A DNA stretch of 48,903 nucleotides. Source: Clostridia bacterium (GTDB lineage: Bacteria; Bacillota; Clostridia; Oscillospirales; Acutalibacteraceae). A program made the position numbers and the translations under genes. Below the pieces are notes generated by a model. The model was not told where the DNA came from. It worked only from the letters and a program-made list of their open reading frames with translations, and ran no database searches. The stretch covers positions 1-48,903 of the forward strand of contig JAFRUA010000014.1 in the NCBI GenBank assembly GCA_017434855.1. The letters run 5' to 3'. Positions 1 to 48,903 of this stretch are shown piece by piece (position 1 is the stretch's first letter; each line of letters starts with the position of its first letter).

Positions 1-55
1 TGATCCTTTTCCGATTGGAATACTCCAAATCGGACAAATTCATCTGCTGATTCAT
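1..55 (-). CDS. IS5-like transposase, N-terminal 18 residues (runs off the window)
   Basis: The reading frame starts at the ATG complementary to 55-53 and runs off the left edge. It reads MNQQMNLSDLEYSNRKRI. The SDLEYxxRKR block is the usual N-terminus of one IS5-family transposase group, where it precedes a TRREKFL segment not visible here. Transposases of this type are DDE enzymes that cut and rejoin the IS ends. The identical start occurs at the right edge on the plus strand. Confidence 0.7.
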   Translation of the reverse strand, partial: MNQQMNLSDLEYSNRKRI

Positions 56-133
56 TCTTTCGCACCCTCTTCTTCTTGGTGCTTCTATTATATCACTTTT
101 TATGGTAATTGAAAAGAATTAATCAGTGCTTAC
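1..133 (-). mobile_element. 5' end of an IS5-like insertion sequence, left copy
   Basis: Bases 1-125 here are the reverse complement of the last 125 bases of the window, and the match runs out at about position 133 (48779 on the right). It contains the start of a transposase gene and its promoter (-10 TATAAT at 92-87, weak -35 TTTTCA at 115-110). The abrupt loss of similarity beyond 133 marks the IS end. The flanks (ctaa on one side, ttag on the other, in IS orientation) do not allow a target duplication to be called. Confidence 0.8.
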
Positions 134-266
134 TTAGCTGTCAGCGCGCGGGGAACCGTCGTGCTGCCGTAAGTGACGCGCCGCGCGAATGAGTTTGCAG
201 TGTGCAGTTGATGTGGACAACATTGCCGCCGGAGATCCGCACCGCGTACCAAAAAGGAACACAGAA

Positions 267-330
267 ATCACAGACCTGTCCCTTTGCGGACGAAACCTAT
301 CGGCAAAGGAAAGGTCCCCCGCGCAATTGC
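267..330 (+). repeat. Intergenic repeat, copy A
   Basis: The core GCGGACGAAACCTATCGGCA followed by AAAGGTCCCCCGCG recurs at 2328-2390 (same strand), 1692-1760 (inverted) and, more diverged, at 13505-13571 (inverted). This copy fills most of the 134-378 gap before the first trkA gene. No gene is seen in that gap. The motif GTGACGCGCCGC at its start (174-185) also recurs at 1804-1815. Confidence 0.7.
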
Positions 331-378
331 GAATTACTCCACCCTGAACCGCTCACAATTCAAACCGGAGGCTATTCT

Positions 379-996
379 ATGAACATTATCATCATCGGCT
401 GCGGCAAAACCGGTGCGCGGCTGGCAAACACCCTGGATGAATACGGCTATGATGTGGCCGTGGTTTCGCAAAACGAAGACGCCTTTGACGCGCTGAACGA
501 CGACTTTTCCGGCCTGACGGTCTGCGGCGAGGTGACCGACACCGATGTGCTGAAAAACGCGGGCTGCGACAATGCCGACATGGCGATCGTGGTCACGGAA
601 AGCGACAACGTCAACGTCATGGTTGCCCAGACGCTGGAGGTCGTCTTTGAGGTCAAAGACATCTATCTGCGCATTCTGGACCCTTCGCGCGAGGCGGTGT
701 TTCGCCGCTTCGGTCTGCGCACGGTTTGCCCGACCCGGATCGAGACCGATATCCTGTTTAACCTGATCACCCGCGACGCGGAGCAGATCGATTCCATTTC
801 GGTCTGCGGCAGTTCGATTCATTTTTCCATGCAAAAGGCCGATAAAAAAGAGATCGGCCGCGAGCCGCCGGAGGTTGTCACCGGCAACACCAAAATGCTG
901 TTTGCAGTGCGCCGCAAAAGCGGCGAGGTCGTCTTTGCCGACCGGGTGGATTTTGTGATCGAAGAGGGCGACATGGTCATCTATGCAACGATTTAA
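379..996 (+). CDS. trkA: TrkA-type potassium uptake regulator (RCK domain), first copy
   Basis: 205 aa cytoplasmic RCK protein. Residues 1-120 form a Rossmann NAD(H)-binding TrkA-N domain with GCGKTG at 7-12; residues about 125-205 form the TrkA-C (RCK_C) domain. Such proteins bind the cytoplasmic face of TrkH/KtrB channels and gate K+ uptake in response to nucleotides. The start at 379 is chosen for the GGAGG-like site at 367-371 and because the glycine loop then begins at residue 7; the open frame extends upstream to 202 through repeat DNA. A second trkA gene starts 13 bp downstream, so the two are probably co-transcribed. No TrkH membrane subunit is visible; the IS at the left edge prevents checking upstream. 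Confidence 0.88.
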   Translation: MNIIIIGCGKTGARLANTLDEYGYDVAVVSQNEDAFDALNDDFSGLTVCGEVTDTDVLKNAGCDNADMAIVVTESDNVNVMVAQTLEVVFEVKDIYLRILDPSREAVFRRFGLRTVCPTRIETDILFNLITRDAEQIDSISVCGSSIHFSMQKADKKEIGREPPEVVTGNTKMLFAVRRKSGEVVFADRVDFVIEEGDMVIYATI

Positions 997-1009
997 GGGG
1001 GGCGGAACA

Positions 1010-1672
1010 ATGCGCATCATTCTGATCGGCGCCAGCCAGTTGGGCTATTTTCTTGCAAAGCATCTGTTGGAGGCAGGGCACGACGTTCGCCTCATCGACG
1101 CGGATAAGGCCCGCTGCGCGCTGCTGGCCAATACGTTTGACGTGCCGGTTTATTGCGGCGACGGCACCCGGGTCGAGACCCTGGCCCAGGCCGGCGCGGG
1201 CAAAAGCGACGTGCTGATCGCCGTCACCAACCGCGACGAAGACAACCTGATCGCCTGCGAGATCGGCAAAAAGCAGTTTGGCATCGCCCGCACGATCTCT
1301 CGCAGCAACAATCATAAAAACATCATGCTGATGAAGCGCCTGGGCGTGGACGTTGTGCTGGACACCACGCGCCTGATCACCGAACTGATCGAGCATGAGC
1401 TGGACGGCTCCGAGGTCAAATTCATCGCAGACATCAGCAACAGCGACGCCGTGATCGGCGAAATCCACATTCCGGAAACATGGAGCCGTTCCGGTTCCCG
1501 GGTCATGGACCTGGAGGTGCCGCAGGAATGCGTGCTGATCTATGTCATGCGCGGCGGCATGTTCCTCATCCCGCGCGGCGGCACGCTGCTGATGGCCGGC
1601 GACGATGTGGTCGCCCTGACGGTCGGCGGCGCCACCAAAAAGCTGAAACGCATGTTTGAAATCGGGAAATAG
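1010..1672 (+). CDS. trkA: TrkA-type potassium uptake regulator (RCK domain), second copy
   Basis: 220 aa. Begins MRIILIGASQLGYFLAKHL: glycine-rich loop at 7-12, then the acidic residues D29/D31 that end the second beta strand of an NAD-binding Rossmann fold. The C-terminal half (about 130-220) is an RCK_C domain. Start at 1010 has AGGGGGG at 996-1002; an upstream in-frame ATG at 983 would overlap the first trkA gene and lacks a good ribosome site. Paired trkA genes are known in Clostridia, usually beside trkH. The two RCK proteins could form a hetero-ring, which is inference. Confidence 0.88.
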   Translation: MRIILIGASQLGYFLAKHLLEAGHDVRLIDADKARCALLANTFDVPVYCGDGTRVETLAQAGAGKSDVLIAVTNRDEDNLIACEIGKKQFGIARTISRSNNHKNIMLMKRLGVDVVLDTTRLITELIEHELDGSEVKFIADISNSDAVIGEIHIPETWSRSGSRVMDLEVPQECVLIYVMRGGMFLIPRGGTLLMAGDDVVALTVGGATKKLKRMFEIGK

Positions 1673-1691
1673 TGCGCAGTGGAGAGTGGAG

Positions 1692-1760
1692 AATTGAGGT
1701 CGCGGGGGACCTTTTTTCTACCGATAGGTCAGCACCGCGAAGGGACATGCAGGTGACTGT
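1692..1760 (-). repeat. Intergenic repeat, copy C (inverted)
   Basis: Read on the minus strand it gives GACCTATCGG, then a short A-rich run, then AAAGGTCCCCCGCGACC and CAATTCTCCACTCTCCACTG. It is the same element as copies A and B in opposite orientation. It starts 20 bp after the stop codon of the second trkA gene. Confidence 0.65.
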
Positions 1761-2327
1761 TATGTTGCTATTATGTACGCGCCGCACGGCTCTGCAACCG
1801 TGAGTGACGCGCCGCCGATTTCACGCGGCGGTGAAGGGGATAGATTTAGCCTCCCCCGAAATCGGGGGAGGTGGCGCGAAGCGACGAAGGGGGCGTTGTC
1901 GCGCAGCGACGAATGAGGTTGTAGGCGCCAATCATCGATTAGCGAATAGAGACACGTCCTGTAGTGCCGGCCAATGGCCGACCACATCCCAAGTCATCTG
2001 TCACGCGATTTTTACGTTGTTTCTTTACAGGAACAGCTCTGGCGCGTGACACCTTGTCTCGGCTCCCGGGTCTCACCTGTCGGTTTTTCGGCTGCCGCAA
2101 AAGCAACGACCGTTGCAGGTGTCCGGTGGACACCTCGCGAAGCGAAGCAACGACCGAGGCGGGAGTTGAGAACGGCAGTCGAGAACGCGGTAGCGGAGAC
2201 CTGGGAAATGGCCGCCCATTGGGCGACGCTACAAAGCTAAAATACGTCCCCTTTATCGCCGCGTGGAATCGGCGGCGCGAACCTCACGGAACCGCCCGCG
2301 TCGGGCGCGTACTCAAAAGAAACAAAG

Positions 2328-2390
2328 AAGTCACCTGTGTGTTCCTCCGCGGACGAAACCTATCGGCAGAGAAAAGGTCCCGGCGCGATC
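2328..2390 (+). repeat. Intergenic repeat, copy B
   Basis: Shares CGGACGAAACCTATCGGCA and AAAAGGTCCC with copy A, with the same order of flanking motifs (a TCACCTGT-like box upstream, CAATTCTCAATTC-type oligos downstream). Confidence 0.7.
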
Positions 2391-2475
2391 ACAATTCTCA
2401 ATTCTTCACTCTTCACTGTCAACTGTCAACTGTTCTACTTTTTTCGTTTGTTGCATACACTGAACCGGTGATGTT

Positions 2476-3348
2476 ATGGACGAGAAGAAACGAAAGGAAC
2501 AGCGCGACCCGGTGTATTTTGTGACCCGCGCGCAGGTGGTTGTTTGCCTGATCCTCGGCCTTGCGCTGTTTGGCGCGACCCGATGGTTTCCTGCGGCGGG
2601 GGCGGCGCTGCGGCGTGATTTCGCCCGGCTGACGGCCATGCAGCTTGATGTGGGCGCGGTGCGCACGGCGGCAGAATCATTCAAAACGCAATGGACCGCA
2701 GAAAACACACATCCGACAGACGGTGTGTCGGCCGATGCACCGTCTGTGTCCGCAGATGGAGATGCTTTGCAGCCGTCCGAACCGACGGATGCTGAACGTG
2801 TACCGCCGACCGAAGCGCCGCCGACCACCGACCCCGAACCGCAAACCGACGCACCGACCGCAGAAACGCCGACTGTGCAGCCGCGTGACGTGCGCGCCGC
2901 GACCGAACCGCCCGCCGCCGAACCCATGACCCAACCTGCGGCGACGGCGGCAGCCATTGTGCAGCCGGTGGACAACGGCCGCTATACCTCTTATTTCGGC
3001 GACCGGATGAACCCGATCACGCATCAGCGCGCGTTCCATACCGGACTGGACATCGCCGTTCCGGAGGGGACAAAGATCAAGGCGGCCTGGGCCGGCACGG
3101 TGCGCAAGGTGGGGGAGGACGACCGCAGCGGAAAGTATATCATCCTGTCGCACGGCGACGGGACCGAGACCTTTTATTGTCACTGCAGCGCCATTCTGGC
3201 TGACGAAGGCGACACGGTCGCGGCGGGGGCTGTGATTGCCCGCGTGGGCGAAACCGGCTGGGCCACCGGCCCGCATCTGCATTTTGAGGTGCGTGAAAAC
3301 GGTGAGCGCGTGGACCCGCTGCCGATCCTGACGGGCGATGACGGTTGA
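2476..3348 (+). CDS. spoIVFA: Membrane-anchored M23 (LytM-type) peptidase, SpoIVFA-like
   Basis: 290 aa. Short basic N-terminus, one membrane segment (about 18-36), a long Pro/Thr/Glu-rich linker (about 75-160), then an M23 domain (163-285). The zinc-site pattern is complete: H188-x3-D192 and H267-L-H269, with H236 near the site. It overlaps the M50 protease gene by 11 bp and that gene precedes a radical-SAM pair, the order usual for clostridial spoIVFA-spoIVFB. In Bacillus, SpoIVFA holds SpoIVFB in an inactive complex in the outer forespore membrane. B. subtilis SpoIVFA is regarded as non-catalytic, so the intact metal ligands are notable; it could also be an active cell-wall endopeptidase. 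Start at 2476 (ATG). Confidence 0.8.
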   Translation: MDEKKRKEQRDPVYFVTRAQVVVCLILGLALFGATRWFPAAGAALRRDFARLTAMQLDVGAVRTAAESFKTQWTAENTHPTDGVSADAPSVSADGDALQPSEPTDAERVPPTEAPPTTDPEPQTDAPTAETPTVQPRDVRAATEPPAAEPMTQPAATAAAIVQPVDNGRYTSYFGDRMNPITHQRAFHTGLDIAVPEGTKIKAAWAGTVRKVGEDDRSGKYIILSHGDGTETFYCHCSAILADEGDTVAAGAVIARVGETGWATGPHLHFEVRENGERVDPLPILTGDDG

Positions 3349-4015
3349 GCTGCCGTCTTTGACGCTGCGCTTTCGGTTCTCTTTTTTTGCGGTGCTGACT
3401 GTCATGCTGCTGCTGTGCAGCGCACGGGTGACGCTGCTTTGCGTGCTGGCGTCGCTGCTGCACGAGTGCGGCCATCTGCTGGCGATGGCGCTGGTGAAAT
3501 GCCCGCCGCGGTGCGTGACCTTCGGCGCCGGCGGCATCGTGATCGACCGCGGCGACCGGTTTGCCGGCCGTGGAGCAGAGTGCTTTTTTGCGCTGGGCGG
3601 CATCGGGATGAACCTGCTGTTGGCCGCCGCATCGTTTTTGCGGTATCGCATGACGCGCGCGCCGTGGGCGATGCTGTTCTTTTGGGCCAACATGCTGCCG
3701 GCGGCGGTCAACGCCCTGCCGGTGCGTGGCCTGGATGTGTGGACCGCGCTGTGCGCCCGGTTTGGTCCGCGGCGTGGGTTCCATGTGCTGTCAGACGTCA
3801 CGACGGCGCTGCTGTGCACCGCAACGGTTTTGTATTTTATCAAGATATCGGTGAATCCGAGCCTTGCTGTGGGCTGTGTCTATTGCATCCTGCTCAACGG
3901 GTCCGCCGGGAACGGAGCTTTTTATGATCAACAAGGACGTGCAAGCCATCCTGCCGCGTGTGCAAAAGCCCGGCCGCTACATCGGCGGCGAGCTGAACAG
4001 CGAGGTCAAGGATAA
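3338..4015 (+). CDS. spoIVFB: Site-2-type intramembrane metalloprotease, SpoIVFB-like (3' end possibly frameshifted)
   Basis: 225 aa as read. HExxH zinc motif HECGH at 42-46 inside a hydrophobic segment, and the second site-2 protease motif NALPVRGLD about residues 128-136. Several membrane spans. SpoIVFB cleaves pro-sigma-K in the mother-cell-derived membrane of the forespore. It overlaps the M23 gene (start inside its last codons). The frame runs 92 bp into the next gene, and the last ~35 residues look like shadow translation. One frame over, a stop at 3925-3927 would give the normal ATGA overlap with the next start at 3924, so a single-base indel near 3890 is suspected. Confidence 0.82.
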   Translation: MTVELPSLTLRFRFSFFAVLTVMLLLCSARVTLLCVLASLLHECGHLLAMALVKCPPRCVTFGAGGIVIDRGDRFAGRGAECFFALGGIGMNLLLAAASFLRYRMTRAPWAMLFFWANMLPAAVNALPVRGLDVWTALCARFGPRRGFHVLSDVTTALLCTATVLYFIKISVNPSLAVGCVYCILLNGSAGNGAFYDQQGRASHPAACAKARPLHRRRAEQRGQG

Positions 4016-5780
4016 AACCAACGTGGACCTGCGCTATGCGTTCTGCTTTCCGGACAGCTATGAGATCGGCATGTCGCACCTGGGCATGAAGATTTTATAT
4101 GCCGCCGCCAATGACCGCGACGACGTCTGGTGCGAGCGTGTGTTTGCCCCGTGGCACGACATGGAAGCCGAGATGCGCAGCGCGGGTGTTCCGCTCTATG
4201 CGCTGGAAAGCGGCGACCCGATCAAAGACTTTGACCTGATCGGCTTCACGCTGATGTATGAGCTGTGCTATACCAACGTGCTGAATATGCTGGACCTGGC
4301 CGGCCTGCCCGTGCGTGCAAAGGATCGCCATGCCCTGACGCCCATTGTGGTGGCGGGCGGTCCCTGCACCTGCAACCCGGAGCCGATGGTTGATTTCATC
4401 GACGTGATCTCCCTCGGCGAAGGGGAAGAAATGTATGACGCATTTTTTGACCTGCTGAAGGACTGCAAACAGCGCGGCGCGTCCAAGGATGAATTTTTGC
4501 ACGCCGCGGCAAAGCTGCCGGGGTTTTATGTGCCGTCGCTGTATGACGTGACCTATCGCGACGACGGCACCATTGACGCGGTGACGCCAAAGGACGGCGC
4601 CCCGGCCGTCATTCCGAAAATGGTGGTTTCCGACCTGGATCATGTGCGGTACCCGGACAAGTTTGTCGTGCCGTATATCGAGGTGGTGCATGACCGTGTG
4701 GTGCATGAGATCATGCGCGGGTGCATCCGCGGCTGCCGGTTCTGTCAGGCGGGGTTCCTGTATCGCCCCATCCGTGAAAAGACGGCGGACACCGTCAACG
4801 ACCAGTGCCGCGCGCTGTGCGACGCCACGGGGTACGACGAGATCTCGCTGTCGTCGCTGTCCACCAGCGACTATACCCATCTGGAAGAACTGCTGGACAA
4901 GCTGCTGACCTGGACCATTCCCGAAAAGATCAATATCGCCCTGCCGTCGCTGCGGGTCGACAACTTCTCGGATGAACTGATGGAAAAGCTCAAAAAGGTC
5001 CGCCGCAGCGGCCTGACTTTTGCACCGGAGGCCGGCACCCAGCGCCTGCGCGACGCAATCAACAAAAACGTCACCGAAGAGGAAGTGCTGCGCACGGCGC
5101 GCATGGCCTTTGCCGGCGGCTGGACGGCGGTCAAGCTTTACTTCATGATCGGTCACCCGACCGAAACGCTCGACGACGTGGCCGGCATTGCCGACCTGGC
5201 CCAGGCTGTGGTCAACGAGTTTTATCGCAATCCCGACAAACCGAAGGGCAAGGGCGTCACCGTGTCGCTCAGCGTGGCGTCTTTTGTGCCGAAGCCATTC
5301 ACACCCTTCCAGTGGGAGCCGCAGGACACGCGCGACATGCTGCTGCAAAAGCAGGCGCATTTGCTGGAAAGCATCCACACCAAAAAGATCAGCGTCAGCT
5401 ATCACAAGGTTGACATCAGCTTTCTGGAGGGCGTGTTTGCCCGGGGCGACCGAAAGCTCAGTGACGTGATCGAATGGGCGTGGCGCCACGGCTGCAAATT
5501 TGACGGCTGGGACGACAGCTTTCACTTTGACGTCTGGATGGACGCCTTTGACGCCTGCGGCACGGACCCGGCGTTTTATGCCAACCGGCGGCGCGATTTC
5601 ACCGAGGTTTTGCCGTGGGACCACCTGGACTTCGGCATCCGCAAGGCATTTTTGCAGCACGAAAACGAAAAGGCCCACCACAGCGAAACCACGCCGCACT
5701 GCCGCTTGAAGTGCGCGGGCTGCGGGGCCAACAGACTGAACGGAGGACACTGCGATGCGATGCGTCAGAGTATGGTTTAA
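3924..5780 (+). CDS. B12-binding-domain radical SAM protein, TIGR03960 type
   Basis: 618 aa. N-terminal cobalamin-binding-like region (1-200), then a radical SAM core with the [4Fe-4S] motif C267-IRG-C271-RF-C274. Residues 590-618 are Cys-rich (CRLKCAGCGANRLNGGHC). Start at 3924 has GGAG at 3914-3917; the open frame upstream of it belongs to the previous gene's DNA. The gene overlaps the next one by 26 bp. The pair TIGR03960-DUF2344 is widely conserved beside spoIVFB and before rng/rplU in Clostridia, and the two are fused in some species, so they probably act together. The substrate is not established; a role in rRNA/tRNA modification has been only inferred from context. Confidence 0.85.
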   Translation: MINKDVQAILPRVQKPGRYIGGELNSEVKDKTNVDLRYAFCFPDSYEIGMSHLGMKILYAAANDRDDVWCERVFAPWHDMEAEMRSAGVPLYALESGDPIKDFDLIGFTLMYELCYTNVLNMLDLAGLPVRAKDRHALTPIVVAGGPCTCNPEPMVDFIDVISLGEGEEMYDAFFDLLKDCKQRGASKDEFLHAAAKLPGFYVPSLYDVTYRDDGTIDAVTPKDGAPAVIPKMVVSDLDHVRYPDKFVVPYIEVVHDRVVHEIMRGCIRGCRFCQAGFLYRPIREKTADTVNDQCRALCDATGYDEISLSSLSTSDYTHLEELLDKLLTWTIPEKINIALPSLRVDNFSDELMEKLKKVRRSGLTFAPEAGTQRLRDAINKNVTEEEVLRTARMAFAGGWTAVKLYFMIGHPTETLDDVAGIADLAQAVVNEFYRNPDKPKGKGVTVSLSVASFVPKPFTPFQWEPQDTRDMLLQKQAHLLESIHTKKISVSYHKVDISFLEGVFARGDRKLSDVIEWAWRHGCKFDGWDDSFHFDVWMDAFDACGTDPAFYANRRRDFTEVLPWDHLDFGIRKAFLQHENEKAHHSETTPHCRLKCAGCGANRLNGGHCDAMRQSMV

Positions 5781-6414
5781 CAAAACGGGCGCAATCCGTT
5801 ACATTTCGCATCTGGACCTGATGCGTACCATGACCCGCGCCATCCGCCGGTCCGGCATTCCGCTCTGGTACACCGAGGGGTTCAATCCGCACCCGTATAT
5901 GACCTTTGCCCTGCCGCTGTCGCTGGGGATGGAAAGCGTGTGCGAATCCATGGACATCCGCATCGAGGGCGACGTGACAAACGACGATCTCTTTATATCT
6001 TTGCGCGACGCCATGCCGGACGGCATCACCGTCACGGCGGTGAAGGACCCCGTGACCGACCCGAAATACATCGCGCTGGCCGCGTTTGACGTGACCTTTC
6101 ACGACGTTCCCGACCCGGCCGCGCTGGCGGATACGATCGAAACGCTGCTGTCCGGTGAGCACCTGATCGTGCAGAAGATCGGAAAAAAGGGCCACAAAAA
6201 GGTCGTGAAGGACGTCGATCTGCTTGAGCACCTGAAGGCGTACCGCGTGCGAAGGGAAGGGGATGTCTTACATCTGGACCTGGTGCTTCCCGCGGGCAGC
6301 GTGACGAACGTCAACCCCGCGTTGCTGTGCGACGAGATCATGAAGCACAGCGCCGGCTACTATGTCATCCTGCGCACCAAGCTGCTGACGGCGGACGGGA
6401 AAACGTTTGAATAA
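5755..6414 (+). CDS. Radical SAM-associated DUF2344 protein (TIGR03936)
   Basis: 219 aa cytoplasmic protein beginning MRCVRVWFNKTGAIRYISHL, with the family hallmark FNPHPYMTFALPL at residues about 43-55. It overlaps the 3' end of the radical SAM gene by 26 bp, consistent with translational coupling and a shared complex. No catalytic motif is recognised. In other clostridia the next genes are ribonuclease G and ribosomal protein L21; here a GtrA gene follows instead. Confidence 0.82.
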   Translation: MRCVRVWFNKTGAIRYISHLDLMRTMTRAIRRSGIPLWYTEGFNPHPYMTFALPLSLGMESVCESMDIRIEGDVTNDDLFISLRDAMPDGITVTAVKDPVTDPKYIALAAFDVTFHDVPDPAALADTIETLLSGEHLIVQKIGKKGHKKVVKDVDLLEHLKAYRVRREGDVLHLDLVLPAGSVTNVNPALLCDEIMKHSAGYYVILRTKLLTADGKTFE

Positions 6415-6479
6415 GTTTGGAGTGTGGAGTTACATTACTCTTTTGACACTTTTGATTTCAAACTCCAAACTCCAAACTT
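6413..6479. repeat. Imperfect inverted repeat after the DUF2344 gene
   Basis: The left arm 6413-6431 (AAGTTTGGAGTGTGGAGTT) pairs with 6461-6479 (AACTCCAAACTCCAAACTT) with one mismatch across a 29-nt loop. The arms are built of GAGTTTG-like oligos seen in other intergenic regions of the window. It could fold in RNA but lacks a proper U-tract, so a terminator is uncertain. Confidence 0.5.
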
Positions 6480-6496
6480 TGCAAGGAGGCTTTCTT

Positions 6497-6976
6497 TTGA
6501 ACAAGCTCAAAACCCTGATTAAATCGCTGCTCAACCGCGAAACCGTGACCTACGTCGTTTTCGGCGTGCTGACGACCCTTGTAAACCTTGTGGTGTTCAA
6601 GGGCTTCGACCTGCTGTTTTCCGGTCATCTGTATCTTTTGTCAAACGTCTTTGCGTGGGTGGCTGCAGTTACGTTCGCCTTTGTGACCAACAAATGCTAT
6701 GTGTTTGAAAGTACGTCGTGGAAAGCCGCGGTTTTGAAAAAAGAGATCCCCGGCTTTGTCGGGGCGCGGATCGGGTCGCTTTTGATCGAAGAGGGCGGAC
6801 TGTGGTTCTTTGTGGAGGTGCTCGGCTTCGGCAGCAATGTGTTCGATTTCATCGTGGTGCGCCTGAGCGGCAAGATCGTCGCCAAGCTGATCCTCGGCGT
6901 GATCGTTGTGGTCGTGAACTATCTGCTCAGCAAGTTTCTGATCTTCCGGCAGGGCAACGCGCGGGAAGGGGAATAA
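6497..6976 (+). CDS. GtrA family membrane protein
   Basis: 159 aa with four predicted membrane spans (about 15-37, 42-62, 85-107, 118-146). GtrA/DPMS-type proteins are thought to help move lipid-linked sugars across the membrane for glycosylation of surface polymers. The start chosen is TTG at 6497, because AAGGAGG at 6483-6489 lies exactly 7 nt upstream; the ATG at 6407 would put a repeat-derived sequence into the protein. It follows the radical-SAM pair in the same direction after an inverted repeat. No glycosyltransferase partner is adjacent. Confidence 0.8.
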   Translation: MNKLKTLIKSLLNRETVTYVVFGVLTTLVNLVVFKGFDLLFSGHLYLLSNVFAWVAAVTFAFVTNKCYVFESTSWKAAVLKKEIPGFVGARIGSLLIEEGGLWFFVEVLGFGSNVFDFIVVRLSGKIVAKLILGVIVVVVNYLLSKFLIFRQGNAREGE

Positions 6977-7091
6977 GGCGGTTTTCTGTTCCTTTGTCCT
7001 TCTATTTTTTCCGATCTTGTTATAATTTTGTTGAAATCATGCAGATGTTTTATGCAAAATAAAAAGATTTTGTGAAATCAACCAAAACGGC

Positions 7092-7120
7092 TTGCATTTT
7101 ATTATTTCGTGTGATAAAAT
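7092..7120 (+). promoter_or_regulatory. Sigma-A-type promoter of the two-peptide transcript
   Basis: TTGCAT at 7092-7097, a 17-bp spacer ending GTGTGA, and TAAAAT at 7115-7120. The TG-containing spacer end resembles the promoters of the tandem small-protein units at 11.6-13.2 kb, although this extended -10 pattern is common throughout the window. Confidence 0.65.
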
Positions 7121-7162
7121 AAAATCGATCCTGAAGGAAATATATACGCGGAGGCGAAAAAC

Positions 7163-7297
7163 ATGGGATTCATTAAGCAGTTTTTCGGAACCATCATCAA
7201 GCTCATCCAGGCGATGGCAAAGGATGACGCAGTCAGAAACGCGATGGATTCGATTCTTGCCATGCTCGGCATGAAGGAAGAGGAACCCGCAGAATAA
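7163..7297 (+). CDS. Small amphipathic protein, 44 aa
   Basis: Reads MGFIKQFFGTIIKLIQAMAK followed by about ten polar residues, a second helix-like stretch (residues 27-36) and an acidic end (KEEEPAE). Ribosome site GGAGG at 7150-7154, spacer 8. No signal peptide and no leader with a Gly-Gly processing site. The hydrophobic residues fall on one face of a helix in residues 2-18. It is the first gene of a two-gene transcript with its own promoter. Size and build recall beta-type phenol-soluble modulins and leaderless peptides, but no homology can be claimed. Confidence 0.6.
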   Translation: MGFIKQFFGTIIKLIQAMAKDDAVRNAMDSILAMLGMKEEEPAE

Positions 7298-7327
7298 TTT
7301 TTAAAAACATTTTTTGGAGGTACTATC

Positions 7328-7468
7328 ATGGAAGCAATCAAAAACTTTTTTGACGCGATCTATCAAAGCATTCTGACCATCATCGGCGCGGCCGGTTATA
7401 AAAACGGCAAGATCGGCGATGTCGTCAAGATCCTCAGAGACATGTTCGCCGGCGGCGACGCCGAATAA
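7328..7468 (+). CDS. Small amphipathic protein, 46 aa
   Basis: Reads MEAIKNFFDAIYQSILTIIG, then a Gly/Lys-rich middle (AAGYKNGKIGD) and a helix-like end with acidic terminus (GGDAE). GGAGG lies at 7317-7321, 6 nt before the start. It sits 30 bp after the 44-aa gene and before a strong terminator, so the two form a mini-operon. It resembles its partner in length and pattern (M-x-x-I-K-x-F-F) rather than in sequence. Function unknown. Confidence 0.6.
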   Translation: MEAIKNFFDAIYQSILTIIGAAGYKNGKIGDVVKILRDMFAGGDAE

Positions 7469-7505
7469 TCCCGATCGTTTGTTTTCATTTTCTCCTCTTT
7501 TCGCT

Positions 7506-7542
7506 GTGCCGTCCTGCCATGCAGGGCGGCACGGTCCTTTTT
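7506..7542 (+). terminator. Terminator of the two-peptide transcript
   Basis: GTGCCGTCCTGC (7506-7517) pairs with GCAGGGCGGCAC (7521-7532) over a 3-nt loop, followed by GGTCCTTTTT. Confidence 0.75.
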
Positions 7543-7543
7543 G

Positions 7544-7592
7544 TAAAAAGGGCTGCCCCGGCGGGGAACCTTGTTCCTCCGGATGGGCAGCC
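7544..7592 (-). terminator. Terminator of the ArsC/DUF896 transcript
   Basis: On the minus strand GGCTGCCC (7592-7585) pairs with GGGCAGCCC (7558-7550), followed by a U-tract from the AAAAA at 7545-7549. Confidence 0.65.
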
Positions 7593-7613
7593 TCTGATGG
7601 TTTGTTTGTTTTT

Positions 7614-7823
7614 TCAGCCGCGGCGGCGTACCTTGCGCTTATTCCCGTGTTCGTCCACGATATAAGTGCTTTCCAGCTGCGACACCAGGCTTTCACGGAA
7701 CGACGCGATATACAGCTCGCGCAGCAGCTTCTGTTCGTCGCGCTCCGCGTCGGTCAGGCCTTCGGGCGTTTTGGACTTTCTTGCCAAAAAGTTGATGCGG
7801 TCGATCTGTTCCTGCGTTACCAT
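7614..7823 (-). CDS. DUF896 (YnzC-like) small protein
   Basis: 69 aa, highly charged, cytoplasmic. Begins MVTQEQIDRINFLARKSKTP, has the family pattern EGLTxxERxEQxxLRxxYI (residues 21-40), and ends in a basic tail GNKRKVRRRG. B. subtilis YnzC, of this family, lies in an SOS-regulated operon; the molecular role is not known. It starts one base after the stop of the ArsC-like gene, so the two are one transcript. No LexA site was noted in the promoter. Confidence 0.85.
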   Translation of the reverse strand: MVTQEQIDRINFLARKSKTPEGLTDAERDEQKLLRELYIASFRESLVSQLESTYIVDEHGNKRKVRRRG

Positions 7824-7824
7824 A

Positions 7825-8175
7825 TCACTCGTTCTCCCATTCCTTCCAGATTTCGGGGCAATAGCCCACGGTGGCCTTTTTGCCGTTGCGCACGATCGGC
7901 GTTTTCAAAAGTGTGCCGTCCTCCAAAAGCTTTTCGTCTTTGGCGTCTTCGCTTGCGAGGTACCGCAGCATGGCGGCGGCGTCGCCCTTGGCCTTCGGGT
8001 CCAAAAGGTCCTCTGCGGTGCATTTCAGCGCGGTCTTGACACTGCGCAGCTCCCCGCGGCTGATGCCGAATTTTGAAAGATCGACAAACTGATATTTGAC
8101 CCGCCGCTCTTTAAAGTACCGCTCGGCCTTTTTGGTGTCAAAGCATTTCGCCTTGCCGAAGATTTGGATGTTCAT
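7825..8175 (-). CDS. ArsC/Spx-family thioredoxin-fold protein
   Basis: 116 aa. Begins MNIQIFGKAKCFDTKKAERYF; single active-site-type C11 in a KCxDTKKAExYF context typical of the ArsC-related/Spx family, and the conserved LLKTPIVRNGKK near residues 89-100. It lacks the CxxC of Spx from Bacillus, so it is more like YffB/ArsC-related proteins than a redox-sensing Spx. Start at 8175 has GGAGGCGG 5 nt upstream. True arsenate reductase activity is doubtful because no ars genes are near. Confidence 0.8.
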   Translation of the reverse strand: MNIQIFGKAKCFDTKKAERYFKERRVKYQFVDLSKFGISRGELRSVKTALKCTAEDLLDPKAKGDAAAMLRYLASEDAKDEKLLEDGTLLKTPIVRNGKKATVGYCPEIWKEWENE

Positions 8176-8199
8176 GCGCCCGCCTCCTTTGTTTTTGTC

Positions 8200-8228
8200 A
8201 GTATAGCACAAAGTTTTTGGCCCGTCAA
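8200..8228 (-). promoter_or_regulatory. Promoter of the ArsC/DUF896 transcript
   Basis: Minus strand: TTGACG (8228-8223), 17-bp spacer, TATACT (8205-8200). It is back to back with the thiN promoter, with 7 bp between the -35 boxes. Confidence 0.75.
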
Positions 8229-8235
8229 GTTTCTG

Positions 8236-8264
8236 TTGCCAAAAAGCGAAAGCCGTGATATAAT
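8236..8264 (+). promoter_or_regulatory. Promoter of the thiN operon
   Basis: TTGCCA (8236-8241), 17-bp spacer, TATAAT (8259-8264). No TPP riboswitch is seen in the short leader. Confidence 0.75.
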
Positions 8265-8286
8265 CAAACGGAAAGAAGGCGATGCT

Positions 8287-8907
8287 ATGCAGCAAAACTG
8301 CGTGATCATCTGCGCCGGCGAGGTGTCGGCGCTGCCCGATTTGGGCGACGCGTTTGTGATCTGTGCCGACGGGGGACTGGCGCACGCCGAGCGGTTCGGC
8401 GTCAAACCCGACCTGGTTCTCGGCGATTTTGATTCCTACGGCTGCGTACCGGAGGGGGAGGACGTGCTTGTGTACCCCGCCCAAAAGGACGAGACTGATT
8501 CATTCCTTGCCGTGCGGCAGGGGATGGCGCGGGGCTTCACGCGCTTTGTGATCTATGGCGCGCTCGGCGGCCGGCTGGACCACAGCGTGACCAACCTGCA
8601 CCTGCTGCATTTCCTGTGCGAGTGCGGCTGCCGGGGGACGCTCATCGGCGCGGACGGCACGCGTGTGACTGCGATCAAAAACGAAACTGTGACCCTTGAC
8701 GCGGCGCTGACCGGGTACTTCTCGATCTTTTCACTGACGGACCAAAGCCGCGGCGTCACGATCAAAAACTTCAAATACGAGGCCGCAGACCTGACGCTCG
8801 ACAACCGGACGTCGCTGACGACCAGCAATGAATTCATCGGCAAACCGGGCAGCGTGGCCGTCACGGACGGCGTGCTGCTCCTGATCTGGAAGGAGGACCT
8901 GACATGA
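8287..8907 (+). CDS. thiN: Thiamine pyrophosphokinase
   Basis: 206 aa cytoplasmic enzyme that converts thiamine plus ATP to thiamine diphosphate. Recognised by the ADGG (residues about 24-27), GDFDS (about 44-48), QKDxTD (about 63-68) and GALGGRxDH (about 91-100) motifs, and a C-terminal beta-rich thiamine-binding part ending SVAVTDGVLLLIW. Start at 8287 has AAGAAGG upstream; an open frame back to 8164 crosses the promoter. First gene of a four-gene operon whose members overlap by 4 bp. Confidence 0.92.
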   Translation: MQQNCVIICAGEVSALPDLGDAFVICADGGLAHAERFGVKPDLVLGDFDSYGCVPEGEDVLVYPAQKDETDSFLAVRQGMARGFTRFVIYGALGGRLDHSVTNLHLLHFLCECGCRGTLIGADGTRVTAIKNETVTLDAALTGYFSIFSLTDQSRGVTIKNFKYEAADLTLDNRTSLTTSNEFIGKPGSVAVTDGVLLLIWKEDLT

Positions 8908-9578
8908 CATTACAGCAAGCCATGCAAAACCGCCACTCGGTGCGGCAATACCTCGACACGCCCCTGACGGCGCAGCAGATCGCCGCGCTGCGGGCGAAGA
9001 TCGACGAGATCAACAAGACGACCGGGCTGCACATTCAGCTCTTCACGGAAGAGCCGGACTGCTTCACCGGCGCGCTGGCACGGTACGGCAGCTTCAGCGG
9101 CGTGCGCAATTACATTGCCATGGTGGGCAAAAAAGGCAAAGACCTCGCCGAAACGATCGGCTATCACGGCGAAGAACTGGTGCTTTTGGCGCAGACGCTT
9201 GGGCTCAACACCTGCTGGGTTGCGCTGACCTTCAGCAAACGTAAGTGCAAAGCCGTCATCGGCAAAGGCGAAAAGATGCCCATTGTCATTTCGCTCGGCT
9301 ACGGCGCGACGCAGGGCCACGACCGCAAGTGCAAGGCCCCCGGCGACGTTGCCGCCCTGTCTGACGATGACCCGCAGTGGTACCGCGACGGCGTGGCGGC
9401 GGCACTGAACGCCCCGACCGCCATCAATCAGCAAAAGTTTTACTTCACGCGCAAAGGCACCGCCGTCACCGCAAAAGCGACCGGCGGCGTCCACAGCGAT
9501 ATCGACCTCGGCATCGTGAAGCTGCACTTTGCGCTCGGCGCCGGGACGGAGAATTTCACCTGGGGGGATGAGGCATGA
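8904..9578 (+). CDS. Nitroreductase-family flavoprotein
   Basis: 224 aa. N-terminus MTLQQAMQNRHSVRQYLDTP carries the FMN-binding R-H-S-V-R-x-Y pattern of the nitroreductase family, and LGLNTCWVALTFSKR (about 103-117) is the second conserved block. Enzymes of this family reduce nitroaromatics or quinones with NAD(P)H, or serve in other FMN chemistry. The last part (GVHSDIDLGIVKLHFALGAG) is typical of the TM1586-like nitroreductase subgroup. Overlaps thiN and the next gene by 4 bp each (ATGA). Substrate unknown. Confidence 0.82.
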   Translation: MTLQQAMQNRHSVRQYLDTPLTAQQIAALRAKIDEINKTTGLHIQLFTEEPDCFTGALARYGSFSGVRNYIAMVGKKGKDLAETIGYHGEELVLLAQTLGLNTCWVALTFSKRKCKAVIGKGEKMPIVISLGYGATQGHDRKCKAPGDVAALSDDDPQWYRDGVAAALNAPTAINQQKFYFTRKGTAVTAKATGGVHSDIDLGIVKLHFALGAGTENFTWGDEA

Positions 9579-11044
9579 AGCGCTGCATCGCACTGCTGTT
9601 GGCGCTGTTGCTGGCGCTCACGGCGGGGACCGTGTCTGCGTTTGCTGCGGACGCGGACCGTGACCCCATCGTCTATGTCACCGGCTTCGGGTCTGCTCAT
9701 CTGGTCAAAAACGGCGTGCAGGTCTATCCCGCGCCGGGCGCCGAAGTGGCAAAAGCCGTGGCGTCGCTGGTGCCGGCCTATACCGCGTACCGGCTGAACA
9801 ACAACACCCACGCCTTTGCGCAAAAGATCGTCGCCGCCGTGACTGCGCTGTATGAACCGCTGCTTTGCGATGACGCCGGCGTGCCGGCCGACCCGGCGGT
9901 CGTGCTTGACAAGACCAACGACGTGACAAACGATCAGCCTTACGGCAAGCGCAACTATTTCTATTATGACTGGCGTGTGGACGTCACGCAGTCCGCCGCC
10001 GCGCTGCATGATTATATCAACGCCATCCTGGCTGCAACGGGGAAACAGCGCGTGGCGCTGATCTGTTCCAGCATGGGCGCCTGCGTCGGCGCCGCCTATC
10101 TTGACCGGTACGGTACGAAAAACGTGTCGAGCATCGTGTTCTCTTCGGCGGCGGTGAACGGTGTGCCGCTGGTTTCAAAGCTGATGGCCGGAACGCTTCC
10201 GCTGACCGAACGCGTGGTTGTGGCCGAGCTGCAGTCGCTGGATCTGCTGAACGGCGCAAACCTGTCTGCCGCCGCAAAGCGCGCGCTGGACGCCGCCGGC
10301 GGGGTGGACGCCGTTCTGCGCGACGTGGCGCATGTGGCGCACGAAGAAAAGGCCACGCTTTATGACGGCCTGGTGGTGCCGTTTCTTTCCAGAATGCCGG
10401 GCGTGTGGTCGCTCGTGGAGCAGGATCAGGTGTCCGCAGCGAAGCTGGCGGCCGGGGTGCGCCCCGGGTCTGCGCTGGATCAAAAGCTCTACGCGTTCTT
10501 CGGCGGCGTGCGGCTGCGGCTGGTTGATTTGCTCGGTACCGCGCAGCAGGGCGGCGTGCGGCTGGCGATCCTTGCCAATTACACGGAACCTGCCGCTCTG
10601 GCGGAGGACGGGCTGCTGGCCGACGGTCTGATCCCGGTGACGCTGACCTCCTTCGGCGCTGTGAGTACGAACGAAGGGGACCTCCCTGCCTTTCCCGACG
10701 AGATGGACGACGACCGTGAGGCCCTGTCCTCTCCGGACGGGATGATCGACGCGGTCGGCTGTGCCTTCCCGGCGCAGACGTGGTTTGTCAAAGGCGCCGC
10801 CCACACGGTCACCGACGCGCGGTTCTTTTTGTGTGTGGTCTATGCCAAACAGGCCCTGACTGTGACGGCGGACGACCGGTACCCGCGCTTTCTGGCGATG
10901 GGGGACGACGGACACTATGTGCCGCTGGCGCCGACGCTTGACGACCTGCCCCCGGCGGTGCTGGCTGCGCTGCCGACCGTGGTCTCAAAGCTGCGCGCGC
11001 TGCTTCGGTACCTTGCGGCGGCATTTCGGTGGGTGACGGTATGA
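9575..11044 (+). CDS. Secreted alpha/beta-hydrolase (lipase/LCAT-like)
   Basis: 489 aa with a clear signal peptide (1-24, cut near AFA-ADA). The N-terminal part matches secreted alpha/beta hydrolases: early VYVTGFGS (oxyanion region, 34-41), YFYYDWRVD (128-136), and the nucleophile elbow C164-S-S166-M-G168, in which the usual first Gly of GxSxG is Cys. It would act outside the membrane on a lipid or ester. A His is likely near VKGAAHTVTD (about residue 410). The last ~30 residues are hydrophobic/basic. Overlaps both neighbours by 4 bp, odd for a secreted protein among cytosolic enzymes. Specific substrate unknown. Confidence 0.7.
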   Translation: MKRCIALLLALLLALTAGTVSAFAADADRDPIVYVTGFGSAHLVKNGVQVYPAPGAEVAKAVASLVPAYTAYRLNNNTHAFAQKIVAAVTALYEPLLCDDAGVPADPAVVLDKTNDVTNDQPYGKRNYFYYDWRVDVTQSAAALHDYINAILAATGKQRVALICSSMGACVGAAYLDRYGTKNVSSIVFSSAAVNGVPLVSKLMAGTLPLTERVVVAELQSLDLLNGANLSAAAKRALDAAGGVDAVLRDVAHVAHEEKATLYDGLVVPFLSRMPGVWSLVEQDQVSAAKLAAGVRPGSALDQKLYAFFGGVRLRLVDLLGTAQQGGVRLAILANYTEPAALAEDGLLADGLIPVTLTSFGAVSTNEGDLPAFPDEMDDDREALSSPDGMIDAVGCAFPAQTWFVKGAAHTVTDARFFLCVVYAKQALTVTADDRYPRFLAMGDDGHYVPLAPTLDDLPPAVLAALPTVVSKLRALLRYLAAAFRWVTV

Positions 11045-11421
11045 CGCAGGTGGTGGCTGCCCTGATTTGGCAGGGCAAACGGTTTTTGATCTGTCAGCGC
11101 CCGGCGCACAAGATGCGCGGCCTGCTGTGGGAATTTGTCGGCGGCAAGGTGGAGCCTGGGGAGACGAAAGAAGCCGCCCTGGCGCGTGAATGCATGGAGG
11201 AACTGGGCGTTGTCGTTCAGGCGAAGGACGTCTTTCTGGAAGTGGTGCACCGGTACCCCGACATGACGGTGGACCTGACGCTGTTCAACGCCGAAATCGT
11301 CAGCGGAACGCCAAAGCTGCTGGAGCACGCGGATATCCGTTGGATCACGCCGGCGGAAATTGACGGTTATGACTTTTGCCCGGCAGATGTGGAGATCCTG
11401 AAGCGGTTGAAGAGCAAATGA
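11041..11421 (+). CDS. Nudix hydrolase, MutT/8-oxo-dGTPase-like
   Basis: 126 aa. Complete Nudix box GGKVEPGETKEAALARECMEELGV (positions 34-57; given here as the standard G-x5-E-x7-REXXEEXG spacing) within a protein of the normal MutT length. Begins MTQVVAALIWQGKRFLICQR, as in clostridial (deoxy)nucleoside triphosphate pyrophosphohydrolases, which remove oxidised nucleotides. Start at 11041 overlaps the previous stop (ATGA). Last gene of the thiN operon. No clear terminator was found after it. Confidence 0.85.
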   Translation: MTQVVAALIWQGKRFLICQRPAHKMRGLLWEFVGGKVEPGETKEAALARECMEELGVVVQAKDVFLEVVHRYPDMTVDLTLFNAEIVSGTPKLLEHADIRWITPAEIDGYDFCPADVEILKRLKSK

Positions 11422-11630
11422 AAAAGCCCTCTCCATGAGTGGGTGGCAAGAGAGCCCCCTCCGGTGAGTCGCGACTTTCTTTTTTGGAAAACTTTGTTTT
11501 GTACAATTTATGTTCATCGTCCGACTTAATGCCAAAACGGACGAGGCTGCCCCGCACTTTTCATGCGTAGTTCACAAAGCATTGTGCATTATTAACAAAA
11601 CTGGCAAATTAAGTTTGTATAGATTGACAA
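11422..11630. other. Gene-free stretch upstream of the tandem small-protein array
   Basis: No gene is seen. It contains a GTAGTTCAC (11567-11575) and an ATTATTAAC (11588-11596) spaced 21 bp apart, weakly like the LytTR operator found at 18.6 and 20.8 kb, but 34 bp from the next -35 box. The rest is unremarkable. Confidence 0.4.
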
Positions 11631-11659
11631 TTGCACTTATATGAATAATGTGTTAATAT
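11631..11659 (+). promoter_or_regulatory. Promoter of small-protein unit 1
   Basis: TTGCAC (11631-11636), 17-bp spacer ending AATGTGT, TAATAT (11654-11659). The same TTGCnn-17-TAATAT pattern with spacer end TGTGT recurs before units 2 and 3, and slightly altered before unit 4. Confidence 0.75.
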
Positions 11660-11667
11660 ATACATGG

Positions 11668-11698
11668 CAAGAGCGAAGGGCACGATGCGCTTCACTTG
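11668..11698 (+). promoter_or_regulatory. 5' leader hairpin of unit 1
   Basis: CAAG (11668-11671) pairs with CTTG (11695-11698), extended by GAAG/CTTC inside. It begins 9 nt after the -10 box, so it lies at the very 5' end of the RNA. The other three leaders have hairpins at the same place with different but paired arms. Confidence 0.6.
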
Positions 11699-11724
11699 AC
11701 TACTTCAGAAAGGGGATTATGACA

Positions 11725-11895
11725 ATGTTTGATAAGATTAAGGAAATCATTGGCGAGATTAAAGATCTCTTCGCGACCATCGGCGAGACTGGCTTCATCC
11801 AGGCGATCCTTGGCGCTCTGAAGAAGGTCCTCAACATCGAGGGCGAGAGCGAAGCTGAAGAAATCGTTGACGCTGTCATCGGCACCATCGAATAA
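11725..11895 (+). CDS. Tandem small-protein family, unit 1 (56 aa)
   Basis: Reads MFDKIKEIIGEIKDLFATIG, then ETGF, a second amphipathic helix-like stretch (AILGALKKVLNIEG) and an acidic end (ESEAEEIVDAVIGTIE). Twelve acidic against five lysine residues. No Cys, no signal peptide, no Gly-Gly leader. Start at the second ATG (11725), 9 nt after AAGGGG; the first ATG (11719) is only 3 nt from the site and is ACG in unit 4. 49 of 56 residues equal unit 4. One gene per transcript, with its own promoter, 5' hairpin and terminator. Family not recognised; function unknown. Confidence 0.75.
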   Translation: MFDKIKEIIGEIKDLFATIGETGFIQAILGALKKVLNIEGESEAEEIVDAVIGTIE

Positions 11896-11933
11896 TTTAG
11901 CTTCTCGTATGTAAGAATAGCAATTCTTAACGC

Positions 11934-11976
11934 AAGTTCCCCGGCTTCGCCCGGGGACTTTGTGTTTTTTCCGGCT
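11934..11976 (+). terminator. Terminator of unit 1
   Basis: AGTTCCCCGG pairs with CCGGGGACT over a small GC loop, followed by a run of T (11966-11970). A second small hairpin, TAAGAAT/ATTCTTA at 11911-11928, lies between stop codon and terminator and recurs in units 3 and 4. Confidence 0.75.
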
Positions 11977-12046
11977 GGCAGCGGCCGCCAAGTTCAATGC
12001 CTTTGTGTGCTGTCCTTTAAAATAGTGAATTTTTTTCAAAAATCCC

Positions 12047-12075
12047 TTGCAGTTTTGTTCATTTTGTGTTAATAT
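12047..12075 (+). promoter_or_regulatory. Promoter of small-protein unit 2
   Basis: TTGCAG (12047-12052), 17-bp spacer ending TTGTGT, TAATAT (12070-12075). Confidence 0.75.
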
Positions 12076-12084
12076 AAAACCAGG

Positions 12085-12112
12085 CAGGAGGCAAGGACCT
12101 TGCATGCTCCTG
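12085..12112 (+). promoter_or_regulatory. 5' leader hairpin of unit 2
   Basis: CAGGAG (12085-12090) pairs with CTCCTG (12107-12112), with CAAG/CTTG inside. Same distance from the -10 box as in the other units, but different stem bases. Confidence 0.6.
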
Positions 12113-12140
12113 ACAAGATTACAGAAAGGGGACTATGACA

Positions 12141-12317
12141 ATGTTTGATAAGGTGAAGGAATTCATCGGCATCGTACAGGATTATTTCAAGAAGATCGGC
12201 GAGACCGGTTTTCTTCAGTCGCTTTTTAAAACGCTGAAGATGATTCTGCATAACGATGGCAGAACGGAAGGCGAGCAGTTGGTTGACGTCGTCATCGACA
12301 CGCTTCCCGAAGCATAA
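12141..12317 (+). CDS. Tandem small-protein family, unit 2 (58 aa, divergent)
   Basis: Reads MFDKVKEFIGIVQDYFKKIG, then ETGF and a second helix-like stretch, ending DVVIDTLPEA. It keeps the invariant IGETGF (19-24) and the M-F-D-K start but differs at most other positions, with a more basic first half than its siblings. The start is the second ATG, 9 nt after AAAGGGG (12125-12131). It is the most diverged member and could have a distinct or partner role. Function unknown. Confidence 0.72.
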   Translation: MFDKVKEFIGIVQDYFKKIGETGFLQSLFKTLKMILHNDGRTEGEQLVDVVIDTLPEA

Positions 12318-12336
12318 AGATCGATATTCTTTGCGC

Positions 12337-12365
12337 AAGTCCCTCGGTCCGTTCCGGGGGCTTTG
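12337..12365 (+). terminator. Terminator of unit 2
   Basis: AAGTCCCTCGG pairs with CCGGGGGCTT over TCCGTT; followed by TGTGTTG, so the U-tract is weak. Confidence 0.6.
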
Positions 12366-12447
12366 TGTTGCCCGGAACGCTGTGCATGTTGTCCGTAAAA
12401 AAAACGAACGTTTTCTAAATTGGAAATAATTTTTTATCAAAAAAGTC

Positions 12448-12476
12448 TTGCAATTCTGTAAATAATGTGTTAATAT
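12448..12476 (+). promoter_or_regulatory. Promoter of small-protein unit 3
   Basis: TTGCAA (12448-12453), 17-bp spacer ending AATGTGT, TAATAT (12471-12476). Confidence 0.78.
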
Positions 12477-12484
12477 ATCTTTGG

Positions 12485-12515
12485 CAGACAGAAATGTGCT
12501 TTACATAACTGTTTG
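12485..12515 (+). promoter_or_regulatory. 5' leader hairpin of unit 3
   Basis: CAGACAG (12485-12491) pairs with CTGTTTG (12509-12515), using one G-U pair. It starts 9 nt after the -10 box. Confidence 0.6.
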
Positions 12516-12540
12516 ACTACTACGAAAGGAGTATATGACA

Positions 12541-12720
12541 ATGACTGAGATTTTTGAAAAGATTAAGGGCTTTATCGGTGAGATTAAAGACCTCTTCGCG
12601 ACGATCGGTGAGACCGGTTTCTTCCAGGCGATTTTTGGCGCTCTGAAGAAGGTTCTCAACACCGAAGGCGAGACCGAAGCTGAAGAAATCATCGACAGCG
12701 TTGCTGGCACGATCGAATAA
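12541..12720 (+). CDS. Tandem small-protein family, unit 3 (59 aa)
   Basis: Reads MTEIFEKIKGFIGEIKDLFA, then TIGETGFFQAIFGALKKVLN and an acidic end TEGETEAEEIIDSVAGTIE. From residue 5 it is nearly identical to units 1 and 4. Start at 12541, 9 nt after AAAGGAG (12525-12531). Same gene layout as its siblings; no processing site or export signal is seen. The two helix-like halves joined by IGETG suggest a helical hairpin that could lie on a membrane or self-assemble; this is inference. Confidence 0.75.
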   Translation: MTEIFEKIKGFIGEIKDLFATIGETGFFQAIFGALKKVLNTEGETEAEEIIDSVAGTIE

Positions 12721-12753
12721 TTCAGGCTTCAACCTAAGAATAGTTATTCTTAA

Positions 12754-12784
12754 CACAAAACCTCCGGTTCGCCGGGGGTTTTGT
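12754..12784 (+). terminator. Terminator of unit 3
   Basis: ACAAAACCTCCGG pairs with CCGGGGGTTTTGT over TTCG. It is preceded by the TAAGAAT/ATTCTTA hairpin (12734-12751). Confidence 0.75.
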
Positions 12785-12833
12785 GCTTTCCGGCGCAGAC
12801 AATGACCGAAGAGAAAAAAATTTTTATAATATC

Positions 12834-12862
12834 TTGCTTTTTTGGAAAGAATGTGGTAAGAT
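12834..12862 (+). promoter_or_regulatory. Promoter of small-protein unit 4
   Basis: TTGCTT (12834-12839), 17-bp spacer ending AATGTGG, TAAGAT (12857-12862). Confidence 0.7.
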
Positions 12863-12870
12863 AACATTGG

Positions 12871-12900
12871 CAAACGGGGATGTCTTTACATAGCCGTTTG
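12871..12900 (+). promoter_or_regulatory. 5' leader hairpin of unit 4
   Basis: CAAACGG (12871-12877) pairs perfectly with CCGTTTG (12894-12900). Starts 9 nt after the -10 box, as in units 1 and 3. Confidence 0.65.
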
Positions 12901-12925
12901 ACTACTACGAAAGGAGTATACGACA

Positions 12926-13096
12926 ATGTTTGAAAAGATTAAGGGCTTTATCGCTGAGATCAAAGATCTCTTCGCGACGATCGGTGAGACCGGTTTCCTT
13001 CAGGCCATCCTTGGCGCTCTGAAGAAGGTTCTCAACATCGAAGGCGAGACCGAGACTGAAGAAATCGTTGACGCTGTCATCGGCACGATCGAATAA
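12926..13096 (+). CDS. Tandem small-protein family, unit 4 (56 aa)
   Basis: Reads MFEKIKGFIAEIKDLFATIG, then ETGFLQAILGALKKVLNIEG and ETETEEIVDAVIGTIE. 49 of 56 positions equal unit 1. Only one ATG is available: the upstream ATG of its siblings is ACG here, which settles the start for the whole family. AAAGGAG lies 9 nt upstream. At 56 codons it falls below usual gene-calling limits and is easily missed. Confidence 0.75.
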   Translation: MFEKIKGFIAEIKDLFATIGETGFLQAILGALKKVLNIEGETETEEIVDAVIGTIE

Positions 13097-13129
13097 TTCA
13101 GGCTTCGAGTAAGAATAGTTATTCTTAAC

Positions 13130-13162
13130 ACAATGTCCTCCGGTTCGCCGGGGGACTTTGTG
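13130..13162 (+). terminator. Terminator of unit 4
   Basis: ACAATGTCCTCCGG pairs with CCGGGGGACTTTGT over TTCG, then TGCTTTT. Preceded by the TAAGAAT/ATTCTTA hairpin at 13110-13127. Confidence 0.72.
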
Positions 13163-13199
13163 CTTTTATCGGGCTTTTTGGTTTTTTGCCAAAAAAAGC

Positions 13200-13228
13200 T
13201 TGAAAAATGGAACGCGTTGTGTTATACT
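13200..13228 (+). promoter_or_regulatory. Promoter of the fifth small-protein gene
   Basis: TTGAAA (13200-13205), 17-bp spacer ending TTGTGT, TATACT (13223-13228). The leader then contains CATGCGG/CCGCATG arms (13252-13258 and 13275-13281), a hairpin that would mask the ATG at 13253. Confidence 0.7.
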
Positions 13229-13309
13229 GAAACTGACCGAAAGGGCGGTGCCATGCGGTACCGAAAAAACAGCCCGCATGCAGTCGGGTGTGAAGAAAGG
13301 ATGCGTACG

Positions 13310-13450
13310 ATGGATTTTCTGAAAAAGATCGTTGGCCTGCTGGCCGGCATTTTCGGCGCGACGGATGAAAGCAGCCTGTATGTGCTGATGCTTGTCATCA
13401 AAAAGCTGATCGGCCTTGCCGAAGAAAAGACCGAAACAACAGAAGAATAA
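13310..13450 (+). CDS. Small amphipathic protein, 46 aa
   Basis: Reads MDFLKKIVGLLAGIFGATDE, then SSLYVLMLVIKKLIGLAEEK and an acidic end TETTEE. Two strongly hydrophobic/amphipathic helices joined by a polar turn. Start at 13310, 9 nt after AAGAAAGG; in-frame ATGs at 13301 and 13253 are possible but the latter lies in a leader hairpin. It follows the four-unit array in the same direction with its own promoter and terminator, but its sequence is different from them. In size, hydrophobicity and acidic tail it resembles the 44-aa protein at 7163. A beta-PSM-like membrane-active peptide is one possibility. Confidence 0.65.
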   Translation: MDFLKKIVGLLAGIFGATDESSLYVLMLVIKKLIGLAEEKTETTEE

Positions 13451-13462
13451 GCTGAACAACAC

Positions 13463-13493
13463 AAAAAAGCTCCCGCCCGACGGGGGCTTTTTT
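13463..13493 (+). terminator. Terminator of the fifth small-protein gene
   Basis: AAAAAAGCTCCCG pairs with CGGGGGCTTTTTT over a CCCGA loop; strong rho-independent form. Confidence 0.85.
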
Positions 13494-13504
13494 AATTCGC
13501 AATT

Positions 13505-13571
13505 CGCAATTAAGGTCGCGGGGGAACAGAGCCGCAGCGGGATTGTTTCATCCGCGGAGAAAGAAACGTCC
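13505..13571 (-). repeat. Intergenic repeat, copy D (diverged, inverted)
   Basis: On the minus strand: TCCGCGGATGAAACAATCCC and then GTTCCCCCGCGACC, followed by TTAATTGCGAATTGCG. It has the same order of blocks as copies A-C but a longer middle. Lies in the gap before the GH16 gene, which holds nothing else but the promoter. Confidence 0.5.
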
Positions 13572-13678
13572 AATCAGAACATCGTAATTTTTATGCGCTG
13601 TGCGCCGTGATTGCAAGATCGGCGCATCTCGCGCAGCGAGGCGCCCCGCAATTGCGAATTTCTAAATGCGAATTGCAT

Positions 13679-13707
13679 TTGACTTTTCCCCCGCCGCCTG
13701 TTATAAT
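13679..13707 (+). promoter_or_regulatory. Promoter of the GH16 gene
   Basis: TTGACT (13679-13684), 17-bp spacer, TATAAT (13702-13707). Confidence 0.75.
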
Positions 13708-13747
13708 AAACACAGCGACCCGATATTATATGATGGGAGTGGATTTG

Positions 13748-14707
13748 ATGTTCCGCACAATTTTAAAAAAGATGCTGTCGGCGCTGCTGGCGCTGACGAC
13801 CCTGAGCGCGTCGGTGTCAGGCTTCCTGAGCCTGCCGCGCGTGCCGTCCAAAGACAAGACGGTGGATCTGTCAAAGTTCACGCTGGTCTGGAGCGATGAG
13901 TTCGACGGGACCGAGCTGGATCGCAGCAAGTGGGGCTATGAATGGTGGGTGACCGAGCGCAAGGGCGGCTACTGGCACGAAGATATGGTCAGTGTCCGCG
14001 ACGGCAACCTGGTCATTTCTGCCCAGTACTTTGACGAACCGCTGGAGAACCGCTATTATGACCAGTGGCATGAGAAGATCAACTTCAAGCCCTACCGCGC
14101 CGGGTGGTACACCGGGCAGGTCGTCACGCGCGACAAGTACGAGCAGTGCTACGGCTACTTTGAATGCCGCTGCATCCTGCCCGCCGCGACGGGTCTGTGG
14201 AGCGCGTTCTGGATGATGAACGAGGGTGTCTTCAACGTGGACGGCTCCGGGCAGGACGGCACCGAAGTCGATGTGTTTGAGTCGTTCTATTACAAGGATC
14301 ACTGGTGGGGCGCCGACGCCATCAGCACCGGCATCCACTATGACGGCTACGGCGAAGGGCATCACGGCGATTCCATCGGCAAGTGGTACCTTGCGGGCGA
14401 TCCGTACAAGGAGTACAACACCTACGGCGTGGAGTGGAACCCGGACGAATACATCTTCTATATCAACGGGCATGAGACAGGCAGACTGTCCACCGGCGGC
14501 GTGTCGCAGAACCCGGAATACCTGCTGCTCTCCGTCGAATTCGGCGGCAAAGACGGCGTCCAGTCCTCTGACCGCACCAGCACCGGAAAGATCAGCAAAA
14601 CGCCGAAGGAAAACTGGCCGGCCGAGTTCATCGTGGACTATGTGCGCTGCTATCAGTACAACGAATATCTGCCGACGATCACCGACGGCGACATCATCCT
14701 GAAATAA
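13748..14707 (+). CDS. Secreted glycoside hydrolase family 16 (beta-glucanase-like)
   Basis: 319 aa. N-terminal signal peptide or anchor (about 1-27), then a GH16 jelly-roll domain. Catalytic motif E173-V-D175-V-F-E178 fits the GH16 ExDxxE signature (nucleophile, helper, acid/base). Other hallmarks: LVWSDEFDGTELDRSKW near residues 38-54 and LWSAFWMM about 157-164. Enzymes of this family cut beta-1,3- or mixed-linked glucans, xyloglucan or galactans. Start at 13748 has GGAG at 13736-13739; 13733 is an in-frame alternative. Stand-alone gene with its own promoter and a two-way terminator. No carbohydrate-binding module is attached. Confidence 0.9.
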   Translation: MFRTILKKMLSALLALTTLSASVSGFLSLPRVPSKDKTVDLSKFTLVWSDEFDGTELDRSKWGYEWWVTERKGGYWHEDMVSVRDGNLVISAQYFDEPLENRYYDQWHEKINFKPYRAGWYTGQVVTRDKYEQCYGYFECRCILPAATGLWSAFWMMNEGVFNVDGSGQDGTEVDVFESFYYKDHWWGADAISTGIHYDGYGEGHHGDSIGKWYLAGDPYKEYNTYGVEWNPDEYIFYINGHETGRLSTGGVSQNPEYLLLSVEFGGKDGVQSSDRTSTGKISKTPKENWPAEFIVDYVRCYQYNEYLPTITDGDIILK

Positions 14708-14713
14708 AACGAC

Positions 14714-14740
14714 CGCCGGAGTCCGTGATGGATTCCGGCG
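14714..14740. terminator. Two-way terminator between the GH16 and phosphoesterase genes
   Basis: CGCCGGA (14714-14720) pairs with TCCGGCG (14734-14740). The A-run at 14705-14709 gives a U-tract on the minus strand. Confidence 0.6.
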
Positions 14741-14757
14741 ATTGTGTACGGTGCGGC

Positions 14758-15864
14758 TCAGCGTTTCTTCTTGAGCAGGACGGCTGCGGCTGTGACCGCG
14801 CCAATGCCCGCGAGAAGCTTCGGCATGTGGCGCGTGACTTGATTTGGCGAGGTCGGCGCGTGGGTCAAAACATATTCGCCCACGGGATTCGCCGGGCGAA
14901 AATCGCACAGCATGTCCATTGTGACGGTGCGGGTCGTATAGCTGCCGCCCTCGTCCAGCTCAAAGACGCGCACGCCGCGCTTTTTCCCGGGGCCGTAGAC
15001 GTGGAAGCCCGCGCCCTGGGTATAGCCGAGGTCGATGCCCTGATACGGCAGCACAAAGCTGTTGTTGTGGTCGTGGCCGACAAAGACGCCCAGCACGTCG
15101 CCCTGTTCTTTCAGCGCGGCAAACTCGCCGCCGTCCCAATCCGCCGCGGCAGGGGATTCCAGCATGAAATCGCCGCGTTCCAGCGCCGCATCCGGCAGGA
15201 CATAGAATTCATCCGCATGGGAATAAAAGGCCTCCACAGCGCCTTTTTGCCTTTTTTTTGCCGGTACAAGCACGTCGAAGTATTCCGGCAGCGGCACATG
15301 CTGAAACACCAGCGCCGGGACATATCGCCCGCAGGCGTCGTGCAGGCGGTCGCGCTCGGCTTTGTACCACGCAATCTGATCGGGCGTCACGGGCGGATAG
15401 ATGCCGTCCCGGTTTTTTTTGCCGCTGTCGATGAGGTACAGGCAAAAGGCGGGCGCCCGGTTGTCGCTGTCAAAGATCGGCAATGCGAACGTGCCCTGAT
15501 CGGTGTTGCACCGCGGCGTGCCCTGAACGAACCCGGCGTGCTTTGCATACAGCGGCATCTGCAGGTGGTTTGCCACGCCGCAGTTGTCGTCGTGATTGCC
15601 GAATGTGACGCAGAAGGGGATGGACCGCTGTTCCAGCGGTGCCAGCAGCACAGACAGCACGCGGTCAAGCTTTTGCATCGTATGACCGCGAAATGTGGAA
15701 GAGTACCCTTTGATCTGATCCCCGGTGAAAACGACAAGGTCGGGCTGCTCCCGGTCAAGCGCCAGTTCAATGAGCTTGACGGTGTCCGGGCTGACGAAGG
15801 AGACCTCCTGCGTGTCGGTGATCTGCATGATCTTGAAGCGGCCGTCCTTGAAATGCAGCTGCAT
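14758..15864 (-). CDS. Calcineurin-like metallophosphoesterase with C-terminal membrane anchor
   Basis: 368 aa. Metal-site motifs in order: D17 (ITDTQ), G48-D49-Q, G89-N90-H91-D92, QHVPLPEY (His near 210) and GHDHNNS (about 268-274). This fits the PhoD/Dcr2-like metallophosphoesterases. The C-terminal LLAGIGAVTAAAVLLKKKR is one membrane span with a basic end, and there is no N-terminal signal peptide, so topology is unclear. Substrate unknown. The start at 15864 lacks a strong ribosome site (AAAGGATG about 6 nt upstream). Confidence 0.82.
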   Translation of the reverse strand: MQLHFKDGRFKIMQITDTQEVSFVSPDTVKLIELALDREQPDLVVFTGDQIKGYSSTFRGHTMQKLDRVLSVLLAPLEQRSIPFCVTFGNHDDNCGVANHLQMPLYAKHAGFVQGTPRCNTDQGTFALPIFDSDNRAPAFCLYLIDSGKKNRDGIYPPVTPDQIAWYKAERDRLHDACGRYVPALVFQHVPLPEYFDVLVPAKKRQKGAVEAFYSHADEFYVLPDAALERGDFMLESPAAADWDGGEFAALKEQGDVLGVFVGHDHNNSFVLPYQGIDLGYTQGAGFHVYGPGKKRGVRVFELDEGGSYTTRTVTMDMLCDFRPANPVGEYVLTHAPTSPNQVTRHMPKLLAGIGAVTAAAVLLKKKR

Positions 15865-15887
15865 GGTACCACATCCTTTCGGGTTCT

Positions 15888-15916
15888 ATTGTGACGGATT
15901 TTTACGGAATTGTCAA
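15888..15916 (-). promoter_or_regulatory. Promoter of the metallophosphoesterase gene
   Basis: Minus strand TTGACA (15916-15911), 17-bp spacer, CACAAT (15893-15888). Confidence 0.65.
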
Positions 15917-15947
15917 CCGGTTTTGAAAAAACTTTTGAGGTGATCGC

Positions 15948-16691
15948 ATGAACAAACCAACCGCAGGCCGCATTTGGGAGCTGGATTTGCTCAAGGGCCT
16001 TGCCTTTTTGATGATGGTCTGGGACCATGTGGTCTATGACCTTGACAGCCTGTTCGGCGTTTCAATGGACGCGCTCGGCATTTTCAAAGAGGGCGTGGGC
16101 GTGGTCTGCGCCGTGATCTTCACCACGGTCTGCGGCGTCAGCGTTACGCTGGGAAGGCACAACGTCAAACACGGTCTGCGGCTGCTGGGGCTGGCGTTGG
16201 CGCTCACGGCGGGCACGCTGCTGGTCGATCATTTCATGGCCCTCGGCGTGACGATCTGGTTCGGTATTCTGCACTTTCTCGGCGTCGCCATGCTGCTGGG
16301 GCACTTTATCAAGCGCCTGCCGAACGCCGCGGTCGCCGCGCTGGCTGTCGGCTGCTTTGCGCTGGGCGTGTGGTTTGAAACGCTGACCGTATCCGTACCG
16401 TTCCTGTTCCCGCTCGGTCTGTGCGCAAGGGGCTTTATGTCGGCGGATTTTTACCCGCTGTTTCCGCACCTCGGCTATGTCTGCGTCGGCATTCTGCTGG
16501 GCAAAACGCTGTACCGCGACAAGCGGTCCCGCCTGCCCAAAGGCGGAGATGCGCCGTTGTGGCGTCCGCTGTGCTTTTTGGGGCGGCACACGCTGCTGCT
16601 GTACTTTGTGCACCAGCCGCTGGTGATCGGTCTCTTGTTTTTGCTGGGACTTTGCGGCGCATTTCCTCTTGACATTGACACGCTCTTGTGA
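15948..16691 (+). CDS. Membrane acyltransferase, heparan-alpha-glucosaminide N-acetyltransferase-like (DUF1624)
   Basis: 247 aa polytopic membrane protein with about seven spans. Begins with the family block R-I-W-E-L-D-L-L-K-G followed by MMVWDHVVYDL (residues 8-32), where the Asp-His pair corresponds to the conserved catalytic region, and ends with FLGRHTLLLYFVHQPLVIG (about 210-228). Such proteins move acetyl groups across the membrane onto sugars. Its last codons overlap the -35 box of the folT promoter. Target sugar unknown. Confidence 0.82.
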   Translation: MNKPTAGRIWELDLLKGLAFLMMVWDHVVYDLDSLFGVSMDALGIFKEGVGVVCAVIFTTVCGVSVTLGRHNVKHGLRLLGLALALTAGTLLVDHFMALGVTIWFGILHFLGVAMLLGHFIKRLPNAAVAALAVGCFALGVWFETLTVSVPFLFPLGLCARGFMSADFYPLFPHLGYVCVGILLGKTLYRDKRSRLPKGGDAPLWRPLCFLGRHTLLLYFVHQPLVIGLLFLLGLCGAFPLDIDTLL

Positions 16692-16697
16692 TACAAT
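16669..16697 (+). promoter_or_regulatory. Promoter of the folT transcript
   Basis: TTGACA (16669-16674), 17-bp spacer, TACAAT (16692-16697). The -35 box lies inside the end of the acyltransferase gene. Confidence 0.75.
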
Positions 16698-16708
16698 CAG
16701 TGCATCAA

Positions 16709-16846
16709 ACAGAGTAGGCATCTGAGCGTACAGTGCCCGAAGGACGGGGAGTTGCCTTCGGGACGAATGGGGTTTCCTGCGATTCGGCCGCCGCATCCCG
16801 CTGTTGTAATCGAGGCACGTCTTCCTTTATTGCAGAGGCACTCTGT
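16709..16846 (+). promoter_or_regulatory. Tetrahydrofolate (THF) riboswitch
   Basis: ACAGAGT (16709-16715) and ACTCTGT (16840-16846) form the closing stem. Inside are the class hallmarks AGAGTAG, GAGCGTACAGTG, and CTTCGGGACGAA, where the GCCCGAAGG/CCTTCGGG arms make a long stem. It sits between the promoter and folT, the usual target of this riboswitch. THF binding would reduce folate uptake. The aptamer looks longer than average because of the 3' half. Confidence 0.82.
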
Positions 16847-16865
16847 CGATGAAGGGGGATTTTTT

Positions 16866-17606
16866 ATGGTGGAAGAAAGACTGATTGCGCCGAAGATCTG
16901 CTCCAAGGACTATTGGCGCCTTGCGGCAAAAAACTTTTCAGACGTCAAAATGCTTGCGGTTGCCGCGCTGATCATCGCGCTGCGCGTGGCGGTGAAGCTG
17001 CTGAAAATCGAAATTGCGCCGGGCCTGGCGCTGACGTTTGACTGTTATGTCAATTCACTCGGTTCACTGATTTACGGGCCGCTGGTGGGCCTTGCCGTCG
17101 GTGCGGTCAGTGATACGCTTGGCTGTATCATCCACCCGACCGGCACATACTTCCTGCCGTTTATTCTGACAGAGATGGGCAGTTCCTTTATCTTTGGTCT
17201 GTTTTTGTGGAAACGTGAACTGTCTCCGATGCGCGTGCTTGCGTCAAAGTTCACGGTGAATCTGGTGTGCAACATCATCCTGACGTCGATCTTTATGAAA
17301 TGGAGCTATTACTGGTTCTACGGCGTTGAAAAGGCGCAGGCCTATAATCTCATCAACCTGGTGCGCATCGGGAAAAATCTGGTGCTGTTTCCGATCGAGG
17401 CGATGCTCATCACGCTGATCCTCGGTGCGCTGACCCCGGCGCTGAAAGCACTGAAAATTTTGCCGCGGTCGCAAAAGAAACTGGAGCTGCACCTGGAGGA
17501 TATCCTGACGATCCTCGGCCTTCTGATGATCTCTGTGGCGCTCGTGCTGTTCTATATTGCATTCTTAAAAGACTTTTTGTCCCTTCACAACGTCAAGCTG
17601 GGTTGA
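16866..17606 (+). CDS. folT: ECF transporter S component, folate type
   Basis: 246 aa, six predicted membrane spans, with basic N-terminus. YVNSLGSLIYGPLVGLAVGA (about 60-80) and DTLGCIIHPTGTYFLPFILT match the folate-family substrate-binding subunit of energy-coupling factor transporters. It captures folate outside and works with a shared EcfA/A'/T module encoded elsewhere. Start at 16866 has AAGGGGG at 16851-16857. The THF riboswitch directly upstream supports the assignment strongly. Confidence 0.92.
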   Translation: MVEERLIAPKICSKDYWRLAAKNFSDVKMLAVAALIIALRVAVKLLKIEIAPGLALTFDCYVNSLGSLIYGPLVGLAVGAVSDTLGCIIHPTGTYFLPFILTEMGSSFIFGLFLWKRELSPMRVLASKFTVNLVCNIILTSIFMKWSYYWFYGVEKAQAYNLINLVRIGKNLVLFPIEAMLITLILGALTPALKALKILPRSQKKLELHLEDILTILGLLMISVALVLFYIAFLKDFLSLHNVKLG

Positions 17607-17646
17607 CAAGTTGCAAATCATTCGCTATAATAGAGCCGTTCGCCGC

Positions 17647-17729
17647 GCGCCCGTGGTGGAATTGGCAGACACGTCGGTTTTAGGAGCCGATCCTTCGGGG
17701 TGCAGGTTCAAGCCCTGTCGGGCGCACCA
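17647..17729 (+). tRNA. tRNA-Leu (anticodon TAG)
   Basis: Acceptor GCGCCCG (17647-17653) pairs with CGGGCGC (17719-17725); A discriminator and encoded CCA (17727-17729). Anticodon stem TCGGT/GCCGA encloses loop TTTAGGA, giving anticodon TAG. T-arm GCAGG-TTCAAGC-CCTGT. The variable arm is short. The 3' end abuts a decayed integrase gene, so it is the likely attachment site of an island ending near 32856. Confidence 0.93.
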
Positions 17730-17757
17730 ACAAAATTTCCCCATAGTAGGCGGATTT

Positions 17758-18552
17758 TTAAGCCTTCTGTGGGGCAATTTTTTGCCCGTTGTCTTTATTT
17801 TTGTCATTATTTTGTCCGCCACGCAAAACGTCGGCGACAAAATCCATTGCTTGCGCATTCGCAGAATGTATAGCGTGTGTATAAATATTCAGTGTGGTGC
17901 TGATCTCAGAATGGCCCAAAATTGATGAAACGGTCTTGACATCAATCTGACCATTGACGATCATAGCCGTGGCAAACGCATGACGAAAGCTGTGCAGACC
18001 GCGGAAGGGGAGTCCCTCTCTTTTACAGAACCGATACAGCCAAGAGTACGGCCCGTCCGGGTTGATCGGCTGACCATTCCATGACGCGACCATCAGGGGA
18101 TCGGACATCGCGTCCAAATGCTTCATACTCATGTATTTCTTGTTGCCCCATTGGGTGCCGGCAACGTGGCGCAGCCTGGCGCAGACCAGCATGAGGGCGG
18201 AGTTTCCGTCCGGGAAGCAGCCGACGACGCGCGTTCGGCGCCGAATCTCCAGGCTTAGCCGCTCGATAACGTTGTTTGTGCGGATCTTGATCCAGTGCTC
18301 GGAAGGAAAGTCATAGTAGGACAGCGTTTCCTCTATTCCGTTCTCTAACTTGTTGGCCGCCTCCTTTAGTTTCATGGCTTTCAATTCCGCCACAACTGTT
18401 CTTGCTTTTTCTCTCGCAGCCTTTTTGCTTTCCTGCGCATGGATCGCTTTCAGCATTTTTGCCACTGTTTTTATTTTGGATTTTGGTACAACACTGAACA
18501 CGTTGCGGTATAGCTGTTCGATTGGTTTTTCCGGCTTTGTTATGAAATACAA
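17758..18552 (-). pseudogene. IS256 transposase C-terminus fused in frame to a tyrosine-recombinase C-terminus
   Basis: 264-codon open frame. Residues 1 to about 146 match the C-terminal part of IS256/mutator transposases: RTNNVIERLxxEIRRRTRVVG, FPDGNSALMLVCARLRH. Residues about 150-264 are the catalytic end of a phage-type integrase: HSFRHAFAT (box II H-x-x-R), LGHSEISTTLNIYTH (nucleophile Tyr), then a Lys/Asn-rich tail. Both halves lack their N-terminal domains: the DDE residues of the transposase and the first Arg and core-binding domain of the integrase are gone. It points toward the tRNA 3' end, as island integrases do. Probably a deletion or IS-insertion scar, not a working enzyme. Confidence 0.82.
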
Positions 18553-18598
18553 AGGCCAAAAGAAAGAGTGTTCACAAAATGCTTGTCATGGGATAATT

Positions 18599-18628
18599 GC
18601 AGTTCACTCCCTGTAACTTGCTTTTTAC
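18599..18628 (+). promoter_or_regulatory. Tandem LytTR-type operator upstream of the regulator operon
   Basis: GCAGTTCAC (18599-18607) and GCTTTTTAC (18620-18628) are direct half-sites with a 21-bp period, the geometry bound by LytTR dimers. The second ends 10 bp before the -35 box. The same pair at the same spacing occurs at 20777-20806. Confidence 0.6.
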
Positions 18629-18638
18629 GGATGTTCTC

Positions 18639-18666
18639 TTGCAATTTGTTGGTTTTATGCTATACT
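18639..18666 (+). promoter_or_regulatory. Promoter of the LytTR two-component operon
   Basis: TTGCAA (18639-18644), 16-bp spacer, TATACT (18661-18666). Confidence 0.72.
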
Positions 18667-18705
18667 GAACACGAAAACAAAAACTAAAACAAAGGAGGCC
18701 TCCGT

Positions 18706-19404
18706 ATGAATATTGCCTTACTGGACGACGAGGCGTACGAAAACGAAAACCTGTGCGCCATGATCAAAGCCTATGCGATCAAGCGCAACTTCGACATCCA
18801 TTGCGAGACCTTTACTGACGGACGGGATCTGCTCAAGAAAGACCGTTTCGACCTTTACTTTTTGGACTTCCGGATGGAGGCGATGGACGGGATTGAGGTG
18901 GCGCAGGCACTGAAGGAAAAGTACAGCCATGCCGTTACAATCTGCTATTTGACCAACTACGCTGCGGCGGCAGCGGAGATTATCAACCGGCGCATTTACG
19001 CCGACGGCTTTTTGCAAAAGCCGGTGAAAGCTGCACTGTTGGAAGAAAAGCTCGACCAGTTTTACAGCCTGTCGTTTTTTCAGCGGTTTGAGCTGCGACG
19101 CGGCGCCAACCGGCAGACCGTGTATGCACAGGATATTCTTTATGTGGAAGCGGACGACAAGCGCGTCAAGCTGCATCTTTTTGACCGGGTCGAGAGTTAT
19201 AACTATCTGCTGCGCGAGATCGAAAAAATTTTGCAGAGCGGCGGTGTGTTTTATCGCATTTCCCGTTCATTCCTGGTTAACATGCAGTACGTGGACCGCT
19301 ACGACGCAAAGAGCGTCACAATGAAAAACGGCGAAGTCCTGCCGCTCAAAGACAAAAACTTTCAGCAGGCATATCACGACTATATGTTCCTGCTCAATAA
19401 CTGA
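18706..19404 (+). CDS. LytTR-family response regulator (AgrA-like)
   Basis: 232 aa. Receiver domain 1-118: acidic pair D7/D8, phosphoacceptor D54 (YFLDFRM), T83 region and K105 (LQKPVKA). LytTR DNA-binding domain about 130-228, including DILYVEADDKRVKLH and FYRISRSFLVNMQYV. AAGGAGG lies 9 nt upstream of the ATG. A kinase gene follows after 17 bp. The tandem operator in front of its own promoter suggests autoregulation; a second copy precedes the surface-protein gene. No AgrB/AgrD-type peptide genes are adjacent, so the signal is unknown. Confidence 0.9.
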   Translation: MNIALLDDEAYENENLCAMIKAYAIKRNFDIHCETFTDGRDLLKKDRFDLYFLDFRMEAMDGIEVAQALKEKYSHAVTICYLTNYAAAAAEIINRRIYADGFLQKPVKAALLEEKLDQFYSLSFFQRFELRRGANRQTVYAQDILYVEADDKRVKLHLFDRVESYNYLLREIEKILQSGGVFYRISRSFLVNMQYVDRYDAKSVTMKNGEVLPLKDKNFQQAYHDYMFLLNN

Positions 19405-19421
19405 AGAGGGAGGGATCATTC

Positions 19422-20768
19422 ATGACGGCTCTTGCAGAAGTCATCCGGCAGATGCCGGCCCTTTACGGGGCAATCTCCATACTCGACAACCTGCTTATGG
19501 TTACCGGCTGCGCGTTTGTTACTTTTGCGCTGTTCCATCTGGAGCTGCGCAAAAAGCCCTGGCCCTACCTTTTTGCCGCGCTGTTCTGCATTGTGCTCGG
19601 TGCCGGCGATCATGCGATGCTTGCGGTGCAGGATTCGCTGCTCGATTTGATTTGGACTACGCTGACCATGCTGTTGCCGTTCATCTGTATGACGCTGTTT
19701 TTCCGGCGTCAGGGGCTTTGGAAAGCGATGCTCGTTTCGTTCGGCTATACGTTTGTTGATGCGCTGCGTTATATTGTGCTGCTGCTGTTTTTCAGGTATG
19801 ACTTTGACAACGTCAACGAACCGCTGGAGATGCTCGTCGGCTTCCTTGTAAACGTGGCGGTCTGTCTGCTCGCGTTCGTGCTGCTGACCCGCTACGCGAA
19901 GAAACACGTCATCTCTCTGAATGTGACACGCAACGCATCGATCCTGTTTTTGCTCGTTGTGTTCACAGTTGCGATCTTCGTCACATCGATGCTGCTGTTT
20001 ACCTCGTCCGATACCGTCACGCGGCAGATCGAGTTTGCCTTTGTGCTGCTCAATATCCCGATGTTGACTGCGACCATTGCGTTTGCACTGTTCACCATTT
20101 ACCGGATGCGTGTGCAGTCAGATCGCTACAAAGAGCAGCTGAACATGCAGGTGCGGCAGTTTGAATGGATGGAGCAGATGAACGACGATCTGCGCGTGTT
20201 CTGCCACGATTTCCCGAAAAAGATGCGTCCGCTGATTCTTTATATCGACGAGGATAAGCCGGCGGAGGCGCGCGCGATGGCGCAGCAGTTTACCGACTTT
20301 GTTGCCACCCGCGGCGAACGGTTCCACACCGGCAACTACCGGTTTGACACAGTGCTGTTCTGCGAGCATCAGCTTGCGCTGAAGGACGGCATCCGGTTGG
20401 ACGTTCCGTTCGACACGGTCTTCCCGAAAGAGGGCATTGACCCGGACGATATCTACACCATCTTCCCGAACGCGCTCGACAACGCGATCGAGGCCTGCCG
20501 CAAGGTGGAAGGGGAAAAGGTCATCTCGCTGCACGCGCGAATTTCCAACGATACGGTCTATGTGACGATCCGCAACCCGGTCGCGGAACCGCTCAAAGAG
20601 AAAAACGGTGTTTTGCAGACCACGAAGCAGGACAAGGAGCAGCACGGTTACGGGCTGCGCAGCATTCGGAAAGCGGCGGGAAAATACGGCGAGAACAACG
20701 TCAGTTACAGCGTGGAAAACGGCATGTTTACCTTGCGCCTATATCTCCGATTTGAACCGACCGACTGA
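19422..20768 (+). CDS. AgrC-like sensor histidine kinase (GHKL ATPase)
   Basis: 448 aa. N-terminal half has about six to seven membrane spans (17-235) with no extracellular domain, then a short coiled linker. Phosphoacceptor H262 in the F-C-H-D-F context typical of the HPK10/AgrC class; N-box N350-ALDNAIEAC; G-box near HGYGLRSIRKAAGKYGENN (about 407-425). This class senses peptides or membrane state and phosphorylates LytTR regulators. Co-transcribed with the regulator upstream. The operon lies inside the putative tRNA-Leu island. Confidence 0.9.
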   Translation: MTALAEVIRQMPALYGAISILDNLLMVTGCAFVTFALFHLELRKKPWPYLFAALFCIVLGAGDHAMLAVQDSLLDLIWTTLTMLLPFICMTLFFRRQGLWKAMLVSFGYTFVDALRYIVLLLFFRYDFDNVNEPLEMLVGFLVNVAVCLLAFVLLTRYAKKHVISLNVTRNASILFLLVVFTVAIFVTSMLLFTSSDTVTRQIEFAFVLLNIPMLTATIAFALFTIYRMRVQSDRYKEQLNMQVRQFEWMEQMNDDLRVFCHDFPKKMRPLILYIDEDKPAEARAMAQQFTDFVATRGERFHTGNYRFDTVLFCEHQLALKDGIRLDVPFDTVFPKEGIDPDDIYTIFPNALDNAIEACRKVEGEKVISLHARISNDTVYVTIRNPVAEPLKEKNGVLQTTKQDKEQHGYGLRSIRKAAGKYGENNVSYSVENGMFTLRLYLRFEPTD

Positions 20769-20776
20769 GAAAAGAT

Positions 20777-20806
20777 GCAGTTCACTCTCCGAAATTGGCT
20801 TTTTAC
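20777..20806 (+). promoter_or_regulatory. Tandem LytTR-type operator upstream of the BspA-like gene
   Basis: GCAGTTCAC (20777-20785) and GCTTTTTAC (20798-20806), same half-sites and 21-bp period as at 18599-18628, ending 11 bp before the -35 box. Confidence 0.6.
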
Positions 20807-20817
20807 TCCCTGCGCTC

Positions 20818-20846
20818 TTGTAAATATTGAAACAATATGGTATATC
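20818..20846 (+). promoter_or_regulatory. Promoter of the BspA-like gene
   Basis: TTGTAA (20818-20823), 17-bp spacer, TATATC (20841-20846). A weak -10 fits an activator-dependent promoter. Confidence 0.6.
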
Positions 20847-20888
20847 TAAGACAGCGAAGATCACGATTCTATGAAAGGTGGAAGAAAT

Positions 20889-23800
20889 ATGAAACGAACA
20901 AACAAACTTTGGCTCGCGTTGCTGCTGACGGCATTGCTGTTGCTCGGCACGGTCGCAACCGGCTTTTCCGCCGTGGCGGAAGGGGAAACAATTGTTGATT
21001 CCGGCTATTGCGGCGCGGAAGGCAACGAAGAAAACGCAAGCTGGGCCCTCAACCGGGACGGAACACTGACGATCAGCGGCGAGGGCGAAGTGTATGGACG
21101 GGTCTCCGCTATGGGCGATACTCCGTGGACGTTGTATAACTATGGCGGTGTAGAAGAAGTACAAATACAACAGGTAATCATCGAACCTGGCATCACGAAT
21201 GTTCCTGCAGCCATGTGCCTTTGCAACAGCAATCTGACGCACGTTGAAATTCCGGACACTGTGACGCATATCGACGAATGGGCATTCTATAGATGCAGTC
21301 ATCTTTCCTATATTGACGTTCCGGACTCTGTGACTACAATCGGCGCCTCTGTCTTTCAGTGCTGCGACAAACTGCTCTCTATCCGTTTGCCGGAACAGCT
21401 GTCTTGCATCAGCCAGAACACATTTCTTGAATGTAAAAGTCTGGAAAGTGTGATTATTCCGAAAAGCGTGACGTTGATTAAAAACGGTGCGTTCAAAGAA
21501 GCGGACAGGCTCAGTGACGTCTATTTTTCCGGCAGCGAAGAAGAATGGAACAATATCTCCGTTCAAAGCAACAATGACGAACTGCTTGCGGCAACAATTC
21601 ATTTTATCAGCGAAGGACCGGAAATCGGACCTTCGCAGCCGACCGATAACTACAACTGGCAGCCGATCCCGACCTCACCCGACGATCTTGCGGAAGGCGA
21701 CTGGTATCTTGATTTCACAGACTTTCAGGGTGCGCTCAATCTTATGCTCTCGATGGCGGTGCCGGGTACGGAGGACGACTGGTATTTTGACGAAGACGCT
21801 ATGGTGCTGAAAGTGGAAGGCGTGATTCCGCAAGGTATGACGGTATTCAATCCTGACGGAACATACAAACAGTACCCGGAAACCATGGTCAAAATGGAAC
21901 CCGACGATCAGCTGCCAGGCTGCATGGAATACTTTGTCTATCGTTTTTTGAACCGTGTCGGTCAAAGCTGGGTCTGGCTGTCTTCGCAGGATCCGTATTA
22001 TTCCGTCCGGGGATATCGCATCGATTATCCGGCGCTTGCCCGTCAGGTGATAGCCGCCGATGACAGGTGGAGCGATGCGGATTATGATACCGTGCTTGCC
22101 CTCGTGCGCGAAGGCGAATGGATCGCCGATCTGGATCACGGGTTGCTGAAAGGCTGCTACGGGATTTCCACCGAGCTGACCGCATTTGGCAGAGACCAGT
22201 ACCGGTTCGTACTTCCTTCCGCAGCGTTTTTTGCGGCCTGTGTCACAGATGAACCGATTCCGGTCCCCGAGATATCGGACCTGTCCTCCCTCAGCGGACA
22301 ATGGGGCGATACGATCAGCTGGACGCTGGAAGACGGCACACTGACCATCAGCGGTACCGGCGAATTGAAGGAGCAAATCAACACGGTTCAGGAAGGCCCA
22401 ATCTACTCCAGCCTGTATTATAACTGGGAGGAACTGTCCTTCCGCACATCCGGAAACGGCTACGGAAGAAGCCGTTCGCTGCTACAGGATGAAATCAACA
22501 ATGCTTTATGTGCTCATTTTGATGTCGTGAATCCAAGCGATGACTCGCTGGAACAGGCAATCATGGATGGCAGACTGGATCCGATTGAAGCTATGGAATA
22601 CTATTATGACTTGATTCGTGAGGTAAAAACGGTTGTGATCGAAGAAGGGATCACCTCTGTTAACAGGTATGTTTTGTCATCTCTCTCTCCTCAAAAGCTG
22701 GTTTTGCCTGCATCCATGACCTACGGAAACATCGAGTTGAATCTGCCGTTCTTTTTCTCGAGCTTTTTCGATGTGGATATCTATATTGCAAACCCCGAAG
22801 CAGATTTTACGCCTTTGCAGGTTTCGATTCCTGCTTTTTCCGAAGCGTTTCTTTCTCTGGCATCTGACGAAATCACCCGCTGTGCAAAGAAAATTGTGGC
22901 AAAGCAATACGAACTGATGGCGGAGGAAGATCGCTATGATTCAATCCTTAAAGAGCTGTTCGAAGTGAAAATGGGAATCAATTCCGCACCGCCCTATTAC
23001 CCGAGTCTGATAAAAACCTGTGACCAGGTCGTTGCCGACTGGAACGCTCGGACCGGCAGCCACTATACTTCCGCCGATGATTTGATCGCGGATTGCATTG
23101 CGGCGATCAACGCTTTGTATGGTACTGATTTCACCGCGCCGGAGGATCTGTTCTATGCTTATCCGAGCGGTTTATCCGCTTGTGAAACGCAAGCTTATCA
23201 GGATGCAAAAAACGCTTATTGGGATCGAGAAGCACAGGAACTGTTTGCCGATGATCCGAATATGGAGGTTTTCTTCCATGAAATCTATGAGGGCGAACAT
23301 CTCACATTCAGCCTTGGTCAGGCGATCCCGGCCTCGGAAGACGGCACGGTGTACTGCGTGCCGGACTGGATCACCATCCACGGTTATCCCGGCTCCACGG
23401 CCGAAACTGCGGCGGCAACCAGCGGCGTCAAGTTCGCGCCGTACGGCACCTGCGGAGACAACCTTGTCTGGACGATGGACAATAATGTCCTGACCATCAG
23501 CGGCACGGGCGCCATGGCGGACTATACCGACAGCGATCCCGCCCCCTGGATGGAATATTTTGCCGATCCCGACGCCGCGATCACCGTGCTGCTGGAAGAA
23601 GGCGTCACACGCATCGGCACAAATGCGTTCCCCGCGGCGGAAGGTCTGAAAGAGATGATCGTGCTGAACAAGCAATGTGACCTTTCTTCGCTTGTGATCT
23701 TGGAGCCGGCGATGCTGCGCGGCTATCTTGATTCGACGGCGGAAGCGTACGGCAACGCCCATGAGGACGACAGCCTGTTTGAGCCGCTGTGCCCGAAGGA

Positions 23801-24089
23801 TTATCACCATACGGTCTCGCTGATCGAAGAGGAACCCTCCACCTGTATTGAACATGGCCATGAACCGGGCGTCTACTGCGACGACTGCGAAGAGGTGATT
23901 TACGGAAATCAAACAAGACCACTGACTGACCACACATGGAGCGAGTGGAGCGAAAAAGACGGCGTCAAGACCCGCACCTGCTCTGTCTGTAAAAAGACCC
24001 AGCAGGAGGGCGAGCGCGACAACTTCATTATGAGAGCGATGCGCGCCATCGTCGCCTGGCTCAAAAAGCTTCTGAGCTTCTTCGGCTGA
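20889..24089 (+). CDS. Secreted BspA-type leucine-rich-repeat surface protein
   Basis: 1066 aa. Signal peptide 1-30. Then blocks of the BspA/LRR_5 type: a TLTISGEGE motif near 60, LRR units (about 110-210) with repeating VTHIDEWAFYRCSHLSYI-like lines, another TLTISGTGEL near 485, and VLTISGTGAMADYTDSDPAPW near 865. Near the C-terminus come Cys-rich stretches (CDDCEEVIY, CSVCKKTQQ) and a final amphipathic tail MRAIVAWLKKLLSFFG. Such proteins are surface or secreted adhesin-like proteins in gut clostridia. Start at 20889 with AAAGGTGG upstream. The LytTR operator upstream implies control by the neighbouring two-component system. Confidence 0.82.
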   Translation: MKRTNKLWLALLLTALLLLGTVATGFSAVAEGETIVDSGYCGAEGNEENASWALNRDGTLTISGEGEVYGRVSAMGDTPWTLYNYGGVEEVQIQQVIIEPGITNVPAAMCLCNSNLTHVEIPDTVTHIDEWAFYRCSHLSYIDVPDSVTTIGASVFQCCDKLLSIRLPEQLSCISQNTFLECKSLESVIIPKSVTLIKNGAFKEADRLSDVYFSGSEEEWNNISVQSNNDELLAATIHFISEGPEIGPSQPTDNYNWQPIPTSPDDLAEGDWYLDFTDFQGALNLMLSMAVPGTEDDWYFDEDAMVLKVEGVIPQGMTVFNPDGTYKQYPETMVKMEPDDQLPGCMEYFVYRFLNRVGQSWVWLSSQDPYYSVRGYRIDYPALARQVIAADDRWSDADYDTVLALVREGEWIADLDHGLLKGCYGISTELTAFGRDQYRFVLPSAAFFAACVTDEPIPVPEISDLSSLSGQWGDTISWTLEDGTLTISGTGELKEQINTVQEGPIYSSLYYNWEELSFRTSGNGYGRSRSLLQDEINNALCAHFDVVNPSDDSLEQAIMDGRLDPIEAMEYYYDLIREVKTVVIEEGITSVNRYVLSSLSPQKLVLPASMTYGNIELNLPFFFSSFFDVDIYIANPEADFTPLQVSIPAFSEAFLSLASDEITRCAKKIVAKQYELMAEEDRYDSILKELFEVKMGINSAPPYYPSLIKTCDQVVADWNARTGSHYTSADDLIADCIAAINALYGTDFTAPEDLFYAYPSGLSACETQAYQDAKNAYWDREAQELFADDPNMEVFFHEIYEGEHLTFSLGQAIPASEDGTVYCVPDWITIHGYPGSTAETAAATSGVKFAPYGTCGDNLVWTMDNNVLTISGTGAMADYTDSDPAPWMEYFADPDAAITVLLEEGVTRIGTNAFPAAEGLKEMIVLNKQCDLSSLVILEPAMLRGYLDSTAEAYGNAHEDDSLFEPLCPKDYHHTVSLIEEEPSTCIEHGHEPGVYCDDCEEVIYGNQTRPLTDHTWSEWSEKDGVKTRTCSVCKKTQQEGERDNFIMRAMRAIVAWLKKLLSFFG

Positions 24090-24105
24090 GCCGCACAATA
24101 CCAAA

Positions 24106-24138
24106 ACAGCCCGCCGGTATTCCGGTGGGCTGTTTGCG
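24106..24138 (+). terminator. Terminator after the BspA-like gene
   Basis: ACAGCCCGCCGG (24106-24117) pairs with CCGGTGGGCTGT (24122-24133) over TATT; followed by TTGCG, so the U-tract is poor. Confidence 0.65.
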
Positions 24139-24145
24139 TCAAACC

Positions 24146-24178
24146 GCCGTTCACTCCCCGTGAACGGCCTTTGTTTTT
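24146..24178 (+). terminator. Second terminator hairpin
   Basis: GCCGTTCAC (24146-24154) pairs exactly with GTGAACGGC (24160-24168), followed by CTTTGTTTTTG. Confidence 0.7.
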
Positions 24179-24243
24179 GTCTCCTCTTCTTTCAATGTAC
24201 AAGCCTTCCGGGCCTTCCACCAGGTTATGTCAAGAGTTTTTCG

Positions 24244-24476
24244 CACATTTGAGTGAAAACCTCAAATGTGAAGATAATCAAGAGGATATTTCCAGATTCC
24301 CGAGCCTGCAGCCCTGGAATCTATGCAGAGGCAGCCACCGCCGACAGGCGGCTTGGCCTTGACGGGCAAGAAAAGTGCAGTAAACTAAACCTACGACGGG
24401 TAGGCCAAGTTTCAGGATATTTCCGAGTTTCCGTCGCCGGGCATTTTTCACTGCACTTTTCGCAGGCGGTCAAGGC
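24244..24476. repeat. Inverted-repeat debris, probably IS-derived
   Basis: No gene is seen in 24090-24485. It contains a 10-bp hairpin CACATTTGAG/CTCAAATGTG (24244-24270), two direct GGATATTTCC-type boxes (near 24285 and 24416), and inverted arms: GCCTTGAC...AAAAGTGCAGT (24356-24381) against ACTGCACTTTT...GTCAAGGC (24450-24476). It adjoins the IS256 fragment and may be the end of a mobile element. Confidence 0.5.
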
Positions 24477-24485
24477 TGGCGAAGA

Positions 24486-24707
24486 TTATGCAGAGGTGCT
24501 TGCCCTTGCTGTTTGACGTTCTCGTTCCATTTCATAGAGACGGTCCATATTAAGGTAAGTTTTTACACCCCATTCCGAGGCAGAAACAAACCGAAGCCTG
24601 GCACAGACCAGCATCAGAGCGCTGTTTCCATCCGGAAAGCAGCCAACCGCATTGGTACGGCGTCTGATTTCACGATTAATCCGTTCTATTCTATGCATTT
24701 TATTCAT
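24486..24707 (-). pseudogene. IS256-family transposase, C-terminal fragment
   Basis: 73-codon frame containing RINREIRRRTNAVGCFPDGN and SALMLVCARLRFVSASEWG, the C-terminal block of IS256/mutator transposases. The catalytic DDE domain is missing, so it is inactive. It is a different copy from the one at 18.1-18.5 kb because the residues differ (VSASEWGVKTYLNM versus VAGTQWGNKKYMSM). Confidence 0.82.
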
Positions 24708-24723
24708 TCTTTTTTTGTTTGAA

Positions 24724-25146
24724 TCAATTTGAGCGGTTTAGAATATCTAGCAGTTCTCGCGGCGTTACCACGAACGGCTTTACAGGAAAGTGTTTTGTGT
24801 TTCCCGTCACAAGGTAAGCATCATCGCCTTCGGTGTGTTTTTCCAAAACGACTTCATAGAATGGCAAATCTTTCATGTCTGGCAGAGTAATGCCGGTTGG
24901 AGACGGTTCCACAAGAATACCGTACTGCTCAACTGCGGAAAGCAAATACTCCACAACATCCGGCGAAAAGCCAAATTTCTTTCGGTTTAATACTTCGCGG
25001 TATTCTTTTGTGATGTCATTGCTGTAAATCGGTATGATTTCACCGCCGAGCAGTCTAATGATTACCTGTACCGTCGCCGCATCTTCATTGCCTGACAGCA
25101 AAGCGGAAACAAGCACATTGGTGTCGATTACAGCATAACAAATCAT
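24724..25146 (-). CDS. PIN-domain toxin of a type II toxin-antitoxin system
   Basis: 140 aa. Begins MICYAVIDTNVLVSALLSGN: D8-T-N is the first acidic position of PIN nucleases; further acidic residues lie near E48 (ITKEYREVL) and D108-D109 (EGDDAYLVTGNTKHFP). The family is described as 'putative toxin, PIN family', which cuts RNA in the cytoplasm. It overlaps the antitoxin stop by 4 bp, and the antitoxin is upstream, the usual order. Probably stabilises the surrounding island. Confidence 0.85.
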   Translation of the reverse strand: MICYAVIDTNVLVSALLSGNEDAATVQVIIRLLGGEIIPIYSNDITKEYREVLNRKKFGFSPDVVEYLLSAVEQYGILVEPSPTGITLPDMKDLPFYEVVLEKHTEGDDAYLVTGNTKHFPVKPFVVTPRELLDILNRSN

Positions 25147-25442
25147 CCGTCAGCCTCCCTGCGTGCTCTTCCGATTTCATCATTGATTTCATTAAGTGTC
25201 ATGTCTGACAGACCATTCTTTTTTGCCTGCGCACGCAGCGCTTGAAAAGCCTGTATTGCTCCGTTTCTCGTAACCTGAAAATCAGGTGATGAGATTTCAA
25301 ACGGGATGCGGCGCTGCCTTACAACAGCTCTTGCAAATACATTGATTGCGGTTGTCATATTCATGCCGAAATCCTGACAAAGTTTGTCAAACTGATTCTT
25401 TAATGTTTCGTCCATACGGACGCTGAATGTTGCTTGTGCCAT
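25143..25442 (-). CDS. RelB/DinJ-type antitoxin
   Basis: 99 aa. N-terminus MAQATFSVRMDETLKNQFDK is a ribbon-helix-helix domain of the RelB/DinJ family; the C-terminal half (about 50-99) would wrap the toxin. Start at 25442 has GGAGGTG 6 nt upstream; the open frame back to 25460 includes this ribosome site. RelB antitoxins more often pair with RelE-type toxins; pairing with a PIN toxin is known in clostridia. Autorepression of the operon is expected from the family. Confidence 0.85.
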   Translation of the reverse strand: MAQATFSVRMDETLKNQFDKLCQDFGMNMTTAINVFARAVVRQRRIPFEISSPDFQVTRNGAIQAFQALRAQAKKNGLSDMTLNEINDEIGRARREADG

Positions 25443-25537
25443 AATGTGCACCTCCTTCATCTATATTATATGCAATTAGGTGTAAAAAGTCAATAGAAAA
25501 AACCTGATGGGTGCAAATTTCAATTTCTAATTTGTAT

Positions 25538-25597
25538 ACTCCTGACTTCGTAAACGTGTACGACGATACGCTTGAGGAGACGAAATATCTTAGTTAA
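25538..25597 (+). pseudogene. Possible C-terminal remnant of an unknown gene
   Basis: The frame TPDFVNVYDDTLEETKYLS plus stop (25538-25597) looks protein-like but has no start or upstream continuation. It ends 17 bp before the ribosome site of the next pseudogene. Could be chance. Confidence 0.25.
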
Positions 25598-25627
25598 AGC
25601 AATGAAAGAATTCAAGGAGGCCTTTTT

Positions 25628-26164
25628 ATGAAAAAACGATGCAAAAATCGATCGGCGTGCTGCTTTCGCTGATTATGCTTCTGTCCGTATTCGCGGGGCT
25701 GCCTGTATTCGCTGAACCGGCGGTGCTGGCAAGCGGCGAAGTGGGCGCCGAGGGCGACAATATCATCTGGACGCTCATGAGAGATACTCTACACAGTCGA
25801 CACGTCGTTTATTGACGTTAACGAACACTCCGTCATTTTCCGCATGGATCTCGGCGGCAAAAGTGCGGTGTTTACCGGCGACGCACAGGTGAATGCCGGA
25901 AACAAGACGCTTGCCGACTGGGAGAGCAGCGGCCTGATTGACTGCGACATTTGTAAAATGGCGCACCACGGACAGGACGGCGTTGACCGCAATTTCTACG
26001 AGGCCGTGTCGCCGGAGATCTGCCTTTGGCCGACGCCGACATGGGTGTGGGATAACGTCAACGGCAATCTGCAAACGCTGGAGGTTCGCGGTTGGATCGA
26101 CGAGCTCGGTGTCAAGGAAAACTATGTTGCCAAAGATGGCTCCCATGTGCTGTATCTGGACTGA
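25628..26164 (+). pseudogene. Broken secreted protein: signal peptide of a BspA-like protein joined to a metallo-beta-lactamase C-terminus
   Basis: AAGGAGG (25614-25620) stands 7 nt before ATG 25628, but that frame stops after 14 codons. Adding one A to the six-A run at 25631-25636 would read MKKTMQKSIGVLLSLIMLLS, a good signal peptide, followed by VGAEGDNIIWTL, the usual start of a BspA-type repeat. At about 25775 the frame breaks again and the next frame gives FIDVNEHSVIFRMDLGGKSA, FTGDAQ and KMAHHGQDG, the C-terminal part of a ComEC-like metallo-beta-lactamase. So one internal deletion and one homopolymer slip, or two fused remnants. Confidence 0.7.
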
Positions 26165-26308
26165 ACCATATCACAACTGAGATTCTGTCCGATAAAGAAC
26201 GATCCGTTTGTTTCATGAATTCAACGAACAGATGCCAGACTGACAAATTCCATTTTGACAAACCATCCGGAATGTATCATTTTGGTAGTAATAGACAATC
26301 AAAAACGC

Positions 26309-26350
26309 CCCATAACAGATGGGTTTTTAAGCCTTCTGTGGGGCATTTCT
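26309..26350 (-). repeat. Second copy of the integrase 3' end and hairpin
   Basis: Positions 26325-26346 are the same as 17755-17776, which encode the last residues (APQKA plus stop) of the decayed integrase. In the same orientation they again end an APQKA frame here. GCCCCA/TGGGGC arms make a terminator-like hairpin (26309-26346) in both places. No other integrase sequence is present. The gap 26165-26531 otherwise holds only a terminator. Confidence 0.55.
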
Positions 26351-26387
26351 TTTGTCTGTTATCCTTACCGTTGCGGAAATAGTAAAA

Positions 26388-26430
26388 AGACCACATCCAT
26401 GGATTTACTCCAAAGATGTGGCCTTTTCTG
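26388..26430. terminator. Terminator hairpin
   Basis: GACCACATC and GATGTGGCC arms around a CATGGATTTACTCCAAA loop, with A-run upstream and CTTTTCT downstream, so it could work in both directions. It lies about 100 bp after the oppA stop on the minus strand. Confidence 0.65.
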
Positions 26431-26531
26431 TTGTGGTCCCGCTTGAAGACGTCACTAAAAATGGTTAAATTGAACTGTCGTTAAGTGAGTGCATCCAAAA
26501 GGGGTCCCTTGTGTTATTCGGTTTTGCGAGA

Positions 26532-28160
26532 TTAGTCGACGTAACCGTACTGGAAGTACCAGTAGCCGTACGGGCTGTGCCATACGCCCTTGAGGGAAGA
26601 GCTCTGGAGCCAGAAGTCGTTGTAGTAAGCGACAGGAATGTTGGCGTAATCTTCCATCATGATCTTCTCAGCGTTGTGGAGCGCCTCGAAGTGCTTGGTG
26701 GCGTTGGCGACCTTGGAGTCATCGATGGCCTTGTCGAAGTCCGGGTTGTTGTACTTACCGTCGTTGTTGCCATTGGTGGAGTACAGGAGTTCGATCATGT
26801 TGGAGGCGTCATTGTAGTCCATGACCCAACCGTTTCTGGCGACTTCATAGTTGCCTTCACGGCGCTGCGGAGTGAAGGAAGCCCACTCGACCTTGTCGAT
26901 GTTCATCGTGATACCGAGGACATTTTTGTAGGTCTGCTGCAGGTATTCGGCGACTGCCACGTGGTAGCCGGAGTCGTTCGTGGAGTAAGTGATGACCGGG
27001 AAGCCTTCGCCGTTCGGATAGCCTGCCTCAGCAAGCGCTTCCTGAGCGGCCTTCTTGTTGGCCTCGTAGTCATGGCTGATGTAGGTCTCGCCGCCGTTGG
27101 CTTTGACAGCGTTGTCAAAGAAGGAACCCTGCGCATCGACGACGCCGGGGCCTACGAAGTTGTAAGCCGGGGTGTAGGTGCCCTGCATGATGGTGTTCGC
27201 GATATAATCGCGGTCGATGGCGAGGTTGAGCGCCTTACGGACGTTAACGTCGTTGAACGGCTCCTTCTCGCAGTTAAGGTTGAGATAATACGTGCCGAGG
27301 ATGGTGTCGACGTAGAAGTCTCCGCCGTCAGCAGCCTTCGTGAGGCCGGGGATCTCTTCCGTCGGAACGTCTTTAATCAGCTGAGCTTCGCCGCTGGTGT
27401 AAGCAGCATAGGCAGCGCTGGAGTCTTCGAGGAGCAGGAAGTTGATCACGTCGGTGACGATCTTATCCTTGTCCCAACCGCCGTTGTAGTTCGGGTTTTT
27501 CTCGCAGACGATGCGCTCGCCCGGAGTCCAGGACTTGATCATGTACGGGCCGTTGCAGACGTAGGTCTCGGGAGCGGTTGCCCAAGCGTCGCCGTTGGCC
27601 TCGATGGTAGCCTTCTGAACGGGGCTCATGGTGCCGAACGCAACGATCTTGTCGAAGTAAGAGCAGGGATAGGAGAGGACGATCGTGAGGGTCTTTCCGT
27701 CTTCGCTGGCCTTGACGTTGAGCTTGTCAGCGTCGGGATAACCGTCGATCATGCCGACAACGGTCTCGCCGTAGGGGGCTGCAGTCTTCGGATCGCAGAT
27801 GCGCTTCATCGTGTACTCGAAGTCTTTCGCGTTCAGCTCGGTGCCGTCGCTCCACTTCAGGTCATCACGCATGGTGAAGGTCCAGGTGAGACCGTCTGGG
27901 CTGACTTCCCAGCTTTCGGCCTGTCCGGGTTTGACCTCGTTGTTCTCATCGATGATGAGCAGGGTTTCAAACAGGGTGATGAGCATGTTGCCGCCGTCGA
28001 CAGCGCTGTTGAGCGCGGGATCAAGGGTCTCGGGATTCGGTCCGATCTGGACTGTCATCTCTTTGACGCCGGCATCTTTGCTTCCACCGCCCGAGCAGGC
28101 AGCCAGGCCGAACAGCAGGCATGCAGCAAGAAGTACGGCAAGGATTTTTTTGCTTTTCAT
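26532..28160 (-). CDS. oppA: Oligopeptide ABC transporter substrate-binding lipoprotein
   Basis: 542 aa. Lipoprotein signal peptide with lipobox LAAC (C22) followed by a Ser/Gly linker. SBP_bac_5 domain throughout: IGPNPETLDPALNS (about 39-52), WTFTMRDDLKWSDGTELNAKDF (the W-x-F-x-L/M-R family signature region, about 94-116). Captures peptides on the cell surface for the OppBCDF pump. Last gene of the operon, 207 bp after oppF; that gap shows no gene and no clear terminator. Placing oppA last is unusual and may allow separate control. Confidence 0.9.
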   Translation of the reverse strand: MKSKKILAVLLAACLLFGLAACSGGGSKDAGVKEMTVQIGPNPETLDPALNSAVDGGNMLITLFETLLIIDENNEVKPGQAESWEVSPDGLTWTFTMRDDLKWSDGTELNAKDFEYTMKRICDPKTAAPYGETVVGMIDGYPDADKLNVKASEDGKTLTIVLSYPCSYFDKIVAFGTMSPVQKATIEANGDAWATAPETYVCNGPYMIKSWTPGERIVCEKNPNYNGGWDKDKIVTDVINFLLLEDSSAAYAAYTSGEAQLIKDVPTEEIPGLTKAADGGDFYVDTILGTYYLNLNCEKEPFNDVNVRKALNLAIDRDYIANTIMQGTYTPAYNFVGPGVVDAQGSFFDNAVKANGGETYISHDYEANKKAAQEALAEAGYPNGEGFPVITYSTNDSGYHVAVAEYLQQTYKNVLGITMNIDKVEWASFTPQRREGNYEVARNGWVMDYNDASNMIELLYSTNGNNDGKYNNPDFDKAIDDSKVANATKHFEALHNAEKIMMEDYANIPVAYYNDFWLQSSSLKGVWHSPYGYWYFQYGYVD

Positions 28161-28367
28161 GGTGTATTACTCCTTTTCTTGCGGGGTTACCGCATTTTTG
28201 ATTTATTCTTAACGTCTGGCCGGCGTTGATTGATTCGGCGCACGCATATCGGCGGGGATCTCCCGGTCTGCCTTCTCCTCGGTCTTCCTTCAGCAGCGCC
28301 CAGTGAAGATCTTCACCGCTATGCACACCTCGAATCAATCGTTAACGGCAAAACGTCAGAATACACT

Positions 28368-29366
28368 TCAGATCTCCCCGAGCCTGTGGCAGGCAGCCCA
28401 GTGCCCCGTTGCCACTTCTTTGAACTCGGGCACCTCTGCGGCGCACTGTTCGTTGGCATACGGGCAGCGGGTGCGGAACCGGCAGCCGCTTGGGGGATTG
28501 ATGGGGCTGGGCACGTCGCCTTGCAGGGGAATTCGCTTGTTGGCGCGGGCAGTGATCGGGTCTGCTACGGGGATTGCGGAGATCAGGCTGCGCGTATACG
28601 GGTGCACACTGTTCGTGATCAGCTCATAGCTGTCCGCCAGTTCAACGAGCTTGCCGAGATACATGACGCCGATGCGGTTTGAAATATGGCGCACAACGCT
28701 CAGATCGTGGGCGATGAACAGGTAAGTCAGGTTCAGCTCTTTCTGCAGATCCTCAAACATGTTGACCACCTGGGCCTGGATGGAGACGTCCAGCGCGGAA
28801 ACGGGCTCATCGCAGACGATGAACTCCGGGTCGACCGCCAAAGCTCTGGCGATGCCGACTCTCTGCCTCTGCCCGCCGGAGAACTCGTGCGGGTAGCGGT
28901 TGGCGTGCTCACTGTTGAGCCCGACGGTCTCAAGCAGATGGATGATGCGGTCACGCCGTTCCTTTTTGCTGTTGGCGAGCTTGTGAATATCGATGGATTC
29001 CCCGACGATGTCCGCGATGGTCATTCTCGGATCGAGGCTCGCGTAAGGATCCTGGAAAACCATCTGCATCTTGCGGCGGTAGGGAAGCATATCGACCGCG
29101 ATCTTCTCCTTCTTGTCGAAGATGATCTCTCCGTCATAGATGATCCGGCCGTCCGTGGGCTCATAGAGCCGCAGCAACGTGCGGCCGACTGTCGTCTTGC
29201 CGCAGCCGGACTCGCCGACGAGGCCGAGCGTCTCGCCCTTGTAGATGAAAAACGACACGTCGTCCACCGCCTGAACGAACAGCTTTTTTTTGACGGTGCC
29301 GCGCGGAGGAAAGTATTGCTTCAGGTGCTCGACTTCAACGAGTTTTTTCTGTTCACTCACCGTCAA
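28368..29366 (-). CDS. oppF: Oligopeptide ABC transporter ATP-binding protein
   Basis: 332 aa cytoplasmic ATPase. Walker [10 protein letters not shown] (about 54-62), signature FSGGQRQR (about 164-171), Walker B FIVCDEP (about 183-189), then the oligopeptide-type C-terminal extension with [14 protein letters not shown]. Drives peptide uptake together with OppD. Overlaps oppD by 14 bp. Confidence 0.92.
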
Positions 29367-30357
29367 CAGCTCCTTTCTCGAGCGCTTCCTTCTGTCTGAG
29401 CCAGCAATGGGTAAAATGCGTCTCGCTCAGGACTGTCTTTTCAGGCTTTTCGGTCAGACAGATTTTCATGCAGTTGTTGCACCTCGGAGCGAAAGGACAA
29501 CCCTTTGGCGGATTCATCAAATCGACCGGCTGACCCTCAATGGGCACGAGCCGCTCAACATTCCTGGCGTCCAACTGCGGGATGGATTTGATGAGTCCCT
29601 TGGTGTATTCATGCGACGGCTGATAGAAGATTTCATCTGTCGTCCCGTATTCGACGATATATCCGGCATACATGACGGCAATCTTATCGCACATGCTCGC
29701 CACCACGCCGAGATCGTGGGTGATCATGATGATGCTCATGCCCAGTTTTTCCCGGAGCTCCTGCATCAGTTCGAGAATCTGCGCCTGAATGGTTACGTCC
29801 AGCGCCGTCGTCGGTTCGTCTGCTATGAGCAGCTTCGGCTCACAGGCGAGGGCGATGGCGATCATGACTCTCTGTCGCATGCCGCCCGAAAGCTCGTGCG
29901 GGTATTGCTTGAGTCTCTTCTCCGGCTCGTTGATGCCGACCAGCTCGAGCAGCTCGCGCGCACGCGCCTTGACCTCCTGCTTTGTTTTGTCCGTGTGCAG
30001 CCGAATGACCTCTTCGATCTGGTTGCCTATGGTATAGACGGGATTGAGGCTCGTCATCGGGTCCTGAAATATGATTGAGACCTCGTTGCCCCGCATCTTG
30101 CGGAACTCTTTCTCCGTCATCTTGTCCACGTCGTGGCCGTTGAAGCGGATCGTTCCGCCGATGAGCTTGCCGGGGAAGGCGGTGAGCCCAATGATGGAGT
30201 AAGCGGTGACGGATTTGCCCGAGCCGGACTCGCCGACGATACCGAGCACCTCGCCGTCATCCATGGAGAATGAGACTCCGTTGAGCGCCTTGACCTCGCC
30301 CGCCGGGGTGAAAAACGAGAGGCGGACGTTGTTGATTTCCAATAATTTTTCTTTCAC
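29353..30357 (-). CDS. oppD: Oligopeptide ABC transporter ATP-binding protein
   Basis: 334 aa. Walker A GESGSGKS (about 42-49), Q-loop [11 protein letters not shown], signature LSGGMRQR (about 155-162), Walker B LLIADEP, and a C-terminal Cys-rich extension [14 protein letters not shown]. Starts 11 bp after oppC. Works as a heterodimer with OppF under the OppBC membrane channel. Confidence 0.92.
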
Positions 30358-30368
30358 GGCAGTTCTCC

Positions 30369-31409
30369 TCAGTTTTTAAGTTTCGGGTCGAATGCATCTC
30401 TCAGGCCGTCGCCAAAGAGGTTGAAAACGAGGATCGTCACGCTGATGAGTATCGCTGGAAACAGCAGCAGATGCGGGAAGGTGTTCATGCCCTTGACCGC
30501 GTCCGTAGCGAGAGAGCCCAGCGACGGCATCGGCGACGCGACGCCGAGTCCAAGAAAGCTCAGATAACTCTCCGTAAATATGGCGGAGGGGATCTGCAGC
30601 GTCGTCGTGACGATGAGCGTGCCGATGCAGTTCGTCAGCAGGTGCTTGCGGATGATCCTGCCCTTGCCGGCGCCCATGGCGCGTGCGGCGGTGACGTATT
30701 CAGACTCCTTCAGGATGAGCACCTGGGAGCGGGTGATGCGCGCCATGCCGACCCAGTAAAGCAGCACGAACACAATGAATATCGCGATCAGGTTCGGTCC
30801 GACGGTCTGCATCCATTTGAATCCGTCGACCTGCGACAGTTCCTTGAGCGGATCTCTGAGCACCATCGCGAGAATGATGATCAACAGGATATCGGGTATG
30901 GTGTACAGGATATCGGTGATCCGCATCATGATGTTGTCCACCCAGCCGCCGGCAAATCCGGCGATGGCGCCATAGGTGGAGCCGACCAGCAGAACGAGCG
31001 CCGCGCAGACGAGACCGACCGTAAGGCTGATTCGCGTCCCCATCATCAGTCTCACCGTAAAATCACGGCCGAGCTTATCGGTGCCGCAGATGTGGGGGAA
31101 CACCTTTTCTCCCGCGTCGATGCGGGCCTGCTCCTGCGCGCTGTAGGTGAAGGGGGCAAGATTCTCGCTGCCCTGGCTCAGTTGCTCATAGCTGTAAGGC
31201 CAGAAGGCGGGGAGAACATATGCGAAGATCATGATCAGCAGTATGACACTCATGCTGACGACGGCGATCTTGTTCCTGAACAGGCGGCGAAAGCCGTCCT
31301 TCCAGAAGGAGACGCTCTCACGCATGACCACGAGGCTCTCTTTTTCTTCCGCCGTTGCGGGCATGAAGGCTTCCGCATCCAAGTGAAGGGATATTGGATT
31401 CTTTTTCAT
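30369..31409 (-). CDS. oppC: Oligopeptide ABC transporter permease
   Basis: 346 aa. N-terminal cytoplasmic stretch (1-40), a first span (about 52-72), and five more spans in a BPD_transp_1 domain. The EAA loop reads YVTAARAMGAGKGRIIRKHLLTN (about 238-260), which contacts the ATPases. Carries the OppC_N-type N-terminus with GTDKLGRDFTVRLMMGTRIS. 13 bp after oppB. Confidence 0.92.
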   Translation of the reverse strand: MKKNPISLHLDAEAFMPATAEEKESLVVMRESVSFWKDGFRRLFRNKIAVVSMSVILLIMIFAYVLPAFWPYSYEQLSQGSENLAPFTYSAQEQARIDAGEKVFPHICGTDKLGRDFTVRLMMGTRISLTVGLVCAALVLLVGSTYGAIAGFAGGWVDNIMMRITDILYTIPDILLIIILAMVLRDPLKELSQVDGFKWMQTVGPNLIAIFIVFVLLYWVGMARITRSQVLILKESEYVTAARAMGAGKGRIIRKHLLTNCIGTLIVTTTLQIPSAIFTESYLSFLGLGVASPMPSLGSLATDAVKGMNTFPHLLLFPAILISVTILVFNLFGDGLRDAFDPKLKN

Positions 31410-31422
31410 TTTTTCGTCTCCC

Positions 31423-32340
31423 TTACTTCAGATTGATGCGCGGGTCGATGATCTTATAGAGGATATCGACGATCACGTTGGCGGTGATGATGAGCGTGGC
31501 GAGGATGATTGTCGTACCCATGACCATAGTGTAGTCGCGGTTGACGATCGAGGAGACGAACTCTCTGCCCAGTCCGGGGATGGTGAAAATCTTTTCCACG
31601 ACGAAAGAGCCCGTCATCAGACCGGCAAGCATGGGGCCGACATACGTTACGACGGGGAGGATCGCGTTGCGCAGGGCGTGCTTGAAGATCGTCTTGACGT
31701 TTGAAAGACCTTTGGCCTTGGCGGTGCGGATATAGTCCTGACCCATGACGTCGAGGATGCTCGAACGCATCAGGCGCGTGATATACGCCGTGGGGTAGAT
31801 GGCCAGCGTCGTCACCGGCATCACGTATGACATCAGTGAGTTCAGCCCAACGGTGGGGAAGATTTTCAGCTTGCTGCCCAGAAAGTACAGCAGCAGCACA
31901 CTGCTGATGAAACTGGGGATCGCAATGCCGCACGTGGTGAACACAATGATTGTGTTGTCCGCAAGTTTCCCTCGGTTGTACGCGGATATACAACCGAGCG
32001 GAATGCCCAACAGCAGAGCGATCAGCACCGCAATACCCGCCAGCCGGGCGGAAACGGGAAATTTGGAGAATATGATATCCGCCACCGTGCGCCCTCTTTG
32101 CCTCAGGCTGACGCCCATGTCGCCCTTGATGAAGTCGGTCATATACGTCACGTAGCGCTGCAGGAGCGGCTTGTCGAGCCCATACTTGGCAGCGAGCGCC
32201 GCCTGCGCCTCAGCACTGATGGACTTTTCAGCTACGAAGGGGCCGCCAGGCACCATATTCATAAGAAGAAAAGTCAAAGAAGCAACAATGAAGATGCTCA
32301 GCAAACCCATTGCCACTCGTTTGATCGTGTATTTTACCAT
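31423..32340 (-). CDS. oppB: Oligopeptide ABC transporter permease
   Basis: 305 aa. Six membrane spans; begins MVKYTIKRVAMGLLSIFIVA as is usual for OppB/DppB. EAA loop about YIRTAKAKGLSNVKTIFKHALRN (residues 198-220). Start at 32340 has GGAGG 8 nt upstream; an ATG further up (32394) is less likely. First gene of the opp operon, with a promoter at 32513-32485. The peptides carried are unknown; import of signalling or nutrient peptides are both possible. Confidence 0.92.
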   Translation of the reverse strand: MVKYTIKRVAMGLLSIFIVASLTFLLMNMVPGGPFVAEKSISAEAQAALAAKYGLDKPLLQRYVTYMTDFIKGDMGVSLRQRGRTVADIIFSKFPVSARLAGIAVLIALLLGIPLGCISAYNRGKLADNTIIVFTTCGIAIPSFISSVLLLYFLGSKLKIFPTVGLNSLMSYVMPVTTLAIYPTAYITRLMRSSILDVMGQDYIRTAKAKGLSNVKTIFKHALRNAILPVVTYVGPMLAGLMTGSFVVEKIFTIPGLGREFVSSIVNRDYTMVMGTTIILATLIITANVIVDILYKIIDPRINLK

Positions 32341-32484
32341 GATACACGCCTCCAGATCTCTGCAGAGAAACCATCGCTCGGGTGACATGTCCATGATGAA
32401 ACCGTTCCGCTTCCTTCGCTGCCGACAGCGGGGAGGGAACGGTATGCGCGAACGTTCATTTTCCGCAGTTATAGTATCGCTTTA

Positions 32485-32513
32485 ATGTTACAGCATTTTC
32501 CAACATTTGTCAA
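32485..32513 (-). promoter_or_regulatory. Promoter of the opp operon
   Basis: Minus strand TTGACA (32513-32508), 17-bp spacer, TAACAT (32490-32485). A leader of about 135 nt follows; no riboswitch is recognised in it. Confidence 0.7.
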
Positions 32514-32635
32514 GTGACGGAACCCTTTTTATTTGAAGTTTGCGCACGATGCAGATTTTATCGTCAGATTGCATCAATTTGACGCAGGGATCCTTTCGGC
32601 TTTCAAGGAAAATTTGGACAATCTGACGGTGAAAG

Positions 32636-32668
32636 GTGCGCGCGATCAAGCGGCGCGCAGTTTTTAGA
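32636..32668 (+). terminator. Terminator-like hairpin
   Basis: TGCGCGC pairs with GCGCGCA around GATCAAGCG, followed by GTTTTTAG. No gene ends directly before it on the plus strand, so it may be a relic. Confidence 0.45.
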
Positions 32669-32830
32669 GGTGCCCTATTGACAATAATGAATAAACGCTT
32701 CTTTATTTTGTCCTATTGGCTATGAAACGCCATGAAACAAGATGTCACGTTATGAAACCCTTGGGTGTCACAAGCTGAGACGCAGTGCGTGTTTGTGCAA
32801 CGTCATGCAACACAGCTAATTCCAAATGAG

Positions 32831-32856
32831 CAATTTCAAGCTCTGTCGGCGCACCA
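32831..32856 (+). repeat. Degenerate tRNA-Leu 3' end, candidate right attachment site
   Basis: CAATTTCAAGCTCTGTCGGC then GCACCA resembles the 3' end of the tRNA-Leu at 17703-17729 (CAGGTTCAAGCCCTGTCGGG then CGCACCA): three substitutions and one missing base over 27 positions, including the CCA. No 5' half of a tRNA precedes it. This is what a displaced tRNA end at the far side of an integrated island would look like. Confidence 0.5.
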
Positions 32857-32902
32857 AGCCAAAAAATCCTGTCGCATTTGCGGCAGGATTTTTGCTTGGT
32901 GT
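32853..32902. terminator. Long inverted repeat / two-way terminator
   Basis: ACCAAGC plus AAAAATCCTG (32854-32871) pairs with CAGGATTTTT plus GCTTGGT (32884-32901), making a long hairpin just outside tspO. It can end transcription from tspO on the minus strand. The rest of 32341-32909 shows no gene. Confidence 0.7.
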
Positions 32903-32909
32903 TTTTGCA

Positions 32910-33374
32910 TTATCTGTTTAGCAGATAAATGCCGAGATTCAGATACCCTGCAAAGGTGACCCAGACCAGATACGGCACCATGAGCCACGCAGCGGTGCGT
33001 TCGTTTCGCCGGAACAGCAAAACGGTCAAAAGAATAAAGAGCCACAAGAATACCAGCCACACAAACGCGAACAGGTCATTTTTCAGATTGAAAAAGATCA
33101 GCGACCAAAAGAAGTTGAAAAACAGTTGTGTGCCATAGGCGGCAAATTGCAGTGTGAACGGGTGCGGCGCGACCCAGATCAGATAGGCTGCAACCCCCAT
33201 CAGCACATACAGAATGGTCCACGCCACGGGGAACAGCCACGCCGGCGGCGCCAGGGGCGGCTTTTGCACTTCTGAAAAACGGTCCATCCCTTCGCGCGTC
33301 AGCAGGGCAGACAGTCCGCCAACCGCCAGCGGGATCACAAGTGAAACGATCAGTTTTTTCCATTGAATTTTCAT
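32910..33374 (-). CDS. tspO: TspO/MBR family membrane protein
   Basis: 154 aa with five predicted spans, the family's usual size. Conserved blocks: QKPPLAPPAWLFPVAWTILY (about 37-56) and FNFFWSLIFF (about 88-97). TspO proteins bind porphyrins and steroids and are linked to stress and tetrapyrrole handling. The start is a run GTG-ATG-ATG-ATG; the last ATG (33374) is preferred because GAGG lies 8 nt upstream. It is the first chromosomal gene to the right of the putative island. Confidence 0.88.
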   Translation of the reverse strand: MKIQWKKLIVSLVIPLAVGGLSALLTREGMDRFSEVQKPPLAPPAWLFPVAWTILYVLMGVAAYLIWVAPHPFTLQFAAYGTQLFFNFFWSLIFFNLKNDLFAFVWLVFLWLFILLTVLLFRRNERTAAWLMVPYLVWVTFAGYLNLGIYLLNR

Positions 33375-33441
33375 CATCATCACCTCGTGACAGTATATGC
33401 ATTTTTCGGCGGATCATACGACAGAATTTTTCATTCGCCTC

Positions 33442-33470
33442 TTGTAAAAAGACGGCATTTGGTATATGAT
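33442..33470 (+). promoter_or_regulatory. Promoter of the CMD/SDR/patatin operon
   Basis: TTGTAA (33442-33447), 17-bp spacer, TATGAT (33465-33470). Confidence 0.65.
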
Positions 33471-33500
33471 ATATAATAATAAAATAAAGGAGAAGCATTT

Positions 33501-34049
33501 ATGAAAAGAGAACCGTTGATTCCGATGACCGATTATGAGACCGCTTCTGAGGCGGTGCGGCATGAATATGACGACCAGATTCAAAAGCACGGGCGCATCA
33601 CCAATATGAAACGCACACTGCTGCACGACGTGCCGGCGTTCAAAACCTATATGGACTGGTACACCCTGTATGACGAGCTGCGGCCGACCTTCGGCGACCG
33701 GGCGCTGTCGATTTTTTCGCACGCGATCTCCACGGGGAACGACTGTCTGATCTGCGGGTTGTTCTTCCGCAAGATCCTGGTGGATGCCGGCGAGGACCCG
33801 GCAAACCTGGAGCTGAACGAGACCGAGCGCCTGCTGCGCGATTTCGGCGTGCAGATCACAAAGAATCCGCATCATATCGACCAGGCGATCTATGACGCCC
33901 TGCGCGCAAGGTACACAGACGCAGAGCTGGTGCGCCTGATCGCCTTTGCCGGCATTATGTACGCCACGAACCTGTTCAACACCGTCGCCAGGGTTCCGCT
34001 GGACGACGTGCTTTACAGCTATATGAACGAACCGCAAAAGGAGGACTGA
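33501..34049 (+). CDS. Carboxymuconolactone decarboxylase/AhpD-fold protein
   Basis: 182 aa, all-helical. N80-D-C82-L-I-C85-GLFF matches the CxxC region of AhpD-like CMD proteins, but the usual downstream His is replaced (GLFFRKIL). Such proteins act as small redox enzymes or decarboxylases. AAGGAG lies before the start. First gene of a three-gene operon with an SDR and a patatin-like protein. The combination suggests conversion of a lipid or ring compound; substrate unknown. Confidence 0.75.
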   Translation: MKREPLIPMTDYETASEAVRHEYDDQIQKHGRITNMKRTLLHDVPAFKTYMDWYTLYDELRPTFGDRALSIFSHAISTGNDCLICGLFFRKILVDAGEDPANLELNETERLLRDFGVQITKNPHHIDQAIYDALRARYTDAELVRLIAFAGIMYATNLFNTVARVPLDDVLYSYMNEPQKED

Positions 34050-34052
34050 ACG

Positions 34053-34856
34053 ATGGCAGAGTTTGAAGGAAAAGTTGCGTTCATCACGGGCGCAGCGCAC
34101 GGGCAGGGCAGGGCGACCGCGCTTGCCTTTGCAAAAGAGGGCGCTGATATCGCCGCCTTTGACGTGGCAAAAAAGATCGAGTATCCCGCCTATGAATTCG
34201 GCACCAGCGACGAGCTGAAAAGCCTGAAAGAAGAGATCGAGGCCATGGGCCACCGCTGTGTGATCTGCGCGGGCGACGTGCGCTCTGACGCGGACGTGAC
34301 CCGAAGCGTACAGGAAGCGATCGCCGCCTTCGACAGGATCGACATCCTGTTCAACAACGCGGGCATCTGCGCCTATGCCGAGATCGACACCATGACCGAC
34401 GACGAGTGGAACGCCATGATCGACATCAACCTCAAGGGGCCGATGAACGTCACGCGCCGCGTGGTGCCGTACATGAAAGCGCAGAAGAGCGGCGTCATCA
34501 TCAACAATTCCTCGGTCATGGGTCTGCGCGGCGGCAACCGTCTGTCGCACTATACCGCGTCAAAATGGGGCCTGACCGGGCTGACAAAGGCGTGGGCGAT
34601 CGAGCTGGCGCCGTATAATATCCGCGTGCTGAGCATCCACCCAACCGGCGTCAACACACCGATGAACGACGGCCTGGCCGCGATGGAGGGCATGACCCCG
34701 CGCGAGATCGCCGAGCGTTCCGCAGGCAATCTGCAGCCCGTGCCGTGGATCGAGCCGGAAGACACGGCCAATATGGTCCTCTTCCTTGCCAGCGACAAGG
34801 CGCGTTACTGCACCGGCGGGCAGTACCTGCTGGACGCGGGTCTGCTGACGGTTTGA
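34053..34856 (+). CDS. Short-chain dehydrogenase/reductase (mycofactocin-type-like SDR)
   Basis: 267 aa. NAD(P) motif G13-AAH-G17-Q-G19, NNAG near 102-105, catalytic S153/S154, Y167 and K171 (Y-T-A-S-K). The insertion after the second beta strand (FDVAKKIEYPAYEFGTSDEL) is like that in mycofactocin-coupled or carveol-type SDRs, though no mycofactocin genes are seen here. Probably oxidises or reduces a secondary alcohol. Starts 3 bp after the CMD gene; AAGGAGG 6 nt upstream. Confidence 0.87.
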   Translation: MAEFEGKVAFITGAAHGQGRATALAFAKEGADIAAFDVAKKIEYPAYEFGTSDELKSLKEEIEAMGHRCVICAGDVRSDADVTRSVQEAIAAFDRIDILFNNAGICAYAEIDTMTDDEWNAMIDINLKGPMNVTRRVVPYMKAQKSGVIINNSSVMGLRGGNRLSHYTASKWGLTGLTKAWAIELAPYNIRVLSIHPTGVNTPMNDGLAAMEGMTPREIAERSAGNLQPVPWIEPEDTANMVLFLASDKARYCTGGQYLLDAGLLTV

Positions 34857-34878
34857 TCGAGAGAAAGGAAGCATCAAA

Positions 34879-35721
34879 ATGATCGGAATCATTGACGTGG
34901 GCGGCGGCCTGCGTGACATTTACGGCGCGGGGGTGTTTGACCGCCTGGCGGACGACAGCGTTCCCATTGATTATTGCATCGGCGTGTCTGCCGGCAGTGC
35001 AAACATCGCCAGCTTTGTTGCAAAGCAGCGCGGGCGCAACCTGCCGTTTTATCTGGATTATCCCGCGCGCCGGGAATACATGAGCGCCGGGAACGTGCTG
35101 AAAAAGGGCTCGTACCTGGACCTCGGGTATGTCTACGGAACCCTGTCGAAGGATGACGGCGAAAACCCGGTGGATTATGATACCATGCTGAACAACCCGA
35201 CGCGGCTGGTCGTGGTTGCGACCGACGCCGAAACGGGCGAGGCGCGCTACTTTGAAAAAAGCGACGCTCCGCGCAACGACTATCGCATTTTTATGGCGTC
35301 ATCCTGCCTGCCGGTCTTTTGCCGGCCGATCGAAATCGACGGACATTTTTATTACGACGGCGGGCTGTCTGACCCGGTACCGGTGCAAAAAGCGTTTGAC
35401 GACGGGTGCGACAAGGTGATTTTGATTTTGAGCAAACCCCTGGATGCGCCGACGACCGGGCGCCGCGACGCATTCGGCGCACGGGCCATCCGCGGCAAAT
35501 ATCCCAATGCGGCAGCGGCGCTGCTGACCATGGCGGAAAAGTACCGCACCGGCGTGGAGCTGGCGCTTCAGTTTCAAAAAGAAGGAAAGCTGCTGCTGAT
35601 CGCTCCGGATGACACCGACGGCGTCAAAACGCTGACCAAGGACCCCGTGCTGCTGAAGGCGCTTTATGACAAGGGGTATGCGGACGCGGGGAAGGCAGCG
35701 GCCTTTTGCGCCGGCGAATAA
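34879..35721 (+). CDS. Patatin-like phospholipase
   Basis: 280 aa, no signal peptide. Oxyanion loop G8-GGLRDIYG, nucleophile elbow G35-V-S37-A-G39, and catalytic D160-G-G. This Ser-Asp dyad defines bacterial patatin-like acyl hydrolases. It is close to the YjjU/RssA-type group with the DVGGGLRDIYGAGV start. Cleaves fatty acyl chains from phospholipids; probable cytoplasmic or membrane-face enzyme. Ends the CMD-SDR operon at a strong hairpin. Confidence 0.87.
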   Translation: MIGIIDVGGGLRDIYGAGVFDRLADDSVPIDYCIGVSAGSANIASFVAKQRGRNLPFYLDYPARREYMSAGNVLKKGSYLDLGYVYGTLSKDDGENPVDYDTMLNNPTRLVVVATDAETGEARYFEKSDAPRNDYRIFMASSCLPVFCRPIEIDGHFYYDGGLSDPVPVQKAFDDGCDKVILILSKPLDAPTTGRRDAFGARAIRGKYPNAAAALLTMAEKYRTGVELALQFQKEGKLLLIAPDDTDGVKTLTKDPVLLKALYDKGYADAGKAAAFCAGE

Positions 35722-35722
35722 A

Positions 35723-35758
35723 AAAACAGACTGCCGCGCTGCTTGAACGGCGGCAGTC
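35723..35758. terminator. Two-way terminator
   Basis: GACTGCCGC (35729-35737) pairs with GCGGCAGTC (35750-35758); AAAAAA just before gives a U-tract on the minus strand. It serves the converging patatin and PHP genes. Confidence 0.75.
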
Positions 35759-35778
35759 CTCTGGTGGGGTTGCACGAT

Positions 35779-36567
35779 TCACTTCGGTTGCGAAAACAGG
35801 CGGATCTCTGTGACCGGTTCGGCGCCGAGCCAGCGCAGCGTTTCACAGGCCCAGTCAAATTTTGCGGTGTCAAGATAGGCGGCGGGCTGATGCGCGTCCA
35901 CACCCACGATGGCCTTGACGTGCGCTTCGCCGGCCATGCGCCAGAACGCCGGGAAAGGATAGCCCTGCTTCCCGTCCGCGTTCCCGTGCGACAGCCCCAG
36001 CAGGTTGAATTCCAGCGGCGTATCGGTCGCAAGCGCCTTTTCAATGATGGCGCGGCTGATCCTTTCGCATGTTTTGTCAAAGACCGGGTACCCCCGCATA
36101 AAGATGTCGGGGTGGGCGATATAGGCAAACAGGCCGGAATCCATGGCGTCCAGCACATCCTGCGCATATGTGCGCAGCTGCGCCGGGGTGTGCAGCGACC
36201 CGTTATAGGTGCCGCGGGGTTCATCCTTTGAAAAGTGATGCCCCAGAATGATGTAATCCAGGCCGTATTGCGCGATCTGCTCTTTCAGCCAGTCCAGCCG
36301 CGGGCGAAAGAATTCGCACTCCAGACCAAGCAGAATTTCAATCTGCCCCCGATACTTTTCCTGCAGCGCGCGCACACTGCCAACGTACCCCGGCAGCTCC
36401 GCTTTGTGCATGCGCATGCCGGACACAAAGCCCTGATAGTTCCACGGTGTGTGATCTGAAAAGCCGATGCGGTCAAAGCCCGCTTCGATCGCCGCCTTGA
36501 CAAAGTCTTCGTCGCTGCCCTTGGCGTGCATGCAGCGGGTGGTGTGGGTGTGATAGTTGACTTTCAT
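35779..36567 (-). CDS. PHP-domain phosphatase, histidinol-phosphatase-like
   Basis: 262 aa. Starts MKVNYHTHTTRCMHA with the PHP metal ligands H6 and H8; later FSDHTPW, GLECEFF, ILGHHF, IAHPDIF and GVDAHQP supply the remaining metal ligands. This pattern matches HisK-type histidinol-phosphatase, step eight of histidine synthesis. No other his genes are close, so another phosphoester is possible. Start at 36567 (GAGGGG 7 nt upstream); an upstream ATG-less frame reaches 36597. Confidence 0.85.
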   Translation of the reverse strand: MKVNYHTHTTRCMHAKGSDEDFVKAAIEAGFDRIGFSDHTPWNYQGFVSGMRMHKAELPGYVGSVRALQEKYRGQIEILLGLECEFFRPRLDWLKEQIAQYGLDYIILGHHFSKDEPRGTYNGSLHTPAQLRTYAQDVLDAMDSGLFAYIAHPDIFMRGYPVFDKTCERISRAIIEKALATDTPLEFNLLGLSHGNADGKQGYPFPAFWRMAGEAHVKAIVGVDAHQPAAYLDTAKFDWACETLRWLGAEPVTEIRLFSQPK

Positions 36568-36642
36568 AAAGATCGTCCCCTCAGAAACAGATTGCACATA
36601 TTATAACACAAAAAAATAAAAATGAAAATAGGCAAAAAAGAT

Positions 36643-36671
36643 TTGTAAAACAGAAAAGAATGTGATATGAT
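36643..36671 (+). promoter_or_regulatory. Promoter of nagB
   Basis: TTGTAA (36643-36648), 17-bp spacer ending TGTGA, TATGAT (36666-36671). Confidence 0.7.
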
Positions 36672-36721
36672 AAAAAACAGAGCAGGTTCTGTTTGAACGG
36701 ACGCAAAAAGGATGTGGATGC

Positions 36722-37471
36722 ATGCAGTTGAAATTGTTTGAAAGTGAGGCCGCCATTGCCGCCGCCGTGTCAGGCATTCTGATCCGTCAGGTGCAGACAA
36801 AGCCGGCCAGCGTGCTCGGCTTTGCCACGGGCAGTTCCCCGGTCAAAACCTATGACGCGATGGTGCAGGCGTATCAAAACGGCCTCGTCAGCTTTCGCGA
36901 TGTGGTGACGTTCAATCTGGACGAATACTGCGGGCTGTCAAAGACCGATGAAACCAGCTATTATGCGTTTATGCAATCGCATCTGTTTGGGCGTGCGGAT
37001 TTTCAGCAAAAGAACATCCACTTTCTGGACGGCAACGCGGTCCATGCAGAGGCGGCCTGTGCCGCATACCGGTGTGAGATTGCGGCGGCCGGCGGCATCG
37101 ATATCCAACTGCTCGGCATCGGGACCAACGGGCACATCGGCTTCAACGAACCGAGCGACAGCTTTTCCGACGGGCCGTTTCAGGTGCACCTGGCGCAAAG
37201 CACCAAAAACGCCAACGGCAAATATTTCAAAGACGGCGCCATGCCGGACACGGCGCTGACCATGGGCATCGGCGACATCCTGCGCGCGCGGAAGCTGCTT
37301 TTGATCGCGACCGGCGAAAGCAAGGCAAAGGCGATCCGGGCCATGGTGAAGGGCGAGGTGACGCCGCTTTGCCCGGCGTCGGTGCTGCAGACACACAGCG
37401 ACGTGACCGTCTTTTTGGATGCGCAAAGCGCAAGCCTGCTTGCAGAGGAGGACCTATGGCAGCGGAACTGA
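36722..37471 (+). CDS. nagB: Glucosamine-6-phosphate deaminase
   Basis: 249 aa, the family's usual length. Catalytic D67 in FNLDEY, N136-G-H138-IGFNEP with the ring-opening His, and FATGSSP for phosphate binding. It turns glucosamine-6-phosphate into fructose-6-phosphate plus ammonia, linking amino-sugar breakdown to glycolysis. No nagA lies adjacent. The stop overlaps the start of the Fn3-like gene by 16 bp. The ribosome site AAAAGGATG is 6-8 nt upstream. Confidence 0.95.
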   Translation: MQLKLFESEAAIAAAVSGILIRQVQTKPASVLGFATGSSPVKTYDAMVQAYQNGLVSFRDVVTFNLDEYCGLSKTDETSYYAFMQSHLFGRADFQQKNIHFLDGNAVHAEAACAAYRCEIAAAGGIDIQLLGIGTNGHIGFNEPSDSFSDGPFQVHLAQSTKNANGKYFKDGAMPDTALTMGIGDILRARKLLLIATGESKAKAIRAMVKGEVTPLCPASVLQTHSDVTVFLDAQSASLLAEEDLWQRN

Positions 37472-38325
37472 AAAACAGGATCAAGGGCCGGCCGGAATTT
37501 ATCCGCGCGGCCGAAACGGACGACGGGGCGGTGTTCCTGGCCTGGAGAGAAACCCCCGGCGCGCAGAAATATATCATTGAAAAGTATAACTGGGAGATCG
37601 AGCACTTTCGCCGCTATGCTGCCGTGCCGGGCGACACGATGGAGTTTGTGGACACCGACGTGGAGCCGGGGCGCGTGTATCGCTACCGCATCAATGCCAA
37701 GCGTAAAAACCCGGGCGGCGAGGTGCTGTCGCGCCGCGGCATGATGACCAGCGTTTCAACCACGTCAAAAGACACCGTGCTGCTGACCGAGGCGCAGCAC
37801 CCGGCCTTTGGCCAGGCAAAGCTGACTTGGCAGCCTGCGCCGGACGTGGACGGCTATTGTGTCAACCGGCGGCCCGCCGAAGTGTCAAAGCCGCTGCCGC
37901 TGGCCTATGTGGACCAGTATCAGACCGGCTATCTGGACCGCACCTGCATTTCCGGCCAGATTTATTTTTACAGTGTGCAGAGCTTTCGCCAGTACGGCGA
38001 CGACGAACTGATCTACAGCCAGGTCGGCAACGAAAAGCGTGTGGTCAATCTGGACACGCCGCAGATCCTTTCTATCAAAAAGCACGGCAGAACGGCGCAG
38101 TTTAAGGTGCGCGTGACCGCCGGGGCAGACGGCTATCTGCTGCTGCGTGCAGACACGCCGGACGGGCCCTTCACCGAAGCGGCGCGCACCGACAGCGGCA
38201 CCACGCTGACCCTGACCGACAGGGGCGGGCGCAGCCACGGCGGGTGTTACTATGCCGTGTGCTGCTATAAAAAATATGAGGGTGAAGAGCTGCATGGGCC
38301 GGCAACGGCGCCGCAGCATGTGTAA
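37456..38325 (+). CDS. Protein with fibronectin type III-like repeats, no export signal
   Basis: 289 aa. Three Fn3-like beta repeats: about 18-95 (VFLAWRETPGAQKYIIEKY), 110-195 (KLTWQPAPDVDGYCVNRRP, then IYFYSVQSF) and 200-285 (TAQFKVRVTAGADGYLLLRA, then CYYAVCCYKKYEG). No signal peptide or membrane span is visible, which is strange for Fn3 repeats. Start at 37456 has GGAGGA 6 nt upstream and overlaps nagB by 16 bp, so it is translationally coupled to it. Function unknown. Confidence 0.72.
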   Translation: MAAELKNRIKGRPEFIRAAETDDGAVFLAWRETPGAQKYIIEKYNWEIEHFRRYAAVPGDTMEFVDTDVEPGRVYRYRINAKRKNPGGEVLSRRGMMTSVSTTSKDTVLLTEAQHPAFGQAKLTWQPAPDVDGYCVNRRPAEVSKPLPLAYVDQYQTGYLDRTCISGQIYFYSVQSFRQYGDDELIYSQVGNEKRVVNLDTPQILSIKKHGRTAQFKVRVTAGADGYLLLRADTPDGPFTEAARTDSGTTLTLTDRGGRSHGGCYYAVCCYKKYEGEELHGPATAPQHV

Positions 38326-38337
38326 AGAACAAGCGCA

Positions 38338-38371
38338 GAAAGACATTGGCTGACCGCCGGTGTCTTTTTTT
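38338..38371 (+). terminator. Terminator of the nagB operon
   Basis: GAAAGACA pairs with TGTCTTT around TTGGCTGACCGCCGG and runs into TTTTTTT. Confidence 0.75.
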
Positions 38372-38420
38372 GACCTTTTTTCATTTCGTTCCCGATTTTC
38401 GCGATTTCGTTCCGAACGTC

Positions 38421-38449
38421 TTGCTTTTGTTCTTTCGGTTTTATACAAT
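38421..38449 (+). promoter_or_regulatory. Promoter of the Big2 lipoprotein gene
   Basis: TTGCTT (38421-38426), 17-bp spacer, TACAAT (38444-38449). Confidence 0.7.
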
Positions 38450-38499
38450 GAGGATATCCGACAGAAGGATATTTATTTTGAAAGAAAGAAGGAAGTCCA

Positions 38500-39558
38500 A
38501 TGAAACGAATCATTTCCATTTTGCTCGTCTTTCTCCTTTGCATCAGCTTTGCCGCGTGCAGCAAGAAAGTCAAATCCATTTCCATCTCAGAAAGTGAAGT
38601 CTCGGTCTATCTGGATGAGACTCATCAGCTCGAATACAAACTTGAACCGGAAAAAGCATCTGCCGACGTAACGTGGGAAAGCTCCGATCCGACTGTTGCA
38701 ACCGTTGACAACAACGGTCTGGTTGCTGCGATCGGGGTCGGCACCGCTTCGATCAAGGTTTCTGCGGGCGATGATATTAGCGCATCCTGCACCGTTACGG
38801 TTTCCAGAAAGGAAATCATAGAGACAAATTATACCACGATAAAAGGATTGTATGTTGACGAATCTTATCGAGACAGCAAAAGCGACGATCTGCGTCTGGT
38901 TTACATGGTATACACAGTGAAAACCGATTCGGAAAATCTGAAAGTCAGCAGCATTACACAACACATCATCGTTGACGACATCAACGACTATACTGCGGAA
39001 CATATTCCGGATGTCAACCGGTATATGGATAATTATTATTACAGTTCGTATATTGAGAATGTCTATACGGGAACAGAGTTAAATGTTATCAGCACATTTA
39101 AAATTCCGTCCACAGAACTTGTCGCAGGGAAGGTTTATACATTCTCCAATTCTTACATTCCCGAAACGGAAAATCTTTGCTTCTTCTCCGATCATGTAAA
39201 GACCTTCAAAACCGCGGAGGAGCTTGCAAAGGAGATCGATCCGGAAGGGTACAAGAGCGAGCTTGATAAACAAAAGCCCGCAGACAGCGAAACGGAAGCA
39301 AAGGTAAAGAATCAACTGTATCAGTATGATTTTAACTTTTATGTAAACAACACTTCCTATAAGCTCAGTTTCTCTTCTCCGAATCGCTTCACACTTCGTA
39401 CTGCATACAACACAAGCTCAGGTACATATGTCGTAAAGAACGGTTACGTTTCCATTACACACGACAGCAACAACGAAACCATTGATATTCCATATGACTT
39501 CAAAGAAAACGGAGACATTAATCTGCACACAGCTGAAGCGTTTGATGTCAAAGGATAA
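38500..39558 (+). CDS. Lipoprotein with a bacterial Ig-like (Big2) domain
   Basis: 352 aa. Lipobox FAAC with C20. Big2 domain about 25-102 (SISISESEVSVYLDETHQLE, then VTWESSDPTVATVDNNGLVA and a final CTVTVSR). The rest (105-352) is polar, Tyr/Asn-rich and not recognised; it seems to be two beta-rich parts separated by a charged helix (about 240-270). Lower GC and AT-rich codons compared with the neighbours suggest later acquisition. Surface-anchored; ligand unknown. Confidence 0.8.
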   Translation: MKRIISILLVFLLCISFAACSKKVKSISISESEVSVYLDETHQLEYKLEPEKASADVTWESSDPTVATVDNNGLVAAIGVGTASIKVSAGDDISASCTVTVSRKEIIETNYTTIKGLYVDESYRDSKSDDLRLVYMVYTVKTDSENLKVSSITQHIIVDDINDYTAEHIPDVNRYMDNYYYSSYIENVYTGTELNVISTFKIPSTELVAGKVYTFSNSYIPETENLCFFSDHVKTFKTAEELAKEIDPEGYKSELDKQKPADSETEAKVKNQLYQYDFNFYVNNTSYKLSFSSPNRFTLRTAYNTSSGTYVVKNGYVSITHDSNNETIDIPYDFKENGDINLHTAEAFDVKG

Positions 39559-39611
39559 TCGCTTGAACACGGATATACTGAAAAAAGAATCAAGAATCTG
39601 CCAGGTCGGAA

Positions 39612-39642
39612 AGTCGGCGAAGTTCTCGCCGGCTTTTCTTTT
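39612..39642 (+). terminator. Terminator of the Big2 lipoprotein gene
   Basis: GTCGGCGA pairs with TCGCCGGC around AGTTC, followed by TTTTCTTTT. Confidence 0.72.
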
Positions 39643-39661
39643 GCCTTTTTTGTTTTTTCAA

Positions 39662-39690
39662 TTGTCTTTTTCTTTAATCTGTGTTATAAT
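39662..39690 (+). promoter_or_regulatory. Promoter of the flavodiiron gene
   Basis: TTGTCT (39662-39667), 17-bp spacer ending TGTGT, TATAAT (39685-39690). Confidence 0.75.
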
Positions 39691-39723
39691 AAACCGAAAT
39701 CAATGAAATGTGAGGGATTGCTT

Positions 39724-41514
39724 ATGAACATCACCGATTCCATCCGCTACGTCGGCGTCAACGACCATCAGCTTGACCTGTTTGAGGGCCAGTACATCGT
39801 GCCGAACGGCATGGCCTACAACTCCTATGTCATCCTGGACGAAAAAACCGCCGTCATGGACAGCGTCGATAAAAACTTCACCCATGAATGGATGGACAAC
39901 ATCGCCGCCGCGCTGGGCGGAAAAGCGCCGGATTATCTGATCGTGCAGCACATGGAGCCGGACCATTCCGCCAACATCATGAACTTTGCCAAGGCGTACC
40001 CGAACGCGACGATCGTCAGCTCGGCCAAGGCCTTCACCATGATGCAGAATTTCTTCGGTACCGATTTCAGCGACCGGCGCATCGTGGTCAAAGAGGGCGA
40101 CGTGCTGTCGCTCGGCAAGCATGAACTGACCTTTATCGCCGCGCCGATGGTCCACTGGCCGGAGGTCATCCTGACCTATGACAAGACTGAAAAGGCACTG
40201 TTCTCTGCCGATGCGTTCGGCAAGTTCGGCGCGCTGGACGTCGAGGAGGATTGGGCGTGCGAGGCCCGCCGCTATTACTTCGGCATCGTCGGCAAGTATG
40301 GGATGCAGGTGCAGGCGCTGCTCAAAAAGGCCGCCGCGCTGGAGATCGAAAAAATTCTGCCGCTGCACGGCCCCATGCTGACCGAAAACCTCGGGTATTA
40401 TCTGAATCTCTACAACACATGGTCATCCTACGGTGTGGAGAGCGACGGCATCGCGATCTTTTATACGTCCGTGTACGGCAACACCAAAAAGGCGGTGGAG
40501 CTGCTGGCAGACAAGCTCAAGGCAAAGGGCTGCCCCAAGGTCGCCGTCAGCGACCTTGCCCGCGACGACATGGCGGAGTGCGTGGAGGACGCTTTCCGGT
40601 ACGGCCGCATCGTGCTGGCCACCACGACCTACAACGCCGACATCTTCCCGTTCATGCGCGAATTTATTCTGGACCTGACGGAGCGCAATTTCCAGAACAA
40701 GACCGTTGCCCTGATCGAAAACGGCTCCTGGGCGCCGATGGCTGCCAAGACCATGAAAAAGATGCTGGAAGGCTGCAAAAACCTGACCTTCACCGACACA
40801 ACGGTCAAGATCACCTCCGCGCTCAACGACATCTCGAAGCAGCAGATCGAGGACCTTGCCGCCGAGCTGTGCAAGGACTATCTGGCGCAGCACGATGAAA
40901 CGGCAAACAAGAACGACCTGACGGCGCTGTTCAACATCGGCTACGGCCTGTATGTTGTGACTTCCAACGACGGCAAGAAGGACAATGGCCTGATCGTCAA
41001 CACCGTGTCGCAGGTGACCAACACGCCGAACCGCATCGCCGTCACGATCAACAAGGACAATTATTCCCACCACGTCATCAAGCAGACGGGAAAGATGAAC
41101 GTCAACTGCCTGTCGGTGGAAGCGCCGTTCAAGGTGTTTGAGACCTTCGGTTTCCAGAGCGGCCGCACAGTCGACAAGTTCAAGGACTGCGAACCTCTGC
41201 GGTCCGACAACGGGCTGGTCTTTTTGCCGAAGTACATCAACGCGCTGCTGTCGCTGAAGGTGGAGGACTATGTGGACCTGGACACCCACGGCATGTTCAT
41301 CTGCACCGTGACTGAGGCCCGCGTGCTTTCCGACAAAGAAACAATGACCTATACCTACTATCAGAACAACGTCAAGCCCAAGCCGAAAACCGAGGGCAAA
41401 AAGGGCTTTGTGTGCAAGATCTGCGGCTATGTTTACGAGGGTGACGAGCTGCCCGACGATTTCATCTGCCCACTTTGCAAGCACGGCGCGGCAGATTTTG
41501 AGCCGATCGCCTGA
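39724..41514 (+). CDS. Four-module flavodiiron protein (MBL, flavodoxin, flavin reductase, rubredoxin)
   Basis: 596 aa. Residues 1-250: diiron metallo-beta-lactamase domain with H76-M-E78-P-D80-H81, then APMVHWPEV, FSADAFGKFG and LPLHGP as further ligand positions. About 250-395: flavodoxin, FMN loop YTSVYGNT. About 400-545: flavin-reductase domain (NTVSQVTNTPNRIAVTINK). 560-596: rubredoxin with C564xxC567 and C582xxC585. It would reduce O2 to water or NO to N2O using its own electron-transfer chain, protecting an anaerobe. Start at 39724 rather than 39703 (TGAGGG upstream). A complete relay in one chain is less common than the two-domain form. Confidence 0.92.
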   Translation: MNITDSIRYVGVNDHQLDLFEGQYIVPNGMAYNSYVILDEKTAVMDSVDKNFTHEWMDNIAAALGGKAPDYLIVQHMEPDHSANIMNFAKAYPNATIVSSAKAFTMMQNFFGTDFSDRRIVVKEGDVLSLGKHELTFIAAPMVHWPEVILTYDKTEKALFSADAFGKFGALDVEEDWACEARRYYFGIVGKYGMQVQALLKKAAALEIEKILPLHGPMLTENLGYYLNLYNTWSSYGVESDGIAIFYTSVYGNTKKAVELLADKLKAKGCPKVAVSDLARDDMAECVEDAFRYGRIVLATTTYNADIFPFMREFILDLTERNFQNKTVALIENGSWAPMAAKTMKKMLEGCKNLTFTDTTVKITSALNDISKQQIEDLAAELCKDYLAQHDETANKNDLTALFNIGYGLYVVTSNDGKKDNGLIVNTVSQVTNTPNRIAVTINKDNYSHHVIKQTGKMNVNCLSVEAPFKVFETFGFQSGRTVDKFKDCEPLRSDNGLVFLPKYINALLSLKVEDYVDLDTHGMFICTVTEARVLSDKETMTYTYYQNNVKPKPKTEGKKGFVCKICGYVYEGDELPDDFICPLCKHGAADFEPIA

Positions 41515-41530
41515 GGGAAAATAAAAATCG

Positions 41531-41571
41531 CACGGACCGGGAAGGGGAACTTCGCCGGTCCGTGTTTCTGT
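41531..41571 (+). terminator. Terminator after the flavodiiron gene
   Basis: CACGGACCGG (41531-41540) pairs with CCGGTCCGTG (41555-41564), then TTTCTGTTT. Confidence 0.78.
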
Positions 41572-41625
41572 TTGCGGTACAAAAAAGAGGCAGGGGAGAA
41601 GCCTGCCTCTGAATGTTGGGGTTGC

Positions 41626-42873
41626 TTATTTCTTTTCCAGCGCGCCCTCGTCCACCTTTTCAAGGAACTTGGCGGAAACGGCAAAGCAGTCGGCCATGCC
41701 TTCCTCGTTCATGTTGTCCCAGGTGTCGCGGCGGGTGTGGTAGTAATTTTCAAGCTTGTGGTTCAGGCCGGTGATGCCGCCGGAGCGAAAGCCCTTCTTG
41801 ACAAATGCGGCGTCGTCGGTCGCGCCGCCCATCGGCGGAACCATGCCCTTTTTGCAGAAGATGCCGAGGTCCTGCGCCGCTTCCATAAACAGGTCGCAGA
41901 TCTCTTTGTCGGTCTTGACGGTGCCGTTCAGGTTGCGATAGTTCGCCATGAGCTGCTTCGGGTCATAGATGGTGTCATAGGACAGGATATAGGTCGGGAC
42001 GTCCTGGAACTCGCCCTGGTGCGCATCGCCCCAGGCCAGTGCGCCGCGCAAACCAGCCTCTTCGGACCCGGTGATGATGACGCCGACTTCGGTGTTTTCA
42101 AATGTGATGCCCTCGTCCTGCAGCATCTTCATCAGTGCGATGCCCATGTAGCAGCCGGACAGGTTGTCGTTGGCGCCGTCGACCACGCGGCGTTCGTTCC
42201 ACAGGAAGAACAGGCCGATCCAAAGCGGCACAAAGGGGATCAGCGCCCAGATGGCCCAGCCCCAAAGCGGGGACGCGGTGCTCATGACGCCGACGGGGCC
42301 TTCTGTCACGGTGCGGATGATTGAAAGTGCGAGGTAATAGAACGCGCCCAAAAAACCGAGGATGGCGTGACTTTCAAACCCGACGCCGCCCAGCGCATAG
42401 TTGACGGGCCATTCCCAGGCCGCGTCCACATGGCCGTTAAAGAACACGCGGCGCTTCACTTCGCCGGTCGGCTTTTTGATCGCGGTGACGTTGTGGCCGG
42501 TCTTTTCGGGGAAGAGCCTGTCAACGAATTTCCAATACAGACCGAACTGCAGCACGGCCAGCACCAGACCGAAGACGATCAGCACGATGGACGCCACGGG
42601 CAGGAAGAACAGCAGCGCAGACGCCGCCAGCATGCACGTCACGGTGATATAGATCCAGCCATAGAACGAACCGGGATTTTCTTTGAACGATTCCAGCTCG
42701 GCGCTGTCGCAGCCGCACTGTTCTTTCAGAACCTTTGCCATATATTTGCAGCCCTCCAGCTCACCTTCGGAGCCGGGGTCGCGCTTCGGCAGATTTTTGC
42801 AGATATAGGTGATCTCGTCATGGATATACTTTGCAGCTTTGGCTTTTTGGTCGATGATGGATTGCAGTTTCAT
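41626..42873 (-). CDS. Membrane-spanning M28-family metallopeptidase
   Basis: 415 aa. The zinc-peptidase domain is split by membrane segments: N-terminal part 1-75, two spans (about 78-118), NGHVDAAWEW (first metal His/Asp, about 146-155), another two spans (about 175-225), then DGANDNLSG (bridging Asp), TGSEEAGLRGA (catalytic and metal Glu) and YHTRRDTWDNM (last His). All M28 ligand positions appear present. Likely an aminopeptidase acting near the membrane. Start at 42873, with GAAGGAGGA 8 nt upstream; a second ATG at 42891 lies before the ribosome site. Confidence 0.8.
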   Translation of the reverse strand: MKLQSIIDQKAKAAKYIHDEITYICKNLPKRDPGSEGELEGCKYMAKVLKEQCGCDSAELESFKENPGSFYGWIYITVTCMLAASALLFFLPVASIVLIVFGLVLAVLQFGLYWKFVDRLFPEKTGHNVTAIKKPTGEVKRRVFFNGHVDAAWEWPVNYALGGVGFESHAILGFLGAFYYLALSIIRTVTEGPVGVMSTASPLWGWAIWALIPFVPLWIGLFFLWNERRVVDGANDNLSGCYMGIALMKMLQDEGITFENTEVGVIITGSEEAGLRGALAWGDAHQGEFQDVPTYILSYDTIYDPKQLMANYRNLNGTVKTDKEICDLFMEAAQDLGIFCKKGMVPPMGGATDDAAFVKKGFRSGGITGLNHKLENYYHTRRDTWDNMNEEGMADCFAVSAKFLEKVDEGALEKK

Positions 42874-42903
42874 TTCAAAGTCCTCCTTCAAAAATCTGTC
42901 ATA

Positions 42904-42932
42904 ATTTTAACAAATTTTATGAAGAGTGTCAA
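42904..42932 (-). promoter_or_regulatory. Promoter of the M28 peptidase gene
   Basis: Minus strand TTGACA (42932-42927), 17-bp spacer, TAAAAT (42909-42904). Confidence 0.75.
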
Positions 42933-42987
42933 GATGATTCTATGCATTTCCTTGCGTTTTCACAGTTTTTTTACATTGAACGAATAC

Positions 42988-43020
42988 AAAAAGGCACCGG
43001 CCGCTTTTACGGTCGATGCC
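42988..43020 (-). terminator. Terminator downstream of tsf and the 23-codon frame
   Basis: Minus strand GGCATCGACCG pairs with CGGCCGGTGCC around TAAAAG, with a TTTTT tail (42992-42988). Confidence 0.72.
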
Positions 43021-43046
43021 TGTTGTCGATTGCTTTTTCGGTCAGA

Positions 43047-43118
43047 TTACGCTTTCACCGGCAGCCAGTTGAGCAGCAGGAGATAAAACGCCTGAAACAG
43101 TCTGATCAGTGCCTGCAT
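43047..43118 (-). CDS. Possible 23-residue hydrophobic peptide downstream of tsf
   Basis: Reads MQALIRLFQAFYLLLLNWLP then VKA. AAAGGAAG lies about 10 nt upstream. It sits 32 bp after the tsf stop and before a terminator, so it would be on the tsf transcript. It looks like the amphipathic C-terminal tails of secreted proteins in this window. Could be chance; the good ribosome site and its position argue for a gene. Confidence 0.4.
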   Translation of the reverse strand: MQALIRLFQAFYLLLLNWLPVKA

Positions 43119-43149
43119 CCGAATCGCTTCCTTTCACTGAAGGGGATGA

Positions 43150-44256
43150 TTATTTCACCATGCTTGCGATTTCCGCAGCAAAGTTGTCGGCCTTCTTTTC
43201 AATGCCTTCGCCGCGCTGGAAGCGGGTGAAGCCGGTGACCTTGATGTCTGCGCCAAGCTTTTTGGCAACGTCGGCCACATAGCCGCTCACATTGCCGTCA
43301 AACAGATCGGAGCGCACAAACACCTGGTTCAGCAGGCAGATCTCTTTGATCTGCTTGTTGATGCGGCCGTCGACCGCCTTGCCGAAGATGACGTCGTTCA
43401 CAAACAGATCCTTGAGCGAGACCGCAACCTCGGCCAGCTTCGCAACGCCTTCCTTGGACAGGAAGTTGAACAGGAACTTGTTGTTTTTCTGCTCTTCATA
43501 AGCAGAAGCGTCTTCGTCGCTCCAGAGCTTTTCGGAAAGCACCTTGTCAAAGACCTTCTTCAGAATCGGCTTCGGCAGAGAGTCGGGCTTATTGAGCGCG
43601 CTTTCGATCGTGATGGTCTTCATCTTTGCAAGCTCATCGGCGGTGATGTCGCTTTCGCTGAGGTATTCAGGACTCATGGCCGCAACCTGCATGGCAATGT
43701 TTTTGCCCATGGCGACAAATTCGTCCTTCGCAGCCGTTGCGTCGTCGGTCTCAAAGCGAACCATGACGCCCACGGCGCCGCCGGCATGGATATAGGTTTC
43801 CACAACGCCTTCCACACGCGCAAAGCGGCGGACCTTCATGTTTTCACGGATGGCAAGGAAGAGCTCCTGCACCGCTTCTTCCACGGTCTCGGTCCCGTCG
43901 GCGATCGTTTCCTTCAGCAGAGCGTCAACATCGGCCGGGTTCTTTTCGGCAACGGTCTTGGCGATTCTGTTTGCAAGCGCGACGAAGTCCGGGTTCTTCG
44001 CGACGAAGTCGGTCTCGCAGTTCACTTCGACCAGAACGCCGACCTTGTTCTCTTTGTCGTTATAAGCGACAACAACGCCTTCTGCCGCCACGCGGGACGA
44101 CTTTTTCTGCTGGGTGGCAAGACCTCTTTCTTTGAGAATCTCAACGGCCTTGTCCATGTCGCCCTCGGCCTCGACCAGGGCTTTTTTGCACTCCATCATG
44201 CCCACGCCGGTCTTTTCGCGCAGAGCCTGAACGTCTTTTGCGGTAAATGCTGCCAT
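43150..44256 (-). CDS. tsf: Translation elongation factor Ts
   Basis: 368 aa. N-terminal UBA-like domain MAAFTAKDVQALREKTGVGM, the nucleotide-exchange motif T82-DFV in CETDFVAKN, and an extended C-terminal dimerisation region. It recycles EF-Tu from GDP to GTP form. It is longer than E. coli EF-Ts (about 280), mostly by a ~60-residue insertion/extension after residue 200. Follows rpsB as in most bacteria, with a terminator hairpin between them. Confidence 0.95.
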   Translation of the reverse strand: MAAFTAKDVQALREKTGVGMMECKKALVEAEGDMDKAVEILKERGLATQQKKSSRVAAEGVVVAYNDKENKVGVLVEVNCETDFVAKNPDFVALANRIAKTVAEKNPADVDALLKETIADGTETVEEAVQELFLAIRENMKVRRFARVEGVVETYIHAGGAVGVMVRFETDDATAAKDEFVAMGKNIAMQVAAMSPEYLSESDITADELAKMKTITIESALNKPDSLPKPILKKVFDKVLSEKLWSDEDASAYEEQKNNKFLFNFLSKEGVAKLAEVAVSLKDLFVNDVIFGKAVDGRINKQIKEICLLNQVFVRSDLFDGNVSGYVADVAKKLGADIKVTGFTRFQRGEGIEKKADNFAAEIASMVK

Positions 44257-44325
44257 AGTATATTCCTCCAGAAATCAATTTATTTGGCACAAAGAGAGGA
44301 ACAAGTCGCTGTTGAATGTTCCTCT

Positions 44326-44356
44326 TGAAAAAAGCCCGCAGATGAATACGGGCTTC
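44326..44356 (-). terminator. Terminator or attenuator between rpsB and tsf
   Basis: Minus strand AGCCCG (44354-44349) pairs with CGGGCT (44338-44333), followed by TTTTTTC. It would lower tsf relative to rpsB. Confidence 0.7.
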
Positions 44357-44364
44357 GGGTTGTT

Positions 44365-45099
44365 TTATTCGGCGGCGGCCTCTTCGGCGGCCGGAGCTTC
44401 GGCGGGCGCGTTGGATTCGCCCTGCTTGCCCTCGATGATGGCGTCGGCCATGGCGCCGGAGATCAGGCGCACGGCGCGGATGGCGTCGTCGTTGCCGGGG
44501 ATGACGTAATCGACTTCGTCCGGGTCACAGTTGGTGTCGACGATCGCAATGATGGGGATGCCGAGCTTGTGCGCTTCGGCGACGGCGATCTTTTCCTTGC
44601 GCGGGTCCACGATAAAGATCGCGGCCGGCTGCTTTTTCATACCGGTGATGCCGCCCATGAACTTTTCAAGCTTTTCGATCTCAAGGTTGAGCTTGATGAC
44701 TTCCTTCTTGGGAAGCATGGCAAACGTGCCGTCCTGCTCCATCGTCTTGAGCTGGGCCAGGCGCTTGATGCGCTTTTGGATGGTGTTGAAGTTGGTGAGC
44801 ATACCGCCGAGCCAACGGGCGTTGACATAGGGCATGCCGCAGCGGGTCGCTTCCTCACGGATGGAGTCCATCGCCTGCTTTTTGGTACCGACGAAAAGCA
44901 CTTCGCCGCCGTTTTCGGAAACCTCGCGCACGAACGCATAAGCTTCCTCCAGCTTCTTCACCGTCTTTTGCAGATCGATGATGTAGATGCCGTTCCGTTC
45001 TGTGAAGATGTACTCTGCCATCTTCGGGTTCCAGCGTCTGGTCTGATGTCCGAAATGGACGCCCGCTTCCAGAAGCTGCTTCATTGATACAACTGCCAT
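44365..45099 (-). CDS. rpsB: Ribosomal protein S2
   Basis: 244 aa. Begins [20 protein letters not shown], with the S2 signature [18 protein letters not shown] and a second signature near 160-185 ([19 protein letters not shown]). The C-terminal 18 residues are Ala/Glu-rich ([14 protein letters not shown]), typical of clostridial S2. Start at 45099 has GGAGG 8 nt upstream. Part of the small ribosomal subunit head; first gene of the rpsB-tsf unit. Confidence 0.96.
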
Positions 45100-45205
45100 G
45101 TTTGTATCCTCCTTCATAGTTTTTTAACCACCGCGGGTTCAAAGGCTGCCGCACGCCGAACGGCGCGAACCGGGCAGACAATCCCCCGCGTGCGATATCC
45201 GAGAC
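45100..45205 (-). promoter_or_regulatory. Structured rpsB leader
   Basis: The leader of about 100 nt can fold: GCACGC/GCGTGC-type arms and a CGCGGG...CCCGCG pair enclose TTCGCGCCGTTCGGCG. Ribosomal-protein leaders often hold autoregulatory sites; S2 control here is inference. Confidence 0.35.
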
Positions 45206-45234
45206 ATTATAGCACAGCGTTTTTGAAATTGCAA
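45206..45234 (-). promoter_or_regulatory. Promoter of rpsB
   Basis: Minus strand TTGCAA (45234-45229), 17-bp spacer, TATAAT (45211-45206). Confidence 0.82.
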
Positions 45235-45241
45235 GCACTTT

Positions 45242-45970
45242 TTACAAAAAATTCACCAGTTCTTTTTTTAACCGCTCCATGATCTTTTTTTCCAGCCGTG
45301 AAATATAGCTTTGCGAGATGCCGAGCCGCGATGCGACCTGCTTTTGCGTCAGGGCGGGTCTGCCGTTCAGACCGAAACGAAGTGTCAGGATCTCGCGTTC
45401 CCGCGGCGGCAGCCGGTCAACCAAAACACGCAGGCGCCGGCATTCATCTGCGCGCTCAATGTTGTCAAAGACGGTGTTTTCGTCGCTGCCCAAAACGTCA
45501 GACAGCAGCAGCTCGTTGCCCTCCCAGTCCACATTCAGCGGTTCGTCCAGTGAAAGTTGGGTGCGCCGGCCGGCGCCCTTGCGCAGCACCATAAGGATCT
45601 CGTTTTCGATGCAGCGCGACGCATAGGTTGCCAGCTTGACGTGCTTATCCGGCGAAAAGGTGTTGACCGCTTTGATCAGGCCGAGCGTCCCGATGGAGAT
45701 CAGGTCGTCGGTGCCCACGCCGCTGCTTTCAAATTTTCGCGCCAGATACACGACCAGGCGCAGGTTGCGCACAATGAGCTCTTCCTTGACGCTGTCGTCG
45801 CCGGCGGCCAGCCGCTGCAGCAGTGCGGTCTCTTCCTCCTTGGTCAGCGGCGGGGGCAGGGTTTGCGCCGTGCCTGCGTAAAAAACGGGGGTTTCACCTT
45901 CGGCAAGCAGGCGGCGCAGCGCGGCGGCGGCCCGGGTGAAAAGACTCATTATATTGAAAAGAAAACGCAT
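45242..45970 (-). CDS. sigE: Sporulation sigma factor E
   Basis: 242 aa. Sigma-70 region 2 (about 67-135: LIVRNLRLVVYLARKFESSG, GLIKAVNTF) and region 4 (about 185-238: LPPREREILTLRFGLNG, then an HTH QKQVASRLGISQSYISRLE). The N-terminal ~30 residues (MRFLFNIMSLFTRAAAALRR) form the hydrophobic/basic pro-sequence that keeps sigma-E inactive at the membrane until SpoIIGA removes it. Overlaps spoIIGA by 22 bp; GGAG 8 nt upstream of the ATG. Directs early mother-cell gene expression. sigG, which usually follows in clostridia, is absent here. Confidence 0.95.
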   Translation of the reverse strand: MRFLFNIMSLFTRAAAALRRLLAEGETPVFYAGTAQTLPPPLTKEEETALLQRLAAGDDSVKEELIVRNLRLVVYLARKFESSGVGTDDLISIGTLGLIKAVNTFSPDKHVKLATYASRCIENEILMVLRKGAGRRTQLSLDEPLNVDWEGNELLLSDVLGSDENTVFDNIERADECRRLRVLVDRLPPREREILTLRFGLNGRPALTQKQVASRLGISQSYISRLEKKIMERLKKELVNFL

Positions 45971-46809
45971 TGTGTCAGCTCCTTTTGCGGTGTGGCGGTG
46001 GGGTTGTCAAACAGGCCGGGCGGCAGCAGGGCACGGAACGCGCCGCCGCGCAGCGGTTCGTCTGTCAGGGCAAGAAAAACGTCGCGGGTCGTGAACCGGA
46101 CGCGGGCACCGCGAATCTCCGCCTCTGTGGGGCGAAAGGCGCGCAGCAGCCTGGTGCCGCCCAGCGTTTCGATCGGGACGCAGCGCAGGGGCGTGTCGGT
46201 CCCTGCCAGCAGCGGCACGCAGACCTCGCGCTCGACAAATATGACGGGAAAGCCGGAAAACGGTTCGGTCACGGCGTTGCCCGTGTCCAGCAGCGCGCTG
46301 CAGGTCACGCTGCGGCCGTTCAGCGCCACGGTCAGCGTAAACAGCGCGTCCGGCGGGCGGCGCAGGGCGATCAGCTTCCTTGCCAGCGTGAGCAGCCCGT
46401 AGCACAGCGCCGTGAACAGCACCAGCAGCGGCACGTTCAAATCAAAATAGACCACGCTGCCGAAGCACAGCAGCGACCGCGGGCGCACAAAGAACCACAG
46501 CGCAAACATCAGCCCGGCGAACGCGAAGTTGACGGCAAAGAACGTGGCAAACAAGCGCAGGAACCGCCGCACCGTTCCGCGGCCAAAGGCGACAAAAACC
46601 AGCCCGGCAGCAACGATCACACGGGTCAGTGTCAGCGCCCAGTGCGGCAGCGAACAAAAAATGATCATGGCATAGCCGCCGCCCAGGACCGCGCCGCCTG
46701 TCAGCCGCAGCCGCCGCAGCGGTTCGTGTGACAGCGCCTGCGTCAGCCGCAGCAGAAAGTAGTTCACATAAAGATTGAGAAAGAACAGAATGTCGGCATA
46801 GACGGTCAT
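45949..46809 (-). CDS. spoIIGA: Sigma-E processing peptidase
   Basis: 286 aa. N-terminal half has five membrane spans (about 3-22, 35-55, 58-76, 85-108, 114-142); C-terminal half is an aspartic-protease domain with the catalytic D175-T-G-N motif (corresponding to the D183 of B. subtilis). It cuts the pro-sequence of sigma-E during sporulation after a forespore signal. Start at 46809 with GAGGTG upstream. First gene of the operon with sigE. Confidence 0.92.
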   Translation of the reverse strand: MTVYADILFFLNLYVNYFLLRLTQALSHEPLRRLRLTGGAVLGGGYAMIIFCSLPHWALTLTRVIVAAGLVFVAFGRGTVRRFLRLFATFFAVNFAFAGLMFALWFFVRPRSLLCFGSVVYFDLNVPLLVLFTALCYGLLTLARKLIALRRPPDALFTLTVALNGRSVTCSALLDTGNAVTEPFSGFPVIFVEREVCVPLLAGTDTPLRCVPIETLGGTRLLRAFRPTEAEIRGARVRFTTRDVFLALTDEPLRGGAFRALLPPGLFDNPTATPQKELTQCVFFSI

Positions 46810-46873
46810 GCGGCACCTCGCGAAAGATCATTTGCTTATATTATCCGCGGGGACGTTCAAAAAGTCGGTCGGC

Positions 46874-46888
46874 TTTTGTCTGACAAAA
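46874..46888. promoter_or_regulatory. Palindrome upstream of spoIIGA, possible Spo0A site
   Basis: TTTTGTC-T-GACAAAA is a perfect 15-bp palindrome 65 bp before spoIIGA. Spo0A boxes have a TGTCGAA core, of which TGTC is kept in each arm. spoIIG is a known Spo0A target in Bacillus. A -10-like TAATAT lies at 46843-46838. Confidence 0.3.
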
Positions 46889-46904
46889 ATTTTTTCTCGG
46901 TACA

Positions 46905-46941
46905 CGAAACGACCGGCCGCAGAAAGCGCTCTGCAGCCGGT
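46905..46941 (-). terminator. Terminator-like hairpin after thyX
   Basis: Minus strand ACCGGCTGCAGA pairs with TCTGCGGCCGGT around GCGCTT. The following CGTTTCG is a poor U-tract. Confidence 0.5.
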
Positions 46942-46965
46942 CGGTGGCTTCATTATATACTATTT

Positions 46966-48333
46966 TTATTTGCCGAAGCGTTCGCGCATCTCCTGCATCC
47001 GGCCGCAGCTCATGCGTCCCTCCGGACAGCGGCCCTCGCACACGCAGGACGGGCCGTAATCAGCAAACAGCAGCGGGCACCGTTCGCGCAGCAGACGCAG
47101 CGCCTCGATGGCAAAGGCGCGGATCTCCCACTGGGCGCGCGTGCAGGTGCGCAGCTTCAAAAACAGCCGCAGCTCCCGGGCGTTCATCGTTGTGACCAGG
47201 TCCATGACGTTGCCGGCCAGCAGAACATAAACGAGCGTTTCTTCCGTTTCGCCGCTTGCTTTCAGGGTACGATACAGCGCGGCGGTGCCTTCAAACGCGC
47301 CGACATACAGGTCCAGCAGCGCTTCATTCCCGCGCACCGCGGCGGGGATGATGTAGCTGCCGCGGTCGCAGGCCGTCAGACCCGGCACGCAGATGCTCTG
47401 GATACGGTGGCGGACAAAATGCGTCACCGCTGCCAGCGACACGTCGTTGAACCGCAGGGTAAAGACGGCGCTTTCCAGCGCGCGGGGGCGGTCACAGTGC
47501 ACGGCGTAATCCAGCGCACGGCGCAGGGTCGCTTCGTCGTTCAGCGCGGCGCGGACGGCGTCGGTCGGCGCGCCGGTCGCTTCGATCAGGGCGCTTTCGG
47601 CCACGGTCATCTGCGCGTCGGGCGACCCGGCCAGCAGCTCCACGGCGGGGCGCGGCCCGTCGGTCCCATCCGGTACGGCGACAGCGGGGCAGGGCGGTGC
47701 GGTGCGGCGCGTTTCATGCTTTTGTTCAAAGTCGGCAAACACGCCCGGTGCGGCCTCGCGGCACTGCTTCAGCAGCGAAACGCCGATTTCGTGAATCTCC
47801 GAAAAGTCCTTTCCGCGACCGTACAGCATCTCGTCCAGCACATGCAGCAGCTCCCGCCCGCCAAGCGAGCAGAAGAAGTTGGAATAAAAGCAATAGGGCA
47901 GTACAAAGCGCGCGTCCTCCTTCGGCACGTCGGCGGCGCACAGGGCGGTGTAAACGCCGAAGAGTTTGTCCATCTGCTGCCGGAACACAGCTTCGTTTGC
48001 CGGGTCGCGGAACGCCGGTACAAAGTATCCGCAGTCGGAAAAATCGACATAGCGGCGCGACTTGACCGTGAACGACGCCAACCGGAATTCGATCATGAAC
48101 TGCTCGACGACGACCGACACGTTTTCAAACGCAAGGTTGAAAAAGACGTGCTCCACCGTGGACGTGTGGCCCGAGGCCGTGACCTTGCCGATCAGCTTTT
48201 GATTTTTTTCCGCGTCGTGCGACCGGTCAAAAATTTCAAGGGCAGAGCCCTGTTGGGTTGAAATGCGCCCCGCGGCGGCGCAGACCTCCTCGTTGCATGA
48301 GGAGACGCCGATGATGAATGCTCCGTGCTGCAT
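46966..48333 (-). CDS. thyX: Double-domain ThyX-type (FAD-dependent) thymidylate synthase homologue
   Basis: 455 aa, twice the usual ThyX length. First half: EHVFFNLAFENVSVVVEQFM, then EFRLASFTVKSRRY (82-95), which keeps the S-x4-S-x-RY part of the ThyX signature RHRxxSxNxxSxRY but has EF in place of RH and Thr for Asn. Second half: R308-H-R310-IQS keeps RHRxxS but not the rest; also MNARELRLFLKLR and a Cys-rich end (CVCEGRCPEGRMSCGR). ThyX methylates dUMP using FAD and folate. Whether this form is active as thymidylate synthase is uncertain. Start at 48333 has GGAGGG 4-9 nt upstream. Confidence 0.85.
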   Translation of the reverse strand: MQHGAFIIGVSSCNEEVCAAAGRISTQQGSALEIFDRSHDAEKNQKLIGKVTASGHTSTVEHVFFNLAFENVSVVVEQFMIEFRLASFTVKSRRYVDFSDCGYFVPAFRDPANEAVFRQQMDKLFGVYTALCAADVPKEDARFVLPYCFYSNFFCSLGGRELLHVLDEMLYGRGKDFSEIHEIGVSLLKQCREAAPGVFADFEQKHETRRTAPPCPAVAVPDGTDGPRPAVELLAGSPDAQMTVAESALIEATGAPTDAVRAALNDEATLRRALDYAVHCDRPRALESAVFTLRFNDVSLAAVTHFVRHRIQSICVPGLTACDRGSYIIPAAVRGNEALLDLYVGAFEGTAALYRTLKASGETEETLVYVLLAGNVMDLVTTMNARELRLFLKLRTCTRAQWEIRAFAIEALRLLRERCPLLFADYGPSCVCEGRCPEGRMSCGRMQEMRERFGK

Positions 48334-48368
48334 GACGGTCCCTCCTGTCGGTTGATATTCCAATACCA

Positions 48369-48396
48369 ATTATATCGAAAGTGAAGATTTTGTCAA
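48369..48396 (-). promoter_or_regulatory. Promoter of thyX
   Basis: Minus strand TTGACA (48396-48391), 16-bp spacer, TATAAT (48374-48369). Confidence 0.75.
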
Positions 48397-48544
48397 GAAA
48401 AAAATGATTGCCCACCCCTTGACAACCGCCGTGCACCGCGCTGGAATCAATTGTAAATTTTTGAAAAAAAGGGCTGACGGGCATGGCGCGGCGTGCGACA
48501 ATTAGTCAGTCAGTTAGGCGAACTCTGTTCTTTTCCGAAAATTT

Positions 48545-48754
48545 GTGATCAATGGACAAGTTGTTACATTGACCTATGAGGCTGATTATTTCGCCACTAC
48601 AATTGGCTTTGGCTTCCTTCAGGCGCCAGATGATTCCGAACCGACGGCGCCCGTGTGCGCATGGTGCGGCGGCGATCACAGCAACGGCTTCTTCCAGATG
48701 ATCATCGGCTGGTTCCACGGCATCCTCGCCAACATCTTCGGCGCGAAATACTGA
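48545..48754 (+). pseudogene. Orphan C-terminus of a secreted surface protein
   Basis: 69 codons ending at 48754; the only start is a GTG without a ribosome site, and the frame is closed upstream by TAG at 48515. VCAWCGGDH followed by GFFQMIIGWFHGILANIFGA is a tail arrangement seen on many secreted Ruminococcaceae proteins: a CxxCG pair, then a terminal amphipathic helix. The body of the protein is lost, probably by deletion linked to the IS 25 bp downstream. The preceding YEADYFATTIGFGF may be the end of an Ig-like domain. Confidence 0.6.
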
Positions 48755-48778
48755 GAGCTGTTAGCGGTTAGCAGTTAG

Positions 48779-48903
48779 GTAAGCACTGATTAATTCTTTT
48801 CAATTACCATAAAAAGTGATATAATAGAAGCACCAAGAAGAAGAGGGTGCGAAAGAATGAATCAGCAGATGAATTTGTCCGATTTGGAGTATTCCAATCG
48901 GAA
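48779..48903 (+). mobile_element. 5' end of an IS5-like insertion sequence, right copy
   Basis: The last 125 bases are identical, in reverse complement, to the first 125 or so bases of the window. The promoter -10 TATAAT and the transposase start lie in this part. The end lies after GCGGTTAGCAGTTAG, a short tandem oligo repeat. Confidence 0.8.
48857..48903 (+). CDS. IS5-like transposase, N-terminal 15 residues (runs off the window)
   Basis: Starts at ATG 48857 (GAGGGTG upstream) and reads MNQQMNLSDLEYSNR before the edge. It is the same gene as the one at the left edge on the other strand. Confidence 0.7.
   Translation, partial: MNQQMNLSDLEYSNR

Follow-up and report, generated by a model that had tools for sequence, protein, structure and literature searches.

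Tandem cassettes of small, leaderless amphipathic proteins in a genus of Clostridia, possible counterparts of beta-type phenol-soluble modulins

Beta-type phenol-soluble modulins (PSMs) are secreted as formylated products by a dedicated ABC exporter, and AgrD is a protein of about 45 aa with an amphipathic N-terminal part and an acidic tail. The sections consulted of one account (PMC5442197) describe beta-type PSMs as proteins of about 45 aa without a signal peptide, helical in both their N- and C-terminal parts and encoded by duplicated genes. In the portion consulted of a second (PMC6131525), multi-peptide leaderless bacteriocins and enterocin MR10 bear charges of +3 to +7 with pI values of 10.7-11.1, and the genes next to multi-peptide loci are described as conserved. 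The set of proteins described here shares with beta-type PSMs its leaderless shortness, two helical parts, amphipathicity and gene duplication (PMC5442197, same sections). It differs from the staphylococcal proteins in being acidic, in having mostly one promoter per gene, in numbering up to 15 genes found per genome, and in residing in Clostridia. The window (the whole 48,903-nt stretch of DNA analysed) carries some members of this set, which is specific to the genus and consists of small, leaderless amphipathic proteins of 38-72 aa encoded in tandem cassettes. Our preferred but tentative reading is that they work at membranes or other interfaces much as a beta-type PSM does.

Between 11.6 and 13.2 kb the window carries four tandem single-gene units for acidic proteins of 56-59 aa (Table 1, where lengths of units 1-4 are counted from the common ATG); a second in-frame ATG, two codons upstream, is present in units 1-3 and missing from unit 4. 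Relative to unit 4, identity is 88% for unit 1 (49/56), 84% for unit 3 and 50% for unit 2, and IGETGF is found in all four. A 193-nt direct repeat occurs in four copies at the array, and unit 4 as query retrieves units 1-3 at E 2.3e-13 to 1.4e-25, both above chance. The original prediction of a tandem array of four one-gene units is thus confirmed by ORFs, repeat and search, and was if anything understated; sequence comparison likewise upholds its IGETGF centre, the 49/56 agreement of units 1 and 4, and the divergence of unit 2. The absence of Cys and, judged by eye, of a signal peptide, which it had also claimed, holds for units 1-4.

Table 1. Coordinates of the array units, their signals and further members within the window.
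Feature	Position	Strand	Remarks
Promoter of 7163-7468 pair	7092..7120	+	TTGCAT-17-TAAAAT
Small amphipathic protein	7163..7297	+	44 aa; counterpart in genome G022 (L016 7197-7340)
Small amphipathic protein	7328..7468	+	46 aa; dN/dS 0.06 vs G022 counterpart
Terminator of 7163-7468 pair	7503..7535	+	
Unit 1 promoter	11631..11659	+	TTGCAC-17-TAATAT, extended -10 TGTGT
Unit 1 5' UTR hairpin	11666..11701	+	
Unit 1 ORF	11725..11895 (with stop)	+	56 aa; 58 aa if ATG at 11719 used
Unit 1 3' palindrome hairpin and terminator	11912..11965	+	
Unit 2 promoter	12047..12075	+	TTGCAG-17-TAATAT
Unit 2 5' UTR hairpin	12085..12112	+	
Unit 2 ORF	12141..12317 (with stop)	+	diverged copy; 58 aa; 60 aa if ATG at 12135 used
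Unit 2 3' hairpin and terminator	12316..12368	+	
Unit 3 promoter	12448..12476	+	TTGCAA-17-TAATAT
Unit 3 5' UTR hairpin	12483..12518	+	
Unit 3 ORF	12541..12720 (with stop)	+	59 aa; 61 aa if ATG at 12535 used
Unit 3 3' palindrome and terminator-like stem	12735..12785	+	palindrome AAGAATAGTTATTCTT
Unit 4 promoter	12834..12862	+	TTGCTT-17-TAAGAT
Unit 4 5' UTR hairpin	12869..12903	+	
Unit 4 ORF	12926..13096 (with stop)	+	56 aa
Unit 4 3' palindrome and terminator	13110..13162	+	
Unit 5 promoter	13200..13228	+	TTGAAA-17-TATACT
Unit 5 ORF	13310..13450	+	46 aa; unlike in sequence, architecture as units 1-4

The common promoter form and 5' hairpin predicted for each unit are both present: four TTGCnn-17 promoters, with TG preceding the -10 in every case, and four hairpins with predicted folding energies of -10.7 to -13.2 kcal/mol. 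A generic promoter scan requiring at least 9 of 12 consensus bases listed none of these promoters. Each unit has a ribosome site and, at its 3' end, two hairpins, one formed by a palindrome and the other a GC-rich stem (z -2.5 to -7.0), in keeping with the proposal that each has its own terminator; a terminator scan picks units 1, 2 and 4.

Further members in the same genome had escaped the original prediction: an unlike fifth unit, the pair at 7163-7468 and, on contig 16, another array. All belong to one set with units 1-4. Unit 5 matches the small-protein profile at E 7.3e-7, its sequence being itself a row of that profile; it is a singleton in the clustering and hence outside the comparisons of dN/dS. 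Across the six pairs of units 1-4 this ratio is 0.11-0.31, which argues that they are real genes; the original prediction, that selection acts, had named a ratio near 1 as its refutation, and no such value was seen. Values of 0.00-0.42 were obtained in 42 of 43 comparisons, which cover 15 groups rather than all 107 proteins of the set, and the remaining comparison gave 0.68 at a dS of 0.07; a NUDIX control yielded no dS (saturated). The members that entered these comparisons are coding genes under purifying selection.

Members of the set were collected from 14 of 34 genomes belonging to the genus and amount to 107 distinct proteins; the genes of a genome are spread over several loci, and gene content, in copy number as in sequence, differs between species. 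This agrees with the earlier suggestion of selection for diversity. An ORF was called if it had a Shine-Dalgarno site, sufficient hydrophobic residues, little Arg, Pro or His, and no more than one Cys. Of the 124 ORFs called, 15 that looked spurious to the eye were removed before counting, as were two duplicates; loci had first been picked by a charge filter or by profile. Shine-Dalgarno sites, composition and charge are therefore partly selected, while helical periodicity and hairpins were not among the criteria. The count of 75 tandem pairs in 311 kb against 2 in 191 kb shows the specificity of the caller only, since the array loci had been selected for having arrays. Clustering by single linkage, uncorrected for composition, may over-join; it places 62 of the 107 proteins in one cluster. 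Among genomes from beyond the genus, 294 of the order and 397 of the phylum (partly overlapping samples, scored after a loose first look), the profile gave no credible match. A first scan of genome contigs with unit 4 produced no confirmed match. No array lies within the available stretch at 16 other NUDIX loci of the genus, of which L123, L128 and L135 may still have one, as no more than about 0.8 kb of contig remains to one side of them. The promoter string is not diagnostic alone, an array lying behind 11 of 15 places in one search and 6 of 10 stretches in another. Our search of an open-access library, a weak negative, found no such arrays in Clostridia.

The members share hardly any residue, yet have size, acidity and two amphipathic helical stretches in common. 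They are 38-72 aa long (median 53) and lack a signal peptide by eye; 100 of 107 are net negative (median charge -4, median pI 4.5), and there is neither a Cys nor a conserved core, Met1 being the one conserved column. In the 107 proteins the mean power at helical angles is 5.22 over residues 2-24 and 2.79 over residues 24-46, against 1.24 and 1.11 in shuffles and 1.07 and 1.22 in 53 composition-filtered control ORFs, with a peak at 100 degrees. The amphipathic, leaderless character first proposed for the array extends to the set. Predicted models, both of modest confidence, give helices H2-39/H42-55 for unit 4 (mean pLDDT 77; a single long helix instead of a clean hairpin) and H2-26/H32-59 for a second protein (mean pLDDT 66). 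By sequence, the best match in PDB is a designed helical bundle (E 0.0058).

As originally supposed, no recognised family accounts for these proteins: 56 members compared with Pfam, NCBIfam, PHROGs and PADLOC reached no family above a cut-off. At E <= 0.1, 21 Pfam families were matched by any member, and matches of the 56 members and five window proteins were scattered and weak, few being common to more than one member. Those to PHROG 29666 (three members, best 0.013) and to Cas12c models (two members, best 0.001) were taken as composition. None of the 56 matches PF05480, which we take to be the Pfam entry for beta-type PSMs, at E <= 0.1, and a single one matches PSMalpha (PF17063) at E 0.0017, about 0.1 when corrected for 56 queries, which does not establish membership. 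An origin in mobile elements was rejected, with no exact promoter match in viral contigs and no plasmid match for unit 4.

Most members have a promoter of their own with an extended -10, and many also have a hairpin at the 5' terminus. A promoter score of at least 9 is reached by 86 of 107 units, 80 of 535 shuffled upstream regions and 78 of 141 ordinary genes, all scored by a scheme that gives credit for a TG preceding the -10 and for a spacer of 17 bp. Folding of the 5' UTR gives z < -1 in 53 of 70 units against 14 of 43 ordinary genes. In 14 units, covariation in the 5' hairpin is 0.330 versus 0.154 +/- 0.033 in shuffles (reached by 0 of 500), the stem counted having been read from the very sequences tested; the 5' UTR alignment as a whole gives a weak consensus fold (-1.38 kcal/mol, covariation term -0.04). 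Codon usage is 0.57-0.66 for units 1-5, 0.53 and 0.70 for the 7163-7468 pair, and 0.48-0.67 for the contig-16 set, the reference mean for 55-codon stretches of other window genes being 0.60 (one of the 16 background genes, read in a wrong frame with 7 stops, is included in the means). High expression gains no support from these values, the usage being unlike that of highly expressed genes. The "abundant" structural protein once envisaged is thus not borne out by codon usage, which is near background, although promoters and 5' hairpins are stronger than those of ordinary genes of the genus.

By analogy with beta-type PSMs, the finished product would be made without a leader and would leave the cell by a route needing no signal peptide, whereupon its two amphipathic helices might lie on a membrane or other hydrophobic surface, be it the envelope of a competitor or the cell's own, a feed particle or a lipid surface. 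Repeated duplication and divergence could broaden the range of surfaces or targets, and the 5' hairpins may slow mRNA decay. Against this PSM-like reading stand the acidity of the proteins, their codon usage, the mismatch to PF05480, the modest confidence of the models, and the fact that no exporter or immunity gene was seen to recur beside arrays. Array neighbours, viewed by eye with Pfam for 20 proteins and without clustering, are mostly housekeeping genes, and this survey saw neither a recurrent exporter or immunity gene nor granule genes beside arrays. An ABC ATPase and permease, recognised by eye, lie near array-F loci L098 and L107.

The same survey bears on a possible but less probable alternative, that these are cytosolic structural or membrane-curvature proteins, coating granules, vesicles or the inner face of the membrane in the manner of phasins or apolipoproteins. 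The missing signal peptide, acidic pI and two-helix amphipathic build would suit such a coat, as would the failure of an exporter to recur; the absence of granule genes speaks against it, as does strong diversification and turnover among species of one genus, unusual for a housekeeping coat.

Similar helices also occur on larger proteins. In four genomes the small-protein profile matches the N-terminal end of BD-FAE esterases that lack a signal peptide (L069, L072, L073, L086; E 0.0014-0.078). It also matches the C-terminal amphipathic tails of larger proteins at seven loci: a signal peptide was seen by eye at L074, L082 and L085, the N-termini at L077 and L088 are ambiguous, and those at L079 and L083 lie outside the available stretch. 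In the window, two signal-peptide proteins (9575-11044 and 20871-24089) have similar ends, and L072 carries, by eye, the promoter form of the arrays with a short 5' hairpin. Since leaderless esterases begin, and other proteins end, with a similar helix, a genus-specific helix module can be proposed. That it serves surface docking or scaffolding, the stand-alone helices co-assembling with helix-tagged proteins and so keeping enzymes and surface proteins in place at the envelope, is a rather unlikely reading of these matches; the matches are weak, a profile of this kind may pick up any amphipathic helix, and tails and tags occur mostly in genomes with no known array, and are therefore independent of arrays. 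Less probable again is an amphipathic-helix code in which hypervariable helix-loop-helix miniproteins would co-assemble with like helices placed N-terminally in leaderless esterases and C-terminally in secreted proteins. The outcome would be a surface scaffold held together non-covalently, or an export route that needs no signal peptide, and would differ from cohesin-dockerin, sortase and S-layer systems. Were small proteins to dock tagged enzymes, this would be a new way to organise a bacterial surface.

Aureocin A70 and garvicin KS are leaderless and have related peptides encoded side by side, as in the present set (PMC6131525, portion consulted), and the small size, tandem order and missing leader and Cys would befit classical multi-peptide leaderless bacteriocins. 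Such an identity is nevertheless improbable: in that portion of the source the known peptides are cationic (the charges and pI values given above), 30-31 aa long and flanked by conserved neighbours, whereas the proteins here are 38-72 aa, nearly all net acidic, and share no common neighbour that we saw among mostly housekeeping genes. Precursors of AgrD-like signals or other RiPPs are very unlikely. Size, amphipathic N-terminal part and acidic tail do recall AgrD (PF05931), and three of 56 members match its profile at E 0.001-0.1, matches that were taken as composition; the set, however, lacks Cys and any conserved core of the kind expected of AgrD, a Cys or Ser thiolactone core, and AgrB exceeds its cut-off in none of the 14 array genomes (3 of 34 in the genus, G009, G020 and G025; several genomes are incomplete), so that an AgrD-like precursor is mostly refuted. 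Type I toxins, or ORFs arising by chance in non-coding DNA, would account for small ORFs with private promoters and terminators, and are scarcely credible given dN/dS well below 1, no Rfam match above a gathering score in window positions 11400-13700, two minus-strand promoter-like sites that are confined to unit 3, and proteins that are acidic and amphipathic rather than hydrophobic and single-span.

Annotation easily skips small leaderless proteins, and in the present set it is the physics that is conserved and hardly the sequence. If PSM-like, the set would show that a mechanism known in staphylococci reaches other bacteria of the gut, and would provide a new source of peptides. Some of these little-studied gut bacteria come from the rumen.

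The four ORFs of the array, with their promoters, hairpins and terminators, were found where the original prediction had placed them. Units 1, 3 and 4 of these tandem one-gene cassettes are mutually 80-88% identical in protein sequence, against 46-50% between unit 2 and these. Compared in pairs, the four give dN/dS values of 0.11-0.31, so they are genes rather than chance frames. The array proteins are real and under selection. The set is also wider than these four units: a fifth unit, whose stem is absent from the list of the plus-strand terminator scan, and a separate ORF pair belong to it (Table). Neighbors of the window array, by Pfam, are thiamine pyrophosphokinase, nitroreductase, NUDIX and GH16 genes.

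Table. Positions of small-protein genes, helix-bearing proteins and adjoining features
Feature	Position	Strand	Remarks
Unit 5 ORF, 46 aa	window 13310-13450	+	unlike units 1-4; own promoter; GC-rich stem then T run 3' of stop
ORF pair, 44 and 46 aa	window 7163-7468	+	one promoter in front, one terminator behind
BD-FAE esterase, starts MFDKIIAFF...	L072 1501-2400; others in L069, L073, L086		four species of the genus
Proteins with amphipathic C-terminal tail	window 9575-11044; 20871-24089		both tails basic
Conserved pair	L097 1634-2355; L098 6386-7114; L107 4756-5461		three species
Second array and adjoining gene group	L049 10631-14412		TPM-domain, zinc-ribbon, SPFH (Band 7)
LytTR response regulator and GHKL sensor kinase	window 18706-20768		
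264-aa frame	window 17758-18552	-	resembles tyrosine recombinase (by eye)
tRNA-Leu	window 17647-17729		

Across 14 genomes a small-ORF caller yielded 107 distinct proteins, 100 of them net acidic; their median length is 53 aa and their median net charge -4, and they contain no Cys. An alignment of 93 of them has no conserved column, and the likeness among them is physical. Hydrophobic periodicity at 100 degrees marks residues 2-24 and, more weakly, 24-46, with helical-angle power of 5.22 and 2.79, respectively, against 1.1-1.2 in controls (shuffles and composition-filtered ORFs from array-free loci); the middle is rich in Gly, Asn, Asp, Pro or Ser, and the C-terminal part is acidic. AlphaFold2 models of modest confidence predict two helices each in unit 4 (2-39 and 42-55; mean pLDDT 77) and in a protein of another array type, array-C (2-26 and 32-59; mean pLDDT 66). 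As originally supposed, no family described in the libraries searched accommodates these proteins.

Expression signals accompany most of the set. A promoter scoring at least 9 lies within 130 nt of 86 of the 107 units, against 80 of 535 shuffled upstream sequences and 78 of 141 ordinary genes from the same loci, and TG precedes the -10 element in 74 of those 86 promoters against 45 of the 78. Folding at the transcript start is stronger than in shuffled sequence, with a median z of -1.77 (70 units of testable length) against -0.29 (43 ordinary genes). In 14 window-type units from five genomes the foot of the 5' hairpin is near-constant, GCA with UGAC and one A bulged; its outermost pair forms in 12, the upper stem varies, and 82% of alignment cells pair. 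Covariation there is 0.330 against 0.154 +/- 0.033 (reached in 0 of 500 shuffles; slid versions at most 0.124), although the alignment's consensus fold has an energy of just -1.38 kcal/mol, to which covariation contributes next to nothing. Stabilization of mRNA by a 5'-terminal stem-loop is possible in E. coli, according to a title cited in PMC2777011, and the hairpins of the array units might act likewise. The 3' palindrome AAGAATAGTTATTCTTAACACAA recurs, with up to three mismatches, at six places in four of 59 genomes, every one in array units. Codon usage of the array genes is ordinary, which speaks against the great abundance once proposed for their products.

Protein comparison found close copies in one of 58 relatives (33 in the genus, 25 outside), the two of genome G022; eight further genomes gave matches at E 0.0096 or worse, and both matches in G001 belong to a genuine array. 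Among 59 genomes, 10 contain the promoter string, at 15 places in all; 11 of these places precede small-ORF arrays, one of them a second array of seven ORFs on contig 16 of the genome that carries the window (L049). Of ten named records matched by the promoter, six have an array behind it, and these six are Ruminococcaceae or Clostridia assembled from metagenomes. Sheep or goat rumen is given as the source for three of them, which come from two assemblies; assemblies of the RUG series are likewise from rumen. With a cut-off of E <= 0.005, profile A1, built from 56 proteins of seven genomes, matches 13 of the 34 genomes in the genus, six of them outside the profile (G002, G004, G014, G017, G025, G026), the G025 match being an esterase N-terminus rather than a small ORF. 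Beyond the 14 genomes of the caller's set, five more hold a single candidate each (G003, G008, G015, G023, G024; E 0.011-0.10, by eye). Order-wide, one of 295 genomes matched A1 at E <= 0.005, the window's own; phylum-wide, at E 0.001, two of 398 did, the window's own and one with a match within a 650-aa frame (E 9.8e-4). As far as tested, the set is restricted to the genus.

Arrays sit mostly amid housekeeping genes; away from the window locus and the second locus the neighbors were judged by eye, and some sites have transporters. At the window locus an array is present in G000 (the window's genome), G001 and G013, lies about 4 kb further on in G022, and was not seen in others: none is visible at 16 homologous NUDIX loci of other species of the genus (191 kb), three of these stretches (L123, L128, L135) ending about 0.8 kb or less from the gene on one side. 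In G012 the array begins at a contig end and may neighbor NUDIX. The caller found two tandem pairs in the 191 kb, of ORFs unlike each other, against 75 in the array loci, which total 311 kb and had been picked for having arrays. The second locus stays near alaS in G000, G001, G013 and G022 (by Pfam name in G000, by eye elsewhere). Besides this alanyl-tRNA synthetase gene, its Pfam-named neighbors encode an aminotransferase, a GDSL esterase, a TPM protein and an SPFH protein; its gene content varies despite the fixed place, and in G004 and G019 different small ORFs adjoin alaS. It looks as if the sites were inherited by descent, with genes born and lost within them. Elsewhere, in a conserved pair, a small amphipathic ORF follows the gene of a 128-133 aa protein that apparently carries a signal peptide.

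Beta-type phenol-soluble modulins, as described in PMC5442197, are peptides of about 45 aa that have no signal peptide, exit via ABC exporters, are helical in their N- and C-parts and have duplicated genes. The array peptides, being leaderless, two-helix, tandemly duplicated and diversified, resemble them. We tentatively favor a comparable action at membranes or other interfaces; the proteins do not match the profile of that family. They are acidic, unlike the multi-peptide leaderless bacteriocins and enterocin MR10 tabulated in PMC6131525, which are strongly cationic.

Another reading is that the small proteins co-assemble, as a dock or scaffold, with larger proteins tagged by similar helices. 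In its favor, the weak A1 matches, not all of which are noise, include in four genomes the N-terminus of one enzyme, a BD-FAE family esterase without signal peptide that opens with an amphipathic helix (Gly-rich linker in the two translated); upstream of the L072 esterase, inspection by eye shows an extended -10 promoter, TTGAAA-17-TAACAT, followed by a short hairpin and a strong Shine-Dalgarno site. Export or docking is a possible role for this helix. Seven further matches are C-terminal amphipathic tails (L074, L077, L079, L082, L083, L085, L088), and by eye three of these proteins have a signal peptide; in the other four the N-terminus is ambiguous or lies beyond the stretch. Among 49 putative secreted proteins that a crude rule picked from the loci analyzed, about eight, judged by eye, have a helix of this kind at the C-terminus; three of the eight are orthologues and two are in the window. 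No anchor family was recognized for the tailed proteins. The stand-alone proteins may be one form of a broader helix module. Co-assembly nevertheless seems unlikely to us, and a genus-wide system uniting stand-alone proteins with tagged esterases and secreted proteins quite improbable.

The window also encodes a LytTR/GHKL pair; AgrB was not found above cut-off in the array genomes, including the one carrying this pair. The recombinase-like frame adjoins tRNA-Leu, a possible integration site.
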